42,352 bases of DNA from Betaproteobacteria bacterium. Its GTDB lineage: Bacteria; Pseudomonadota; Gammaproteobacteria; Burkholderiales; Casimicrobiaceae. The DNA lies in NCBI GenBank assembly GCA_013298045.1, contig JAAFJI010000005.1, positions 1 through 42,352 of the forward strand. Direction: 5' to 3'. Positions 1-42,352 of the stretch are shown here, piece after piece. Below the pieces are notes generated by a model. The model was not told where the DNA came from. It was given only the letters and a program-made list of their open reading frames with translations, and searched no databases. The position numbers and the translations under genes were made by a program. The first letter of the stretch is position 1; each line of letters begins with the position of its first letter.

Positions 1-56
1 AACAAAAATTGATTTAACGTAATGTTTAATGGGGCTATGCGATATGTTGCCGCATT

Positions 57-764
57 CTATTTTTCACTAGCGTCGCCGTGCACGGTTGGGTCGTTCAGAA
101 GGCCGAGTGCGATCGCGCGGGCGACATCGTTTGCGGTGTCGACGTCCCAAATTGTGGGTAGCGTCGCGACGGCAACACTGCGTTGCTGAGACGCGTGACG
201 AACGCGGCTTAAGCGCTCGCGCGAGGATGCGAAGACGCTAGATGTGCCCCACACAATTTCTTTGAACATCGCGCTGCGCGTACGCGAATTCCATGCACTG
301 CGAGCGACGCCGACTAAACCGTAGCCGCCGTCTTCCGTAGGCGCGTAGACGACGTCGTGCGTGTTGAGCACGCTCGCCGCTCGATCGAAAAGCGTTGCGC
401 AATAGTCGGGGCAATCGACGCCAATCAAAACTGCGCTTGTCGATCGCGGACGCAGCTGAAACGCGTCATCGATTGCGTTGGCCATTCGCTCGCCCAGATC
501 GGCTCCGCGTTGTCCGAAGTAAACCCAGCTCGACGGAATCAGTGACGCGACATCGGAGTTGCTCGGTATGTCGGCAATCGCAGCGACTATGTCGTTTCGC
601 ATCTGGCATTCACCCACGGCCACGACAGTACGCGCGAGCAACTGTCGATGAATGTTTGCCGCACCCAATGCTCCATAGCTCGGAATCAGGCGCGTCTTGG
701 TAAGCCCCGGCGTCGGCCAGCGAGTGAAGACGATCAATGTGCAGACCCCCATCGCTCCACTCAT
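57..764 (-). CDS. TIGR04282-type glycosyltransferase of arsenosugar cluster
   Basis: A small GT-A fold nucleotidyl/glycosyl-transferase-like protein of about 235 residues (DUF2064/TIGR04282 family), often found beside radical SAM ArsS genes. It is recognised by the N-terminal segment FTRWPTPGLTKTRL, in which PxPGxxKTRL is the family's nucleotide-binding signature, and by the central VLIGVDCPD and the EDGGYGLVGV segment. I chose the ATG at 764 because it overlaps the stop of the upstream permease gene as ATGA, which suggests translational coupling; an in-frame ATG at 794 would force a 34-base overlap. It is the last gene of the cluster in the window. Family assignment is firm; the sugar or cofactor it transfers is unknown, with a role in building arsenosugar glycosides as the likeliest guess. 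Confidence 0.85.
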   Translation of the reverse strand: MSGAMGVCTLIVFTRWPTPGLTKTRLIPSYGALGAANIHRQLLARTVVAVGECQMRNDIVAAIADIPSNSDVASLIPSSWVYFGQRGADLGERMANAIDDAFQLRPRSTSAVLIGVDCPDYCATLFDRAASVLNTHDVVYAPTEDGGYGLVGVARSAWNSRTRSAMFKEIVWGTSSVFASSRERLSRVRHASQQRSVAVATLPTIWDVDTANDVARAIALGLLNDPTVHGDASEK

Positions 765-1645
765 GCGCGTTCGATCAAGCGCATGCGCAACCACGCGCTA
801 CCGCGATCAAAAAGTGCGACCAGGATCACAATTACGATCAACAACGTGGCCAATCGATCCCATTGAAACAAAGATACCGCTTCGGTGACGAGCAAACCCA
901 GTCCGCCCGCGCCGATGAGACCGAGTACGGTCGAATCGCGGACGTTGAATTCCCAGAGATAAAGATGTGTCGAGAGCCACTGCGGGTAGAAGCCGCGCCG
1001 CAGTCCACGCCATAGCGTTTGCCAGCGCGAGAGTCCGATTGACGCACCGGATTCGAGCAAGTGTCTCGGTGCCGCCTCGATGGTTTCTGCGAAGAGTTTG
1101 CCGTAACTGCCGAGCGAATGCAGCGCGATGGCGAGGATGCCCGCCGTGGGCCCAAGCCCGACAATGCCAACCAGAATGAGGCCGAACACGAGCGTGTGAA
1201 TCGCGCGCAGCATCGAGAGCAAACCGCGCGTCGGCACACCAATCCAGCGTGGCAAGCCAACATTTCGCGCTGCAAGAAACGCCATTGGTAGTGCGATCAT
1301 CGCTGCGAGAAACGAGCCGAGCGTCGCTATTTGCAAGGTGACCAGCGTAGAGCGCGCGATACTCGCAAGAAACGATCGCTCGACCTGTGCTTTATCCTCG
1401 ACGCGCAACACACGACCGTCGTCGCTCTTGTATTCGACACGAACCTCGTTTGCGAAGGCATCGAAGAAACTCGGCTTCAGCATGTCGTTCACCGCACGAA
1501 TGAAATTAGCGATAGGTTGTCGCCCGGTCGATAAGTCGTCCGCGCTCGCCAGTTGCCAGGTAAACGCGGCGACGATTGCGATGTAGGCAATCAGCACCCA
1601 GCGCAGCAGAGCTGGATTTGCGAGGGTGTGACGCGAGGTGGGCAA
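761..1645 (-). CDS. phnE: PhnE-like ABC transporter permease
   Basis: Inner-membrane permease of 294 residues from the phosphonate/phosphate-type oxyanion importer family. It has an N-terminal transmembrane segment (about residues 14-30), a periplasmic stretch, then several more helices. The cytoplasmic EAA-type loop is visible as ESGASIGLSRWQTLWRGLRR around residues 195-215, the contact site for an ATPase. It starts 21 bases after the binding-protein gene and its stop overlaps the next gene's start, so it sits within one transcript with the arsenosugar-type genes. No ATPase (PhnC) gene is present between them or elsewhere in the window. The substrate could be arsenate, phosphonate, selenate or another oxyanion; sequence alone does not decide. 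Confidence 0.85.
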   Translation of the reverse strand: MPTSRHTLANPALLRWVLIAYIAIVAAFTWQLASADDLSTGRQPIANFIRAVNDMLKPSFFDAFANEVRVEYKSDDGRVLRVEDKAQVERSFLASIARSTLVTLQIATLGSFLAAMIALPMAFLAARNVGLPRWIGVPTRGLLSMLRAIHTLVFGLILVGIVGLGPTAGILAIALHSLGSYGKLFAETIEAAPRHLLESGASIGLSRWQTLWRGLRRGFYPQWLSTHLYLWEFNVRDSTVLGLIGAGGLGLLVTEAVSLFQWDRLATLLIVIVILVALFDRGSAWLRMRLIERA

Positions 1646-1666
1646 TGCGACGTCAGCGTACGGCGC

Positions 1667-2560
1667 TTACTTCGCGCGCAGTTTTCCGGTGGCTAGACCG
1701 GCGTCGCGAATTGGCGCGTAGAACGAATTGTCTTTGTTCACGAAACCGGTGTAGCGCGCGGGCAGCAAGTCTGGCTGTTTCGCGAGTTCGCCACCGATAT
1801 TGGCGAGTGCTGTGCGCAGTTTTGCAACGAAGGCCGTGTCTTTCGCGAGTGCTGCACTCACAGCCACTGCGTCGTTCGGCAACGGTGGCGATGTCCAGAA
1901 TATTTTGCTCTCGTCAGCCTTGATGAGTCCTTGCGAAATCATTGCGTCGCGATTGCGGTTGTAATCTGCACCCGCGTCGAGTTCGCGTCGCACGACCGAA
2001 GTTTCGATCGCTTGATGCTTGGTGTAGAGCGTGCGTGAGAAATACTTTTCGGGATCGATGCCGCGCTTCTGAAATTCGTAGAACGGAATCAAAAATCCAG
2101 AGGTCGAGCCTTTGTCGCCGAACGCGAAGCTTTTGCCTTTCAAATCCTCAATTGATTTAATGCCACTTTGTGGATGCGTCACCATAATCGCAAAGTACTC
2201 GGGCTTTCCGTCGTAGAGAATCGTTGAAATGGCTTGAGCACCCGCCTCGTGATTCGCAAGCACGTAGCCCCATGGTCCGAGCAGAGCAATATCGGTTTCG
2301 CCAGTGGCGAGCGATTTGGCGAGACCTTCCCACGTATCCACAGTGCGCAAAATCACTTTGCGACCGAGCGCTTTTTCGAGATAGGCGGTGAGCGGTTTAT
2401 ATGTCGCATCGTTCTTTTCGCGATCGGGCTGAAACAGACCCACACCGAAACGAAGCGGTTCGCTGCTCGGTTGTGCGAACACGGGCGCGTTGACCGATAC
2501 GAAGCCCATAAATAGGACTGCAGAGTTAAAGAAACGTCGCGATAAGTTATACAAAGTCAC
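1667..2560 (-). CDS. phnD: PhnD-like periplasmic oxyanion-binding protein
   Basis: Periplasmic solute-binding protein of 297 residues from the phosphate/phosphite/phosphonate family. A Sec signal peptide is visible (basic start, hydrophobic core, cleavage near VFAQP at about residue 30). The mature protein opens with LRFGVGLFQPDREKN and has the family features YKPLTAYLEKALG, TDIALLGPWGY and KGKSFAFGDKGSTSGFLIP. The last contains the conserved serine-threonine-serine cluster that holds oxyanions in PhnD relatives. Its start overlaps the upstream glycosyltransferase by 14 bases. Location inside an ArsS cluster suggests import of an arsenic or phosphorus oxyanion, but this is inference. Confidence 0.85.
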   Translation of the reverse strand: MTLYNLSRRFFNSAVLFMGFVSVNAPVFAQPSSEPLRFGVGLFQPDREKNDATYKPLTAYLEKALGRKVILRTVDTWEGLAKSLATGETDIALLGPWGYVLANHEAGAQAISTILYDGKPEYFAIMVTHPQSGIKSIEDLKGKSFAFGDKGSTSGFLIPFYEFQKRGIDPEKYFSRTLYTKHQAIETSVVRRELDAGADYNRNRDAMISQGLIKADESKIFWTSPPLPNDAVAVSAALAKDTAFVAKLRTALANIGGELAKQPDLLPARYTGFVNKDNSFYAPIRDAGLATGKLRAK

Positions 2561-3275
2561 GGTAATATTCCTGAGCTAGAGTTTTGGGGTGTTCGCCCCG
2601 CCAAAAACGATAACGCCATCGCCACATGCGCACGATGGTGACAACGATGCCGTCGCGCTGCCATTTGCGCGCAGACGTAACGAGTGGCGGGCGAATGCAC
2701 GCCGGCGCACCGCCGCCTGGCCAACCGCGCAGCTTGCGACTCAAAGCGATGTCTTCCATAAGCGGAATCGGCGGCACGCCGCCGACCGCTTCGTAGCTCG
2801 CGCGCCGAACGAAAATCCCCTGGTCTCCAGTTGCAATGCCGGTTGCGCGAGACCGCCAATTCATAAACGCAGCGACGACGCGAAACGAGATGCCCGGCGC
2901 GTCGAGAGCGACGTCGAAGCGTCCCCACGTATGCGTTGCGAGCGCGTCGCACACGAGCTGCGCTGCGTTTGGCGGCAGCCGCGTATCGGCATGCAAAAAC
3001 CAGAGCAGCTCGCGCGTTGTCGCAGCTGCGCCGCTTGCCATTTGCAAACCGCGACCGCGTTGAACTGCAAGGTAGCGATCGGCGTCGCGTTGTGCGATCG
3101 ATTCGCTTGATTGCTCGTCGTGCGTGCCAACGACGATGATTTCGGCACCTGCGTCACGCGCGTCTTGTAGCTGCGCGAGCAAATTCGCCAATGCAACGCT
3201 ATCGCGAAATACCGGAATCACGATGGCGAGCGATGAGAACGCTTGATGGTTTGCAGAAACTGCGAGCAGGCGCAT
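2547..3275 (-). CDS. TIGR04283-type family 2 glycosyltransferase
   Basis: GT-A glycosyltransferase of 242 residues, the second transferase type that repeatedly accompanies radical SAM ArsS genes. Visible landmarks are the beta-strand LAIVIPVFRD near residue 16, ADRYLAVQRGRGLQMASGA, the metal/nucleotide motif WFLHADTRLP around residue 95, GDQGIFVRR near 150 and LMEDIALSRKLR near 172. No signal peptide or membrane helix is apparent, so it should be cytoplasmic. It lies 12 bases after the metallophosphoesterase and overlaps the binding-protein gene downstream. The acceptor is probably a dimethylarsinoyl-ribose derivative or a lipid, by analogy with arsenosugar synthesis; this has not been shown here. 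Confidence 0.85.
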   Translation of the reverse strand: MRLLAVSANHQAFSSLAIVIPVFRDSVALANLLAQLQDARDAGAEIIVVGTHDEQSSESIAQRDADRYLAVQRGRGLQMASGAAATTRELLWFLHADTRLPPNAAQLVCDALATHTWGRFDVALDAPGISFRVVAAFMNWRSRATGIATGDQGIFVRRASYEAVGGVPPIPLMEDIALSRKLRGWPGGGAPACIRPPLVTSARKWQRDGIVVTIVRMWRWRYRFWRGEHPKTLAQEYYRDFV

Positions 3276-3287
3276 CGTGACCTACAC

Positions 3288-4289
3288 CTACGCCGCGCGC
3301 CCGAGCGCTTGCGACACAGTGAAATTCGTGCCGTGCTCGATGCGCGGAAAGTACGATCGATGTGCGGAGCTGCCTTCGGGCCACAAAGCGAGAAATTGCG
3401 TGCGCCACGCATCGAAATCGAAGCGTAGCGCGATAGCCTCAACCCACACGTCCGCATGCCGCTCGCCGTAGAGCGACTTGAGGCCGATTGCCGATGCGGG
3501 CTCCGTTGCAATGCGAGTGACAATGCCGAAGCGCGTCTGGGCAAAACACGGCATCCCGGCTGCGCCGTTATTGACGACCGTGCGCGCTTGATCGTCAATC
3601 GAGATGCGTCGCAGCGCCGGCAAGCAGGTGTGCGAGGAGGCGACGATGTCGGCGTTCGCCTCGCGCATCGATTGTGCGGCCCACTGCGCGTGCTTTGGGT
3701 CGTCGAGCGATCCGGGATCGAGACGCCACCCCGCGAGCGACTCAAGATCGCCGTGCACGACAACCACGCGCTGCGCGCCGACGAGAAACGCGCCTGCCAT
3801 GTCGAGTGCCGCGAGATGCTCGCGTCGCGATGGACTTGCAAAGCTTGCCGCTCGCAGAATCCGAAGAATTTCGTTGGATCGCTCAACCGTGCCGTCGTCA
3901 ACCGCATCGGGATAACCACAACCGCAGCCTTGATCGTCATCGCTCGCGATTTCAGTTTCGACGTTGCCACGAAGACGAAGATATCGAGAATCGCTCGTTG
4001 TGCGCGCCTCGATGTACGCAAACGCGTCAGCGCTTGCGTCGAACCAGTGAAAATCGCCGTTGAATACGACGCGTGTTTCATTGCGTTCTTCTTGCAGAAG
4101 ATGCTCCAGCGCATCGAGTGCGAACGCATTGCCGTACAGGCCACCCACGCAATAGAGCGTATCAGTGCGTTTGGCGCGAAGCGCCGCGAGGGAGGTCGGT
4201 TGGTAGCGATAGCTGAGTGGGCAACTGCGCCCCGCAGAGAAGGTTCCTTCCGAGTCAGGCGATGATGCGCCGTCGCTTGCTTCGAGCAT
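3288..4289 (-). CDS. Variant metallophosphoesterase of arsenosugar cluster
   Basis: Calcineurin-like phosphoesterase of about 334 residues. Motif-like blocks are YCVGGLYGN (about residues 46-54, in place of the usual DxHG), FNGDFHWFDA (about 77-86, the GDxxD block), LRGNVETE (the GNHE block), VVVHGDLESLAGW and ASSHTCLP. Several normal metal ligands are therefore changed, but the same GGLYGN form seems characteristic of the relatives that neighbour ArsS. A segment AGRSCPLSYRY precedes the fold. I start it at the ATG at 4289, nine bases after the ArsS stop, because the longer frame would overlap ArsS by 46 bases. It probably removes a phosphate from a sugar- or nucleoside-phosphate intermediate. 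Confidence 0.75.
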   Translation of the reverse strand: MLEASDGASSPDSEGTFSAGRSCPLSYRYQPTSLAALRAKRTDTLYCVGGLYGNAFALDALEHLLQEERNETRVVFNGDFHWFDASADAFAYIEARTTSDSRYLRLRGNVETEIASDDDQGCGCGYPDAVDDGTVERSNEILRILRAASFASPSRREHLAALDMAGAFLVGAQRVVVVHGDLESLAGWRLDPGSLDDPKHAQWAAQSMREANADIVASSHTCLPALRRISIDDQARTVVNNGAAGMPCFAQTRFGIVTRIATEPASAIGLKSLYGERHADVWVEAIALRFDFDAWRTQFLALWPEGSSAHRSYFPRIEHGTNFTVSQALGRAA

Positions 4290-4297
4290 ACGCGCGC

Positions 4298-5272
4298 TCA
4301 CGCGAGTGCGCCGCCGCAGCTGCTGCCCTGACCCGCCGTACAACCATAACAGTGGTCGGCGATGCGGATCGGCTGGCCTTCAAGACTGGTTGCAAGCAAA
4401 TCCTGTACATGCAAGCGCGCCTTTTTCCCGGCGAGCGATGCGGGCACTGCGCTTGGAAGTCCGAGCATTTGGTTGAAATCGCAGTCGTAGAGTGCGCCGT
4501 TGTAATCGACGGAAACCGTGTCGCGGCACATGACCGCTTCGAGGTTTTCGTCTTTGTGATTGTCGCGCAGTAGATTCATGTACCCCGCGAACGTTCCCTT
4601 CGAAATGAGCATGCTGCCGAATCGCTGAATCGGCATGTTGGCGAGCGTGTAGAGATGATCGAAGACGATCCCAAATTGCTCGCCAAGCAGACGTTTGTAT
4701 TCGGCTTCGAGTTTGGATTGCGCGGGCGGCAGGCTGGGTCCAAGCGGGTTGTAAACCAAACTCAGTTCGAGCGCGCCGCCTTTGCCGTAGCCTAATGCGT
4801 TGAGCTGTTGCAAGGCTTTGATGCTTTTCTCGAACGTGCCTTTGCCGCGTTGTTCGTCGACGTTCTTCAAGCTGTAACACGGCAACGACGCAACGATGGT
4901 CACGCCTTGTTCGGCTAAGAAATCCGCTAGGGCTTCTTGGCCCGGTTCGAACAAAATCGTTAGGTTGCAACGATCAATGACTTTGACGCCAAGCGCGCGT
5001 GCGGCAACGACCAAACGGCGAAAATGCACATTCAATTCCGGTGCGCCGCCCGTCAGGTCAAGCGTTTTGATCTCGCGCGTGCGCAACACTTCGATCACCG
5101 TGTCGATCACCTTCGCGCTCATCGTCTCGGTGCGCTGTGGCGACGCGTTCACATGGCAATGCTGGCAGCTTTGATTGCAGATGTAGCCGAGATTGACTTG
5201 CAAGGTCTGCAGTGCACGACGACGCAATGGCGGGAACGTGGTTTGCTGAAGGAGGGGAAGCGTTGCGTGCAT
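4298..5272 (-). CDS. arsS: Arsenosugar biosynthesis radical SAM protein ArsS
   Basis: Radical SAM enzyme of 324 residues. The iron-sulfur motif CNQSCQHC (Cys32, Cys36, Cys39) is followed by HVNASPQRTE and the SAM-binding LDLTGGAPELN. The tail holds the family's cysteine cluster CYGCTAGQGSSCGG (Cys308, Cys311, Cys319). In the family, ArsS joins a 5'-deoxyadenosyl group to a dimethylated arsenical, the first committed step to arsenosugars. The start at MHATLPLLQQ (5272) matches the usual family beginning; upstream in-frame codons give a poorly conserved 37-residue extension. It is the first gene of the cluster. The last cysteines are ordinary TGC/TGT codons, so this is the cysteine, not the selenocysteine, form. 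No arsM methyltransferase is visible in the window. Confidence 0.92.
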   Translation of the reverse strand: MHATLPLLQQTTFPPLRRRALQTLQVNLGYICNQSCQHCHVNASPQRTETMSAKVIDTVIEVLRTREIKTLDLTGGAPELNVHFRRLVVAARALGVKVIDRCNLTILFEPGQEALADFLAEQGVTIVASLPCYSLKNVDEQRGKGTFEKSIKALQQLNALGYGKGGALELSLVYNPLGPSLPPAQSKLEAEYKRLLGEQFGIVFDHLYTLANMPIQRFGSMLISKGTFAGYMNLLRDNHKDENLEAVMCRDTVSVDYNGALYDCDFNQMLGLPSAVPASLAGKKARLHVQDLLATSLEGQPIRIADHCYGCTAGQGSSCGGALA

Positions 5273-5438
5273 GCGTAGCGAAGGTTCCGTTTGGGCTTTT
5301 CGAGTGTATGCGTTGTTGGCAGGTTTGTGGTCGATGCGCCGTTCGAAACTAAGATTCATCGTCCTCAACCTTACGCGTAACAACGCATTTCAGATTCGTC
5401 GAGGCAAAGCGCGAATCCTTACGCGATCTAGAAACGAG

Positions 5439-5462
5439 AACGGCGAGCCGCAGCTCGCCGTT
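5439..5462. terminator. Perfect 10-bp hairpin after the beta-barrel gene
   Basis: AACGGCGAGC and GCTCGCCGTT form a perfect 10-bp stem around a four-base loop. It lies 20 bases beyond the stop of the outer-membrane protein gene (5483) and upstream of arsS. A weak T-rich stretch follows on the minus strand, so it probably ends the beta-barrel transcript before arsS. Confidence 0.6.
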
Positions 5463-5482
5463 TATCGATTTGCTTTGAGGTG

Positions 5483-6223
5483 TTATTTCGCGAACAAGTA
5501 CGTGAAGCCAACACCTGCCGTCGTTCCGTTCACACCCTCTACGCGCGCACGCGAGACGTAGGCGTCGAGTACGAGCTTCTTGTCGACCGCGTAAGACAGC
5601 GAGCCGAGCAGACGCGTTGCATTGATGCCCGATTGCCGCGAACCGGAGACTTCGAGCGCGCCGGAGACCGGGCCGCTCAAAGTGCGGCCGATGCTCGCCG
5701 ACCAGTTAAAGATGTTGCGCGAATCGCCTTCGCCAAGACGCGTCCAGCCGAGGTTGATGTCGGAGTGGAAACCCGAATAATCGAAGCCCGCGAGACCGGT
5801 CAAACTTACGTTTGGATTGTCGCTGCGGAATGCGCGATCGCCGGTTGGCAACGAGGTGACGAGTTGCGCGCCCAGGGCGGTTGAGTCGTTGACTTTGGCC
5901 ACGTACTTCAGGCCGAGGAACGCGTCGGTCACGCCGCTTACTGAGTCGCCGTCGAGCCTCAGGCGCTGGTACGGGTTGACGCCGACAAGCAAACCGAGTT
6001 TGTCGTTAATGCCGTATTTGAGGAGCAAGCCGAACGTATCGGCGCGCAGACCTTCGACTTTGCCGTATTCATAGCCTGCTTCGAGTTCGAAATAGCCAGG
6101 TGCGGACAGCACAGCAGGGCTGCCGACGCCCGGGCGGTATGGCGTAACTTCAGGATCGGCGGCGAACGCGAACTGGGTGCCGGCGACGGAGAGGACGGTA
6201 ACGAGGCGTTTGAAAGAGTTCAT
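5483..6223 (-). CDS. Outer-membrane beta-barrel protein (phenol_MetA_deg-like)
   Basis: A 246-residue secreted protein with a signal peptide ending near AGTQFAFAADP (about residue 22). The mature part alternates short amphipathic strands, such as GYFELEAGYEYGK, LGLLVGVNPYQRL, ALGAQLVTSLPTGD and DINLGWTRLG, and closes with a strand ending in TYLFAK, as expected of an outer-membrane barrel. It resembles the transporter/MetA-pathway-of-phenol-degradation family. It stands alone, with a hairpin downstream and an AT-rich region upstream that may carry its promoter. It could be a small-molecule channel, but the family name is not evidence for phenol metabolism here. Confidence 0.65.
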   Translation of the reverse strand: MNSFKRLVTVLSVAGTQFAFAADPEVTPYRPGVGSPAVLSAPGYFELEAGYEYGKVEGLRADTFGLLLKYGINDKLGLLVGVNPYQRLRLDGDSVSGVTDAFLGLKYVAKVNDSTALGAQLVTSLPTGDRAFRSDNPNVSLTGLAGFDYSGFHSDINLGWTRLGEGDSRNIFNWSASIGRTLSGPVSGALEVSGSRQSGINATRLLGSLSYAVDKKLVLDAYVSRARVEGVNGTTAGVGFTYLFAK

Positions 6224-6494
6224 ATTTTTCTCGGGAAAGTTAGTTGTAGCGACGCTAACGAGCTTGTACCGGCGACCGGTCGATTCTGCAGTTATTCGAC
6301 GGCGGTTTGCTGCAACGCGTCAAAAACAGAGACATGCCACGCATGTTTGTGGTGCATAAACGACGAATACAGTGTATACATAAATCGCCGCATAGATTAA
6401 AGGCTTTTGAGAATTTTAGGACTATATCAATATCAAAAATAAACTCTTAAAATCGTCTATTTAATAGGGCATTAAGCAATACAGCTATTATTAA
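6224..6494. other. AT-rich intergenic region
   Basis: A 271-base gap between two minus-strand genes; the part from about 6350 to 6490 is strikingly AT-rich against the GC-rich surroundings. It contains the palindrome TGTATACA near 6373 and one copy of the ATTTAATAGGGCA motif at 6459-6471, 24 bases beyond the 2H phosphoesterase stop. The promoter for the beta-barrel gene probably lies here, but I could not fix clear -35/-10 boxes. Confidence 0.5.
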
Positions 6495-7046
6495 CTACCA
6501 CGTTAACGGTATTTCGCGGTCGCGCGACCATTCTTTTTCGTTTTCGAGCGTGATGATCGTCAGCGTGCGCAGCAGGTCGCGATAACTGTGTCGCGTGACG
6601 ATCGCGACGTTGCGCACCAAAGCGTCGAACTGATTTGGCTGAACAGCGCGCGCGAGCGTGATGTGCGGTTCGTAGTCGAATTCGGGTCGCAGAAATTCAG
6701 CGAGCGGGCCGCGATACAAGCGATCGTGCATCTCGATCAACGCGTCTTTTCCGACTTGCGCGCCGACGCCTACGAACTCGTTTTGTGCCGTCCACACACC
6801 ATTCATCACGACCGGAAACGCGGGCCAAGCGCGCACCACCTTTTGCACGTGCGCCGTGAGTTGATCGAGCGTGAGCCGCGAGTGAAACGGAAATACAAGT
6901 GTGACGTGCGGCGGCATCACATTACCCAACGGGTCGTGTTGCGAGCGGAAACGATCAATCGAGGCAACGTTTGAAAACGTTGGGAACCACACGACCGCAC
7001 GGCGCGGCAGCGTCGGACGTAGGATGTAGGTGAGTTTGCGCGACAT
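6495..7046 (-). CDS. 2H phosphoesterase / 2'-5' RNA ligase family protein
   Basis: A 183-residue cytoplasmic protein of the 2H phosphoesterase superfamily, recognised by its two HxT motifs, PPHVTLVFPF in the first half and YEPHITLARAV in the second. These form the symmetrical active site for cyclic-phosphate or 2'-5' linkages in RNA or nucleotides. The ATG at 7046 (MSRKLTYILRP) is preferred over one eight codons upstream, because the upstream codons lie in the flanking repeat. The true substrate of bacterial members is mostly unknown, and neighbours give no clue. Confidence 0.75.
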   Translation of the reverse strand: MSRKLTYILRPTLPRRAVVWFPTFSNVASIDRFRSQHDPLGNVMPPHVTLVFPFHSRLTLDQLTAHVQKVVRAWPAFPVVMNGVWTAQNEFVGVGAQVGKDALIEMHDRLYRGPLAEFLRPEFDYEPHITLARAVQPNQFDALVRNVAIVTRHSYRDLLRTLTIITLENEKEWSRDREIPLTW

Positions 7047-7062
7047 TACCCGTTGTGCGCCG

Positions 7063-7215
7063 ACGCGCAAGGACGTCGCTTCGCTAGGACGACGCCCTTC
7101 GGGCTACGACGTCGCTTCGCTATGACGCAAAGCTCATGCGCAAACGCGCAAGGACGTCGCTTCGCTAGGACGTCGCCCTTCGGGCTAAGACGACGCTTCG
7201 CTACGACGCAAAGCT
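7063..7215 (+). repeat. 81-bp tandem duplication of modular hairpin repeat
   Basis: Two copies with an 81-base period (7063-7143 and 7144-7215, the second slightly shorter), differing at only a few bases. Each runs from ACGCGCAAGGACG to GACGCAAAGCT. Inside, conserved GACG(T/A)CG and CTA(G/T/C)GACG spacers alternate with small GC hairpins carrying a TTCG loop, such as GCCCTTCGGGC. The region lies between the 2H phosphoesterase start and the REP pair and codes for nothing I can recognise. Confidence 0.8.
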
Positions 7216-7305
7216 TGGCTGAGGGTGTTTTACTGAACAAGAGGATCGTGATGCGGGCGAACTGCTACGAAAGTGAATTCTGCCCTAGCCTCGCTTCTTT
7301 GATGT

Positions 7306-7383
7306 TGTAGGAGCGACCTTGGTCGCGATTACTTGTTTGTCGGCGCGTGCGTTCAAAGTGATCGCGGCGAGCGCCGCATCTAC
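7306..7383. repeat. Inverted pair of REP elements
   Basis: A forward REP at 7306-7330 begins TGTAGGAGCG and contains the stem ACC/GGT inside the classic form GCGACC-TT-GGTCGC. An inverted copy at 7360-7383 reads GATCGCGGCG then GCGCCGCATCTAC. Both have the GTAG head and GC-rich stem typical of repetitive extragenic palindromes in Pseudomonas and Xanthomonas relatives, here arranged tail to tail as a small BIME. Confidence 0.7.
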
Positions 7384-7413
7384 CTGGCAATCGTCGATTG
7401 ACCGGGTCTATTT

Positions 7414-7490
7414 GCAAAGCTTTGCGTCATAGGCCGTTAGGCCGTCGTCCCAGCGCAGCGACGTTATAGCGAAGCTTCGTCCTTGCGCGT
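7414..7490 (-). repeat. Inverted copy of the modular hairpin repeat
   Basis: Read on the minus strand this runs from CGCGCAAGGACG to TATGACGCAAAGCTTTGC, the same ends as the two copies at 7063-7215. Different short palindromes lie inside, for example CGAAGCTTCG. The boundary GCAAAGCTTTGC at 7414-7425 is a perfect 12-base palindrome. It ends seven bases from the mobA stop. With the copies at 7063-7215 and the REP pair it fills the whole 7047-7496 gap; no gene is seen in it. Confidence 0.7.
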
Positions 7491-7496
7491 AGCGCA

Positions 7497-8108
7497 TCAC
7501 GCGACGTCCTGCAGAGCTGCAAGCTCTGCGCTCGTGTTTATGTTTGCAAACGCGCCGGCGTCCTCGAACAGCACGTTGGCTAAGCGATGTTGTGCGGTCC
7601 ACTTGTCGATTTTTCGTTCGCCCGCCTTGAGGAAGGTTTCGAGGCTTGCGAGCAGTGAGAGTTTGTAGAGCGCGAATACGGGCTGCGCGCCTTCGTCAGT
7701 GAAGGCAACAGCAATCTCGGCGCTTTCGTTTCGCGCAGCGTCAAATAAGCGTTGAACGAGGTTGAGAGGCAGCATGGGCGAATCGCAGGGGACGGTGACG
7801 ATCCATTCGTTGTTCGGCGTGTTCGCATCGCACGGTGCGCTCGCGCGCATGCCTGCATGCAAGCCCGCGAGCGGTCCCGCGAACCCCGAGACGTCGTCGC
7901 TCACGACCGGATGGCCGAACGACGCATAGGTTTCGACGTTGCGATTCGCATTGACGACCAAAGCGTTCACTTGCGGTGCCAGCCGTTCGATCGCATGCAG
8001 GGCCATCGGTTTCCCGCGAAACGGCACGAGCCCTTTGTCGCGCGAATCCATGCGACGACCCATGCCCCCCGCCAGCACGAGGCCAACGATGTTCGCGTCA
8101 TGCATCAT
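7497..8108 (-). CDS. mobA: Molybdenum cofactor guanylyltransferase MobA
   Basis: Cytoplasmic enzyme of 203 residues that attaches GMP to molybdopterin to make the guanine dinucleotide cofactor. The N-terminal GTP-binding motif LAGGMGRRMDSRDKGL (about residues 12-27) with its lysine is present, as are VSDDVSGFAGPLAGL and VPCDSP (about 110-115). Its ATG overlaps the fdhD stop as ATGA, so the two are translated together. The pairing points to maturation of a molybdenum formate dehydrogenase encoded elsewhere. Confidence 0.92.
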   Translation of the reverse strand: MMHDANIVGLVLAGGMGRRMDSRDKGLVPFRGKPMALHAIERLAPQVNALVVNANRNVETYASFGHPVVSDDVSGFAGPLAGLHAGMRASAPCDANTPNNEWIVTVPCDSPMLPLNLVQRLFDAARNESAEIAVAFTDEGAQPVFALYKLSLLASLETFLKAGERKIDKWTAQHRLANVLFEDAGAFANINTSAELAALQDVA

Positions 8109-8938
8109 TGCGTGTCGTTCGCGGCGTCGTACACGAATCGCCCTGCGTCGTTAAACAACAAGAAATGCCGATTCACCGCGCGCCCAATCATCGTCATACC
8201 CACTCGCTTCGCTATTTCGAAGCCCATCTGCGTGAGCCCGCTACGCGACACCAAAAACGGAATACCCATTTGCGCGGCTTTGATGACCATCTCGCTTGTG
8301 AGGCGTCCCGTCGTGTAGAAAATTTTGTCGTGACCCGAAACACCGTCGAGCCACATGAATCCCGCGATCGCATCGACCGCGTTGTGACGCCCCACATCTT
8401 CAACGAAATACAACAGCTCGGGCGTGGGCGAGAAGAGAGCACACCCGTGCACCGCGCCCGCTTGTTTGTAAATCGTCTCATGCTTGCGCACGAGATCAGA
8501 GAGTGCGTAGAGCGTTGATTGCTTGAGCGTGCCGCCTTCAGGCAACTTCACCTCATCGATCTCTGCCATCAGATCGCCGAACACTGTGCCTTGGCCGCAG
8601 CCGGTCGTCTTGGTGCGATGTTCCATCTTTGCGTCGAGATCGACGAGACCGTTTCGGGTGTAAACCGAAGCAGCATTCACGTCCCAATCGACTTGCACGG
8701 CGACGATGTCTTCAATGTCGTCTACTAGGCGTTGATTGCGCAGATAACCGAGCACCAGCGCTTCGGGTGCCGCGCCGAGTGTCATGATGGTGAGAATTTC
8801 CTTCTTATCGACGTAGACCGTCAAGGGATGCTCGCCTGCGATGTGTGCGACGCCTTCGGCGTCGTGTTCATCGCGCGTGGCTACCTCGAAGGTGGACGGT
8901 CGCGCAGCGTTAGTGAGTTGGGGTCGATCGCGGGGCAT
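8105..8938 (-). CDS. fdhD: Formate dehydrogenase accessory sulfurtransferase FdhD
   Basis: FdhD passes sulfur from a cysteine desulfurase to the molybdenum cofactor of formate dehydrogenase. The 277 residues include GEHPLTVYVDKKEI, TIMTLGAAPEALVLGYL, the sulfur-carrier loop GCGQGTVFG (Cys114), HGCALF, VEDVGRHNAVDAIAG and TTGRLTSEM, all typical of the family. Where the Escherichia coli protein has a CxxC pair, only the first cysteine is present here; the second position is Gly117. It is the first gene of the fdhD-mobA pair, and no formate dehydrogenase is seen in the window. Confidence 0.93.
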   Translation of the reverse strand: MPRDRPQLTNAARPSTFEVATRDEHDAEGVAHIAGEHPLTVYVDKKEILTIMTLGAAPEALVLGYLRNQRLVDDIEDIVAVQVDWDVNAASVYTRNGLVDLDAKMEHRTKTTGCGQGTVFGDLMAEIDEVKLPEGGTLKQSTLYALSDLVRKHETIYKQAGAVHGCALFSPTPELLYFVEDVGRHNAVDAIAGFMWLDGVSGHDKIFYTTGRLTSEMVIKAAQMGIPFLVSRSGLTQMGFEIAKRVGMTMIGRAVNRHFLLFNDAGRFVYDAANDTQ

Positions 8939-9057
8939 TGACGAATGTTAGCGAGGCTTCAAGCCCACGACCAATCGCTCGCTCCCGTTCGAAAATGAAG
9001 GCTGCCAGACGCGTGTTGCCCGCAAAGCCGCATGCAATCGTGACCCGTGCAAAGCCC

Positions 9058-9086
9058 TTGACCTTATGTGACAATCGCATTAACTA
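9058..9086 (+). promoter_or_regulatory. Possible rppH promoter
   Basis: TTGACC at 9058-9063 is a good -35 box. A weak -10 (TAACTA) follows after 17 bases, about 22 bases before the rppH start. The -10 match is poor, so this is a suggestion only. Confidence 0.3.
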
Positions 9087-9107
9087 TGAAGTATTTTCAG
9101 GTGACGT

Positions 9108-9677
9108 ATGTTGGACAAAGACGGCTTCCGGCCGAACGTCGCCATTGTGATCGCGAATCACAGAAACCAGGTTTTTTGGGGTAAGCGGATACGGGAACAT
9201 TCTTGGCAATTTCCTCAAGGCGGCATCAATCCGGGTGAAAGCCCGGAGGTCGCCATGTACCGCGAGCTTCGAGAAGAGGTTGGCTTACGGCCGGAACATG
9301 TGGCGATCCTCGGGCGCACCAGGGATTGGCTGCGCTATGAGGTGCCGCACACTTGGGTGAAACGCGAGTGGCGTGGCAATTACCGTGGACAAAAGCAGAT
9401 TTGGTTTTTGTTGCGATTGGTTGGTCGCGATAGCGACCTAAATTTGCGCGCCGACGTGCGCCCGGAGTTTGACGCCTGGCGATGGACGGACTATTGGGTA
9501 GACCTCGACGGCGTGATTGAATTCAAGCGTGAGGTCTACAAAAACGCGCTCGTTGAGCTCGAACGCTATCTCTATTTCGGGCGGCAACAGTCGCGTCGGG
9601 ATCGGCTATATGGTCACACGATGCGCACGCCTCCAACCCACTACCAGGTTTCCGAGCCGCCGCCCGAGGCAATATAG
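9108..9677 (+). CDS. rppH: RNA pyrophosphohydrolase RppH
   Basis: Nudix hydrolase of 189 residues that removes pyrophosphate from the 5' end of triphosphorylated RNA, the trigger for RNase E decay. The Nudix box is intact: [20 protein letters not shown] then VGL (about residues 38-60). The protein starts [14 protein letters not shown] and has [37 protein letters not shown] and PEFDAWRW, all hallmarks of the betaproteobacterial form. It stands alone, with AGGTGAC before the ATG as a ribosome site and a strong intrinsic terminator just downstream. Confidence 0.96.
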
Positions 9678-9693
9678 AGCCTCAGATAAAAAT

Positions 9694-9719
9694 AAAAAAG
9701 CCGCGTTAGCGGCTTTTTT
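9694..9719. terminator. Bidirectional intrinsic terminator
   Basis: AAAAAAGCCGC and GCGGCTTTTTT pair around GTTA, giving an 11-bp stem with an A-run on one side and a T-run on the other. It sits between the convergent genes rppH (stop 9677) and the Yip1-family gene (stop 9759), so it can serve both strands. Confidence 0.92.
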
Positions 9720-9727
9720 CGTTGCGC

Positions 9728-9744
9728 GCCCCATTTAACGGGGC
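9728..9744 (-). terminator. Second hairpin after the Yip1 gene
   Basis: GCCCC and GGGGC pair around a seven-base AT loop, 15 bases beyond the Yip1-family stop on the minus strand. The loop and right arm include the TTTAACGGGGCA variant of a motif recurring downstream of other minus-strand genes here. It may assist the main terminator beside it. Confidence 0.5.
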
Positions 9745-9758
9745 AATACATCGTAGCG

Positions 9759-10349
9759 TTACTTCATCAGCGCTGCGCCGCCCATCATCGCCCCGCCGAA
9801 CAGCAGTCCCATGAATATGAACGACAGAATCATGAACAACACGATGTAGCTCACGATGACGAGCGCCGTGTAGCCAATGGATTTGTCTTGCGGATTTTTC
9901 ATCAGCGGCGAGAGTCCGAGGTAGAACAGGTAGATCCCGTAGATCGCGCCGAGCAGCGCGACGATCCAGCCGAGAAACGGAATTACGTTGAACACGCCTG
10001 CAACCCAGCCCGGCGTCATGCTGTAAGCGACGACTTTCAGTGCGTTGACCGGATTCTTGGTGCCGTCGAAGGTCGGTGCCAGCGCGTTGACGATCAGGCT
10101 CACGACAAAAATCACAACCAAGCCGATGACGTAGCTTACGACTGCCGCACCGACGCCGAACATCAAGCCCATTCGCCCCATCACGAGCGAGGAGATGATC
10201 GTGGCAAGTGCGGGAATCGCCGCCAGAATCATCACGTAGCCGGTGAAAATCGAGCCGGTCGTCGCCTGTTCGTCGGCGATTTTTGGCCATTCAGTCTGCG
10301 GTGAGAGACAAATATTCTTTACGCGTTCGATGAGTTTGCCGAAATCCAT
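9759..10349 (-). CDS. Yip1 family membrane protein
   Basis: Integral membrane protein of 196 residues. The N-terminal cytoplasmic part contains ICLSPQTEWPKIADEQ, the signature of bacterial Yip1/DUF1282 proteins. About five hydrophobic helices follow, near residues 37-58, 64-88, 116-145, 158-175 and 176-190, with NALAPTFDGTKNPVNALKVVAYSMTPGWVAG between. A good ribosome site (AGGGGA) precedes the ATG. The function of bacterial members is not established. It is a single-gene unit ending at the shared terminator. Confidence 0.85.
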   Translation of the reverse strand: MDFGKLIERVKNICLSPQTEWPKIADEQATTGSIFTGYVMILAAIPALATIISSLVMGRMGLMFGVGAAVVSYVIGLVVIFVVSLIVNALAPTFDGTKNPVNALKVVAYSMTPGWVAGVFNVIPFLGWIVALLGAIYGIYLFYLGLSPLMKNPQDKSIGYTALVIVSYIVLFMILSFIFMGLLFGGAMMGGAALMK

Positions 10350-10538
10350 AGATTGATCCCCTAAAAGTTTGACTGTCGTTCAAAGTATGCACCGCACCGG
10401 TCACGCCGTCGCCGACCCGCGCGATATACGCTGCCTTGAGTCGCAACGAACGTCCGCGCGGTTCAACGTGCTCGCGCGCCGCCCCACACGCTAAACGTTG
10501 CGAGTGTAAGCGCGAATTGCGCGACTTGCCAACGGTTT

Positions 10539-11603
10539 CTACGGCGAGCGCGGATCCTCAAATGTGGCGATCGGCGGCGGAAGCGCGCTGCGTTGCACCA
10601 AAACGCGGTGCTCACTGGTAGGAAGACGCAAACTCCAGGCGGCTTGCGACAAATCGTGCGCGATCGCCGCGTTGTCGATGGTGCCACGCGCGAGGACGGT
10701 GCGCACGCGGGTTTTGAAGTCGATCCATTGCAATTCTTCGGCATCGTCTTTGCCCTCTCGGGTCAACTCATGGGCGACACCAAAACGCCCGTTTGCAGAC
10801 AACTGCCGCAGACGCAGGCTTCGGCTCGCAGGTATCGTGAAATAAGGCGTGCCGATTGGCCAGCGTGCAATGGTGAGTAGCTCGTCAGCGTATCGCTTTA
10901 CGTAAAGCGAACCCGGTACAAAAGTGACCTCAGCGCTGCGTAACCAATCGGGCAGAACCACGCTCGCGAGCTGCGGGACACGCCAGGCCTGAAGCCCCGT
11001 GTCGCTGAGATCGAAGTTCACCAGTAGCGAGCCGTCAGGCGAGAAACCCATTTCGACGTTGCGACCGATGCTGCTGGTGGCGATGAGCTTACCCTCGGTC
11101 GTAAAAAGCTGAAGCGCGATTTGGCGGTCGGCCAAGCGCACGGCGGCTGCGACATAGCGTGCCCGAACGTCGATATCGAGCACGCGCCCATCGATGTCGA
11201 AGTCCGCGAGTTGTCGGCAATCGTGGGGGGCGTAGAGGCGGATACGCGAGCGCGTGCCGCGCTCGCGCTCGATGATCACGCGACGATCGAACGAGAAAAA
11301 ACTCGGCGCAGCGATTTCGCAGAGCTTTCTCGGCTTCGACCGGTTGGCGTCCCAGCGGTAGAGCCCGGGTGCGACCGCACCCGGCGCGCTCACAAGGATC
11401 GCAAGCGAGCGGTCGAGCTGGTATTCGACATCGACCAGCTCGCGCGAAACGAACGGCACGCTTTGTATTGCAACCGGTGTGGTGGGTGCGGCAAGTACCT
11501 GACTCATCGCGCAGAAGAGGAGACCCACCAGCGCCCACGCGTTGCGAACACGCAGGCGAAGTGCATTGTGGCGGCGAAATAATGAGTACAAGAGCCCAGT
11601 CAT
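10539..11603 (-). CDS. Secreted propeller-like hypothetical protein
   Basis: A 354-residue protein I cannot assign to a named family. It has an N-terminal hydrophobic stretch (WALVGLLFCAMSQVLA, about residues 24-39) that looks like a signal peptide cleaved before APTTP. The rest is a run of short beta-rich blocks with WD40-like phrases, such as GFSPDGSLLVNFDLSD, LYRWDANRSKPRKLC and LQWIDFKTRVRTVLARG, suggesting a beta-propeller. Two cysteines (KLCEIA and PHDCRQ) could form a disulfide. The 189 bases between it and the Yip1 gene show nothing clear. It is divergent from the YkgJ gene and has no informative neighbours. Confidence 0.55.
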   Translation of the reverse strand: MTGLLYSLFRRHNALRLRVRNAWALVGLLFCAMSQVLAAPTTPVAIQSVPFVSRELVDVEYQLDRSLAILVSAPGAVAPGLYRWDANRSKPRKLCEIAAPSFFSFDRRVIIERERGTRSRIRLYAPHDCRQLADFDIDGRVLDIDVRARYVAAAVRLADRQIALQLFTTEGKLIATSSIGRNVEMGFSPDGSLLVNFDLSDTGLQAWRVPQLASVVLPDWLRSAEVTFVPGSLYVKRYADELLTIARWPIGTPYFTIPASRSLRLRQLSANGRFGVAHELTREGKDDAEELQWIDFKTRVRTVLARGTIDNAAIAHDLSQAAWSLRLPTSEHRVLVQRSALPPPIATFEDPRSP

Positions 11604-11649
11604 GCCGACATTTTGACTAACATTGCGTGAACTTATTTTTGAGTCGCCT

Positions 11650-12024
11650 ATGAATCAGAAAGTTCGCTACGACTGTGGCAAGTGCCCGGGGTACTGTTGC
11701 AGCTACGACTACATTGAGACCAAGCCGAGCGATGTGGTGAGGCTTGCGAAGCATCACGGCATCTCGCCTGACGCCGCTCAAGAAAAATTCACCAAAGCCG
11801 TCGAGCACGAGGGCGAAACGATACGCGTCCTGCGCCATCGCAAGGATCATGTGTACAAGTCGATGTGCATGTTCTTCGATCAGGATGAGCGCCGCTGTAC
11901 GATCTACGAAGGTCGGCCGCAGGTTTGTCGCGACTATCCCAACGGGAATACCTGCGGCTACTACGACTTCATCAAGTTCGAGCGCAAACATCAAGGCGAC
12001 CCGAGTTTCATTCCGTCGGCGTAA
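11650..12024 (+). CDS. YkgJ-family cysteine cluster protein
   Basis: A 124-residue cytoplasmic protein with the CxxCxxxCC metal-chelating cluster CGKCPGYCC near its start, further cysteines in MCMFFD and [17 protein letters not shown], and one in NTCGYY. This pattern defines the YkgJ/PF03692 family, thought to bind zinc or an iron-sulfur centre. I use the ATG at 11650 ([10 protein letters not shown]); a TTG nine codons upstream is also in frame. The metal and function are unknown. Confidence 0.8.
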
Positions 12025-12099
12025 CGTCGTTTTGCAAACGGCGATTGAGAACGAATTGAGTGCCATCGGACTGACTAGCCGCAACATGGGTGAAATAGC

Positions 12100-12651
12100 A
12101 TGATCACGACTCCCCTTTTTTTGAGTGCTCGCCAGCACTGCACGCCGCGCTTGGCTCGGGCGAGTCTTCTATTGGTCAGTCTGTTGATCTTCGGTTGCGC
12201 GCAGACGCCGCCCGCCCCGCCCCCACCGACGGCCGCACCGGATTCGTCAATTCAGCAAACGGCGTCTGTGCCGGCGCCGTTGCCGCGCGCCGCTGAGGAC
12301 ACGCCGCCGCAGTCGCCGCCGCCGAATGCTGCGTCCGCTGCGGCCGCGGCTTCGGCAGCCGCTACGGCACCGGTAGACGCGAAAACGATTGCCACGGCCG
12401 CGGCGCTCACACCTGCTGGCGCGACTCGCTACGAGTGCGCGACTAGCGCCGTGCGCAGCGCCATCGTGCTTCCGCAGGGCACCGATCGCATCTGCTCGCG
12501 CTTCCCGGCAATGGGTCCGTGCCAGTACGAGCGCGACGCCTGTCGCGCCAAGGGAGGGCGAGTGATCCGTTTCGATGGCGTCGAGATTACCAAAGAGGTC
12601 GAGCGCGAATACGACAAACAGGTGCAGCGCTTCAAGCTCAACGCAGGTTAG
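12100..12651 (+). CDS. Putative lipoprotein with Pro/Ala linker
   Basis: A 183-residue protein with a lipoprotein signal: a hydrophobic core (LLLVSLLIFGC) and lipobox LIFGC-AQ, giving lipidation at about Cys33. A disordered proline- and alanine-rich linker of some 70 residues follows. A small C-terminal domain has four cysteines (YECATSA, RICSRFP, GPCQYER, DACRAKGG) that could form two disulfides. The linker would reach from the outer membrane. I do not recognise the C-terminal domain. It ends within a strong hairpin (see 12643-12669). Confidence 0.65.
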   Translation: MITTPLFLSARQHCTPRLARASLLLVSLLIFGCAQTPPAPPPPTAAPDSSIQQTASVPAPLPRAAEDTPPQSPPPNAASAAAAASAAATAPVDAKTIATAAALTPAGATRYECATSAVRSAIVLPQGTDRICSRFPAMGPCQYERDACRAKGGRVIRFDGVEITKEVEREYDKQVQRFKLNAG

Positions 12652-12669
12652 CGCTTCGCGCTAACCTGC
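12643..12669 (+). terminator. Perfect 12-bp hairpin across the lipoprotein stop codon
   Basis: GCAGGTTAGCGC and GCGCTAACCTGC pair perfectly around TTC. The left arm contains the TAG stop (12649-12651), so the structure starts inside the coding region. No T-run follows, so it may protect the 3' end rather than act as a true intrinsic terminator. It leads straight into the hairpin-repeat block. Confidence 0.6.
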
Positions 12670-12975
12670 AGGACGACGCGGCTTCGCCGCTATGACGACG
12701 CTACGCTATGACGTCGCGCTACGCGCTATGACGCTAAGCCTTGCGGATGTTCGATCTGCTTTTCAGCTATCCCTTTGAAGTCATTTTTCTTTGTTGCGCC
12801 GATCTTTGCAAAGCTTTGCGTCCTAGCGCGAAGCGCGACGTCCTTACCTCGCGCTATGACCCAAAGCTTCGCGGATGTTCGATCTGCTTTTCAGCTATTC
12901 TTTCCAAGTCATTTTTCTTTGTCGCGCCGATCTTCGCAAAGCTTTGCGTCCTAGTGCCGAAGGACACGTCGTCTC
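12670..12975. repeat. Modular hairpin repeats with a 128-bp tandem duplication
   Basis: The first part (12670-12740) alternates GACG(A/T)CG and CTATGACG spacers with small palindromes (CGGCTTCGCCG, CTACG, CGCTACGCG). A 128-base period tandem duplication follows: about 92 bases are nearly identical at 12743-12833 and 12871-12961, both beginning GCGGATGTTCGATCTGC and both holding the GCAAAGCTTTGC palindrome (12808-12819, 12936-12947). Open frames through it have no family resemblance; one runs into apt but predates its real start. No gene is seen in 12652-13000. Confidence 0.75.
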
Positions 12976-13000
12976 AGCGCGGAAGGCGCGTCGACCTTGC

Positions 13001-13564
13001 ATGAACGCTCCAATTTCAAGTCCCATCGTCGATCCAAACTACTTGCGCTCATGCATACGTACCGTGCCCGATTGGCCCGTGCCCGGGGTTCAGTTTCGCG
13101 ACATCACACCGCTGTTGCAAGATGCAAAAACGTTGCGCGTATTAATCGATACCTTTGTTCACCGCTACATGGGGCAGCGGATTGATCGTGTGGCGGGGTT
13201 GGACGCGCGCGGGTTCATCTTGGGCGCAATCATCGCCTACGAACTCAATATCGGCTTCATCCCAATTCGAAAGAAGGGAAAGCTGCCGTACAAGACGGTT
13301 TCTGAGGAATATGAACTCGAATACGGCAGCGCAACCGTTGAGTTGCACACTGACGCGTGCAAACCTGGCGAACGCATTTTGCTGATCGACGATCTGATCG
13401 CGACTGGCGGAACCATGATGGCGGGCATGAAGCTCTTGCAGCGTCTGGGCGCAATCGTCGTCGAGGGGGCGGTGATCGTCGATTTACCCGAGCTCGGCGG
13501 CTCAAAACGCTTGCGCGAGGCGGGTTTGCCGCTTTTCACGGTTTGCGCGTTCGACGGTCACTAG
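13001..13564 (+). CDS. apt: Adenine phosphoribosyltransferase Apt
   Basis: Salvage enzyme of 187 residues that makes AMP from adenine and PRPP. Landmarks are the start region [18 protein letters not shown], the core [20 protein letters not shown] and the PRPP-binding loop [17 protein letters not shown] (about residues 124-140). The ATG at 13001 gives the normal length and start ([10 protein letters not shown]). A longer in-frame reading to 12875 would come entirely from the upstream repeat and is rejected. Confidence 0.94.
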
Positions 13565-13744
13565 CCGAGTGCGACGCACAGCTGATTAGTGTTCGTAGGA
13601 TTCATACGAAAAGGTCAGGGAAAATACTAAATAGAAATAAATTGAACTTACTAGTATAAATTTAGTCATAGTTTCACTTTGCCATAAACCTTCAACGTAA
13701 GGCGCTGGCGAGAAGCTATTTCCTCTTTTTTACTTGGAGTTCCT

Positions 13745-14218
13745 ATGTCTTTGAAATCTCTAAAACTTTTTGCCGCAGTGGGTCTGTCAAGCCTGGCGAT
13801 AGCGGCGGCCAATGCGGCCAATACGATCGTGGACGTCGCGTCGAGCAACAAAGACTTCTCCACGCTCGTCAAGGCTGTAAAAGCAGCCGGCTTGGTCGAT
13901 ACGCTCAAAGGCAAGGGGCCGTTTACGGTGTTCGCGCCAACCGATGCGGCATTCGCAAAATTGCCCGCCGGCACGCTAGACGCGTTGCTCAAGGATCCCG
14001 CAAAACTCAAGGCGGTGCTCACGTACCACGTGGTCGCTGGGCAGGTGAAAGCCGCCGATGTCAAACCGGGCGCGGTGAAAACCGTCAACGGGCAGTCGTT
14101 CATGGTCGCAGCCAAGGACGGCAAAGTGATGGTCGACGCAGCAACCGTGACAGCCACCGATGTCGCCGCGTCGAATGGCGTGATCCACGTGATCGACACG
14201 GTAATCCTACCGAAGTAA
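13745..14218 (+). CDS. Secreted fasciclin (FAS1) domain protein
   Basis: A 157-residue exported protein: signal peptide to about residue 24 (cleavage after AAANA), then one FAS1 domain with [17 protein letters not shown], the H1 motif [36 protein letters not shown] and the H2-type end [14 protein letters not shown]. Such proteins are small adhesins in the periplasm or outside the cell. A GGAG ribosome site precedes the ATG. It is a single-gene unit, preceded by an AT-rich gap (13590-13680) that is likely its promoter region. Confidence 0.9.
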
Positions 14219-14233
14219 TTGATTGATGTCGGG

Positions 14234-14262
14234 CGGGATCGGCGCAATCGCGGTCGATCCCG
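14234..14262 (+). terminator. Hairpin downstream of the fasciclin gene
   Basis: CGGGATCG and CGATCCCG form an 8-bp stem 15 bases beyond the fasciclin stop, with a 13-base loop. There is no strong T-run after it, so terminator function is only probable. Confidence 0.45.
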
Positions 14263-14308
14263 TCGCAGTTCCAGCGGCGCGTACGTTTTGAAGCAATTTG
14301 TAACGATC

Positions 14309-14337
14309 AACCCGTAGCGATTTGTTCGCGACGGGTT
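14309..14337. terminator. Second hairpin between convergent genes
   Basis: AACCCGT pairs with ACGGGTT, and inside it GCGA pairs with TCGC, giving an almost continuous 11-bp stem with one mismatch and a short loop. It lies between the fasciclin gene and the convergent cysN. The rest of the 14219-14517 gap shows no gene. Confidence 0.45.
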
Positions 14338-14517
14338 TCATCACGATACCTACTTGCATAGATCGAGACCACTCCTGCCTTCGGTCGGTGCGCGCTGAAG
14401 TTGAGTGAAAGCTTCATCGGTTTTTGCCGCAAGAAATCTATATTTTCGGACTGATTCCTACATCACCGAAACTCAAAGAAACGCTCGCGAACGTCATATT
14501 TGCAGGGGCGATCTGGT

Positions 14518-15825
14518 CTATTGCTTTTTCATTTCTCTGATCATTGCTGCGGCCGCCGTCGCGTGTGTGCTCGGGTCAACCAACACAAACGCGCCACGGG
14601 CGACGCTCTTCTCGTAGGATGCGACGGGTAGCGCATTTGCGAATTCGATGGTTGCCTCGACGATGTCGTTGGAACAAACTCGCGGCTCTGTCTGTTCGGC
14701 TGTATCGTTCCACCGGGCGGTGTCCAAATTCAACTGACGCTCCACACGTGTGACCCGCGCTGGCGACCACGACGTTCCGTGGCGCACCAGGAAGCGACGT
14801 CCGGCGACCAGCGGGGTATTGTCTAACCATGCAAGGGTCGCAACCACACGCCGCGATGCGGCCGCGGCTTCGCTTGAACCGATAAGCCAATCGCCGCGTG
14901 CAACGTCGATCTGTCGATCAAGCGCGATGGCAACCGCCTCGCCGACCTGTGCTGTGGTGGTTGCGCCCCGGGGCGTGTTGATCGCCGAGACGAGCGCCTT
15001 CGCACCGCTGGGAAACACGCTCACTTCGTCACCGACGCGAAGCGAACGATCCGCGATTTCACCCGCAATCCAGCGCTGGTGATCATCTACTGCGTCGCGA
15101 GTAACGTATTGCACGGCAAGATGTGCTGCTTGCCCGGTGTTCTCAGAGGTAACAGGCTCGAGCGTGATCGATTCAAGCGCAGCCAGCAGCGAATTGCCAG
15201 CGTACCAAGCGGTATTCTCCGTGTGTAAAACCACGCCGTCGCCTTTAAGCGCGGAGATGGGAATCGGCGTAAACGCAGGCAGCGACAGGTTATGAGCGAT
15301 GAGTTCGAATGCCGCAACGACCTGCGCAAATTTAGCTTGGTCGTATGCAATTGCATCCATCTTGTTGACCGCGACGATCAGATGACGAATTCCGAGCAAA
15401 CCCGCAATCGCCGAGTGGCGTTTAGTCTGCGGCAACAGTTCGATTTCGCTTTGTGTGAAATCGAGTTTCGTCACGTCGATCAGAATCACCGCGACATCGC
15501 TCTTCGACGCACCGGTGACCATATTCCGCGTGTATTGCTCATGACCCGGTGCGTCGGCAATGATGAATTTGCGATTCGGCGTTGCGAAGTACCGATACGC
15601 AACGTCGATCGTGATGCCTTGCTCGCGCTCGGCCTCAAGACCGTCGGTCACGAGCGAGAGATCGAGCTCGCCCGCACGCGTTTGAGCACCGCGCGCGCGA
15701 CCCAAGGCGTCGAGTTGATCGATCATGAGCGCTTTGCTGTCAAAGAGCAGGCGACCAATCAGCGTGCTTTTGCCGTCATCGACACTGCCGCAGGTGATGA
15801 AGCGGAGGGGGCGATTCGTAATCAT
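14518..15825 (-). CDS. cysN: Sulfate adenylyltransferase subunit 1 CysN
   Basis: GTPase subunit (435 residues) that drives APS formation from ATP and sulfate. The G1 motif GSVDDGKSTLIG (about residues 13-24), G3 DAPGHEQYTRNM and G4 NKMDA are intact, followed by elongation-factor-like beta-barrel domains. There is no C-terminal APS kinase domain, unlike the CysNC fusion. Its ATG overlaps the cysD stop by one base. It is the last gene of the tauE-cysH-cysD-cysN operon. Confidence 0.95.
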   Translation of the reverse strand: MITNRPLRFITCGSVDDGKSTLIGRLLFDSKALMIDQLDALGRARGAQTRAGELDLSLVTDGLEAEREQGITIDVAYRYFATPNRKFIIADAPGHEQYTRNMVTGASKSDVAVILIDVTKLDFTQSEIELLPQTKRHSAIAGLLGIRHLIVAVNKMDAIAYDQAKFAQVVAAFELIAHNLSLPAFTPIPISALKGDGVVLHTENTAWYAGNSLLAALESITLEPVTSENTGQAAHLAVQYVTRDAVDDHQRWIAGEIADRSLRVGDEVSVFPSGAKALVSAINTPRGATTTAQVGEAVAIALDRQIDVARGDWLIGSSEAAAASRRVVATLAWLDNTPLVAGRRFLVRHGTSWSPARVTRVERQLNLDTARWNDTAEQTEPRVCSNDIVEATIEFANALPVASYEKSVARGAFVLVDPSTHATAAAAMIREMKKQ

Positions 15826-16778
15826 TAGAAATAACCTTCTTTCTTGCGCCGCTCCATCGCCGCGTCATTCGCACGATCATCCATGCGCGTCGCGCCGCGT
15901 TCGCTGTTGGTTGCGCCGATTGTTTCAAGCACGACATCGTGTGCGTTCGATGCGGTGCTAGCCACAGGGCAGGTGCACGAAATATCACCAACCGTGCGGA
16001 AGCGAACGTCGCGTGTCACGACCGTTTCGCCATCTTTCGGTGGTGTAATGTCCGTGACCGGAACCAGCAAACCGTTGCGCTCAATCACTTCGCGTCTATG
16101 CGTGTAATAAATCGAAGGCAGCGCGATGTTTTCGCGGGCAATGTAGTTCCAAATGTCGAGCTCAGTCCAGTTCGATATCGGGAACACGCGGAAGTGCTCG
16201 TTCGGTGCGATCTGTGTGTTGTAGAGATTCCAAAGTTCAGGGCGCTGCGCGCGTGGTTGCCATTGACCGAAACTGTCGCGATGCGAGAACACGCGCTCTT
16301 TCGCACGAGCTTTTTCTTCGTCGCGCCGCGCGCCGCCGACGACGGCGTCGAAGCGATTGGCTTCAATTGTTTCAAGCAGCGTAATCGTTTGATGACGATT
16401 GCGACTCTCCAACGGATGCGCGAGGCGAATCGTGCCGCGACGGATCGAATCGTCGAGGTGACCGACGATCAGGTTCAATCCGTGACGCGCGACGAGCGCT
16501 TCTCGGAACGCAATCACCTCGGGAAAGTTGTGCCCGGTGTCGATATGTACGATCGGAAGCGGTAGTTTTCCCGGGGCCGAGGCTTTGATTGCAAGATGCA
16601 ATACGACGAGCGAGTCCTTTCCGCACGAGCAGAGAATTGCCGGGCGCTCGAACGCGCCAAACACTTCACGCAGAATGCTCACGGCTTCGTCTTCAAGCCA
16701 GTTAAGGTGGGTGTCGCTAGCGCGAGACGTGGGCGTCGTCGGCGTCACGGAGTCTAGAAATGCGTCTCGCGCGGTCAT
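15825..16778 (-). CDS. cysD: Sulfate adenylyltransferase subunit 2 CysD
   Basis: ATP-pyrophosphatase-type catalytic subunit of 317 residues. The PP-loop appears as LCSCGKDSLVVLHLA (about residues 48-62; the second glycine of the usual SGGKDS is a cysteine). The C-terminus has the standard DRANDAAMERRKKEGYF. With CysN it makes APS. It overlaps cysH by four bases (ATGA) and cysN by one base, so stoichiometric translation is likely. Confidence 0.95.
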   Translation of the reverse strand: MTARDAFLDSVTPTTPTSRASDTHLNWLEDEAVSILREVFGAFERPAILCSCGKDSLVVLHLAIKASAPGKLPLPIVHIDTGHNFPEVIAFREALVARHGLNLIVGHLDDSIRRGTIRLAHPLESRNRHQTITLLETIEANRFDAVVGGARRDEEKARAKERVFSHRDSFGQWQPRAQRPELWNLYNTQIAPNEHFRVFPISNWTELDIWNYIARENIALPSIYYTHRREVIERNGLLVPVTDITPPKDGETVVTRDVRFRTVGDISCTCPVASTASNAHDVVLETIGATNSERGATRMDDRANDAAMERRKKEGYF

Positions 16779-17581
16779 AGCGAAGTCCTATCGTTTAAAT
16801 CAAGTGAGCCTGCTTGAGCGTTTGCGTTCGCGACATGGATGCCGCACTCGCTCTTAATGGTGTTTGGATCGGTTTGCTCCCACCACCAACGCCCTGCGCG
16901 CGGGTGTTCGTTCACACGGATCGGTCGGGTGCATGGGTCGCAGCCAATGCTTGCAAAGCCCTTTGCATAAAGCGTACTGTGAGGAATTTCGTATTTTTCG
17001 ATAAAGTACCAAATATCTTCATCCGACCAAAGATAAATGGGCGAAAACTTTTGAAGCTGAAACGTCACATCGAAACTATTCTTTTCGATCGTTTCGCGTC
17101 CCGCGCTTTGCGCGCGACGCAGCCCCGTGACCCATGCACGCTTCCCGGCGAGCGCGAGACGAAGCGGCTCGGTCTTGCGAATTTGACAGCAGAGCGCGCG
17201 TATGTGTTTGCTTTCATAAATCTGCGAATCTGCATCGACATCGCTTAGCGCTGCAAGCCGCGGTCCCGAGGGCGTACGTCGCTCAATACGACGCGAATAG
17301 ATGGTCTCGACGCGTCTCCAGAGTTCGAGCGTCGCGGTCGGCAACTTGCCAGTATCTAGCGCGATTGACTGAACATCGATGCGATGCGTCGCGATCAAAT
17401 GGAAGAGCACCATATCTTCCGCAGAGAGCGAATGCGCGAATACACACGGCGTGTAGGTCGCCGCTTCGTTGAGCAGCTCGATGGTTTCGGTCAGACGCGC
17501 TGCGAATCCAACAGGCTCGGTCGTCACGCGCGGCGGCGAATACCAGGCGATCGATGAGGTGGTACTGGAAGAGGTAGTCAT
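16775..17581 (-). CDS. cysH: APS reductase (CysH, assimilatory)
   Basis: Thioredoxin-dependent reductase of 268 residues. It carries the iron-sulfur cysteines CC (131-132) and CDPC (214, 217) found in reductases that use APS rather than PAPS, and the catalytic ECGIH (Cys246) near its end. This fits the absence of APS kinase: sulfate goes to APS, then directly to sulfite. It follows the tauE stop by four bases and overlaps cysD. Sulfite reductase is not in this window. Confidence 0.93.
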   Translation of the reverse strand: MTTSSSTTSSIAWYSPPRVTTEPVGFAARLTETIELLNEAATYTPCVFAHSLSAEDMVLFHLIATHRIDVQSIALDTGKLPTATLELWRRVETIYSRRIERRTPSGPRLAALSDVDADSQIYESKHIRALCCQIRKTEPLRLALAGKRAWVTGLRRAQSAGRETIEKNSFDVTFQLQKFSPIYLWSDEDIWYFIEKYEIPHSTLYAKGFASIGCDPCTRPIRVNEHPRAGRWWWEQTDPNTIKSECGIHVANANAQAGSLDLNDRTSL

Positions 17582-17585
17582 TGTT

Positions 17586-18380
17586 TTAGTGTGTAAGTTT
17601 CCAACCCGCGAGCGTGAGCATCACGACGAGCAGCGCACGCGTCGCGATTTCGGGAATACGTGTGCAAAGTTTCGCGCCGATCAAAATGCCGGGGATTGAG
17701 CCGACGAGAAGTGCTGCAAGCAAAGCAAGATCGACGTTGCCAAACGAAGCGTGTGCAGCGCCTGCGAGAAACGTGAGTGGAACGGCGTACGCGACGTCCG
17801 TCCCGACGATTTGCCTAAGCGGCAATAGTGGAAATAGCAACATGAGAGCCGTCACACCAATCGCGCCTGCACCGATGGACGACACTGCCACGAGCGCGCC
17901 AATAACGAATCCGAGTATGAGCGTGAGGCCGATGTTCAAGCCGGAGGTTTCGCTCGTGTGCTCATTCGCGTAGCGCATGCGCCACTTGATGAGCCACGGA
18001 CGAATGACCAGAGCGGCCGCCGTGATGAACACGGCGACGCCGAGCGAGACGCGAATCGTGCGATTCAAGCTTGACACATCGGGTGCCGTGAAATGAAGCC
18101 ACGCGAAGAAACTCGCCGCGCCGATCAAACTACTCAACACAAGCCGCAAAAAAATCGGTTTCACCACATGACCCGCGCGCCAGTGTGTGAAACCACCAAA
18201 CGATTTGGTGATCGCAGCGAACAAGAGATCGGTGCCTACGGCAATTGCAGGCGGAACACCAACGACCCCGATCAACATCGGTGTCATCAACGAACCACCG
18301 CCAACGCCAGTCAGGCCAACGACGACGCCGGTCAAAAAGCCAATCGCGGGGAGGAGGAAGAGGGAGCTGCCTTCGAACAT
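17586..18380 (-). CDS. TauE/SafE-family sulfite/sulfonate exporter
   Basis: Polytopic inner-membrane protein of 264 residues. It begins with helix FLTGVVVGLTGVGGGSLMTP, the family's glycine-rich signature, and repeats a similar block in the second half (AVSSIGAGAIGVTALMLLF). About seven or eight helices are visible. As the first gene of the sulfate-assimilation operon it probably moves sulfite, sulfate or another sulfur anion; such exporters may relieve sulfite stress. Upstream, 18381-18589 includes an AT-rich patch that may carry the operon promoter. Confidence 0.85.
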   Translation of the reverse strand: MFEGSSLFLLPAIGFLTGVVVGLTGVGGGSLMTPMLIGVVGVPPAIAVGTDLLFAAITKSFGGFTHWRAGHVVKPIFLRLVLSSLIGAASFFAWLHFTAPDVSSLNRTIRVSLGVAVFITAAALVIRPWLIKWRMRYANEHTSETSGLNIGLTLILGFVIGALVAVSSIGAGAIGVTALMLLFPLLPLRQIVGTDVAYAVPLTFLAGAAHASFGNVDLALLAALLVGSIPGILIGAKLCTRIPEIATRALLVVMLTLAGWKLTH

Positions 18381-18589
18381 GCCGCCATGGTAGACAGCGG
18401 CGCTGGATCGCTAACTAAGCGAAATGGAATATCAAATAAACGAAAAATGAATATTCTCAGGTACTCTTCTTTCGAAGTGGGCGTCAATTGCGAGTATCGC
18501 TGGCGCGCGAAACTGCGGCGGTTAATAGCCCTATCGAAATTGCCGAATTTTTTATTGAGGCTGCGTTCTTTGCGTCCTTCGTCTATCGG

Positions 18590-19546
18590 CTACGAGATGC
18601 GCGCGACCGCCACCTGCGCCGCCCACTTCATGACGTATTGCAAGTTCTCGCTGGACGCCCTGCCGCGCCACGCAATGTCGTAGGCTGTACCGTGGTCGAC
18701 ACTAGCGCGCAGAAACGGCAGACCGAGCGTCACATTCACAGCGCGCTCTATACCTTCTAATTTCACGGGGATTAAGCCTTGGTCGTGCGTCATTGCGACG
18801 ACGATATCGAATTCACCGCGCTTGGCACGCATGAAGATTGTGTCCGGCGGGTAGGGACCGCTCGCATCGATGCCCCGCAAACGGCACGCAGCAATCGCGG
18901 GGGCGATTGTTTTTGCTTCTTCGTCGCCGAACAAGCCCTCCTCACTTGCATGCGGATTGAGTCCCGCGACCGCGATACGTGGCGCACGATCCTGCAACCC
19001 CAGTTCATGTCTCGCGTTGTGCGCAAATTCAACCGTGCGTGAAACGCTCTCGATGCTCAAGCCATTGATCGCGTCGCGCAGCGATTGATGAATCGTGACG
19101 AGAACCACATTCAAGCGCTCAGTCGCAAACATCATTGCCACGTGTGCAACGTCAACAAGCGATGCAAGCATCTCGGTGTGACCAGGAAACCTCGAGCCGG
19201 CGAGTTTGAGTGCAGTTTTGTTGATTGGCGTCGTGATGAGCGCGGAGCAGTCGCCGCGTATGCACGCGCGTGTCGCGGCCTCAATCGCGCTGATGGAGGC
19301 CGCGCCGCTGGCAGCACTCGCAACGCCGGGTTCGAATTTCGTATCGTGCGATGTTTCGACAAGCTCGAATTGCAATGAATTCGCTCGCGGATGTGCGATC
19401 ATAACCCGAGCGCGTTCGAGAATTGATTGCTCCCCGAATACGACAACGCGATCAGCGAACTCAGGCAGTTTGCAGAGTGCATCGATCACGATTTCAGGAC
19501 CGACGCCCGCAGGGTCGCCCATCGTGAGTGCGAAGCGCTCGTTCAT
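18590..19546 (-). CDS. pdxA: 4-hydroxythreonine-4-phosphate dehydrogenase PdxA
   Basis: Pyridoxal phosphate pathway enzyme of 318 residues, oxidising 4-phosphohydroxy-L-threonine. The N-terminal TMGDPAGVGPEI is diagnostic. TPINKTALKLAGSRFPGHTEML holds the metal-binding histidine; AGLNPHASEEGLFGDEE and AMTHDQGLIPVKL complete the active site. It follows pdxJ by 76 bases on the same strand; the two enzymes act in consecutive steps, so co-transcription makes sense. Confidence 0.95.
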   Translation of the reverse strand: MNERFALTMGDPAGVGPEIVIDALCKLPEFADRVVVFGEQSILERARVMIAHPRANSLQFELVETSHDTKFEPGVASAASGAASISAIEAATRACIRGDCSALITTPINKTALKLAGSRFPGHTEMLASLVDVAHVAMMFATERLNVVLVTIHQSLRDAINGLSIESVSRTVEFAHNARHELGLQDRAPRIAVAGLNPHASEEGLFGDEEAKTIAPAIAACRLRGIDASGPYPPDTIFMRAKRGEFDIVVAMTHDQGLIPVKLEGIERAVNVTLGLPFLRASVDHGTAYDIAWRGRASSENLQYVMKWAAQVAVARIS

Positions 19547-19622
19547 CGCGGCAGGAGCGGCGCGCGACGCGATCCGTTCAAAAAATGATCGCGATCAGCG
19601 AGCCACCTGGTTTTGCGCGACA

Positions 19623-20351
19623 TCATTTAACTGCCGCCAAATACCGCTGCACCGCCGCACTCATCCCAAACGTCAACGCATCGGCAATCAACGCATGCCC
19701 AATCGATACTTCATCTGGTTGCACGGCGCGTACAAACGGCGGCAAATTCTCTGTATTTAAATCATGACCTGCATTCACACCCAATCCCAGCGAACGTGCA
19801 TAAGCGGCGGCTTCCGCAAATCGCTTTAACGTCGCTTCAAATGTACCGTTGTGCAAAGACTCCGCAAAAGGTTCGGTGTAGAGCTCAATGCGATCCGCCC
19901 CCGCTGTTTTTGCCGCGTCGATCGATGCGAAATCAGCATCAACGAAAATCGATACGCGTTTTGCCGATTTTTTTGCCTCGGCGATGAGCGGCGCAATAGC
20001 TTTGGCGTGATCGGGGCTATAGCCGTGATCGGAGGTCTTTTGCGTCGTGCTATCTGGGACGAAAGTCGCTTGTTGCGGGCGATTGGCGGCGATTAGCGCC
20101 ATCAAATTGTGCTCGGGGTTACCTTCGATGTTGAACTCGGTTTGCGGGAATTCTGCAACCAGTTTCGCGAGCGGTGCGACGTCGCTTTTGCGAATGTGGC
20201 GCTCGTCGGGGCGCGGATGAATGGTGATGCCATGCGCGCCCGCTTCTAGAATGATGCGAGACAGCGTGAGCAAATCCGGCGTCCAGCCGTGATCGCGACT
20301 GTTGCGCAATAGCGCGATTCGATTAACGTTGACTGAGAGCAAAGTGGGCAT
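19623..20351 (-). CDS. pdxJ: Pyridoxine 5'-phosphate synthase PdxJ
   Basis: TIM-barrel enzyme of 242 residues that closes the pyridoxine 5'-phosphate ring. It begins LLSVNVNRIALLRNSRD and has GITIHPRPDERHIRKSD, EFNIEGNPEHNL, TFVPDSTTQKTSDHGY, SIFVDAD, DRIELYTEPFAE and VNAGHDLNTENL. The HPRPDERHIR form resembles xanthomonad and Bacteroidetes enzymes rather than the Escherichia coli HLREDRRH form. I use the ATG at 20351; the 35 upstream in-frame codons are antisense to the divergent dioxygenase gene and not family-like. Its start codon overlaps that gene's ATG on the other strand. Confidence 0.94.
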   Translation of the reverse strand: MPTLLSVNVNRIALLRNSRDHGWTPDLLTLSRIILEAGAHGITIHPRPDERHIRKSDVAPLAKLVAEFPQTEFNIEGNPEHNLMALIAANRPQQATFVPDSTTQKTSDHGYSPDHAKAIAPLIAEAKKSAKRVSIFVDADFASIDAAKTAGADRIELYTEPFAESLHNGTFEATLKRFAEAAAYARSLGLGVNAGHDLNTENLPPFVRAVQPDEVSIGHALIADALTFGMSAAVQRYLAAVK

Positions 20352-21159
20352 GAACGAGGCGCCGGTGGAAGTCGAAACGAATGTGAAATCGCGATTGACT
20401 GCGCACATCGGCGCGGAGGTCGCAGCGCGCATTCGCACTGAGGTTGCAGCACGCATTCGCGCGCAGGGCTTTGCGATTGTATCGGCGCAAGAAGTGCAAG
20501 CGATCGTCGCAATGCATGATGTTTCGGCATTGCAGCACGCGGAATTTATTGGGAGCTGGAACGCGCTGCCGACTGATGAGTTCCTCGCCGATGGCGGTAA
20601 GTATCGTTTTCGTCGTCATGCATCGCTTCGCCTTGCCTATGAGCGCGCGCCACAGTGGATCGATGAGCCTTATCGACCACACTGGCAGCCGAAGACCTAC
20701 AACAAACTTCATGGTGGCGTGTTTCGCACTTTTGCCGAGGTGAAACCGGCGACGACCGCGAATTTGCTCTATCGAAACATCGTCTCCGAGTTTGGTGCCG
20801 TGTTTCGTGCTGCAACCGCTGACGAGGCGCGCACGTGGTTTGTGGAAACGCATCAATTCCGAATTGACGCCCGCAGTGGCGAAGGCCGCCCTACGCCCGA
20901 AGGCGCGCATCGCGACGGTGTGGACTACGTGTTGTTGCTAATGCTCGGACGGCGCGACATCGAAGGCGCGGTGACGACGATCTACGACAACGACGGCAAA
21001 CTGCTCGCCGAATTCATGTTGCACGAACCGTTTACGGCCATGTTGCTAGACGACAATCGCGTTGTGCACGCGACGACGCCGTTTAGGGCTTCTGGTCAGA
21101 ATCCGGAGCGTGACACATTGGTCGTGACTTATCGTCGAAACGGTTTCTTGCAGCCGTAG
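20350..21159 (+). CDS. 2-oxoglutarate/Fe(II) dioxygenase (PF10014 type)
   Basis: A 269-residue cytoplasmic enzyme of the 2OG-Fe oxygenase group that includes amino-acid hydroxylases such as isoleucine dioxygenase. The iron site is AHRDGVDY (HxD), with a distal histidine in RVVHATTPF and the oxoglutarate-binding arginine in ERDTLVVTYRR. The N-terminus carries a small repeat, EVAARIRT then EVAARIRA. The start (MNEAPVEVET) is four bases of shared CATG with pdxJ on the other strand; a further 16 codons upstream are open but antisense to pdxJ. The substrate is unknown; a free amino acid is the best guess. Confidence 0.8.
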   Translation: MNEAPVEVETNVKSRLTAHIGAEVAARIRTEVAARIRAQGFAIVSAQEVQAIVAMHDVSALQHAEFIGSWNALPTDEFLADGGKYRFRRHASLRLAYERAPQWIDEPYRPHWQPKTYNKLHGGVFRTFAEVKPATTANLLYRNIVSEFGAVFRAATADEARTWFVETHQFRIDARSGEGRPTPEGAHRDGVDYVLLLMLGRRDIEGAVTTIYDNDGKLLAEFMLHEPFTAMLLDDNRVVHATTPFRASGQNPERDTLVVTYRRNGFLQP

Positions 21160-21211
21160 TGTCCGTGCGGCGGTTCGAATTCAAACTCCGCTAAAATTGC
21201 GGATTCCGCTC

Positions 21212-21302
21212 GGAGGGTTGGATGAGTGGTTTAAGTCGCACGCCTGGAAAGCGTGTTTAGGTTAATAGCCTAACCGGGGTTCGAATCCCCGACCCTCCGC
21301 CA
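21212..21302 (+). tRNA. tRNA-Ser (anticodon GGA)
   Basis: Acceptor arms GGAGGGT and ACCCTCC pair, followed by discriminator G and encoded CCA. The anticodon stem CACGC/GCGTG encloses the loop CTGGAAA with anticodon GGA at 21246-21248. A long class II variable arm (TTAGG paired with CCTAA) and the T-loop TTCGAAT with stem CGGGG/CCCCG are clear. It decodes TCC and TCT. Confidence 0.97.
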
Positions 21303-21354
21303 CGATTTCTCTCATCGCCGGACCTTCCGATCCGCGACCTCATCGCTCGAATCC

Positions 21355-22071
21355 ATGGTGCAAATCACTTCTTTAAGCGTCGTTGCGACGGTATCTGCGG
21401 TCTCGTTTTTTGCGGTAGCGAGCGCCGCTTTCGCGCAGTCCGCGCCGGCGCCTGCCAAACCAAAGCCGGCGCCGCGCGTCGAGAAACCGCAACCGAGTGC
21501 GGCGGAGAAAACGCAAGCCCCAGCGCGCAACGACAAGATCATGTCGATTGACGAATTGCGCGCGTGTATGAAAACCCAGAAGGGTAATGAAGAAGAGGCC
21601 GCCGCGATCAAACGCGATCAGGCGGAGTTCACGCGCGATCAGGAGGCGCTGCGAACTGAGCAGGCGGCTGTAAACAAAATCAACGATGATCTTCGGATTC
21701 GAGCCGGTGGGCTTCGTGCGGAGCGTGACGCGATGAGCAGTCGCGTGGCCGAACTCTATGCGATGGCCGAGGCGGCAAAAACGGAAGAACAAAAGGCTGA
21801 TTACGAAAAAGAGCGAGCTAAACTCACCGAGAGAAATCGCGCCCACGACGAGGCGACGGCGAAGTTCAATGCAGCCCAGCAAGAACAAGCGGCGCGTGTT
21901 TCGGCCCTTAATGCGCGGATCGGTCCGTTTAACGAGCGTGGAAAAACCATCAATGACCGTGTCGAGCCGCTGCAAACGAAGGTAGATTCGTGGCGCGAGA
22001 GCTGCGGCAACCGTCGCTATCGCGAGGAAGACGAGGCAGTTGTCAAGAAAGAGCTCGCGTCGATCAAGTGA
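21355..22071 (+). CDS. Exported coiled-coil protein of unknown function
   Basis: A 238-residue protein with a signal peptide (hydrophobic VVATVSAVSFFAVASA, cleavage near AFAQS at residue 25), a proline/lysine linker, and a long charged helical region (about residues 75-200) rich in Glu, Arg, Ala and Gln that should form a coiled coil. Two cysteines, in RACMKTQ and ESCGNRR, flank the coil and could join it by a disulfide. I do not recognise the family. It lies 52 bases beyond tRNA-Ser and has no clear ribosome site. Confidence 0.65.
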   Translation: MVQITSLSVVATVSAVSFFAVASAAFAQSAPAPAKPKPAPRVEKPQPSAAEKTQAPARNDKIMSIDELRACMKTQKGNEEEAAAIKRDQAEFTRDQEALRTEQAAVNKINDDLRIRAGGLRAERDAMSSRVAELYAMAEAAKTEEQKADYEKERAKLTERNRAHDEATAKFNAAQQEQAARVSALNARIGPFNERGKTINDRVEPLQTKVDSWRESCGNRRYREEDEAVVKKELASIK

Positions 22072-22112
22072 TCGAGGCGATGCGTTGACAGCGACCGCTT
22101 TGGGCTGTTTCG

Positions 22113-22985
22113 GTGAATAATCGTCCCGCGCTTGCGCGGCTTGCCGCGCCGGCTTTTATCCTGACTTGGGCATCCGGCTATATCGTTGCAAAGCTCGCAG
22201 CGGCCGACGCCGAAGCGCTTTCGTTTTTGGTCTACCGATATGCAGGCGTGACAGCACTCATGCTTGGGCTTGCGCTTTTCGCGCGGGCCAAATGGCCGAG
22301 TGCGCGCGACACGGCGCATCTCGCGGTTGCCGGTATTTTAATTCAGGCGGTCTATCTCGGCGGCGTCTGGGTGGCTATTCGCATGGGGCTGTCCGCCGGT
22401 CTTGCGGCGCTCATCGTCAACTTGCAGCCGGTGCTAACCGCTTGTTTGTTTTTTGTCACTGGCGAACGGATCACGCGCATACAGATGCTCGGTATTGCCG
22501 TTGGTTTCCTGGGTGTGCTGATCGTGCTTGCGGCGAAGCTTGTAAACGCAGACTTCCGGTTGGTTCCGGTGCTGTTGTGCGGCTTGGCGCTTGTCGCTAA
22601 CACAATCGGCGTGATCTACCAGAAGCGCCTCGTGCCGGAATTCGACCTGCGCAGTGGGCAGGCGATTCAGTTTGCCGCGTCGCTCGTCGTCACGCTTCCG
22701 TTCGCGCTGACGTTCGAGCACTTCGAGGTCAAATGGACGCGCGATGTGGTGGTCGCGATGCTGTGGAGTGTTTTCATTCTCTCCGGTATCGGCATCTCGC
22801 TGATGTTCTATCTGCTTCGGAGCGGTTCGGTGACGAAGGTCACGAGCATGATGTACATCGTTCCAGCGCTCACGGCACTGATGGCATGGCTTCTGTTCGA
22901 CGAGCGATTAACATGGAACGTGATTGCCGGAATGATCGTAACGTTGATCGGAATATATTTGGTTGTCAACAGCGGCAAAAAATAG
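22113..22985 (+). CDS. EamA/DMT-family metabolite exporter
   Basis: Ten-helix inner-membrane transporter of 290 residues, made of two EamA repeats. The first begins LTWASGYIVAKLAAADAEAL with FLVYRYAGV; the second includes LVANTIGVIYQKRLVPEFD. A GTG start at 22113 fits the usual N-terminus. Such proteins export amino acids or other small metabolites. It is convergent with the Nudix gene, separated by only three bases, with no terminator visible between. Substrate is unknown. Confidence 0.88.
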   Translation: MNNRPALARLAAPAFILTWASGYIVAKLAAADAEALSFLVYRYAGVTALMLGLALFARAKWPSARDTAHLAVAGILIQAVYLGGVWVAIRMGLSAGLAALIVNLQPVLTACLFFVTGERITRIQMLGIAVGFLGVLIVLAAKLVNADFRLVPVLLCGLALVANTIGVIYQKRLVPEFDLRSGQAIQFAASLVVTLPFALTFEHFEVKWTRDVVVAMLWSVFILSGIGISLMFYLLRSGSVTKVTSMMYIVPALTALMAWLLFDERLTWNVIAGMIVTLIGIYLVVNSGKK

Positions 22986-22988
22986 AGC

Positions 22989-23384
22989 TTAGGCTTTATT
23001 TATTGCGGCAATAACGGTCTTTTCCCATTCTCCGTGCATCATTGAAGGCAAAGCGTTCAAACGGAACCACTGGGAGCCGGCAGTAGCTGGCTGCGCCTCG
23101 CCTGCACCGAGGCGGGCACGGTAGTTGAACATGACGTGCCAGCCGCGTCTCCCGCGAAACGACTCAACATGATCCATCGTCGCAGTCGCTGCCGCGACTT
23201 GCGCCACGTCCTGCAGTGCACGGTTGGCGGCCTGATCCGGGTGTTCGTACGGCGTCAACGATGCACCGGGAATCCACCACCGCTCGTCGTCGCTGTCGTA
23301 GCGGGTGAGCAAAACCTCTCCCGCGTCATTCAGGATGACCACGTTCGAGGTGAGCTGGATTTCGGGGTGTTTGGTCTCGGTCAT
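22989..23384 (-). CDS. Nudix-fold protein with degenerate Nudix box
   Basis: A 131-residue Nudix-domain protein (EIQLTSNVVILNDAGEVLLT, RWWIPGASLTPYEHPD, WFRLNALPSMMHGEWE). The Nudix box should read GX5EX7REUXEEXGU, but here the metal-binding glutamates are replaced: the segment is RALQDVAQ after GASLTPYE. Hydrolysis is therefore doubtful; a binding or regulatory role is possible. The ATG at 23384 is chosen over 23435 because it has a strong AAGGAG seven bases upstream and clears the PadR gene. The two genes are probably one transcript. Confidence 0.75.
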   Translation of the reverse strand: MTETKHPEIQLTSNVVILNDAGEVLLTRYDSDDERWWIPGASLTPYEHPDQAANRALQDVAQVAAATATMDHVESFRGRRGWHVMFNYRARLGAGEAQPATAGSQWFRLNALPSMMHGEWEKTVIAAINKA

Positions 23385-23410
23385 TTGCTTCTCCTTGTTC
23401 GCTGGTAGCG

Positions 23411-23902
23411 TCATGTTTTCCATTGCTTGAGCCATCCGAGCTCTGCGGTCAAAATAGCAATCGCACGATCAACCATCGCCTCGTCGAGCGCTGCCGCGCG
23501 CAGTGCTTCGCATTCGTTCAGTCGCGCTTCGAGCGCTTCTCGTCGGCTCGCCTTGAGCGTTTGGCGTTCGTCGTCGGATAGCTCGGACTTTCCCGCAATT
23601 GCCATCGAAAAAGGATCGCTCAAAAGCGGTGTCGCCTCCCAGGTTTTCGCGATCAGTTCGCGCAGATGCGCGCGACCTGCGCGTGTGATGCGGTAGCCCA
23701 TTCGCTCCGGGCGCGCGCCATCTTGTTCATATCCGGTTTCGATGACGTATTCGAGTTTCACCAGGGTGCGAAGCGCCGAATAAATGGATGTGAACTCGAC
23801 GGAAAACCAGAAACGGTAGGAATCGTCTTCAAGGATTCGCTTGATCCTGTAGCCGTGTAGTGGCTGCTCCGAGAGGAGCCATAGAATGAGCAGTCGCGTC
23901 AT
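23411..23902 (-). CDS. PadR-family transcriptional regulator
   Basis: A 163-residue repressor-type protein. The N-terminal winged helix has LILWLLSEQPLHGYRIKRIL, FTSIYSALRTLVKLEYV and the wing PERMGYRITRAGR (to about residue 80), followed by an alpha-helical C-terminal dimerisation region. PadR proteins bind short palindromes at their own promoters and often control drug or aromatic-acid responses. A palindrome lies between the -35 and -10 boxes of its own promoter (23909-23937). The next gene downstream is the Nudix-fold protein, 26 bases on. Confidence 0.88.
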   Translation of the reverse strand: MTRLLILWLLSEQPLHGYRIKRILEDDSYRFWFSVEFTSIYSALRTLVKLEYVIETGYEQDGARPERMGYRITRAGRAHLRELIAKTWEATPLLSDPFSMAIAGKSELSDDERQTLKASRREALEARLNECEALRAAALDEAMVDRAIAILTAELGWLKQWKT

Positions 23903-23908
23903 GCTGTA

Positions 23909-23937
23909 ACTATATTACTGTAATTGCAGTATTGCAA
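23909..23937 (-). promoter_or_regulatory. PadR promoter with operator in the spacer
   Basis: On the minus strand, TTGCAA (23932-23937) and TATAGT (23909-23914) are separated by exactly 17 bases. The spacer holds the inverted repeat TACTG-N6-CAGTA (23916-23931). Seven bases after the -10 comes the A of the padR ATG, so the transcript may be leaderless. A repressor here would block RNA polymerase. Confidence 0.6.
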
Positions 23938-23988
23938 GTGCGTTTTCGGTCGACTCCGAATCGGGTGAGCGACGCTGAAGAATTAACG

Positions 23989-26688
23989 CTACGGAAACGT
24001 AGGTACCAATGCGCGGCAAAAAGCGATTTTTTCCACGATATCGCGGAGTCCGCGATCGACGGCCGCTTTGCCATCGAATTCATCAAGCCGTCCGCGTTGC
24101 GACGCAGCGAGCGAGTACGCCTCGACCGATTGCCGGCACAGTCGCGCCCGGGCAGCCGACGAATTGGTGGGTAGTTGCGCTTCGATCGCAAAGAGCTGCG
24201 CGTCCATGCCGTGCAATACCGATACCGAACGCAGCACGTTGATCGAGGTCTTCATGTCATCCGGTAACTGCTCGGCGATCGACTGCGCGAATTGAACCTT
24301 CGATCGAATCGCCTCAACCGGTACGGGAGAGATCGAGTCGGCTTCGGCTTGGACGAGCACGCCTGTGGCAAACAGAAGCAGCGTACGGGTCGCGGGGTCG
24401 CCCGACAACTCGGCGAGACGCTTGAAATGGGCGAACGATTCGTTGGCGTGCACTGCGGCTTGTGCAGGGCGCTTGAACTTCACGCGATCCACGGCGGCGT
24501 TCAGATGCGCCATCGCCAGTTTATTTGCAGTCGTTACGTTGGTCGGATCAGCCGAGTACGCTTTTGTCGCGATCTCTACCGCGCGCGCCGACCATTCGAG
24601 CGCCACGCCTTCGTCGATTGTCCCATCGGGGCGCAGGCTCGCGCGTTCCGAGAGCGTGCCCAGCACGTCGGCAAGCGCACTTTCGACGCGGGAGCGCATT
24701 TTTTGATCGATGTTTTCGGCGAGCAGTGTTTCGAGAAGCGCGCGAGCGCGGTTGGAGTAGTTCACCTGACGACGGATGTCCTCAGCGCTGCTCCCGCGTA
24801 CATAAAAAACGTGGAGCGTTAGAGCCAGTGCGGTCTGTCGGCGCGCGTCTTGAGTCCGGGGTGTTGCTTCGCTAAAGACTTCGCCAATGTCGACCGCGCG
24901 TTGCAGCCAAAGTTTGCTTTCGTCGAGATCGCCGCCCGTGCCAAGATCAGAGCCGACGATGCGAAGCGCGTGTACTAGCTGAGAGGCAAACGCCGCGTTC
25001 GTCGGCTCGGCACGAAGCGCTCTGCCGAGTAACTCAATGCCTTTGAAACTGTACTCGACGGACTTTTTGAGCTGTCCGAGCCCAGCCTCCTCAAGCGCGC
25101 CGGTTGCGTGCGCAAGCTCACGCCAGCCCGCACCCGCCTCCGCCAGCAGCGCCGGGCTGACTGATTGTCCGTCGAGTGTCAGTTCGTTTAAATACTGGAC
25201 CGCGCGATCCAGGGTTTTGCTGCGCACCTCGAGCGTGCCGGGAATCTTTCGCAAGTCCGTGTTAACCGCAAAAATCGTATCTTTCGCGATGCTGCGCACG
25301 CTCGCGAAATGGCGCTCTGCACGCAAGCGCTGCGACTCCATGCGCGCGAGCGCGTCGCGCGCGATTGCAGCCTGATGGCTGGTCGCCGCGATCCCCGCGA
25401 GCAGACCAACGACTGCGACGCTCGCGAAGGTCGCGCTCCATCGGTTGCGCTGTATAAAGCGCTGCATCCGATAGGCGAGCGTGTTGGGCCGTGCGATGAC
25501 AGGAGTATGAGCAAGGAAGCGACCGATGTCCTCTGAGAGCTGTTCGGCGGAGGCGTAGCGTCGCGACGGATCTTTGTGCATCGCCTTGAGCACGATATTG
25601 TCGAGATCGCCGCGCAACGCACGATTGGATCGCGACGTGCCCACGGTCGAGCGCTGATCGTCCGACGTCCCGGTGCGCGTCACGTCGCTGGGCCGTATGG
25701 GATCGGTCTCAACGATTGCTCGCGCGATGTCGAGCGGATGGGTTGTCTTTGCGCGGTACGGGCTCTCGCCAGTGAGCAGTCGATACAGCACTACGCCAAG
25801 CGAGTAGACATCGCTCGCCGTAGTAATCGGTTCGTTCTTGATCTGTTCCGGGCTCGCGTACGCCGGCGTGAGTGCAAAGAGCGTCGGCGTCGCCTCGGGT
25901 GCTTGCATGTTCAGCGCCGCCGCTGGCGGATGTACGAGGCGGGCGATTCCGAAGTCGAGCAACTTCACCCGTCCGCTTTTGTCGATCAAGATATTGCTTG
26001 GTTTTAAATCGCGGTGCACGATCAATCGTTGATGCGCGAAATGAACGGCGCTGCAAATATCGCGAAACACGGCCAGTCGCTCCGCGATTGAGGCTTGATG
26101 CGTCTCACAGTATCGATCCAGCGGCTCGCCATCGACATATTCAAGGACGAAGTAGGGTAGCCCGCGCTCGGTGACGCCGCCGTCGATCAGCCGCGCGATG
26201 TTCGGGTGGTTCAAACTAGCAAGCATCTGCCGTTCGGCGCGAAACCGCGACTCGACGCCTTCCCGCGCTCGCGCGCTCAAATCGTCGCGAACAATCTTGA
26301 TTGCCACTTGCGCTTCGTACTGGGTATCCACCCGTTTTGCAGCGAACACCGAGCCCATACCGCCGGTCGCAATCTCCCGTACGATCTCGTAGGCACCAAG
26401 CCGATGGCCGATCCACTCGGAATGCTGTACTCGCGTCGTGGGTGCGTCAGCGACCGCCGCGGCGCCGGCTCGCAGTGCTGAGACCATCGCTGCGTCGCTC
26501 AGCAGATCTCCGTCGGCCCTGTCGGCAGCGAGCAGCGACACAATTTCTCGATAAGTCGACGTGTCGTCGCCGCACTCCTGGCGGACGAGCGACTCGCGCT
26601 TGACCGGATCGGCGATATCGAGCGCGGCCGCGATGATCTCGCCGATCCGCTCCCAGCGTTGCGATACGTCGATGTTGTCGTTGCTCAT
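23989..26688 (-). CDS. Membrane Ser/Thr protein kinase with helical-repeat C-terminus
   Basis: An 899-residue bacterial Hanks-type kinase. The kinase domain (about residues 97-395) has the glycine loop IATGGMGSVF, Lys131 in AIKIV, catalytic HRDLKPSN (Asp227), DFG (245-247), PAYASPEQ and DVYSLGVVLYRLLTGE, so it should be active. One transmembrane helix (about 418-437) leads to a long periplasmic or outer region of TPR-like helical repeats to the end. An N-terminal helix domain (1-60) resembles that of other ECF-linked kinases. It lies 155 bases after the ECF sigma gene and likely pairs with it. Confidence 0.9.
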   Translation of the reverse strand: MSNDNIDVSQRWERIGEIIAAALDIADPVKRESLVRQECGDDTSTYREIVSLLAADRADGDLLSDAAMVSALRAGAAAVADAPTTRVQHSEWIGHRLGAYEIVREIATGGMGSVFAAKRVDTQYEAQVAIKIVRDDLSARAREGVESRFRAERQMLASLNHPNIARLIDGGVTERGLPYFVLEYVDGEPLDRYCETHQASIAERLAVFRDICSAVHFAHQRLIVHRDLKPSNILIDKSGRVKLLDFGIARLVHPPAAALNMQAPEATPTLFALTPAYASPEQIKNEPITTASDVYSLGVVLYRLLTGESPYRAKTTHPLDIARAIVETDPIRPSDVTRTGTSDDQRSTVGTSRSNRALRGDLDNIVLKAMHKDPSRRYASAEQLSEDIGRFLAHTPVIARPNTLAYRMQRFIQRNRWSATFASVAVVGLLAGIAATSHQAAIARDALARMESQRLRAERHFASVRSIAKDTIFAVNTDLRKIPGTLEVRSKTLDRAVQYLNELTLDGQSVSPALLAEAGAGWRELAHATGALEEAGLGQLKKSVEYSFKGIELLGRALRAEPTNAAFASQLVHALRIVGSDLGTGGDLDESKLWLQRAVDIGEVFSEATPRTQDARRQTALALTLHVFYVRGSSAEDIRRQVNYSNRARALLETLLAENIDQKMRSRVESALADVLGTLSERASLRPDGTIDEGVALEWSARAVEIATKAYSADPTNVTTANKLAMAHLNAAVDRVKFKRPAQAAVHANESFAHFKRLAELSGDPATRTLLLFATGVLVQAEADSISPVPVEAIRSKVQFAQSIAEQLPDDMKTSINVLRSVSVLHGMDAQLFAIEAQLPTNSSAARARLCRQSVEAYSLAASQRGRLDEFDGKAAVDRGLRDIVEKIAFCRALVPTFP

Positions 26689-26843
26689 GGCTGCTCCACA
26701 CGTGTCGAGTGTTGCGAATCTTGCGACAGTCTTCCTGAATAACTCAGCGCTGCCCTTGTGTCTCGGTCGCCATTGTGAAGAAAAAATCGTCGTTCACAAA
26801 TCGCCGTCGTGAATCTTGACGGACCAGAAATAAGGCGTAGCGG

Positions 26844-27458
26844 TCAGGGATTTGGCTCAGCCCGGAGCTCGCGCAACAGAAACAATCGAGCCACCGCCCA
26901 GTCGCGCTTGACCGTAGCAATCGAGGTGTTGAGCGTAGTGGCGATTTCCTCGATCGACTGTTGACCGAAGAACTTCAGGTCTACCACTTGCGATTGGCGC
27001 ACACTCAGCCGCGCGAGCTTTTCGATCGCTTGGTCGAGTGCAATGAAGTCGAGCTCGAGTGCCAGCATGCGGGTCGTTTCGGAGGACTCGCCGGGGATTA
27101 GATCGGCGAGGCACTGTGTGCCGTAGTGGGCGATGGTTCGATCCAGGCTCACGATCTCGACGTCGCCGCCGCGTTTTGTCGCCGCTTTTGTGCGGGCGTG
27201 ATCCACCAAAATGTTGCGCATGACGCGTGAGGCGAGCCGCAGAAAGCTCGGGTGATCAGTGGGCCGCTGGCTCTCGCCCTGCGCGAGTCGCAGGTACGCC
27301 TCATTGATCAGCGCCGTCCGCTGCAACGTGTGATCGGAGCGCTCGGCGCTGAAGTGGATTTGGGCGATCCGCCGTAGTTCTTGATAGGTGCTCGCCGCCA
27401 GCGCCGCGAGCGACGAGTCTGCTGCGAGCGGTGTGCTCGCGGTTTGCGAAGACGTCAT
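26844..27458 (-). CDS. ECF sigma factor (TIGR02999 type)
   Basis: A 204-residue sigma factor with region 2 (TYQELRRIAQIHFSAER, then RTALINEAYLRLAQG, ASRVMRNILVDHARTKAATKRGG) and region 4 (LSVRQSQVVDLKFFGQQSIEEIATTLNTSIATVKRDWAVARLFL). The acidic DAED block of ordinary ECF factors is replaced by RTALINEAY, with a threonine (Thr48) just before. In ECF families tied to Ser/Thr kinases, phosphorylation in this position is needed for activity. No anti-sigma factor is present; the neighbouring kinase is the likely partner. Confidence 0.9.
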   Translation of the reverse strand: MTSSQTASTPLAADSSLAALAASTYQELRRIAQIHFSAERSDHTLQRTALINEAYLRLAQGESQRPTDHPSFLRLASRVMRNILVDHARTKAATKRGGDVEIVSLDRTIAHYGTQCLADLIPGESSETTRMLALELDFIALDQAIEKLARLSVRQSQVVDLKFFGQQSIEEIATTLNTSIATVKRDWAVARLFLLRELRAEPNP

Positions 27459-27539
27459 GGTGCGACTCTATCAGCGTGCCCACCGATTGGCTAGCGCAGA
27501 ATCGGCGGGCGGGTGCTGCGAACGGACAAATAATCGGAA

Positions 27540-27673
27540 CCGCGTGACTGCTAAAAACTTCGAGTCCTATAGCCCATTTAAATAAGGCTTAAACGCAGAT
27601 AAAGTAATTTAGTGATTGTATAAATTTATTAGAGTAAGCTCAAATAAAATAGGGCATGGTATGATTTTTTTAA
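27540..27673. other. AT-rich gap downstream of the GST gene
   Basis: A strongly AT-rich 130-base stretch between the ECF gene and the GST stop. It holds the imperfect palindrome AGCCCATTTAAATAAGGCT near 27567 and a copy of the AAATAGGGCA motif (27648-27657), 17 bases beyond the GST stop on the minus strand. No gene is seen. Confidence 0.5.
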
Positions 27674-28381
27674 TCAGATATACGGCAGTTTTAGCGCTTC
27701 TTTCGCTACGACGCGTTGTACAGCGCCACGCGCGAGCACGCGATGCATGAACGGCGCGAGATGCGCCCAGGCTTCGGCATTACTCGCTTTTTGTGTCGCA
27801 GGTGGTGCGCCCTCGAAGACGCGCGTCCAACGCCCAAGCATGAAGGCGTAGATGTCTACGACGCTGAACTGTCGTCCGAGGAGCCATTCGCCGCCTTGGG
27901 CAGCGCTCGTTTCGAGCTGGTCGTCGAGCTGTTTGAGCATTGCGCAGATGCGTTGCTGGGCGGACGCTTTCACTTGCGCCGCGGCCGAGGTTGCGTCTGC
28001 GGCATTGCGAGCGTTCACGTAGCGATCTGGGTAGAAATACGTGATCAACGCAGGCTGCAACGTGTTGCTGAGCCAGATGAGCCACTTGTAGAACTGCGCA
28101 CGCTCAACTGTTCCAACTCGAGGTGCTAGATTCTTTTCGGGAAATTTGTCTGCGAGATAGAGACAAATCGCTGCCGTTTCATAGAGTACAAGCGGGGGAG
28201 CGTAGTCATCGTCGATCAACACAGGAATCAAACCGTTCGGATTGAGTTTTAAGTACGCTGCCGATTTGTGCGCGTCCTGCGTGCGGTCGACAAGCTTCAA
28301 TTCGAATGCAACGCCCATCTCCTCAAGCAGGATGTGCGGCGTGATTGATGCGTTGCTGGGGTAGTAGTGAAGGGTGAGCAT
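27674..28381 (-). CDS. Glutathione S-transferase family protein
   Basis: A 235-residue cytoplasmic enzyme. The thioredoxin-fold half starts LTLHYYPSNASITPHILLEEMG and has NPNGLIPVLID and YETAAICLYLADKFP, giving the glutathione site with a possible catalytic serine in SNAS. The helical half contains LLGRQFSVVDIYAFML, the usual N-capping box region. The substrate is unknown. It stands alone between AT-rich DNA and the LacI gene. Confidence 0.88.
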   Translation of the reverse strand: MLTLHYYPSNASITPHILLEEMGVAFELKLVDRTQDAHKSAAYLKLNPNGLIPVLIDDDYAPPLVLYETAAICLYLADKFPEKNLAPRVGTVERAQFYKWLIWLSNTLQPALITYFYPDRYVNARNAADATSAAAQVKASAQQRICAMLKQLDDQLETSAAQGGEWLLGRQFSVVDIYAFMLGRWTRVFEGAPPATQKASNAEAWAHLAPFMHRVLARGAVQRVVAKEALKLPYI

Positions 28382-28511
28382 AGGGTAGCAGTGTCTCGCG
28401 GAATTGGCACATTTGCCAGGGATGGTGAATTTGTATCGTAGCGTCTACGGCGGCGCAATTGCCAAGCGTGTAGTCGTGATGCGCGCCGGAAACGCACCGC
28501 GCCGCAGCGCG

Positions 28512-29555
28512 CTATCTAGCGTTTCGCGTAGTCGGCGCTTTCGCGGTGCTGCCGCGAACGATCAACTCAAACGCGAGCAACAGCTGGTGTTCGAACGGAT
28601 GCTCGGTCAATGCGCGGACGATATGCCCGGCGGTAACCCGACCCAGCTCGCGCGTGGGTAGGCCGACAGTGGTTAATGCTGGATTGAGCTCTTGCGCCCA
28701 CTCCTGATCGTCGACGCCGCAGATCGAGAGTTCGCCCGGTACGTTGATGCCAGAGCGTTGCGCCTCAAGAAGCGCACCGGTTGCCAAAAGATCGTTGCCG
28801 CAAATGATCGCCGTCGGCAGCACTCGGCTGCCCAAAAGGGCGCGCAGGCCGAGGCGACCCCCAGCTAAGCTAAACGGCTGTTCGGTGATCTGCTGTGGCT
28901 TAAGCGTGAGACCGCTGCTCCCCAGTGCGGCGGCGACCCCTTCGATGCGACCACGCGCGCGATCATTGTTCTTCTGAAATCCAGAAATTACCCCAAAACG
29001 GCGGTGACCGAGCCCGAGCAGGTGCTCTGCAACGGTGCGACCGACCGCTCGATTGTCAAATCCCACCGACGGCAGACGCGGATCGCACGACCATGTGAGG
29101 AACGCTGGCTTCCCCCAGGTGCGAATTGCACGCCAGGTCGCCGCCGCGTGATCGGTGCCGACTAGCACCAATGCGTCGACACCGCGCTGTTGCATGGTGA
29201 GCACGGCGCGATGTTCGCGTTGAACGTCATAGTCGTGACTTGCCAAGAGCAGTTGGTAGCCGACGTCGTGTAGCGCCAGTTGCAGGGACTGTGTGCTTTT
29301 CGCAAAAATCGCATGGTCAATAGACGGCACGACGCAGCCAATGGTGTGCGTTCGACCCGACGCGAGTGCCCTCGCCGCAGAGTCCGGCACATAGCCGAGT
29401 TCCTTGATCGCACGCAGTACGCTTTCTCTCCGGGTCGCCTTGACCAAATGCGGGTGCGATAAGGCTCGTGACACGGTGGCGGTCGATACGCCCGCTGCCA
29501 GGGCGACGTCTTCGATGCGTACGCGAGGCTGAATACGTGTTGCGCTGGTGCCCAT
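28512..29555 (-). CDS. LacI-family transcriptional regulator
   Basis: A 347-residue repressor. The helix-turn-helix (RIEDVALAAGVSTATVSRALS, about residues 13-33) is followed by the hinge VPDSAARALASGRT and a periplasmic-binding-like ligand domain (IGCVVPSIDHAIFA, CGNDLLATGALLEAQ, SICGVDDQEW). The ATG at 29555 (MGTSATRIQP) fits; a longer frame from 29615 adds an unlikely leader. It is divergent from the transporter/dehydrogenase operon, whose promoter carries a LacI-type palindrome at 29674-29687, so it very probably controls that operon, with the inducer being the imported compound or an intermediate. Confidence 0.93.
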   Translation of the reverse strand: MGTSATRIQPRVRIEDVALAAGVSTATVSRALSHPHLVKATRRESVLRAIKELGYVPDSAARALASGRTHTIGCVVPSIDHAIFAKSTQSLQLALHDVGYQLLLASHDYDVQREHRAVLTMQQRGVDALVLVGTDHAAATWRAIRTWGKPAFLTWSCDPRLPSVGFDNRAVGRTVAEHLLGLGHRRFGVISGFQKNNDRARGRIEGVAAALGSSGLTLKPQQITEQPFSLAGGRLGLRALLGSRVLPTAIICGNDLLATGALLEAQRSGINVPGELSICGVDDQEWAQELNPALTTVGLPTRELGRVTAGHIVRALTEHPFEHQLLLAFELIVRGSTAKAPTTRNAR

Positions 29556-29641
29556 ATCCGTCTGTAGTTTTACGCGTCGCGAACTGAGTGGTTGAGTTGC
29601 GGTGCAGCAATCCAATCGCTCGCGCTATATCGATACTGCGC

Positions 29642-29687
29642 TTGACAAAGCCGACAGCATACCCAAGAATAAATGAAAGCGCTTACA
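29642..29687 (+). promoter_or_regulatory. Operon promoter with LacI-type operator
   Basis: A perfect -35 (TTGACA, 29642-29647), a 17-base spacer and a -10 AAGAAT (29665-29670) point toward the permease gene. Directly downstream, TGAAAGCGCTTACA (29674-29687) has the AAGCGCTT centre of LacI/GalR operators. A repressor here would block transcription initiation. Confidence 0.7.
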
Positions 29688-29716
29688 TTTTTATTGCATT
29701 CGAACCGTAGAACTCA

Positions 29717-30526
29717 ATGAGTGATGTTGCAGGCAATCGACGCATGTTTGTGGGCAGTCGGCTCTCGACGGTGCTGCTCGTGCTCGCGGCGATGATTGTG
29801 CTTTGGTACGTCGCCACTACGATCACTGGATTGGTCGGCCCCGCACGTCTGCCGCAGCCGCTTGAAGTGTGGCAGTCGTTCGTCGCAATCGCGACGGATG
29901 GTTATGGCAACGGTCGCCTTCACCAACACGTTCTACACAGCTTGAAGTTAGTTGCGATGGGCTTTACGGTTGCCGTGTGCGTCGGGGTACCACTTGGCCT
30001 CTGGATGGGACACTCGCGACGTGCAGAAGCGCTCATCAATCCAACTTTTCTATTGCTGCGACCCATTCCGCCGCTTGCGTGGATTCCACTTGCGATCGTT
30101 TGGCTCGGGCTCGGTGATGCTGCGAAAATTTTGGTGATCTTTGTCGCGGCTTTCGTCCCTTCAGTTATCAATAGCTACACCGGCGTGCGCAACATCGACA
30201 AACCTGTGCTTGAAGCCGCTCGCATGCTGGGTATTCGTCGATTTAGCTTTGTCCGCGAGGTGCTTGTGCCAGGCAGCTTGCCGATGATCTTTACTGGACT
30301 TCGCCTATCGCTACAAGCGAGTTGGACCACGCTGGTTGCCGCTGAATTGATCGGGGCACTCTACGGTCTTGGAAGCATTTTGAATCAAGCCGCGCAAGAC
30401 ATTTATCCGGCGATGATTATGGTCGCGATGATTTTTGTCGGGATTTGCGGGGCAACTACGACGTGGTTGCTCGGACAGGTCGAAGCCCGCGCGATGCCGT
30501 GGCGGCACGAAAGAGCGCTGCAATGA
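29717..30526 (+). CDS. SsuC/TauC-type ABC transporter permease 1
   Basis: Inner-membrane permease of 269 residues with about six helices. The ATPase-contact loop reads EAARMLGIRRFSFVREVLVP (around residues 172-191). RPIPPLAWIPLAIVWLGLGD is a strong family signature of nitrate/sulfonate/taurine-type importers. It is the first gene of the LacI-controlled operon, and its stop overlaps the start of a second permease. Confidence 0.9.
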   Translation: MSDVAGNRRMFVGSRLSTVLLVLAAMIVLWYVATTITGLVGPARLPQPLEVWQSFVAIATDGYGNGRLHQHVLHSLKLVAMGFTVAVCVGVPLGLWMGHSRRAEALINPTFLLLRPIPPLAWIPLAIVWLGLGDAAKILVIFVAAFVPSVINSYTGVRNIDKPVLEAARMLGIRRFSFVREVLVPGSLPMIFTGLRLSLQASWTTLVAAELIGALYGLGSILNQAAQDIYPAMIMVAMIFVGICGATTTWLLGQVEARAMPWRHERALQ

Positions 30527-31311
30527 GTCTCGCACGACCGATGACCGATCGCGAACGTTTCGCGCTCACCTGCGTTGGGACGCTTGGCTTTTTCTGCGTC
30601 TGGTATCTGGCCGCGTTTTTTCAGTTTGCCCCTGCAAAGTTTCTGCCCATGCCGCACGAGGTCGCATCGAAGCTCGTGCAGCTTTGTGGGCAGCCGTTTG
30701 CTGGGGCCATCTTGCCGGAGCACCTGCTCGCTAGCCTTAAACGCTACGCCATGGGATTCGGGCTCGCGGCGGTTATTGGCGTGCCGCTCGGTTTGCTCAT
30801 GGGGCGCTTCCGCTGGCTTGATCGCGTTGTCAGTCCCGTTTTCGATTCGCTTCGCTTTATCGCGCCGGTTGCGTGGGTGCCGTTTGCGGCGCTTTGGTTT
30901 GGCACGGGTATCGGCGGACCAACGCTGATCATCTTCGCTGGAGCCTTCCCGCCGTGCCTAATCAATTCGTATCGCGGCGCTAAGAGCGTTGAGGTGAAGT
31001 ATCTTGAGGCAGCAGCCATGCTCGGCATCGGAAGCTATCGAACGATCACCGAAGTGCTCTTTCCAGCAGCGGTTCCCTCGATCATCGCCGGTCTGCGGAT
31101 CGGAGCAGGACTTGGTTGGATGTCGTTAGTCGGTGCCGAGCTCATTGTTGCCAACAGTGGTATGGGCTACATGATTGTGAAAGGGCAGAGCGCGATTGCC
31201 ACAGACATCGTGATGGCGGGCATGATTGCGATTGGCGCAGTCGGTGTCGCAATCGACGTCGCGCTCCGGAAGCTTGAAGCACGCCTGCTTCGCCATCGAC
31301 AAGAGAACTAA
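30523..31311 (+). CDS. SsuC/TauC-type ABC transporter permease 2
   Basis: A second permease of 262 residues in the same family, with FIAPVAWVPFAALWFGTGIG and the contact loop EAAAMLGIGSYRTITEVLFP. Two different permeases imply a heterodimeric channel, where many SsuC systems use one. I chose the ATG at 30523, which overlaps the previous stop as ATGA and gives the usual N-terminus; an upstream in-frame start at 30445 lies inside the first permease. Confidence 0.9.
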   Translation: MSLARPMTDRERFALTCVGTLGFFCVWYLAAFFQFAPAKFLPMPHEVASKLVQLCGQPFAGAILPEHLLASLKRYAMGFGLAAVIGVPLGLLMGRFRWLDRVVSPVFDSLRFIAPVAWVPFAALWFGTGIGGPTLIIFAGAFPPCLINSYRGAKSVEVKYLEAAAMLGIGSYRTITEVLFPAAVPSIIAGLRIGAGLGWMSLVGAELIVANSGMGYMIVKGQSAIATDIVMAGMIAIGAVGVAIDVALRKLEARLLRHRQEN

Positions 31312-31326
31312 AGATATCCATCGATC

Positions 31327-32121
31327 ATGAGCGCTATCGAATTCAAAGACGTTTGCCGCACTTTTCGTCGTGATGGTAAAGACTTGTTGATCTTGGACAG
31401 GATCAATCTCACGGTTGCTGATAAAGAGTTCGTTGCCATTGTCGGTCCGTCGGGATGCGGAAAAACGACGTGCATGCGTATGGCAGCAGGGCTTGAATTC
31501 CCGAGCACTGGAACCGTGAGCGTGTCGGGTAAGCAGGTTATCGAGCCGGGACCCGATCGCGCAGTTGTGTTTCAACAGTTTGCCTTGTTTCCGTGGAAGA
31601 GCGTGCACGAAAACATCGATTTCGGATTGCGCGCGAAAGGGCTTCCGGAAACTGAGCGCCAAAAGATCATCGCGCACTACATCGGGCTCATGAATCTAAA
31701 AGGATATGAAAGCGCTTTCCCCCATCAACTCTCGGGCGGCATGCAGCAGCGCGTCGCCATCGCCAGAGCCTACGCGCTCGACCCCGAGGCGCTCCTCATG
31801 GACGAGCCGTTTGGCGCGCTGGATGCGCAAACGCGGGTTGTGATGCAAGAAGAACTCGTCAAACTAGCTCGTAAGAACCCTCGAACGGTGCTGTTCATTA
31901 CCCATGCGGTGGAAGAGGCGGTTTATCTCGCCGATCGAGTGGTGATCATGACGAGCCGACCCGGTAAAGTGAAAGAAATTCTCGACATAAAGTCGGTACG
32001 CGAAACAGAAAACTGGGATCAACACCAAAAGATAGAAGATGTTATGGATCTCGCCTCGTTTGTTCATTTGCGCAGCAGGATTTGGAAATCACTGCGCGAA
32101 GAGCACGCGGGCGATCATTAA
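31327..32121 (+). CDS. SsuB/TauB-type ABC transporter ATPase
   Basis: Cytoplasmic ATPase of 264 residues that powers the two permeases. Motifs are complete: Walker A VGPSGCGKTT (about residues 41-50), the Q-loop at VFQQFALFPW, signature LSGGMQQRVAIARA, Walker B ALLMDEPFGALD and the switch histidine in FITHAVEEAV. It begins 15 bases after the second permease, so the importer is expressed as a unit. Confidence 0.95.
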   Translation: MSAIEFKDVCRTFRRDGKDLLILDRINLTVADKEFVAIVGPSGCGKTTCMRMAAGLEFPSTGTVSVSGKQVIEPGPDRAVVFQQFALFPWKSVHENIDFGLRAKGLPETERQKIIAHYIGLMNLKGYESAFPHQLSGGMQQRVAIARAYALDPEALLMDEPFGALDAQTRVVMQEELVKLARKNPRTVLFITHAVEEAVYLADRVVIMTSRPGKVKEILDIKSVRETENWDQHQKIEDVMDLASFVHLRSRIWKSLREEHAGDH

Positions 32122-32147
32122 TTCACACACCAAAGGAGACCCGTCAT

Positions 32148-33206
32148 ATGAGAAAGATTTTGGCTTCCACAATACTTGCCGCCGCCGTTAGTTTCGTGAG
32201 CCTGCAACATGCGAATGCGCAGACACTCGCGCCCATCAAAGTGAGTCTGCAGCCGTCTCTCTATTGGGCGCTTCCTTTTCACGTAGCCACTGAAAAAGGC
32301 TGGTGGAAAGAAGCGGGGCTTGCGCCTGAGTTCAGTTCGTTTCCGGCCGGTGTTCCACAAATCGCAGCGTCTGCTGCGAAGTCGTGGGACGTCGGCGGAA
32401 CTGGCTCAGTTCCCGCGGTGTTAGGACACGTTCGCTTCGGTATCAAAACCATTGGTATTACAAACGATGAGTCTGCCGGAAACGCACTGGTTGGAAGTGC
32501 TAAGGCCGCTGCGGAGTTCGCAGCGAATCCGGCGAACGCCTTGCGCGGAAAAACCATTACGTTGACCCAGAACTCGACTGCCGACTTCGCCGTTCAATCG
32601 TGCCTGAAAAAATATGGCCTGAAGAAGTCCGACGTGGTGATGAAGAACATGGCTCAGGCAGAGATCATCTCGGCTATTTCTTCGAACAACACCGATTGGG
32701 CGGGAATGTGGGCACCCAATACGTACACAGTCGAAGAAAAGTCAGGTGCAAAGATTCTTTGTACTGGCAAGGACGGCGGTGCAACCGTACCCGGCGCGCT
32801 CATTGCGCGTGGCGACTACGCTAAAGAGAATCCGCAAAACGTCGCCAAGTTTCTCGCGGTTTATCTCCGCGCGTGGAGCTGGATGAATGCGAATCGCGGC
32901 GAATCAATCAAGATGATGAAAGACTTCTACGCAAAAGGTGGTGTTTCTCTCAGCGACGCAGCCATGAATAAAGAATTTGAAACTCGCCCCACGTTCAATC
33001 TTGCCCAGCAGCTCAAGATGATGGAGCGCAAGGGCGCGGACGGTAATTCGCAGGTTGACGGTTGGTTCAACGAATTGGCGAACTTCATGCGCGAGACCGG
33101 TGCCGTACCACAAGCCCCAAAAGTCTCCGATTTCGTCACCGACGAATTCATGAAGCTTGTCAACGCAGACCCGAAACTCCGCGAATTTGCGAATTCAACG
33201 AAGTAG
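32148..33206 (+). CDS. Periplasmic substrate-binding protein (SsuA/NMT1-like)
   Basis: Binding protein of 352 residues with a signal peptide (LASTILAAAVSFVSLQHANA) cleaved near residue 25. The mature start IKVSLQPSLYWALPFHVATE and the block DVGGTGSVPAVLGH match the sulfonate/taurine/thiamine-precursor type. The ATG at 32148 has a clear AAAGGAGA ribosome site; the longer frame to 32082 overlaps the ATPase. It presents the substrate to the importer encoded just upstream. The ligand is unproven; a small organosulfonate is the favoured guess. Confidence 0.88.
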   Translation: MRKILASTILAAAVSFVSLQHANAQTLAPIKVSLQPSLYWALPFHVATEKGWWKEAGLAPEFSSFPAGVPQIAASAAKSWDVGGTGSVPAVLGHVRFGIKTIGITNDESAGNALVGSAKAAAEFAANPANALRGKTITLTQNSTADFAVQSCLKKYGLKKSDVVMKNMAQAEIISAISSNNTDWAGMWAPNTYTVEEKSGAKILCTGKDGGATVPGALIARGDYAKENPQNVAKFLAVYLRAWSWMNANRGESIKMMKDFYAKGGVSLSDAAMNKEFETRPTFNLAQQLKMMERKGADGNSQVDGWFNELANFMRETGAVPQAPKVSDFVTDEFMKLVNADPKLREFANSTK

Positions 33207-34559
<1,353 letters not shown>

Positions 34560-34564
34560 CGATT

Positions 34565-35329
34565 GTGTTTAGCGCGAAACTCTTCGATCTCGCGGGACGA
34601 ACGGCGCTGGTCACCGGCGGGAACTCTGGAATTGGTGAGGCGATGGCTTGGGCGCTCGGGCAGGCGGGCGCATCCATCGTATTGATGGCAAGACGGAAAG
34701 AAGCACTTGAAACGGTTGCAATCCGAATGCGTGAGGCTGGCATTCGCGTTGATTTCGAGGTTTGCGATCTCGCCTTGATCGAGGCAAGCCGCGCTGGCGC
34801 TAACGCTGTCGTCGCTCGCCACGACATTGACATTCTCATAAATGCGGCCGGTGTAAACCTGCGTGAGTCGTTCTTCGAAATCACACCGGAATCCTGGCAG
34901 ACGCAGATTAACCTTCATCTCACCGCGCCGTTCTTTCTCACTCAAGCGCTGGCTCCGGGCATGAAAGAGCGCGGTTGGGGAAGGATCATCAACATCGCCT
35001 CATTGCAGAGTTTCCGTGCCTTCGACAACAGCGCGCCCTACGGCGCGGGAAAGGGCGGCGTCGTGCAGCTTACCCGCGCGATCGCGCAGGCGTGGTCGCG
35101 CTATGGCATCACTTGCAACGCCATCGGTCCCGGATTCTTTCCAACCGCACTGACCGCGCCAGTCTTTTCAGACCCCCACCGTTCGCATGCGAATGCGGCC
35201 CAAACCTGTATCGGACGCAATGGCGAGCTCGCCGATCTTGCAGGTGTCACCGTGTTCTTTGCGAGCGACGCAAGTGCCTACATTACAGGGCAGACGCTTA
35301 TGGTAGATGGCGGATTTACGGCGAGGTAA
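34565..35329 (+). CDS. Short-chain dehydrogenase/reductase (HpsO-like)
   Basis: A 254-residue NAD(P)-dependent enzyme with a GTG start at 34565, five bases after the hpsN-like stop. The cofactor loop [10 protein letters not shown] (about residues 18-27), INAAGVN, catalytic serine in NIASLQSF and YGAGK (Tyr and Lys) are complete. It ends [17 protein letters not shown], the classic C-terminal motif. In the DHPS pathway HpsO is an SDR that interconverts DHPS stereoisomers through the 2-ketone; that role fits here. Substrate is inferred from neighbours only. Confidence 0.85.
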
Positions 35330-35333
35330 TAGG

Positions 35334-36665
35334 ATGACGACGAACTCTGGCATCGATGCGTTTTGGATGCCATTCACACCGAATCGGCAATTCAAAACAA
35401 CCCCGCGAATGGTTGCAAGCGCGAGCGGCGTGCGCTATCGCACGCCAAATGGACGCGAAATTCTCGATGGCACGTCGGGGCTTTGGTGTGTCGGGGCTGG
35501 GCACGCACATCCAAAGATTTCTGCTGCTATGAAGCAGCAAATTGATACGCTCGACTTTGCGTCTAACTTTCAAGTCGGGCATCCGGGCGCGTTTGAACTC
35601 GCCGAACGCATCGGCGCGCTCGCGCCACCTAGATTGGATCGAGTGTTCCTGGTAAACAGCGGTTCCGAGGCGTGTGACAGTGCGATCAAGATCGCGCTCG
35701 CGTACTGGCGCTCACGCGGCGAGGGGCAACGTCAACTGTTTGTGGGGCGGGAGCGCGGCTTTCACGGCGTCGGATTCGGCGGCATATCGATAGGCGGCAT
35801 GCAGGCTAACCGGCGTGCATTTGGCAACGCGATGTTGCGTACCGATCATTTGCGAGCGACGTGGGATCCCGCGACTCAGGCGTTTGTGAAGGGGCAACCT
35901 GAATCGGGCGCGGATTTTGCCGACGAACTGGAGCAGCGCATCATCGCGTTACACGATGCAAGCAATATCGCTTCGGTTTTTGTTGAACCGGTCGCGGGGT
36001 CAACCGGAGTGTTGGTGCCTCCGAAAGGCTACCTGAAACGCCTTCGCGAGATCTGCGATCATTACGGGCTCTTGCTTGTGTTCGATGAAGTGATCACCGG
36101 ATTTGGTCGTCTTGGGTCGATGTTTGCCGCACAAGCGTTCGATGTCGTGCCCGACATGATTGTCTTTGCGAAAACGATCAGCAACGGAGCTGCGCCACTC
36201 GGTGGCGTGATCGTTCGCCGCGAAATTCACGATGCGATCATGCGCGGTCCCACGCACGTCGCCGAGTTCATGCATGGCTACACTTGTTCCGGGCATCCGC
36301 TCTCGTGCGCGGCCGGGCTCGCGATGCTTGACGTGATTGAGGAGGAAAAGCTGTTGGATCGCGTCAACTCGCTAGCGACCTCTTTCCAGGATGCTGTGCA
36401 TTCGCTCGCGAGCGCGCCGGGCGTAGTGAGCGTGCGAAACATCGGACTCGCTGCGGGTGTAGAGCTTTCACCGTATACCGACGCAGTTGGGCGCAGAGGC
36501 GCCGCGGCGCAGGCCGCAGCGTTCGATTGCGGGCTACTCACGAGGGCACCTGGCGATACGTTGATTTTGGCACCACCGTTTGTTTCGACAACCGAAGAGA
36601 TTCATGAAATGGTTGCGCGCATGCGCGTGGCAATTGAGCATACTGCTGCCAGTGGAGAATTATGA
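35334..36665 (+). CDS. Class III omega-amino acid:pyruvate aminotransferase
   Basis: PLP-dependent transaminase of 443 residues, closest in pattern to beta-alanine/omega-amino acid:pyruvate enzymes: DAFWMPFTPNRQFKTTPR at the start, DGTSGLWCVGAGH, NSGSEACDSAIK, FDEVITGFGRLG (Asp251 region) and the PLP lysine in FAKTISNGAAPLGG (about Lys280). It starts four bases after the SDR stop and overlaps the next gene as ATGA. Likely amino donors include taurine, homotaurine, cysteinolate or another omega-amine; which one is not decided by sequence. Confidence 0.88.
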   Translation: MTTNSGIDAFWMPFTPNRQFKTTPRMVASASGVRYRTPNGREILDGTSGLWCVGAGHAHPKISAAMKQQIDTLDFASNFQVGHPGAFELAERIGALAPPRLDRVFLVNSGSEACDSAIKIALAYWRSRGEGQRQLFVGRERGFHGVGFGGISIGGMQANRRAFGNAMLRTDHLRATWDPATQAFVKGQPESGADFADELEQRIIALHDASNIASVFVEPVAGSTGVLVPPKGYLKRLREICDHYGLLLVFDEVITGFGRLGSMFAAQAFDVVPDMIVFAKTISNGAAPLGGVIVRREIHDAIMRGPTHVAEFMHGYTCSGHPLSCAAGLAMLDVIEEEKLLDRVNSLATSFQDAVHSLASAPGVVSVRNIGLAAGVELSPYTDAVGRRGAAAQAAAFDCGLLTRAPGDTLILAPPFVSTTEEIHEMVARMRVAIEHTAASGEL

Positions 36666-37663
36666 AAGCGCTCGTCTACACCCAACCGAATGAAGTGCAA
36701 TTGCAGGATCGCCCAACGCCTGCTTTGGAATTGGGTGAGGTTGTACTAAAGATCGACGCTGTTGGCATTTGCGGCTCCGATATGCATGCCTACCACGGTC
36801 ACGATCCGCGTCGTAAACCGGGACTAGTACTCGGGCATGAGTTTTGCGGAACCATCGTGGCAAGCGGCTCGCCGCGCTATGCAACCGGCGTGCGCGTTAC
36901 AGGCAATCCGCTCATTACGTGCGGTATTTGCGACTACTGCGTACAAGGTCGCAACAACCTCTGTAGCAACCGAACCATGGTCGGCATGACCCGCCCGGGC
37001 GCATTCGCTGAGTTCATGTCGATTCCTGCTGCCTCATTGATCGACATGCCGCAGACGATGTCGCCGATTCACGCGGCGTTGACTGAACCGGCGGCCACTG
37101 CGCTGCATGCCATCAATATGAGCATGAAGGCGCTGGCTCGTCCGCTGCCTGAAGCGCGAACGCTTGTCATCGGTGGCGGGGCCATCGGCATGCTCGCTAC
37201 GTTGCTACTGAAAAACTATGGTTGTCGGGAAATCGTCGTCGCCGAAACCAATCCGCTAAGACGCGAATCAGTTCGAACACATGCGCGAGCGGACACGATC
37301 GACCCGCGAACTGATGAGACGGAAGAAAACGGATTCGACTATGTTATCGACGCGGTCGGATCGAAGATTACGCGCGTCAATGCAATCAAAGCGGTTAAGC
37401 CTGGCGGAGTGGTCATGCACATCGGTTTGCAGGATTGGGCGAGTGAAATTGACATGCGCAAACTCACGCTCGCCGAGATCACGTTGATGGGAACCTACAC
37501 CTATTCCACAGCCGATTTGCGAGCTACGGTAAAGCTATTGAACGAGGGCGCTTTTGGCGATCTGTCATGGGTCGCAACGATGCCACTTTCAGATGGTGCC
37601 AGGGCGTTCGCTGATCTCGATACCGGGACACAGCCCGCCGCGAAGGTGGTACTGATGCCTTAG
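36662..37663 (+). CDS. Zinc-dependent alcohol dehydrogenase (HpsP-like)
   Basis: Medium-chain dehydrogenase of 333 residues. Catalytic zinc ligands are Cys37 (GICGSD), His59 and Glu60 (GHEF). A structural zinc site is at Cys87, Cys90, Cys93 and Cys101 in CGICDYCVQGRNNLC. The nucleotide fold shows VIGGGAIGMLATLLL. It is the last gene of the operon. In DHPS catabolism HpsP is such an enzyme, acting at carbon 2. The gap to the convergent acyl-CoA dehydrogenase is 54 bases, with no clear terminator. Confidence 0.88.
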   Translation: MKALVYTQPNEVQLQDRPTPALELGEVVLKIDAVGICGSDMHAYHGHDPRRKPGLVLGHEFCGTIVASGSPRYATGVRVTGNPLITCGICDYCVQGRNNLCSNRTMVGMTRPGAFAEFMSIPAASLIDMPQTMSPIHAALTEPAATALHAINMSMKALARPLPEARTLVIGGGAIGMLATLLLKNYGCREIVVAETNPLRRESVRTHARADTIDPRTDETEENGFDYVIDAVGSKITRVNAIKAVKPGGVVMHIGLQDWASEIDMRKLTLAEITLMGTYTYSTADLRATVKLLNEGAFGDLSWVATMPLSDGARAFADLDTGTQPAAKVVLMP

Positions 37664-37717
37664 CGACGCGTCGCCTCGCTCTGGCATCATCGACGGAAAC
37701 TGCGTCCATAGAATTGC

Positions 37718-39517
37718 TTAAAACGCCGCTTCTTCCAGCGCCATCGTGCCTTCCGCCCCGTTCACAATCGTGTCTGCCGCTGCAATCGCCTCCGGAATGA
37801 TGGTGTCGACGTAGAAGCGCAGCGTTGCAAGTTTCGCTTCGTAGAACGCTTTGTCTGCGTGATTTGCAGCGCTGCGATGAGCGGCTTGCATGCCTACGCG
37901 TGCGAGCGCCCACGCGCCGCAGACGATGCCGAAGAGTTTGACCATCGGCACGCTCCCCGCGAAGCAGGCGCGCACGTTGCCGTTGAAGTTGGCGAGATTG
38001 AATTCAACCGCACGCGCCATTGCGTCGGTTCCATCACGCAAACGTTTTTGTGCGACTTTGAGATGAACGTGCGATTCGCCATCAAGACTATCGGCAAACA
38101 CGCGCATCGCATTGATGAGATTCTTCGCGGTGACGCCGCCTTCGCGCGCCATTTTGCGACCGATTAGGTCGTTCGCTTGAATCGCGGTCGTGCCCTCATA
38201 GATCGTTGTGATGCGTGCGTCGCGCATGTGTTGCGCGGCTCCTGTTTCTTCGACAAAGCCCATGCCGCCGTGCACTTGTACGCCAAGCGAAGTGACTTCG
38301 AGCGACATTTCGGTAGACCAGCCTTTGACGATTGGAATCATCAGATCGACGAAGGCTTGATTGACTTTCTTCACTTCGGTGTCATCGGTCGAATCGACCA
38401 AATCCATTGCGTACGCAGTAGCCATCGCGAGCGCGCGCGCGGCTTCCGTTTGCGAACGCATGCGCAGCAGCATGCGGCGAATATCGGGATGACGAATGAT
38501 CGGTACCGACGGGTTCTTTGGCGCACCAACATCACGCGATTGCACACGCTCACGGGCGAACGCGACCGCGCGCTGGTAGGCACGCTCGGCGATCCCGATA
38601 CCTTGCAAACCGACGCCGAAACGCGCCAAGTTCATCATGATGAACATGTATTCAAGGCCGCGATTTTCCTCGCCGACCAAGTAACCAATCGCACCGCCTT
38701 TGTCGCCATACTGCATCACTGCCGTTGGCGAACCGTGAATGCCAAGCTTGTGTTCAATCGACACGCAATACGCATCGTTGCGCGCGCCGAGCGAGCCGTC
38801 TTTGTTGACCAAAAACTTTGGCACGACGAAAAGCGAAATGCCTTTCACGCCTTCGGGTGCGTCAGGCGTACGCGCGAGCACGAGATGGACGATGTTCTCC
38901 GTCCAATCGTGTTCACCATAGGTGATGAAAATCTTGGTGCCGAAGATTTTGTAGCTGCCGTCGCTGACGCGTTCCGCGCGCGTTTTGACGAGCGCAAGGT
39001 CGGAGCCGGCCTGCGGCTCGGTCAAATTCATCGTGCCGGCCCATTCGCCCGAGATCATCTTCTCGGCGAATGTGCTCTTGATGTCGTCACTGCCCGCGAG
39101 CAGCATCGCTTCAATCGCGCCTTGCGTGAGCATTGGCATCAGGCCGAAACTCATGTTCGAGGAGTGCAGCATCTCGTCGGTGAGCGTTACCACCGAACGT
39201 GGCAACCCCAGCCCGCCGAATTCCTGCGGCATCGGCAAACCCATTCCACCCATCGCGCGATAGGCGTCGTACGCGGTTTTGAAGCCCTTTGGCGTGGTCA
39301 CGCTCGCGTCGTCGTGCCGCTTCGCACCCTCGCGATCGCCGCTCCAGTTGAGCGGATCGAGAACTTCGGTGGCGAACTTCGAGGATTCCTCAAGGATCGC
39401 GTGCACGGTATCGGCCGTTGCGTCGGCGAAGTGCGAGGTCGTTGCGAGATTTTCAATCGGCGCGACCGTTTCGAGAAGGAACTGGAATTCTTTGAGGGGG
39501 GCGTTGTATTTGCTCAT
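37718..39517 (-). CDS. Acyl-CoA dehydrogenase, DmdC-type long form
   Basis: A 599-residue FAD enzyme, longer than ordinary acyl-CoA dehydrogenases because of an N-terminal extension (SKYNAPLKEFQFLLE) and an extra C-terminal domain. The FAD/substrate block MNLTEPQAGSDLALVKT (about 163-179) and the catalytic base Glu441 in TTIYEGTTAIQ are present. This architecture is shared by methylmercaptopropionyl-CoA dehydrogenase DmdC and by several other acyl-CoA enzymes, so the acyl group is undecided. The ATG at 39517 gives the normal start; a longer frame reads through an intergenic hairpin. It passes electrons to the ETF encoded upstream. Confidence 0.88.
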   Translation of the reverse strand: MSKYNAPLKEFQFLLETVAPIENLATTSHFADATADTVHAILEESSKFATEVLDPLNWSGDREGAKRHDDASVTTPKGFKTAYDAYRAMGGMGLPMPQEFGGLGLPRSVVTLTDEMLHSSNMSFGLMPMLTQGAIEAMLLAGSDDIKSTFAEKMISGEWAGTMNLTEPQAGSDLALVKTRAERVSDGSYKIFGTKIFITYGEHDWTENIVHLVLARTPDAPEGVKGISLFVVPKFLVNKDGSLGARNDAYCVSIEHKLGIHGSPTAVMQYGDKGGAIGYLVGEENRGLEYMFIMMNLARFGVGLQGIGIAERAYQRAVAFARERVQSRDVGAPKNPSVPIIRHPDIRRMLLRMRSQTEAARALAMATAYAMDLVDSTDDTEVKKVNQAFVDLMIPIVKGWSTEMSLEVTSLGVQVHGGMGFVEETGAAQHMRDARITTIYEGTTAIQANDLIGRKMAREGGVTAKNLINAMRVFADSLDGESHVHLKVAQKRLRDGTDAMARAVEFNLANFNGNVRACFAGSVPMVKLFGIVCGAWALARVGMQAAHRSAANHADKAFYEAKLATLRFYVDTIIPEAIAAADTIVNGAEGTMALEEAAF

Positions 39518-39545
39518 GCTTCGCAAAAAAGGACGAATGACCAAT

Positions 39546-39612
39546 GACGAGTGACGATAACCGTGGATGGAGGAGGGAACGCGACTCTGCTTTGCGTCAT
39601 TCGTCACTCGTC
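39546..39612. terminator. 12-bp inverted repeat between etfA and the dehydrogenase
   Basis: GACGAGTGACGA (39546-39557) and TCGTCACTCGTC (39601-39612) pair perfectly around a 43-base loop. Just beyond, in the minus-strand sense, is a run of seven T. The loop also holds CTTTGCGTCAT, the end motif of the hairpin repeats seen at 7.1 and 12.8 kb. It may reduce read-through from etfBA. Confidence 0.4.
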
Positions 39613-39646
39613 TAGCGCGCAGCGCGTTCGTCCTCCACGCAGTGGA

Positions 39647-40579
39647 CTACAGCTTCGCGGTAAGTTCCGGCACCGCGTCAAACAAGTCAGCAACCAACCC
39701 GTAATCCGCAACGCTAAAAATCGGCGCGTCGGGGTCTTTGTTGATCGCAACGATAACCTTGCTGTCTTTCATTCCGGCGAGGTGCTGAATCGCCCCGGAC
39801 ATGCCGATGGCGATGTAGAGCTCCGGCGCAACAATTTTTCCGGTTTGGCCGACTTGATAGTCGTTGGGCACATAGCCGGCGTCTACCGCAGCGCGACTTG
39901 CACCCATCGCAGCACCCAGCTTGTCGGCGAGCGGCGTCAACACCTCGCGATACTTCTCGCCCGAGCCCAAACCGCGACCGCCCGAGACGATGATCTTCGC
40001 GGCAGTAAGTTCAGGGCGTTCGAGCTTCACAATTTCGGCGGAGACGAACGATGAGAGGCCGCCGTCGCCCAGCGCAGCGATCGTTTCCACCGCGCCGCTT
40101 CCGCCGCTCTGCGCGGCGGCTGCAAACGCTGTACCGCGGACAGTGATCACCTTCACACTGTCACTCGATTTGACCGTGGCATAGGCATTGCCCGCGTATA
40201 TCGGACGCATGAACGTGTCAGCATCGATCACTTTCATGATGTCGCTGATTTGCGCTTTGTCGAGCAGGGCTGCGACGCGTGGCGCGACGGCCTTGCCGTG
40301 TGGCGTTGCAGGTGCAAGGATGTGTGTGTACCCGCCGGCGACTGCGACGACCTGCGAAGCTGTGTTCTCGGGCAATTGATGCGCGTGCGCCGCGCCGTCG
40401 GCGAGCAACACTTTCGAGACACCCGCGACCTGTGCGGCGGCGTCAGCGGCGGCTTTTGCGTTGTGGCCGACGACGAGCACGTGGACGTCGCCACCGATCG
40501 CGGTCGCCGCAGTAATCACGTTTAGCGTTGCCGCTTTGAGCGAGCCGTGATCGTGCTCGGCAATAACAAGGTTTGCCAT
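39647..40579 (-). CDS. etfA: Electron transfer flavoprotein subunit alpha
   Basis: FAD-binding subunit of 310 residues. The N-terminal domain (MANLVIAEHDHGSLKAATLN) precedes the FAD domain with VSGGRGLGSGEKY, GASRAAVDAGYVPNDYQVGQTGK, YIAIGMSGAIQHLAGM and AINKDPDAPIFSVADYGLVAD, all characteristic. It starts two bases after etfB and passes electrons from acyl-CoA dehydrogenases to the respiratory chain through ETF:quinone oxidoreductase. Confidence 0.96.
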   Translation of the reverse strand: MANLVIAEHDHGSLKAATLNVITAATAIGGDVHVLVVGHNAKAAADAAAQVAGVSKVLLADGAAHAHQLPENTASQVVAVAGGYTHILAPATPHGKAVAPRVAALLDKAQISDIMKVIDADTFMRPIYAGNAYATVKSSDSVKVITVRGTAFAAAAQSGGSGAVETIAALGDGGLSSFVSAEIVKLERPELTAAKIIVSGGRGLGSGEKYREVLTPLADKLGAAMGASRAAVDAGYVPNDYQVGQTGKIVAPELYIAIGMSGAIQHLAGMKDSKVIVAINKDPDAPIFSVADYGLVADLFDAVPELTAKL

Positions 40580-40581
40580 AG

Positions 40582-41331
40582 TTAGATGACCTTCGCTTCG
40601 TTCTTCAATTTATCGATGAGCGCCGCAACGTCGGCGACTTTCACGCCACCTTTGCGCTTCGGAGGCTCTTCGACTTTAAGCGTAGTCAAACGCGGCGTCA
40701 CGTCGACACCCAAGTCCGCAGGTTTGAACGTATCAAGCTGCTTTTTCTTCGCCTTCATGATGTTTGGCAAGGTTGCGTAGCGTGGCTCGTTCAGGCGAAG
40801 ATCGGTCGTGATGATCGCAGGAAGCTTCACAGATACGGTTTCTAGCCCGCCGTCAACTTCGCAGGTAACTTTAGCTGCATTACCTTCAATCTCAACTTTC
40901 GACGCAAACGTCGCCTGACCCCAATTTAATAGGGCAGCGAGCATTTGTCCTGTTTGATTTGCGTCGTCGTCGATCGCTTGTTTACCAAGGATCACGAGTT
41001 GGGGTTGTTCTCTGTCGACCACAGCCTTCAAGAGCTTCGCGACCGCAAGCGGTTGCAACTCGACGTCGGTCTCGATCAAGATGCCCCGATCGGCACCGAT
41101 TGCCATCGCGTTGCGCAGCGTTTCTTGACATTGGGCAACGCCCGCCGAAACGGCAACAATTTCCGTAACCGCACCCTTTTCTTTAAGGCGCACCGCTTCT
41201 TCGACAGCGATTTCGCAAAACGGGTTCATCGACATTTTCACGTTGGCGATGTCAACACCGGAGTTATCGGCTTTGACGCGGACTTTCACGTTGTAATCGA
41301 CAACGCGCTTTACAGGAACGAGGACTTTCAC
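40582..41331 (-). CDS. etfB: Electron transfer flavoprotein subunit beta
   Basis: AMP-binding subunit of 249 residues. I use the GTG at 41331, which gives the usual start [20 protein letters not shown] and has GGAGAG just upstream; in-frame codons to 41424 are not family-like. [36 protein letters not shown] and [21 protein letters not shown] are conserved. The last block contains the 13-base motif discussed at 40924-40936. It leads the etfB-etfA pair and, with the dehydrogenase, forms an acyl-CoA oxidation unit. Confidence 0.95.
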
Positions 41332-41525
41332 ACGCTCTCCAAAAAACGTTTTGAATTCTTGAGCCGGGAGTTTACGTGAACGTAAACTAGCGGCTACAGT
41401 CTGCGGGCTTGGACGCAGTTGCAAACAAAATTTTCACCAAGCGCGGTCGAGCCGTGGCTCTAATACTCGGGCGTTCGAATGTCTATAGCGGTGGTTCGGT
41501 GAGCGAGGCGCGCACCAGTGTGCAA

Positions 41526-41900
41526 ATGGCGCGCTACCTGATCGGCGCGGTCATCGCATTGGGGCTGGATTTCGCGACGGTTGTAGGCTGCCTCGCGCTA
41601 GGTGTGCCCGGTGCGCTCGCGAGGATTTTTGGTTTGCTCGTCGGTATAACGACCACGTACTTTTTCAATCGCGCGTTCACTTTCAGTGCGCGGGCGAGGG
41701 CGAGCGTTTCCGAATGGGCGCGGTACGCGGCGACGCAGTCGGTCGGCAGCCTGCTCAATTTCGCCGTATCGACGGTCGGCCTCTACCTTGGCGGCGACTC
41801 AGCCTGGCACGTCGCCGCAGCAATTGCTGCGGGTGCCGCGGTCGGTTTTTCATACAACTTCTTCGCTGCAAGACGAGTGCTGCAGCGGCGACAAAAATAG
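41526..41900 (+). CDS. GtrA-family membrane protein
   Basis: A four-helix inner-membrane protein of about 124 residues from the GtrA/PF04138 family: ARYLIGAVIALGLDFATVV, then GITTTYFFNRAFTFS (the family's conserved NxxxTF block), and two further helices ending SYNFFAARRVLQ. Members move or help flip lipid-linked sugars. The ATG at 41526 is preferred; in-frame TTG (41409) and GTG (41499) starts are possible. It is divergent from etfB and convergent with the edge gene. Confidence 0.8.
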   Translation: MARYLIGAVIALGLDFATVVGCLALGVPGALARIFGLLVGITTTYFFNRAFTFSARARASVSEWARYAATQSVGSLLNFAVSTVGLYLGGDSAWHVAAAIAAGAAVGFSYNFFAARRVLQRRQK

Positions 41901-41908
41901 ACGCCTGC

Positions 41909-42352
41909 TCAGCGGCGCTCGACGCTGCTGATATCTACCGTTGTCGTAGGATTTTTCGCTGCTGGCGTGACTGGAACCTGTGCCGCCATCCGATCCATTT
42001 TCCGCACATAGCCGAGAGCCGCGATCGGCACGCCAAAGCACCAGAGCGCAAGCGAAATCCAAATTGCTTTAACCGAAGGCTCGACAACGTAGAGTGCGAT
42101 ACCGGCCAAGCCAACGACCAGCGAGATGAGGTGCAGCGCAACTGCCAGACCGATCCGGTAGCGCTGCCAAAATCGCTGCATTCGCCACTCGCGAAGCACG
42201 TCCCAGGCGTCTTCCGGCGGCGTTGGGGTAGGGGAAAAAAAACTCAAAATTTGCTCATATCGCGGGCGGACGGCTGCAAAGTGTAGTCGGACAGCCGATG
42301 GATTCAAACATTGGCGCTGCGCTTTTAGCTTCGCATCGCCGACGAGGGCAGC
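41909..42352 (-). CDS. Membrane protein, 5' end beyond the window
   Basis: The frame stays open to the right edge with no stop, so the gene starts outside the window. The visible 147 codons encode a charged segment (DVLREWRMQRFWQRYR) and two hydrophobic helices, GLAVALHLISLVVGLAGIAL and AIWISLALWCFGVPIAALG, then a polar tail. I do not recognise a family. A TTG at 42307 is the only in-frame start candidate inside the window and is unlikely to be real. Confidence 0.5.
   Translation of the reverse strand, partial: AALVGDAKLKAQRQCLNPSAVRLHFAAVRPRYEQILSFFSPTPTPPEDAWDVLREWRMQRFWQRYRIGLAVALHLISLVVGLAGIALYVVEPSVKAIWISLALWCFGVPIAALGYVRKMDRMAAQVPVTPAAKNPTTTVDISSVERR

Follow-up and report, generated by a model that had tools for sequence, protein, structure and literature searches.

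The window, by which the whole analysed stretch of 42,352 nucleotides is meant, carries between positions 28512 and 37663 nine genes whose order, strands and families were confirmed as given in a preliminary description (Table 1). A divergent LacI gene is followed by two permeases, an ATPase, an SsuA-like protein, HpsN, an SDR, a class III aminotransferase and a zinc alcohol dehydrogenase (ADH). The SsuABC-type importer with two permeases, and the SDR, omega-aminotransferase and zinc ADH claimed to lie behind HpsN, are present, and dozens of other loci show this gene order too. Permease B most likely starts at 30523, in an ATGA overlap with permease A, and the hpsP start overlaps the aminotransferase stop. 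The class III aminotransferase most likely starts at 35334, not 35307, with a GGCGAGG stretch in front. Reading of the sequence moved the most likely start of the SsuA-like protein to 32148 and placed the likely start of the regulator near 29555. The SsuA-like protein misses the TIGR01728 aliphatic-sulfonate cut-off and matches the PDB taurine-binding protein 6ssy at E 2e-10. A search for a terminator downstream of hpsP found none.

Table 1 Genes and regulatory features of the hps operon in the window.
Feature	Position	Strand	Evidence
LacI-family regulator (HpsR type)	28512..29615	-	Pfam LacI + Peripla_BP_3
Sigma-70-like promoter TTGACA-17-AAGAAT	29642..29670	+	10/12 matches; mean 0.2 in region shuffles
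Operator palindrome TGAAAGCGCTTACA (putative)	29674..29687	.	directly downstream of -10 hexamer
ABC permease A (TauC/SsuC-like)	29717..30526	+	PF00528; NF007545 165.6 bits, below cut-off 342
ABC permease B	30523..31311	+	PF00528; NF040733 176.6 bits, below cut-off 295
ABC ATPase (SsuB/TauB type)	31327..32121	+	PF00005; NF040729 251.6 bits, below cut-off 360
Periplasmic binding protein, SsuA-like	32148..33206	+	TIGR01728 135.1 bits, below cut-off 163.5
hpsN, DHPS 3-dehydrogenase (R-DHPS to sulfolactate, predicted)	33246..34559	+	780 bits to PDB 8v35
hpsO-type SDR	34565..35329	+	PF13561
Class III aminotransferase, operon-specific clade of AptA family	35334..36665	+	AptA model NF052567 621.6 bits, over curated cut-off 500
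hpsP-type zinc alcohol dehydrogenase	36662..37663	+	PF08240 + PF00107

The intergenic region between the regulator and permease A supports the proposed LacI control. Of 80 other loci, 52 have a divergent LacI homologue less than 1.2 kb from the hps operon, and every one of the 53 regions counted between a close LacI gene and the operon contains the pattern TGNAANCGNTTNCA, against a mean of 0.02 regions in shuffles; the pattern was derived from the same regions in which it was counted. The 28 loci left out of this count comprise 18 without a LacI match, three without a divergent upstream LacI gene and seven with a gap of at least 1.2 kb, six of which carry the pattern while L057 does not. L146 (genome G256), outside the counted set, displays TGTAAACGTTTTCA between LacI and permease. 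The narrower TGNAAGCGCTTNCA matches at a single place in the MAG, the window palindrome (one forward and one reverse match), but the backward control pattern matches at about two places (two forward, two reverse), more than the real pattern, so that the single site denotes uniqueness and not enrichment. The operator pattern has no match in the 12 kb of L090 at the suy cluster. Control of the hps operon by the LacI-type regulator through the putative operator of Table 1 is supported at the level of sequence.

The dehydrogenase, described beforehand as HpsN-like with all HisD zinc and catalytic residues, proved to be so and to go further. In phmmer comparisons the PF00815 protein reaches its Table 1 score against the HpsN of Cupriavidus pinatubonensis (PDB 8v35) and 490 bits against a solved (R)-DHPS dehydrogenase, versus at most 230 bits against solved histidinol dehydrogenases. 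The Gln/His/His zinc ligands Q249, H252 and H412, the catalytic E319-H320 and the mobile Asp D353 are all present. HpsN has an extra zinc-binding His126 (C. pinatubonensis numbering) that is absent from histidinol dehydrogenases (PMC11382572); its equivalent in the window protein, which is one residue longer at the start, is H127, within the segment AGRYAHIAS that is identical in C. pinatubonensis. A biosynthetic HisD role was rejected from the match scores, the key residues and a separate HisD-family gene on contig C319 of the MAG, 35% identical to the window HpsN. The HpsN match together with its zinc, catalytic and HpsN-specific residues identifies an hpsNOP operon, and orthology of HpsN combined with synteny to the C. 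pinatubonensis hpsRNOUPsuyAB cluster upholds the suggested route from DHPS to sulfolactate. Judged from its genes, the operon looks like one for catabolism of the algal sulfonate DHPS. In PMC11131964, HpsO and HpsP are reported to oxidise DHPS at C3 to sulfolactaldehyde, which HpsN can use (PMC11382572).

The preliminary description had noted no desulfonating enzyme in the window, which holds for the operon: suyAB is absent from it. The MAG does carry SuyB and a SuyA-like gene, on its contig C336, and an SlcC-like gene also lies away from the operon contig. The genome-wide check that had been proposed for suyAB, xsc and cuyA recovered SuyB, the SuyA-like gene and Xsc in pieces, with SauS and a Pta-family gene also present, and gave no CuyA match over the cut-off in the 90%-complete MAG (best TIGR01275 match 40.1 bits, cut-off 289.4). 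An organism devoid of desulfonating enzymes was rejected because SuyB and the Xsc pieces are present.

The new element of this operon is the aminotransferase slot between hpsO and hpsP. The slot was surveyed in the best 80 of 315 HpsN relatives, a choice by which the census leans to close relatives, with the near-duplicate-looking pairs L045/L046 and L025/L026 counted apart. Among the 71 readable loci the slot is empty in 41, and holds the MFS gene HpsU in eight, a class III aminotransferase in 15 (including L027, Piscinibacter caeni MQ-18) and a SerC-like class V aminotransferase in seven (including L005, Limnohabitans planktonicus II-D5). Of the nine unreadable loci, L009 has the class III enzyme with hpsP cut off, L022 has the class V enzyme and is cut off, and L011, L025, L026, L028, L032, L040 and L058 are without both genes. 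Intact class III and class V genes never share a slot (0/71), and in two of the seven class V loci (L003, L008) a stop-ridden class III remnant sits behind the class V gene, from which it follows that one aminotransferase displaced the other. Such non-orthologous displacement suggests one shared job for both enzymes. The L005 class V enzyme scores 321 bits with the SerC model NF003764 (cut-off 253) and falls below 443.6 with TIGR01364; almost all solved proteins related to it are phosphoserine aminotransferases. In the class III loci L007 and L010 suyB starts 363 and 587 bases downstream of hpsP, pointing to C3 desulfonation. Of the 80 loci, L042, with an empty slot, is the one in which an xsc gene (69%) was found; no class III or class V locus has one within the stretch examined. 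None of the eight HpsU loci has the window-type SsuA. With its gene flanked by hpsO and hpsP rather than placed next to suyB or slcC, the aminotransferase is tied to that end of the pathway where DHPS is handled. That the operon serves DHPS only, the aminotransferase being a nitrogen-scavenging passenger with another substrate, would agree with the 41 empty and eight MFS-bearing slots and with a related enzyme on an hps-free contig described below; the occupation of one slot by two unrelated aminotransferases, one with the other's remains behind it, makes this very unlikely.

The 18 operon class III aminotransferases form one clade (support 100/100). The comparison set of 29 others was drawn from 250 order-level genomes and consists of the best aminotransferase matches that had loci, each with some 1.5 kb of flanking sequence. 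The substrate arginine R413 is common to all 18 and all 29, while positions 152 and 170 are F and R in 18/18 operon rows and Y and K in 29/29 others. KES23458, a relative of solved structure, has good activity on aminoisobutyrate and weak activity on taurine and serinol, and in simulations its Arg414 holds the acid group of beta-alanine. In the window enzyme, which has a lysine at 289, the Arg414 equivalent is kept and the equivalents of Tyr153 and Lys171 are replaced. The nearest non-operon aminotransferase (L100/L152, G166) neighbours genes read as polyamine-type, not sulfonate. G254, an 80%-complete MAG of the same genus, encodes a 75%-identical aminotransferase on a 15.7 kb contig without hps genes, and HpsN was not found in it at E 1e-150. 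In 17 of 19 family genomes with HpsN no aminotransferase of at least 70% identity is seen. The family name AptA, the weak taurine activity of KES23458 and the Xsc pieces, SauS and Pta-family gene of the MAG would suit a taurine, homotaurine or beta-alanine aminotransferase merely riding in the operon, with sulfoacetaldehyde passing to Xsc. This appears rather unlikely given the separate clade with its changed pocket residues, the lack of xsc in the aminotransferase loci examined and the displacement of the class III enzyme by an unrelated one.

On balance we favour an hps operon under LacI repression that serves the catabolism of C3 sulfonates and whose range is extended by an aminotransferase that would act on cysteinolate, a reading drawn from sequence and gene neighbourhood. 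The extra enzyme probably lets the cell also use an amino-sulfonate related to DHPS, cysteinolate being the most likely candidate. The ABC importer would bring in DHPS and its amino-analogue. The aminotransferase would convert cysteinolate (2-amino-3-hydroxypropanesulfonate) to 3-hydroxy-2-oxopropanesulfonate, with pyruvate as the likely acceptor, and HpsO/HpsP would reduce this to DHPS, or the keto compound might interconvert with its isomer sulfolactaldehyde. HpsN would then turn R-DHPS into sulfolactate, to be converted to pyruvate and sulfite by SuyAB and the SlcC-like enzyme, whose genes lie outside the operon. Cysteinolic acid and DHPS co-occur in a freshwater diatom and 2-oxo-3-hydroxypropanesulfonate has been detected in DHPS-producing algae. 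Several points weigh against cysteinolate use. PMC11131964 places the oxidation of DHPS by HpsO and HpsP at C3, and should they be unable to act at C2, no reductase is assigned to the keto compound. Promiscuity is possible among AptA-type enzymes, the G254 enzyme stands apart from hps genes, most HpsN-bearing family genomes (17/19) have no close aminotransferase, and the link of SuyB to the operon crosses contigs in a MAG with 2.4% contamination.

Of the two start compounds put forward earlier, cysteinolate is predicted with better support than 3-amino-2-hydroxypropanesulfonate, because a SerC-type enzyme takes the same slot in other loci; in substrates of the SerC family the reacting amine is adjacent to a CH2-anion group. 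To our knowledge the 3-amino isomer has no natural source, which counts against it as does the internal amine of SerC-family substrates. Its terminal amine would suit AptA-type enzymes, which favour such amines as that of beta-alanine, and its product would be sulfolactaldehyde directly, a compound that HpsN can oxidise (PMC11382572) and that HpsO/HpsP are reported to yield (PMC11131964); overall we consider it quite improbable. Cysteate, which the preliminary description did not list as a substrate, is close in shape to phosphoserine and suits the SerC-like enzyme no less than cysteinolate. A Coa-like cysteate aminotransferase would interconvert cysteate and sulfopyruvate, the SlcC-like enzyme sulfopyruvate and sulfolactate, which would channel cysteate to SuyAB (or sulfolactate to a cysteate lyase). 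PMC11382572 describes an hpsNOP-CuyA route that depends on an aminotransferase for sulfopyruvate/cysteate, for which no gene is known in R. pomeroyi, and PMC9594981 cites a cysteate:2-oxoglutarate aminotransferase in its reference list. Cysteate is thus a serious rival substrate, albeit an unlikely one: no CuyA-type match passes the cut-off in the MAG, beta- and omega-amino acids are the known substrates of the class III family, and the gene lies between hpsO and hpsP, yet cysteate would need none of HpsN, HpsO and HpsP. The reaction is reversible in principle and cysteinolate is an osmolyte in algae (PMC8703288), so the enzyme could instead aminate a ketone derived from DHPS to cysteinolate; since the operon also has an importer, the carboxylate-forming HpsN and a LacI-type regulator, as expected of a catabolic unit, this direction is extremely improbable.

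A bacterial pathway for cysteinolate degradation may thus have arisen at least twice, through insertion of an AptA-type and elsewhere a SerC-type aminotransferase at one position of a DHPS operon, with cysteinolate and DHPS draining through one keto intermediate, a proposal that we hold tentatively, at somewhat short of an even chance. If true, the common intermediate would also be the compound through which algae have been proposed to make DHPS. According to PMC8703288, numerous microalgae contain cysteinolic acid in amounts comparable with those of DMSP and DHPS, and among the open-access literature matches listed no paper names bacterial genes that degrade it. Because the slot is occupied by two unrelated aminotransferases that can both be assayed, this gap is directly testable.

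The AptA/beta-alanine:pyruvate aminotransferases (PDB 3a8u, 4b98, 4uhm) have the class III family, Lys 289 and R413 in common with the window enzyme, which differs in forming a separate clade and in its residues at 152 (Phe instead of Tyr) and 170 (Arg instead of Lys). The class V hps enzyme, not encoded in the window, passes one SerC model in L005 and has the SHR and RASLYN motifs in common with the MAG's SerC-like protein, to which it is 38-41% identical with indels near both ends. In Roseobacteraceae (Ruegeria pomeroyi), hpsN, hpsO and hpsP stand in a row with transporter genes (PMC4334477 and PMC11131964), the transporter there being hpsKLM of the TRAP type, and the main text of PMC11131964 does not contain the word 'aminotransferase'. 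Another close likeness is to the C. pinatubonensis hpsRNOUP-suyAB cluster, in which a LacI-type gene beside hpsN is followed by hpsO and hpsP, the order seen in the window. Relative to strain HN-2 (L070), the window HpsN is 78% identical, the hpsO-type SDR is 65% identical to the syntenic SDR between hpsN and the MFS gene, and the hpsP-type ADH is 62% identical to the syntenic ADH. Regulator, hpsN, hpsO and hpsP thus occur together in the window, where the MFS HpsU is absent: an ABC importer is present instead, suyB is on another contig and the aminotransferase occupies the hpsU slot.

The window locus comprises nine genes, the LacI-type gene included, and is almost certainly an hps operon for the catabolism of dihydroxypropanesulfonate (DHPS). 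Family assignments were verified against NCBIfam and Pfam. Several neighbouring genes display ATGA overlaps or almost touch, as would be expected of a single transcript. The top solved match of the HisD-family dehydrogenase is C. pinatubonensis HpsN (PDB 8v35; 780 bits, residues 3-437 on 3-437), in contrast to 490 bits with a solved (R)-DHPS dehydrogenase and at most 230 bits with histidinol dehydrogenases. The zinc and catalytic residues are all found, together with the His described as unique to HpsN (PMC11382572), and the enzyme, called HpsN-like in the preliminary description, is identified by its sequence as HpsN. The SDR and the zinc ADH are 65% and 62% identical, respectively, to their syntenic counterparts in C. 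pinatubonensis HN-2 (L070), a species whose cluster is given as hpsRNOUPsuyAB (PMC11382572).

Features of the window operon, its surroundings and three loci from the homologue scans
Feature	Location	Strand	Remarks
Ser/Thr-kinase-like protein and adjoining ECF-type sigma factor	window 23989-27458	minus (both)	kinase-like protein large; named by eye
LacI-type gene	window 28512-29615	minus	NCBIfam and Pfam families
TTGACA-17-AAGAAT	window 29642-29670		between LacI and permease A
Palindrome TGAAAGCGCTTACA	window 29674-29687		few bases past TTGACA-17-AAGAAT
Permease A, permease B, ATPase, binding protein, HisD-family dehydrogenase, SDR, class III aminotransferase, zinc ADH	window, up to 37663		divergent from LacI
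Class III aminotransferase	window 35334-36665		AptA family
Acyl-CoA-dehydrogenase-like and electron-transfer-flavoprotein-like genes	window 37718-40579	minus	converge on operon's end; named by eye
Second HpsN-like gene (61%) and SsuAB-like importer	L031 14964-21311		few kb behind first operon
xsc homologue (69%)	L042 13269-14555	minus	close behind hpsP; slot empty
Aminotransferase (75% identical)	L154, G254:C113:1770-3083		beside genes reading like gluconolactonase and sugar-acid dehydratase

The pattern TGNAANCGNTTNCA is shared by all 53 LacI intergenic regions analysed, one from the window and the others from 52 of 80 loci, against a mean of 0.02 regions in mononucleotide shuffles, and it is also present in six of the seven loci set aside because of a longer gap. 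Within the MAG, TGNAAGCGCTTNCA occurs at a single place, the window operon, compared with about two places for its backward control. The LacI protein probably represses the window hps operon. No site of the operator pattern lies within the 12 kb read at the suy cluster, which carries a GntR-type gene of its own.

This suy cluster is found on contig C336 of the MAG (3.7 Mb, 346 contigs, 90.4% complete, 2.4% contamination) and contains an SlcC-like dehydrogenase, a SuyA-like gene, SuyB, an SDR and the GntR-type regulator. The SlcC-like dehydrogenase and SuyB are 66% and 81% identical to their counterparts in the scanned locus L004. In C. pinatubonensis L070, the protein encoded behind hpsP, where PMC11382572 places suyAB, shares 84% identity with the SuyB of L004. 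The genome search for suyAB, xsc and cuyA proposed earlier also returned Xsc, as two overlapping pieces at contig ends (C31 and C22; L092, L091), while no CuyA-type match rose above the model cut-off. The same contigs hold SauS (728 bits, cut-off 600) as well as genes for a CoA ligase and a Pta-family protein; together with the Xsc pieces these constitute, as far as gene content tells, a second sulfonate route. There is no second AptA-type aminotransferase in the MAG, the next best match being 36% identical.

Among 315 HpsN relatives the best 80 were kept, 71 of which show both hpsO and hpsP. The slot between these two genes measures less than 150 bases in 41 loci and is occupied by HpsU in 8, by a class III aminotransferase in 15 and by a class V aminotransferase in 7, with one more of each aminotransferase class at contig ends (L009 and L022). 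An SsuA-like protein accompanies 13 of the 15 class III loci versus none of the 8 HpsU loci; in the other two class III loci (L020 and L052) the contig begins inside or behind that gene. Both one model and the solved relatives mark the class V protein tested (L005) as related to SerC. Intact class III and class V genes occur together in no locus. In two Hydrogenophaga MAGs (L003 and L008) a class III remnant with stops (52% identity over 87 and 157 residues) lies behind the class V gene, thus indicating that an unrelated aminotransferase took over in place. This replacement is, in our view, the strongest evidence that the slot serves one particular transamination connected with DHPS.

Other insertions were also observed. 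A sulfatase, with a choline-sulfatase-like C-terminus in the one tested (L005), and a TctC-type receptor lie between hpsN and hpsO in L003, L005, L008, L036 and L052, between hpsO and the aminotransferase in L027, and also in L025 and L026. An aminotransferase is present in 6 of 6 readable sulfatase loci versus 16 of the 65 others (71 loci; Fisher p 0.0005, post hoc), and the substrate there is perhaps an esterified amino-sulfonate. In four Polynucleobacter and one betaproteobacterium (L072, L073, L075, L076, L081), hpsP is followed after 27-58 bases by an iron-type alcohol dehydrogenase, perhaps an additional enzyme acting on DHPS or sulfolactaldehyde.

The operon class III enzymes form one clade (18 rows, support 100/100) apart from 29 order-level relatives, each at most 59% identical. 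By alignment, two of the 15 clade-distinguishing positions are equivalent to Tyr153 and Lys171 of the solved relative KES23458, both discussed for its active site (PMC4907197). In simulations, Arg414 of this enzyme held the carboxylate of beta-alanine (PMC4907197), and its equivalent is kept in 18/18 operon rows and 29/29 others. KES23458 was active on taurine, serinol and aminoisobutyrate, with entries of 1.1, 1.4 and 62.2, respectively, in the second column of a table in that paper (column heads outside the passage).

The substrate of HpsN must be a C3 sulfonate that ends in an alcohol or aldehyde group, and the SerC substrate has an amine beside CH2-phosphate. An amine beside CH2-sulfonate is common to cysteinolate and cysteate. 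Cysteate aminotransferase is a real rival for the slot enzyme, because the CuyA route in section 2.8 of PMC11382572 includes a sulfopyruvate/cysteate aminotransferase whose gene is unknown; the rival is weakened by the missing cuyA match in the MAG and by the place of the gene. The added substrate of the operon is most likely cysteinolate, a reading favoured with modest confidence, which would be converted via 3-hydroxy-2-oxopropanesulfonate to DHPS and sulfolactate. Against this route, HpsO and HpsP yielded sulfolactaldehyde, the C3 product, and the enantiomer preference was the same for the C. pinatubonensis enzymes (PMC11131964). Oxidation at C3 only would leave the C2 reduction of the keto compound without an assigned enzyme; PMC11382572 names HpsO/HpsP DHPS-2-oxidoreductases.

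The family survey (64 genomes; HpsN at E 1e-150) also bears against the cysteinolate route. HpsN was found in 19 genomes, the window's own included, and 17 of the 19 have no aminotransferase at least 70% identical, for which MAG incompleteness is perhaps a partial reason. Besides the window's, two MAGs encode an aminotransferase of 73-75%, and in one of them, G256, the operon is complete. In G254, of the same genus as the window MAG, HpsN was not found at this threshold, and the 15.7 kb aminotransferase contig has no hps gene, just an SsuB-like ATPase (39%).

In the mainly open-access literature searched, no paper was found that links an aminotransferase gene with the hps operon or with the breakdown of cysteinolate, which does not prove novelty; in the papers examined that mention both hpsN and an aminotransferase, the passages concern other enzymes. 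Cysteinolic acid is widespread in microalgae and occurs together with DHPS in a freshwater diatom (PMC8703288), and the proposed bacterial route would involve the same three compounds as the one suggested for algae.
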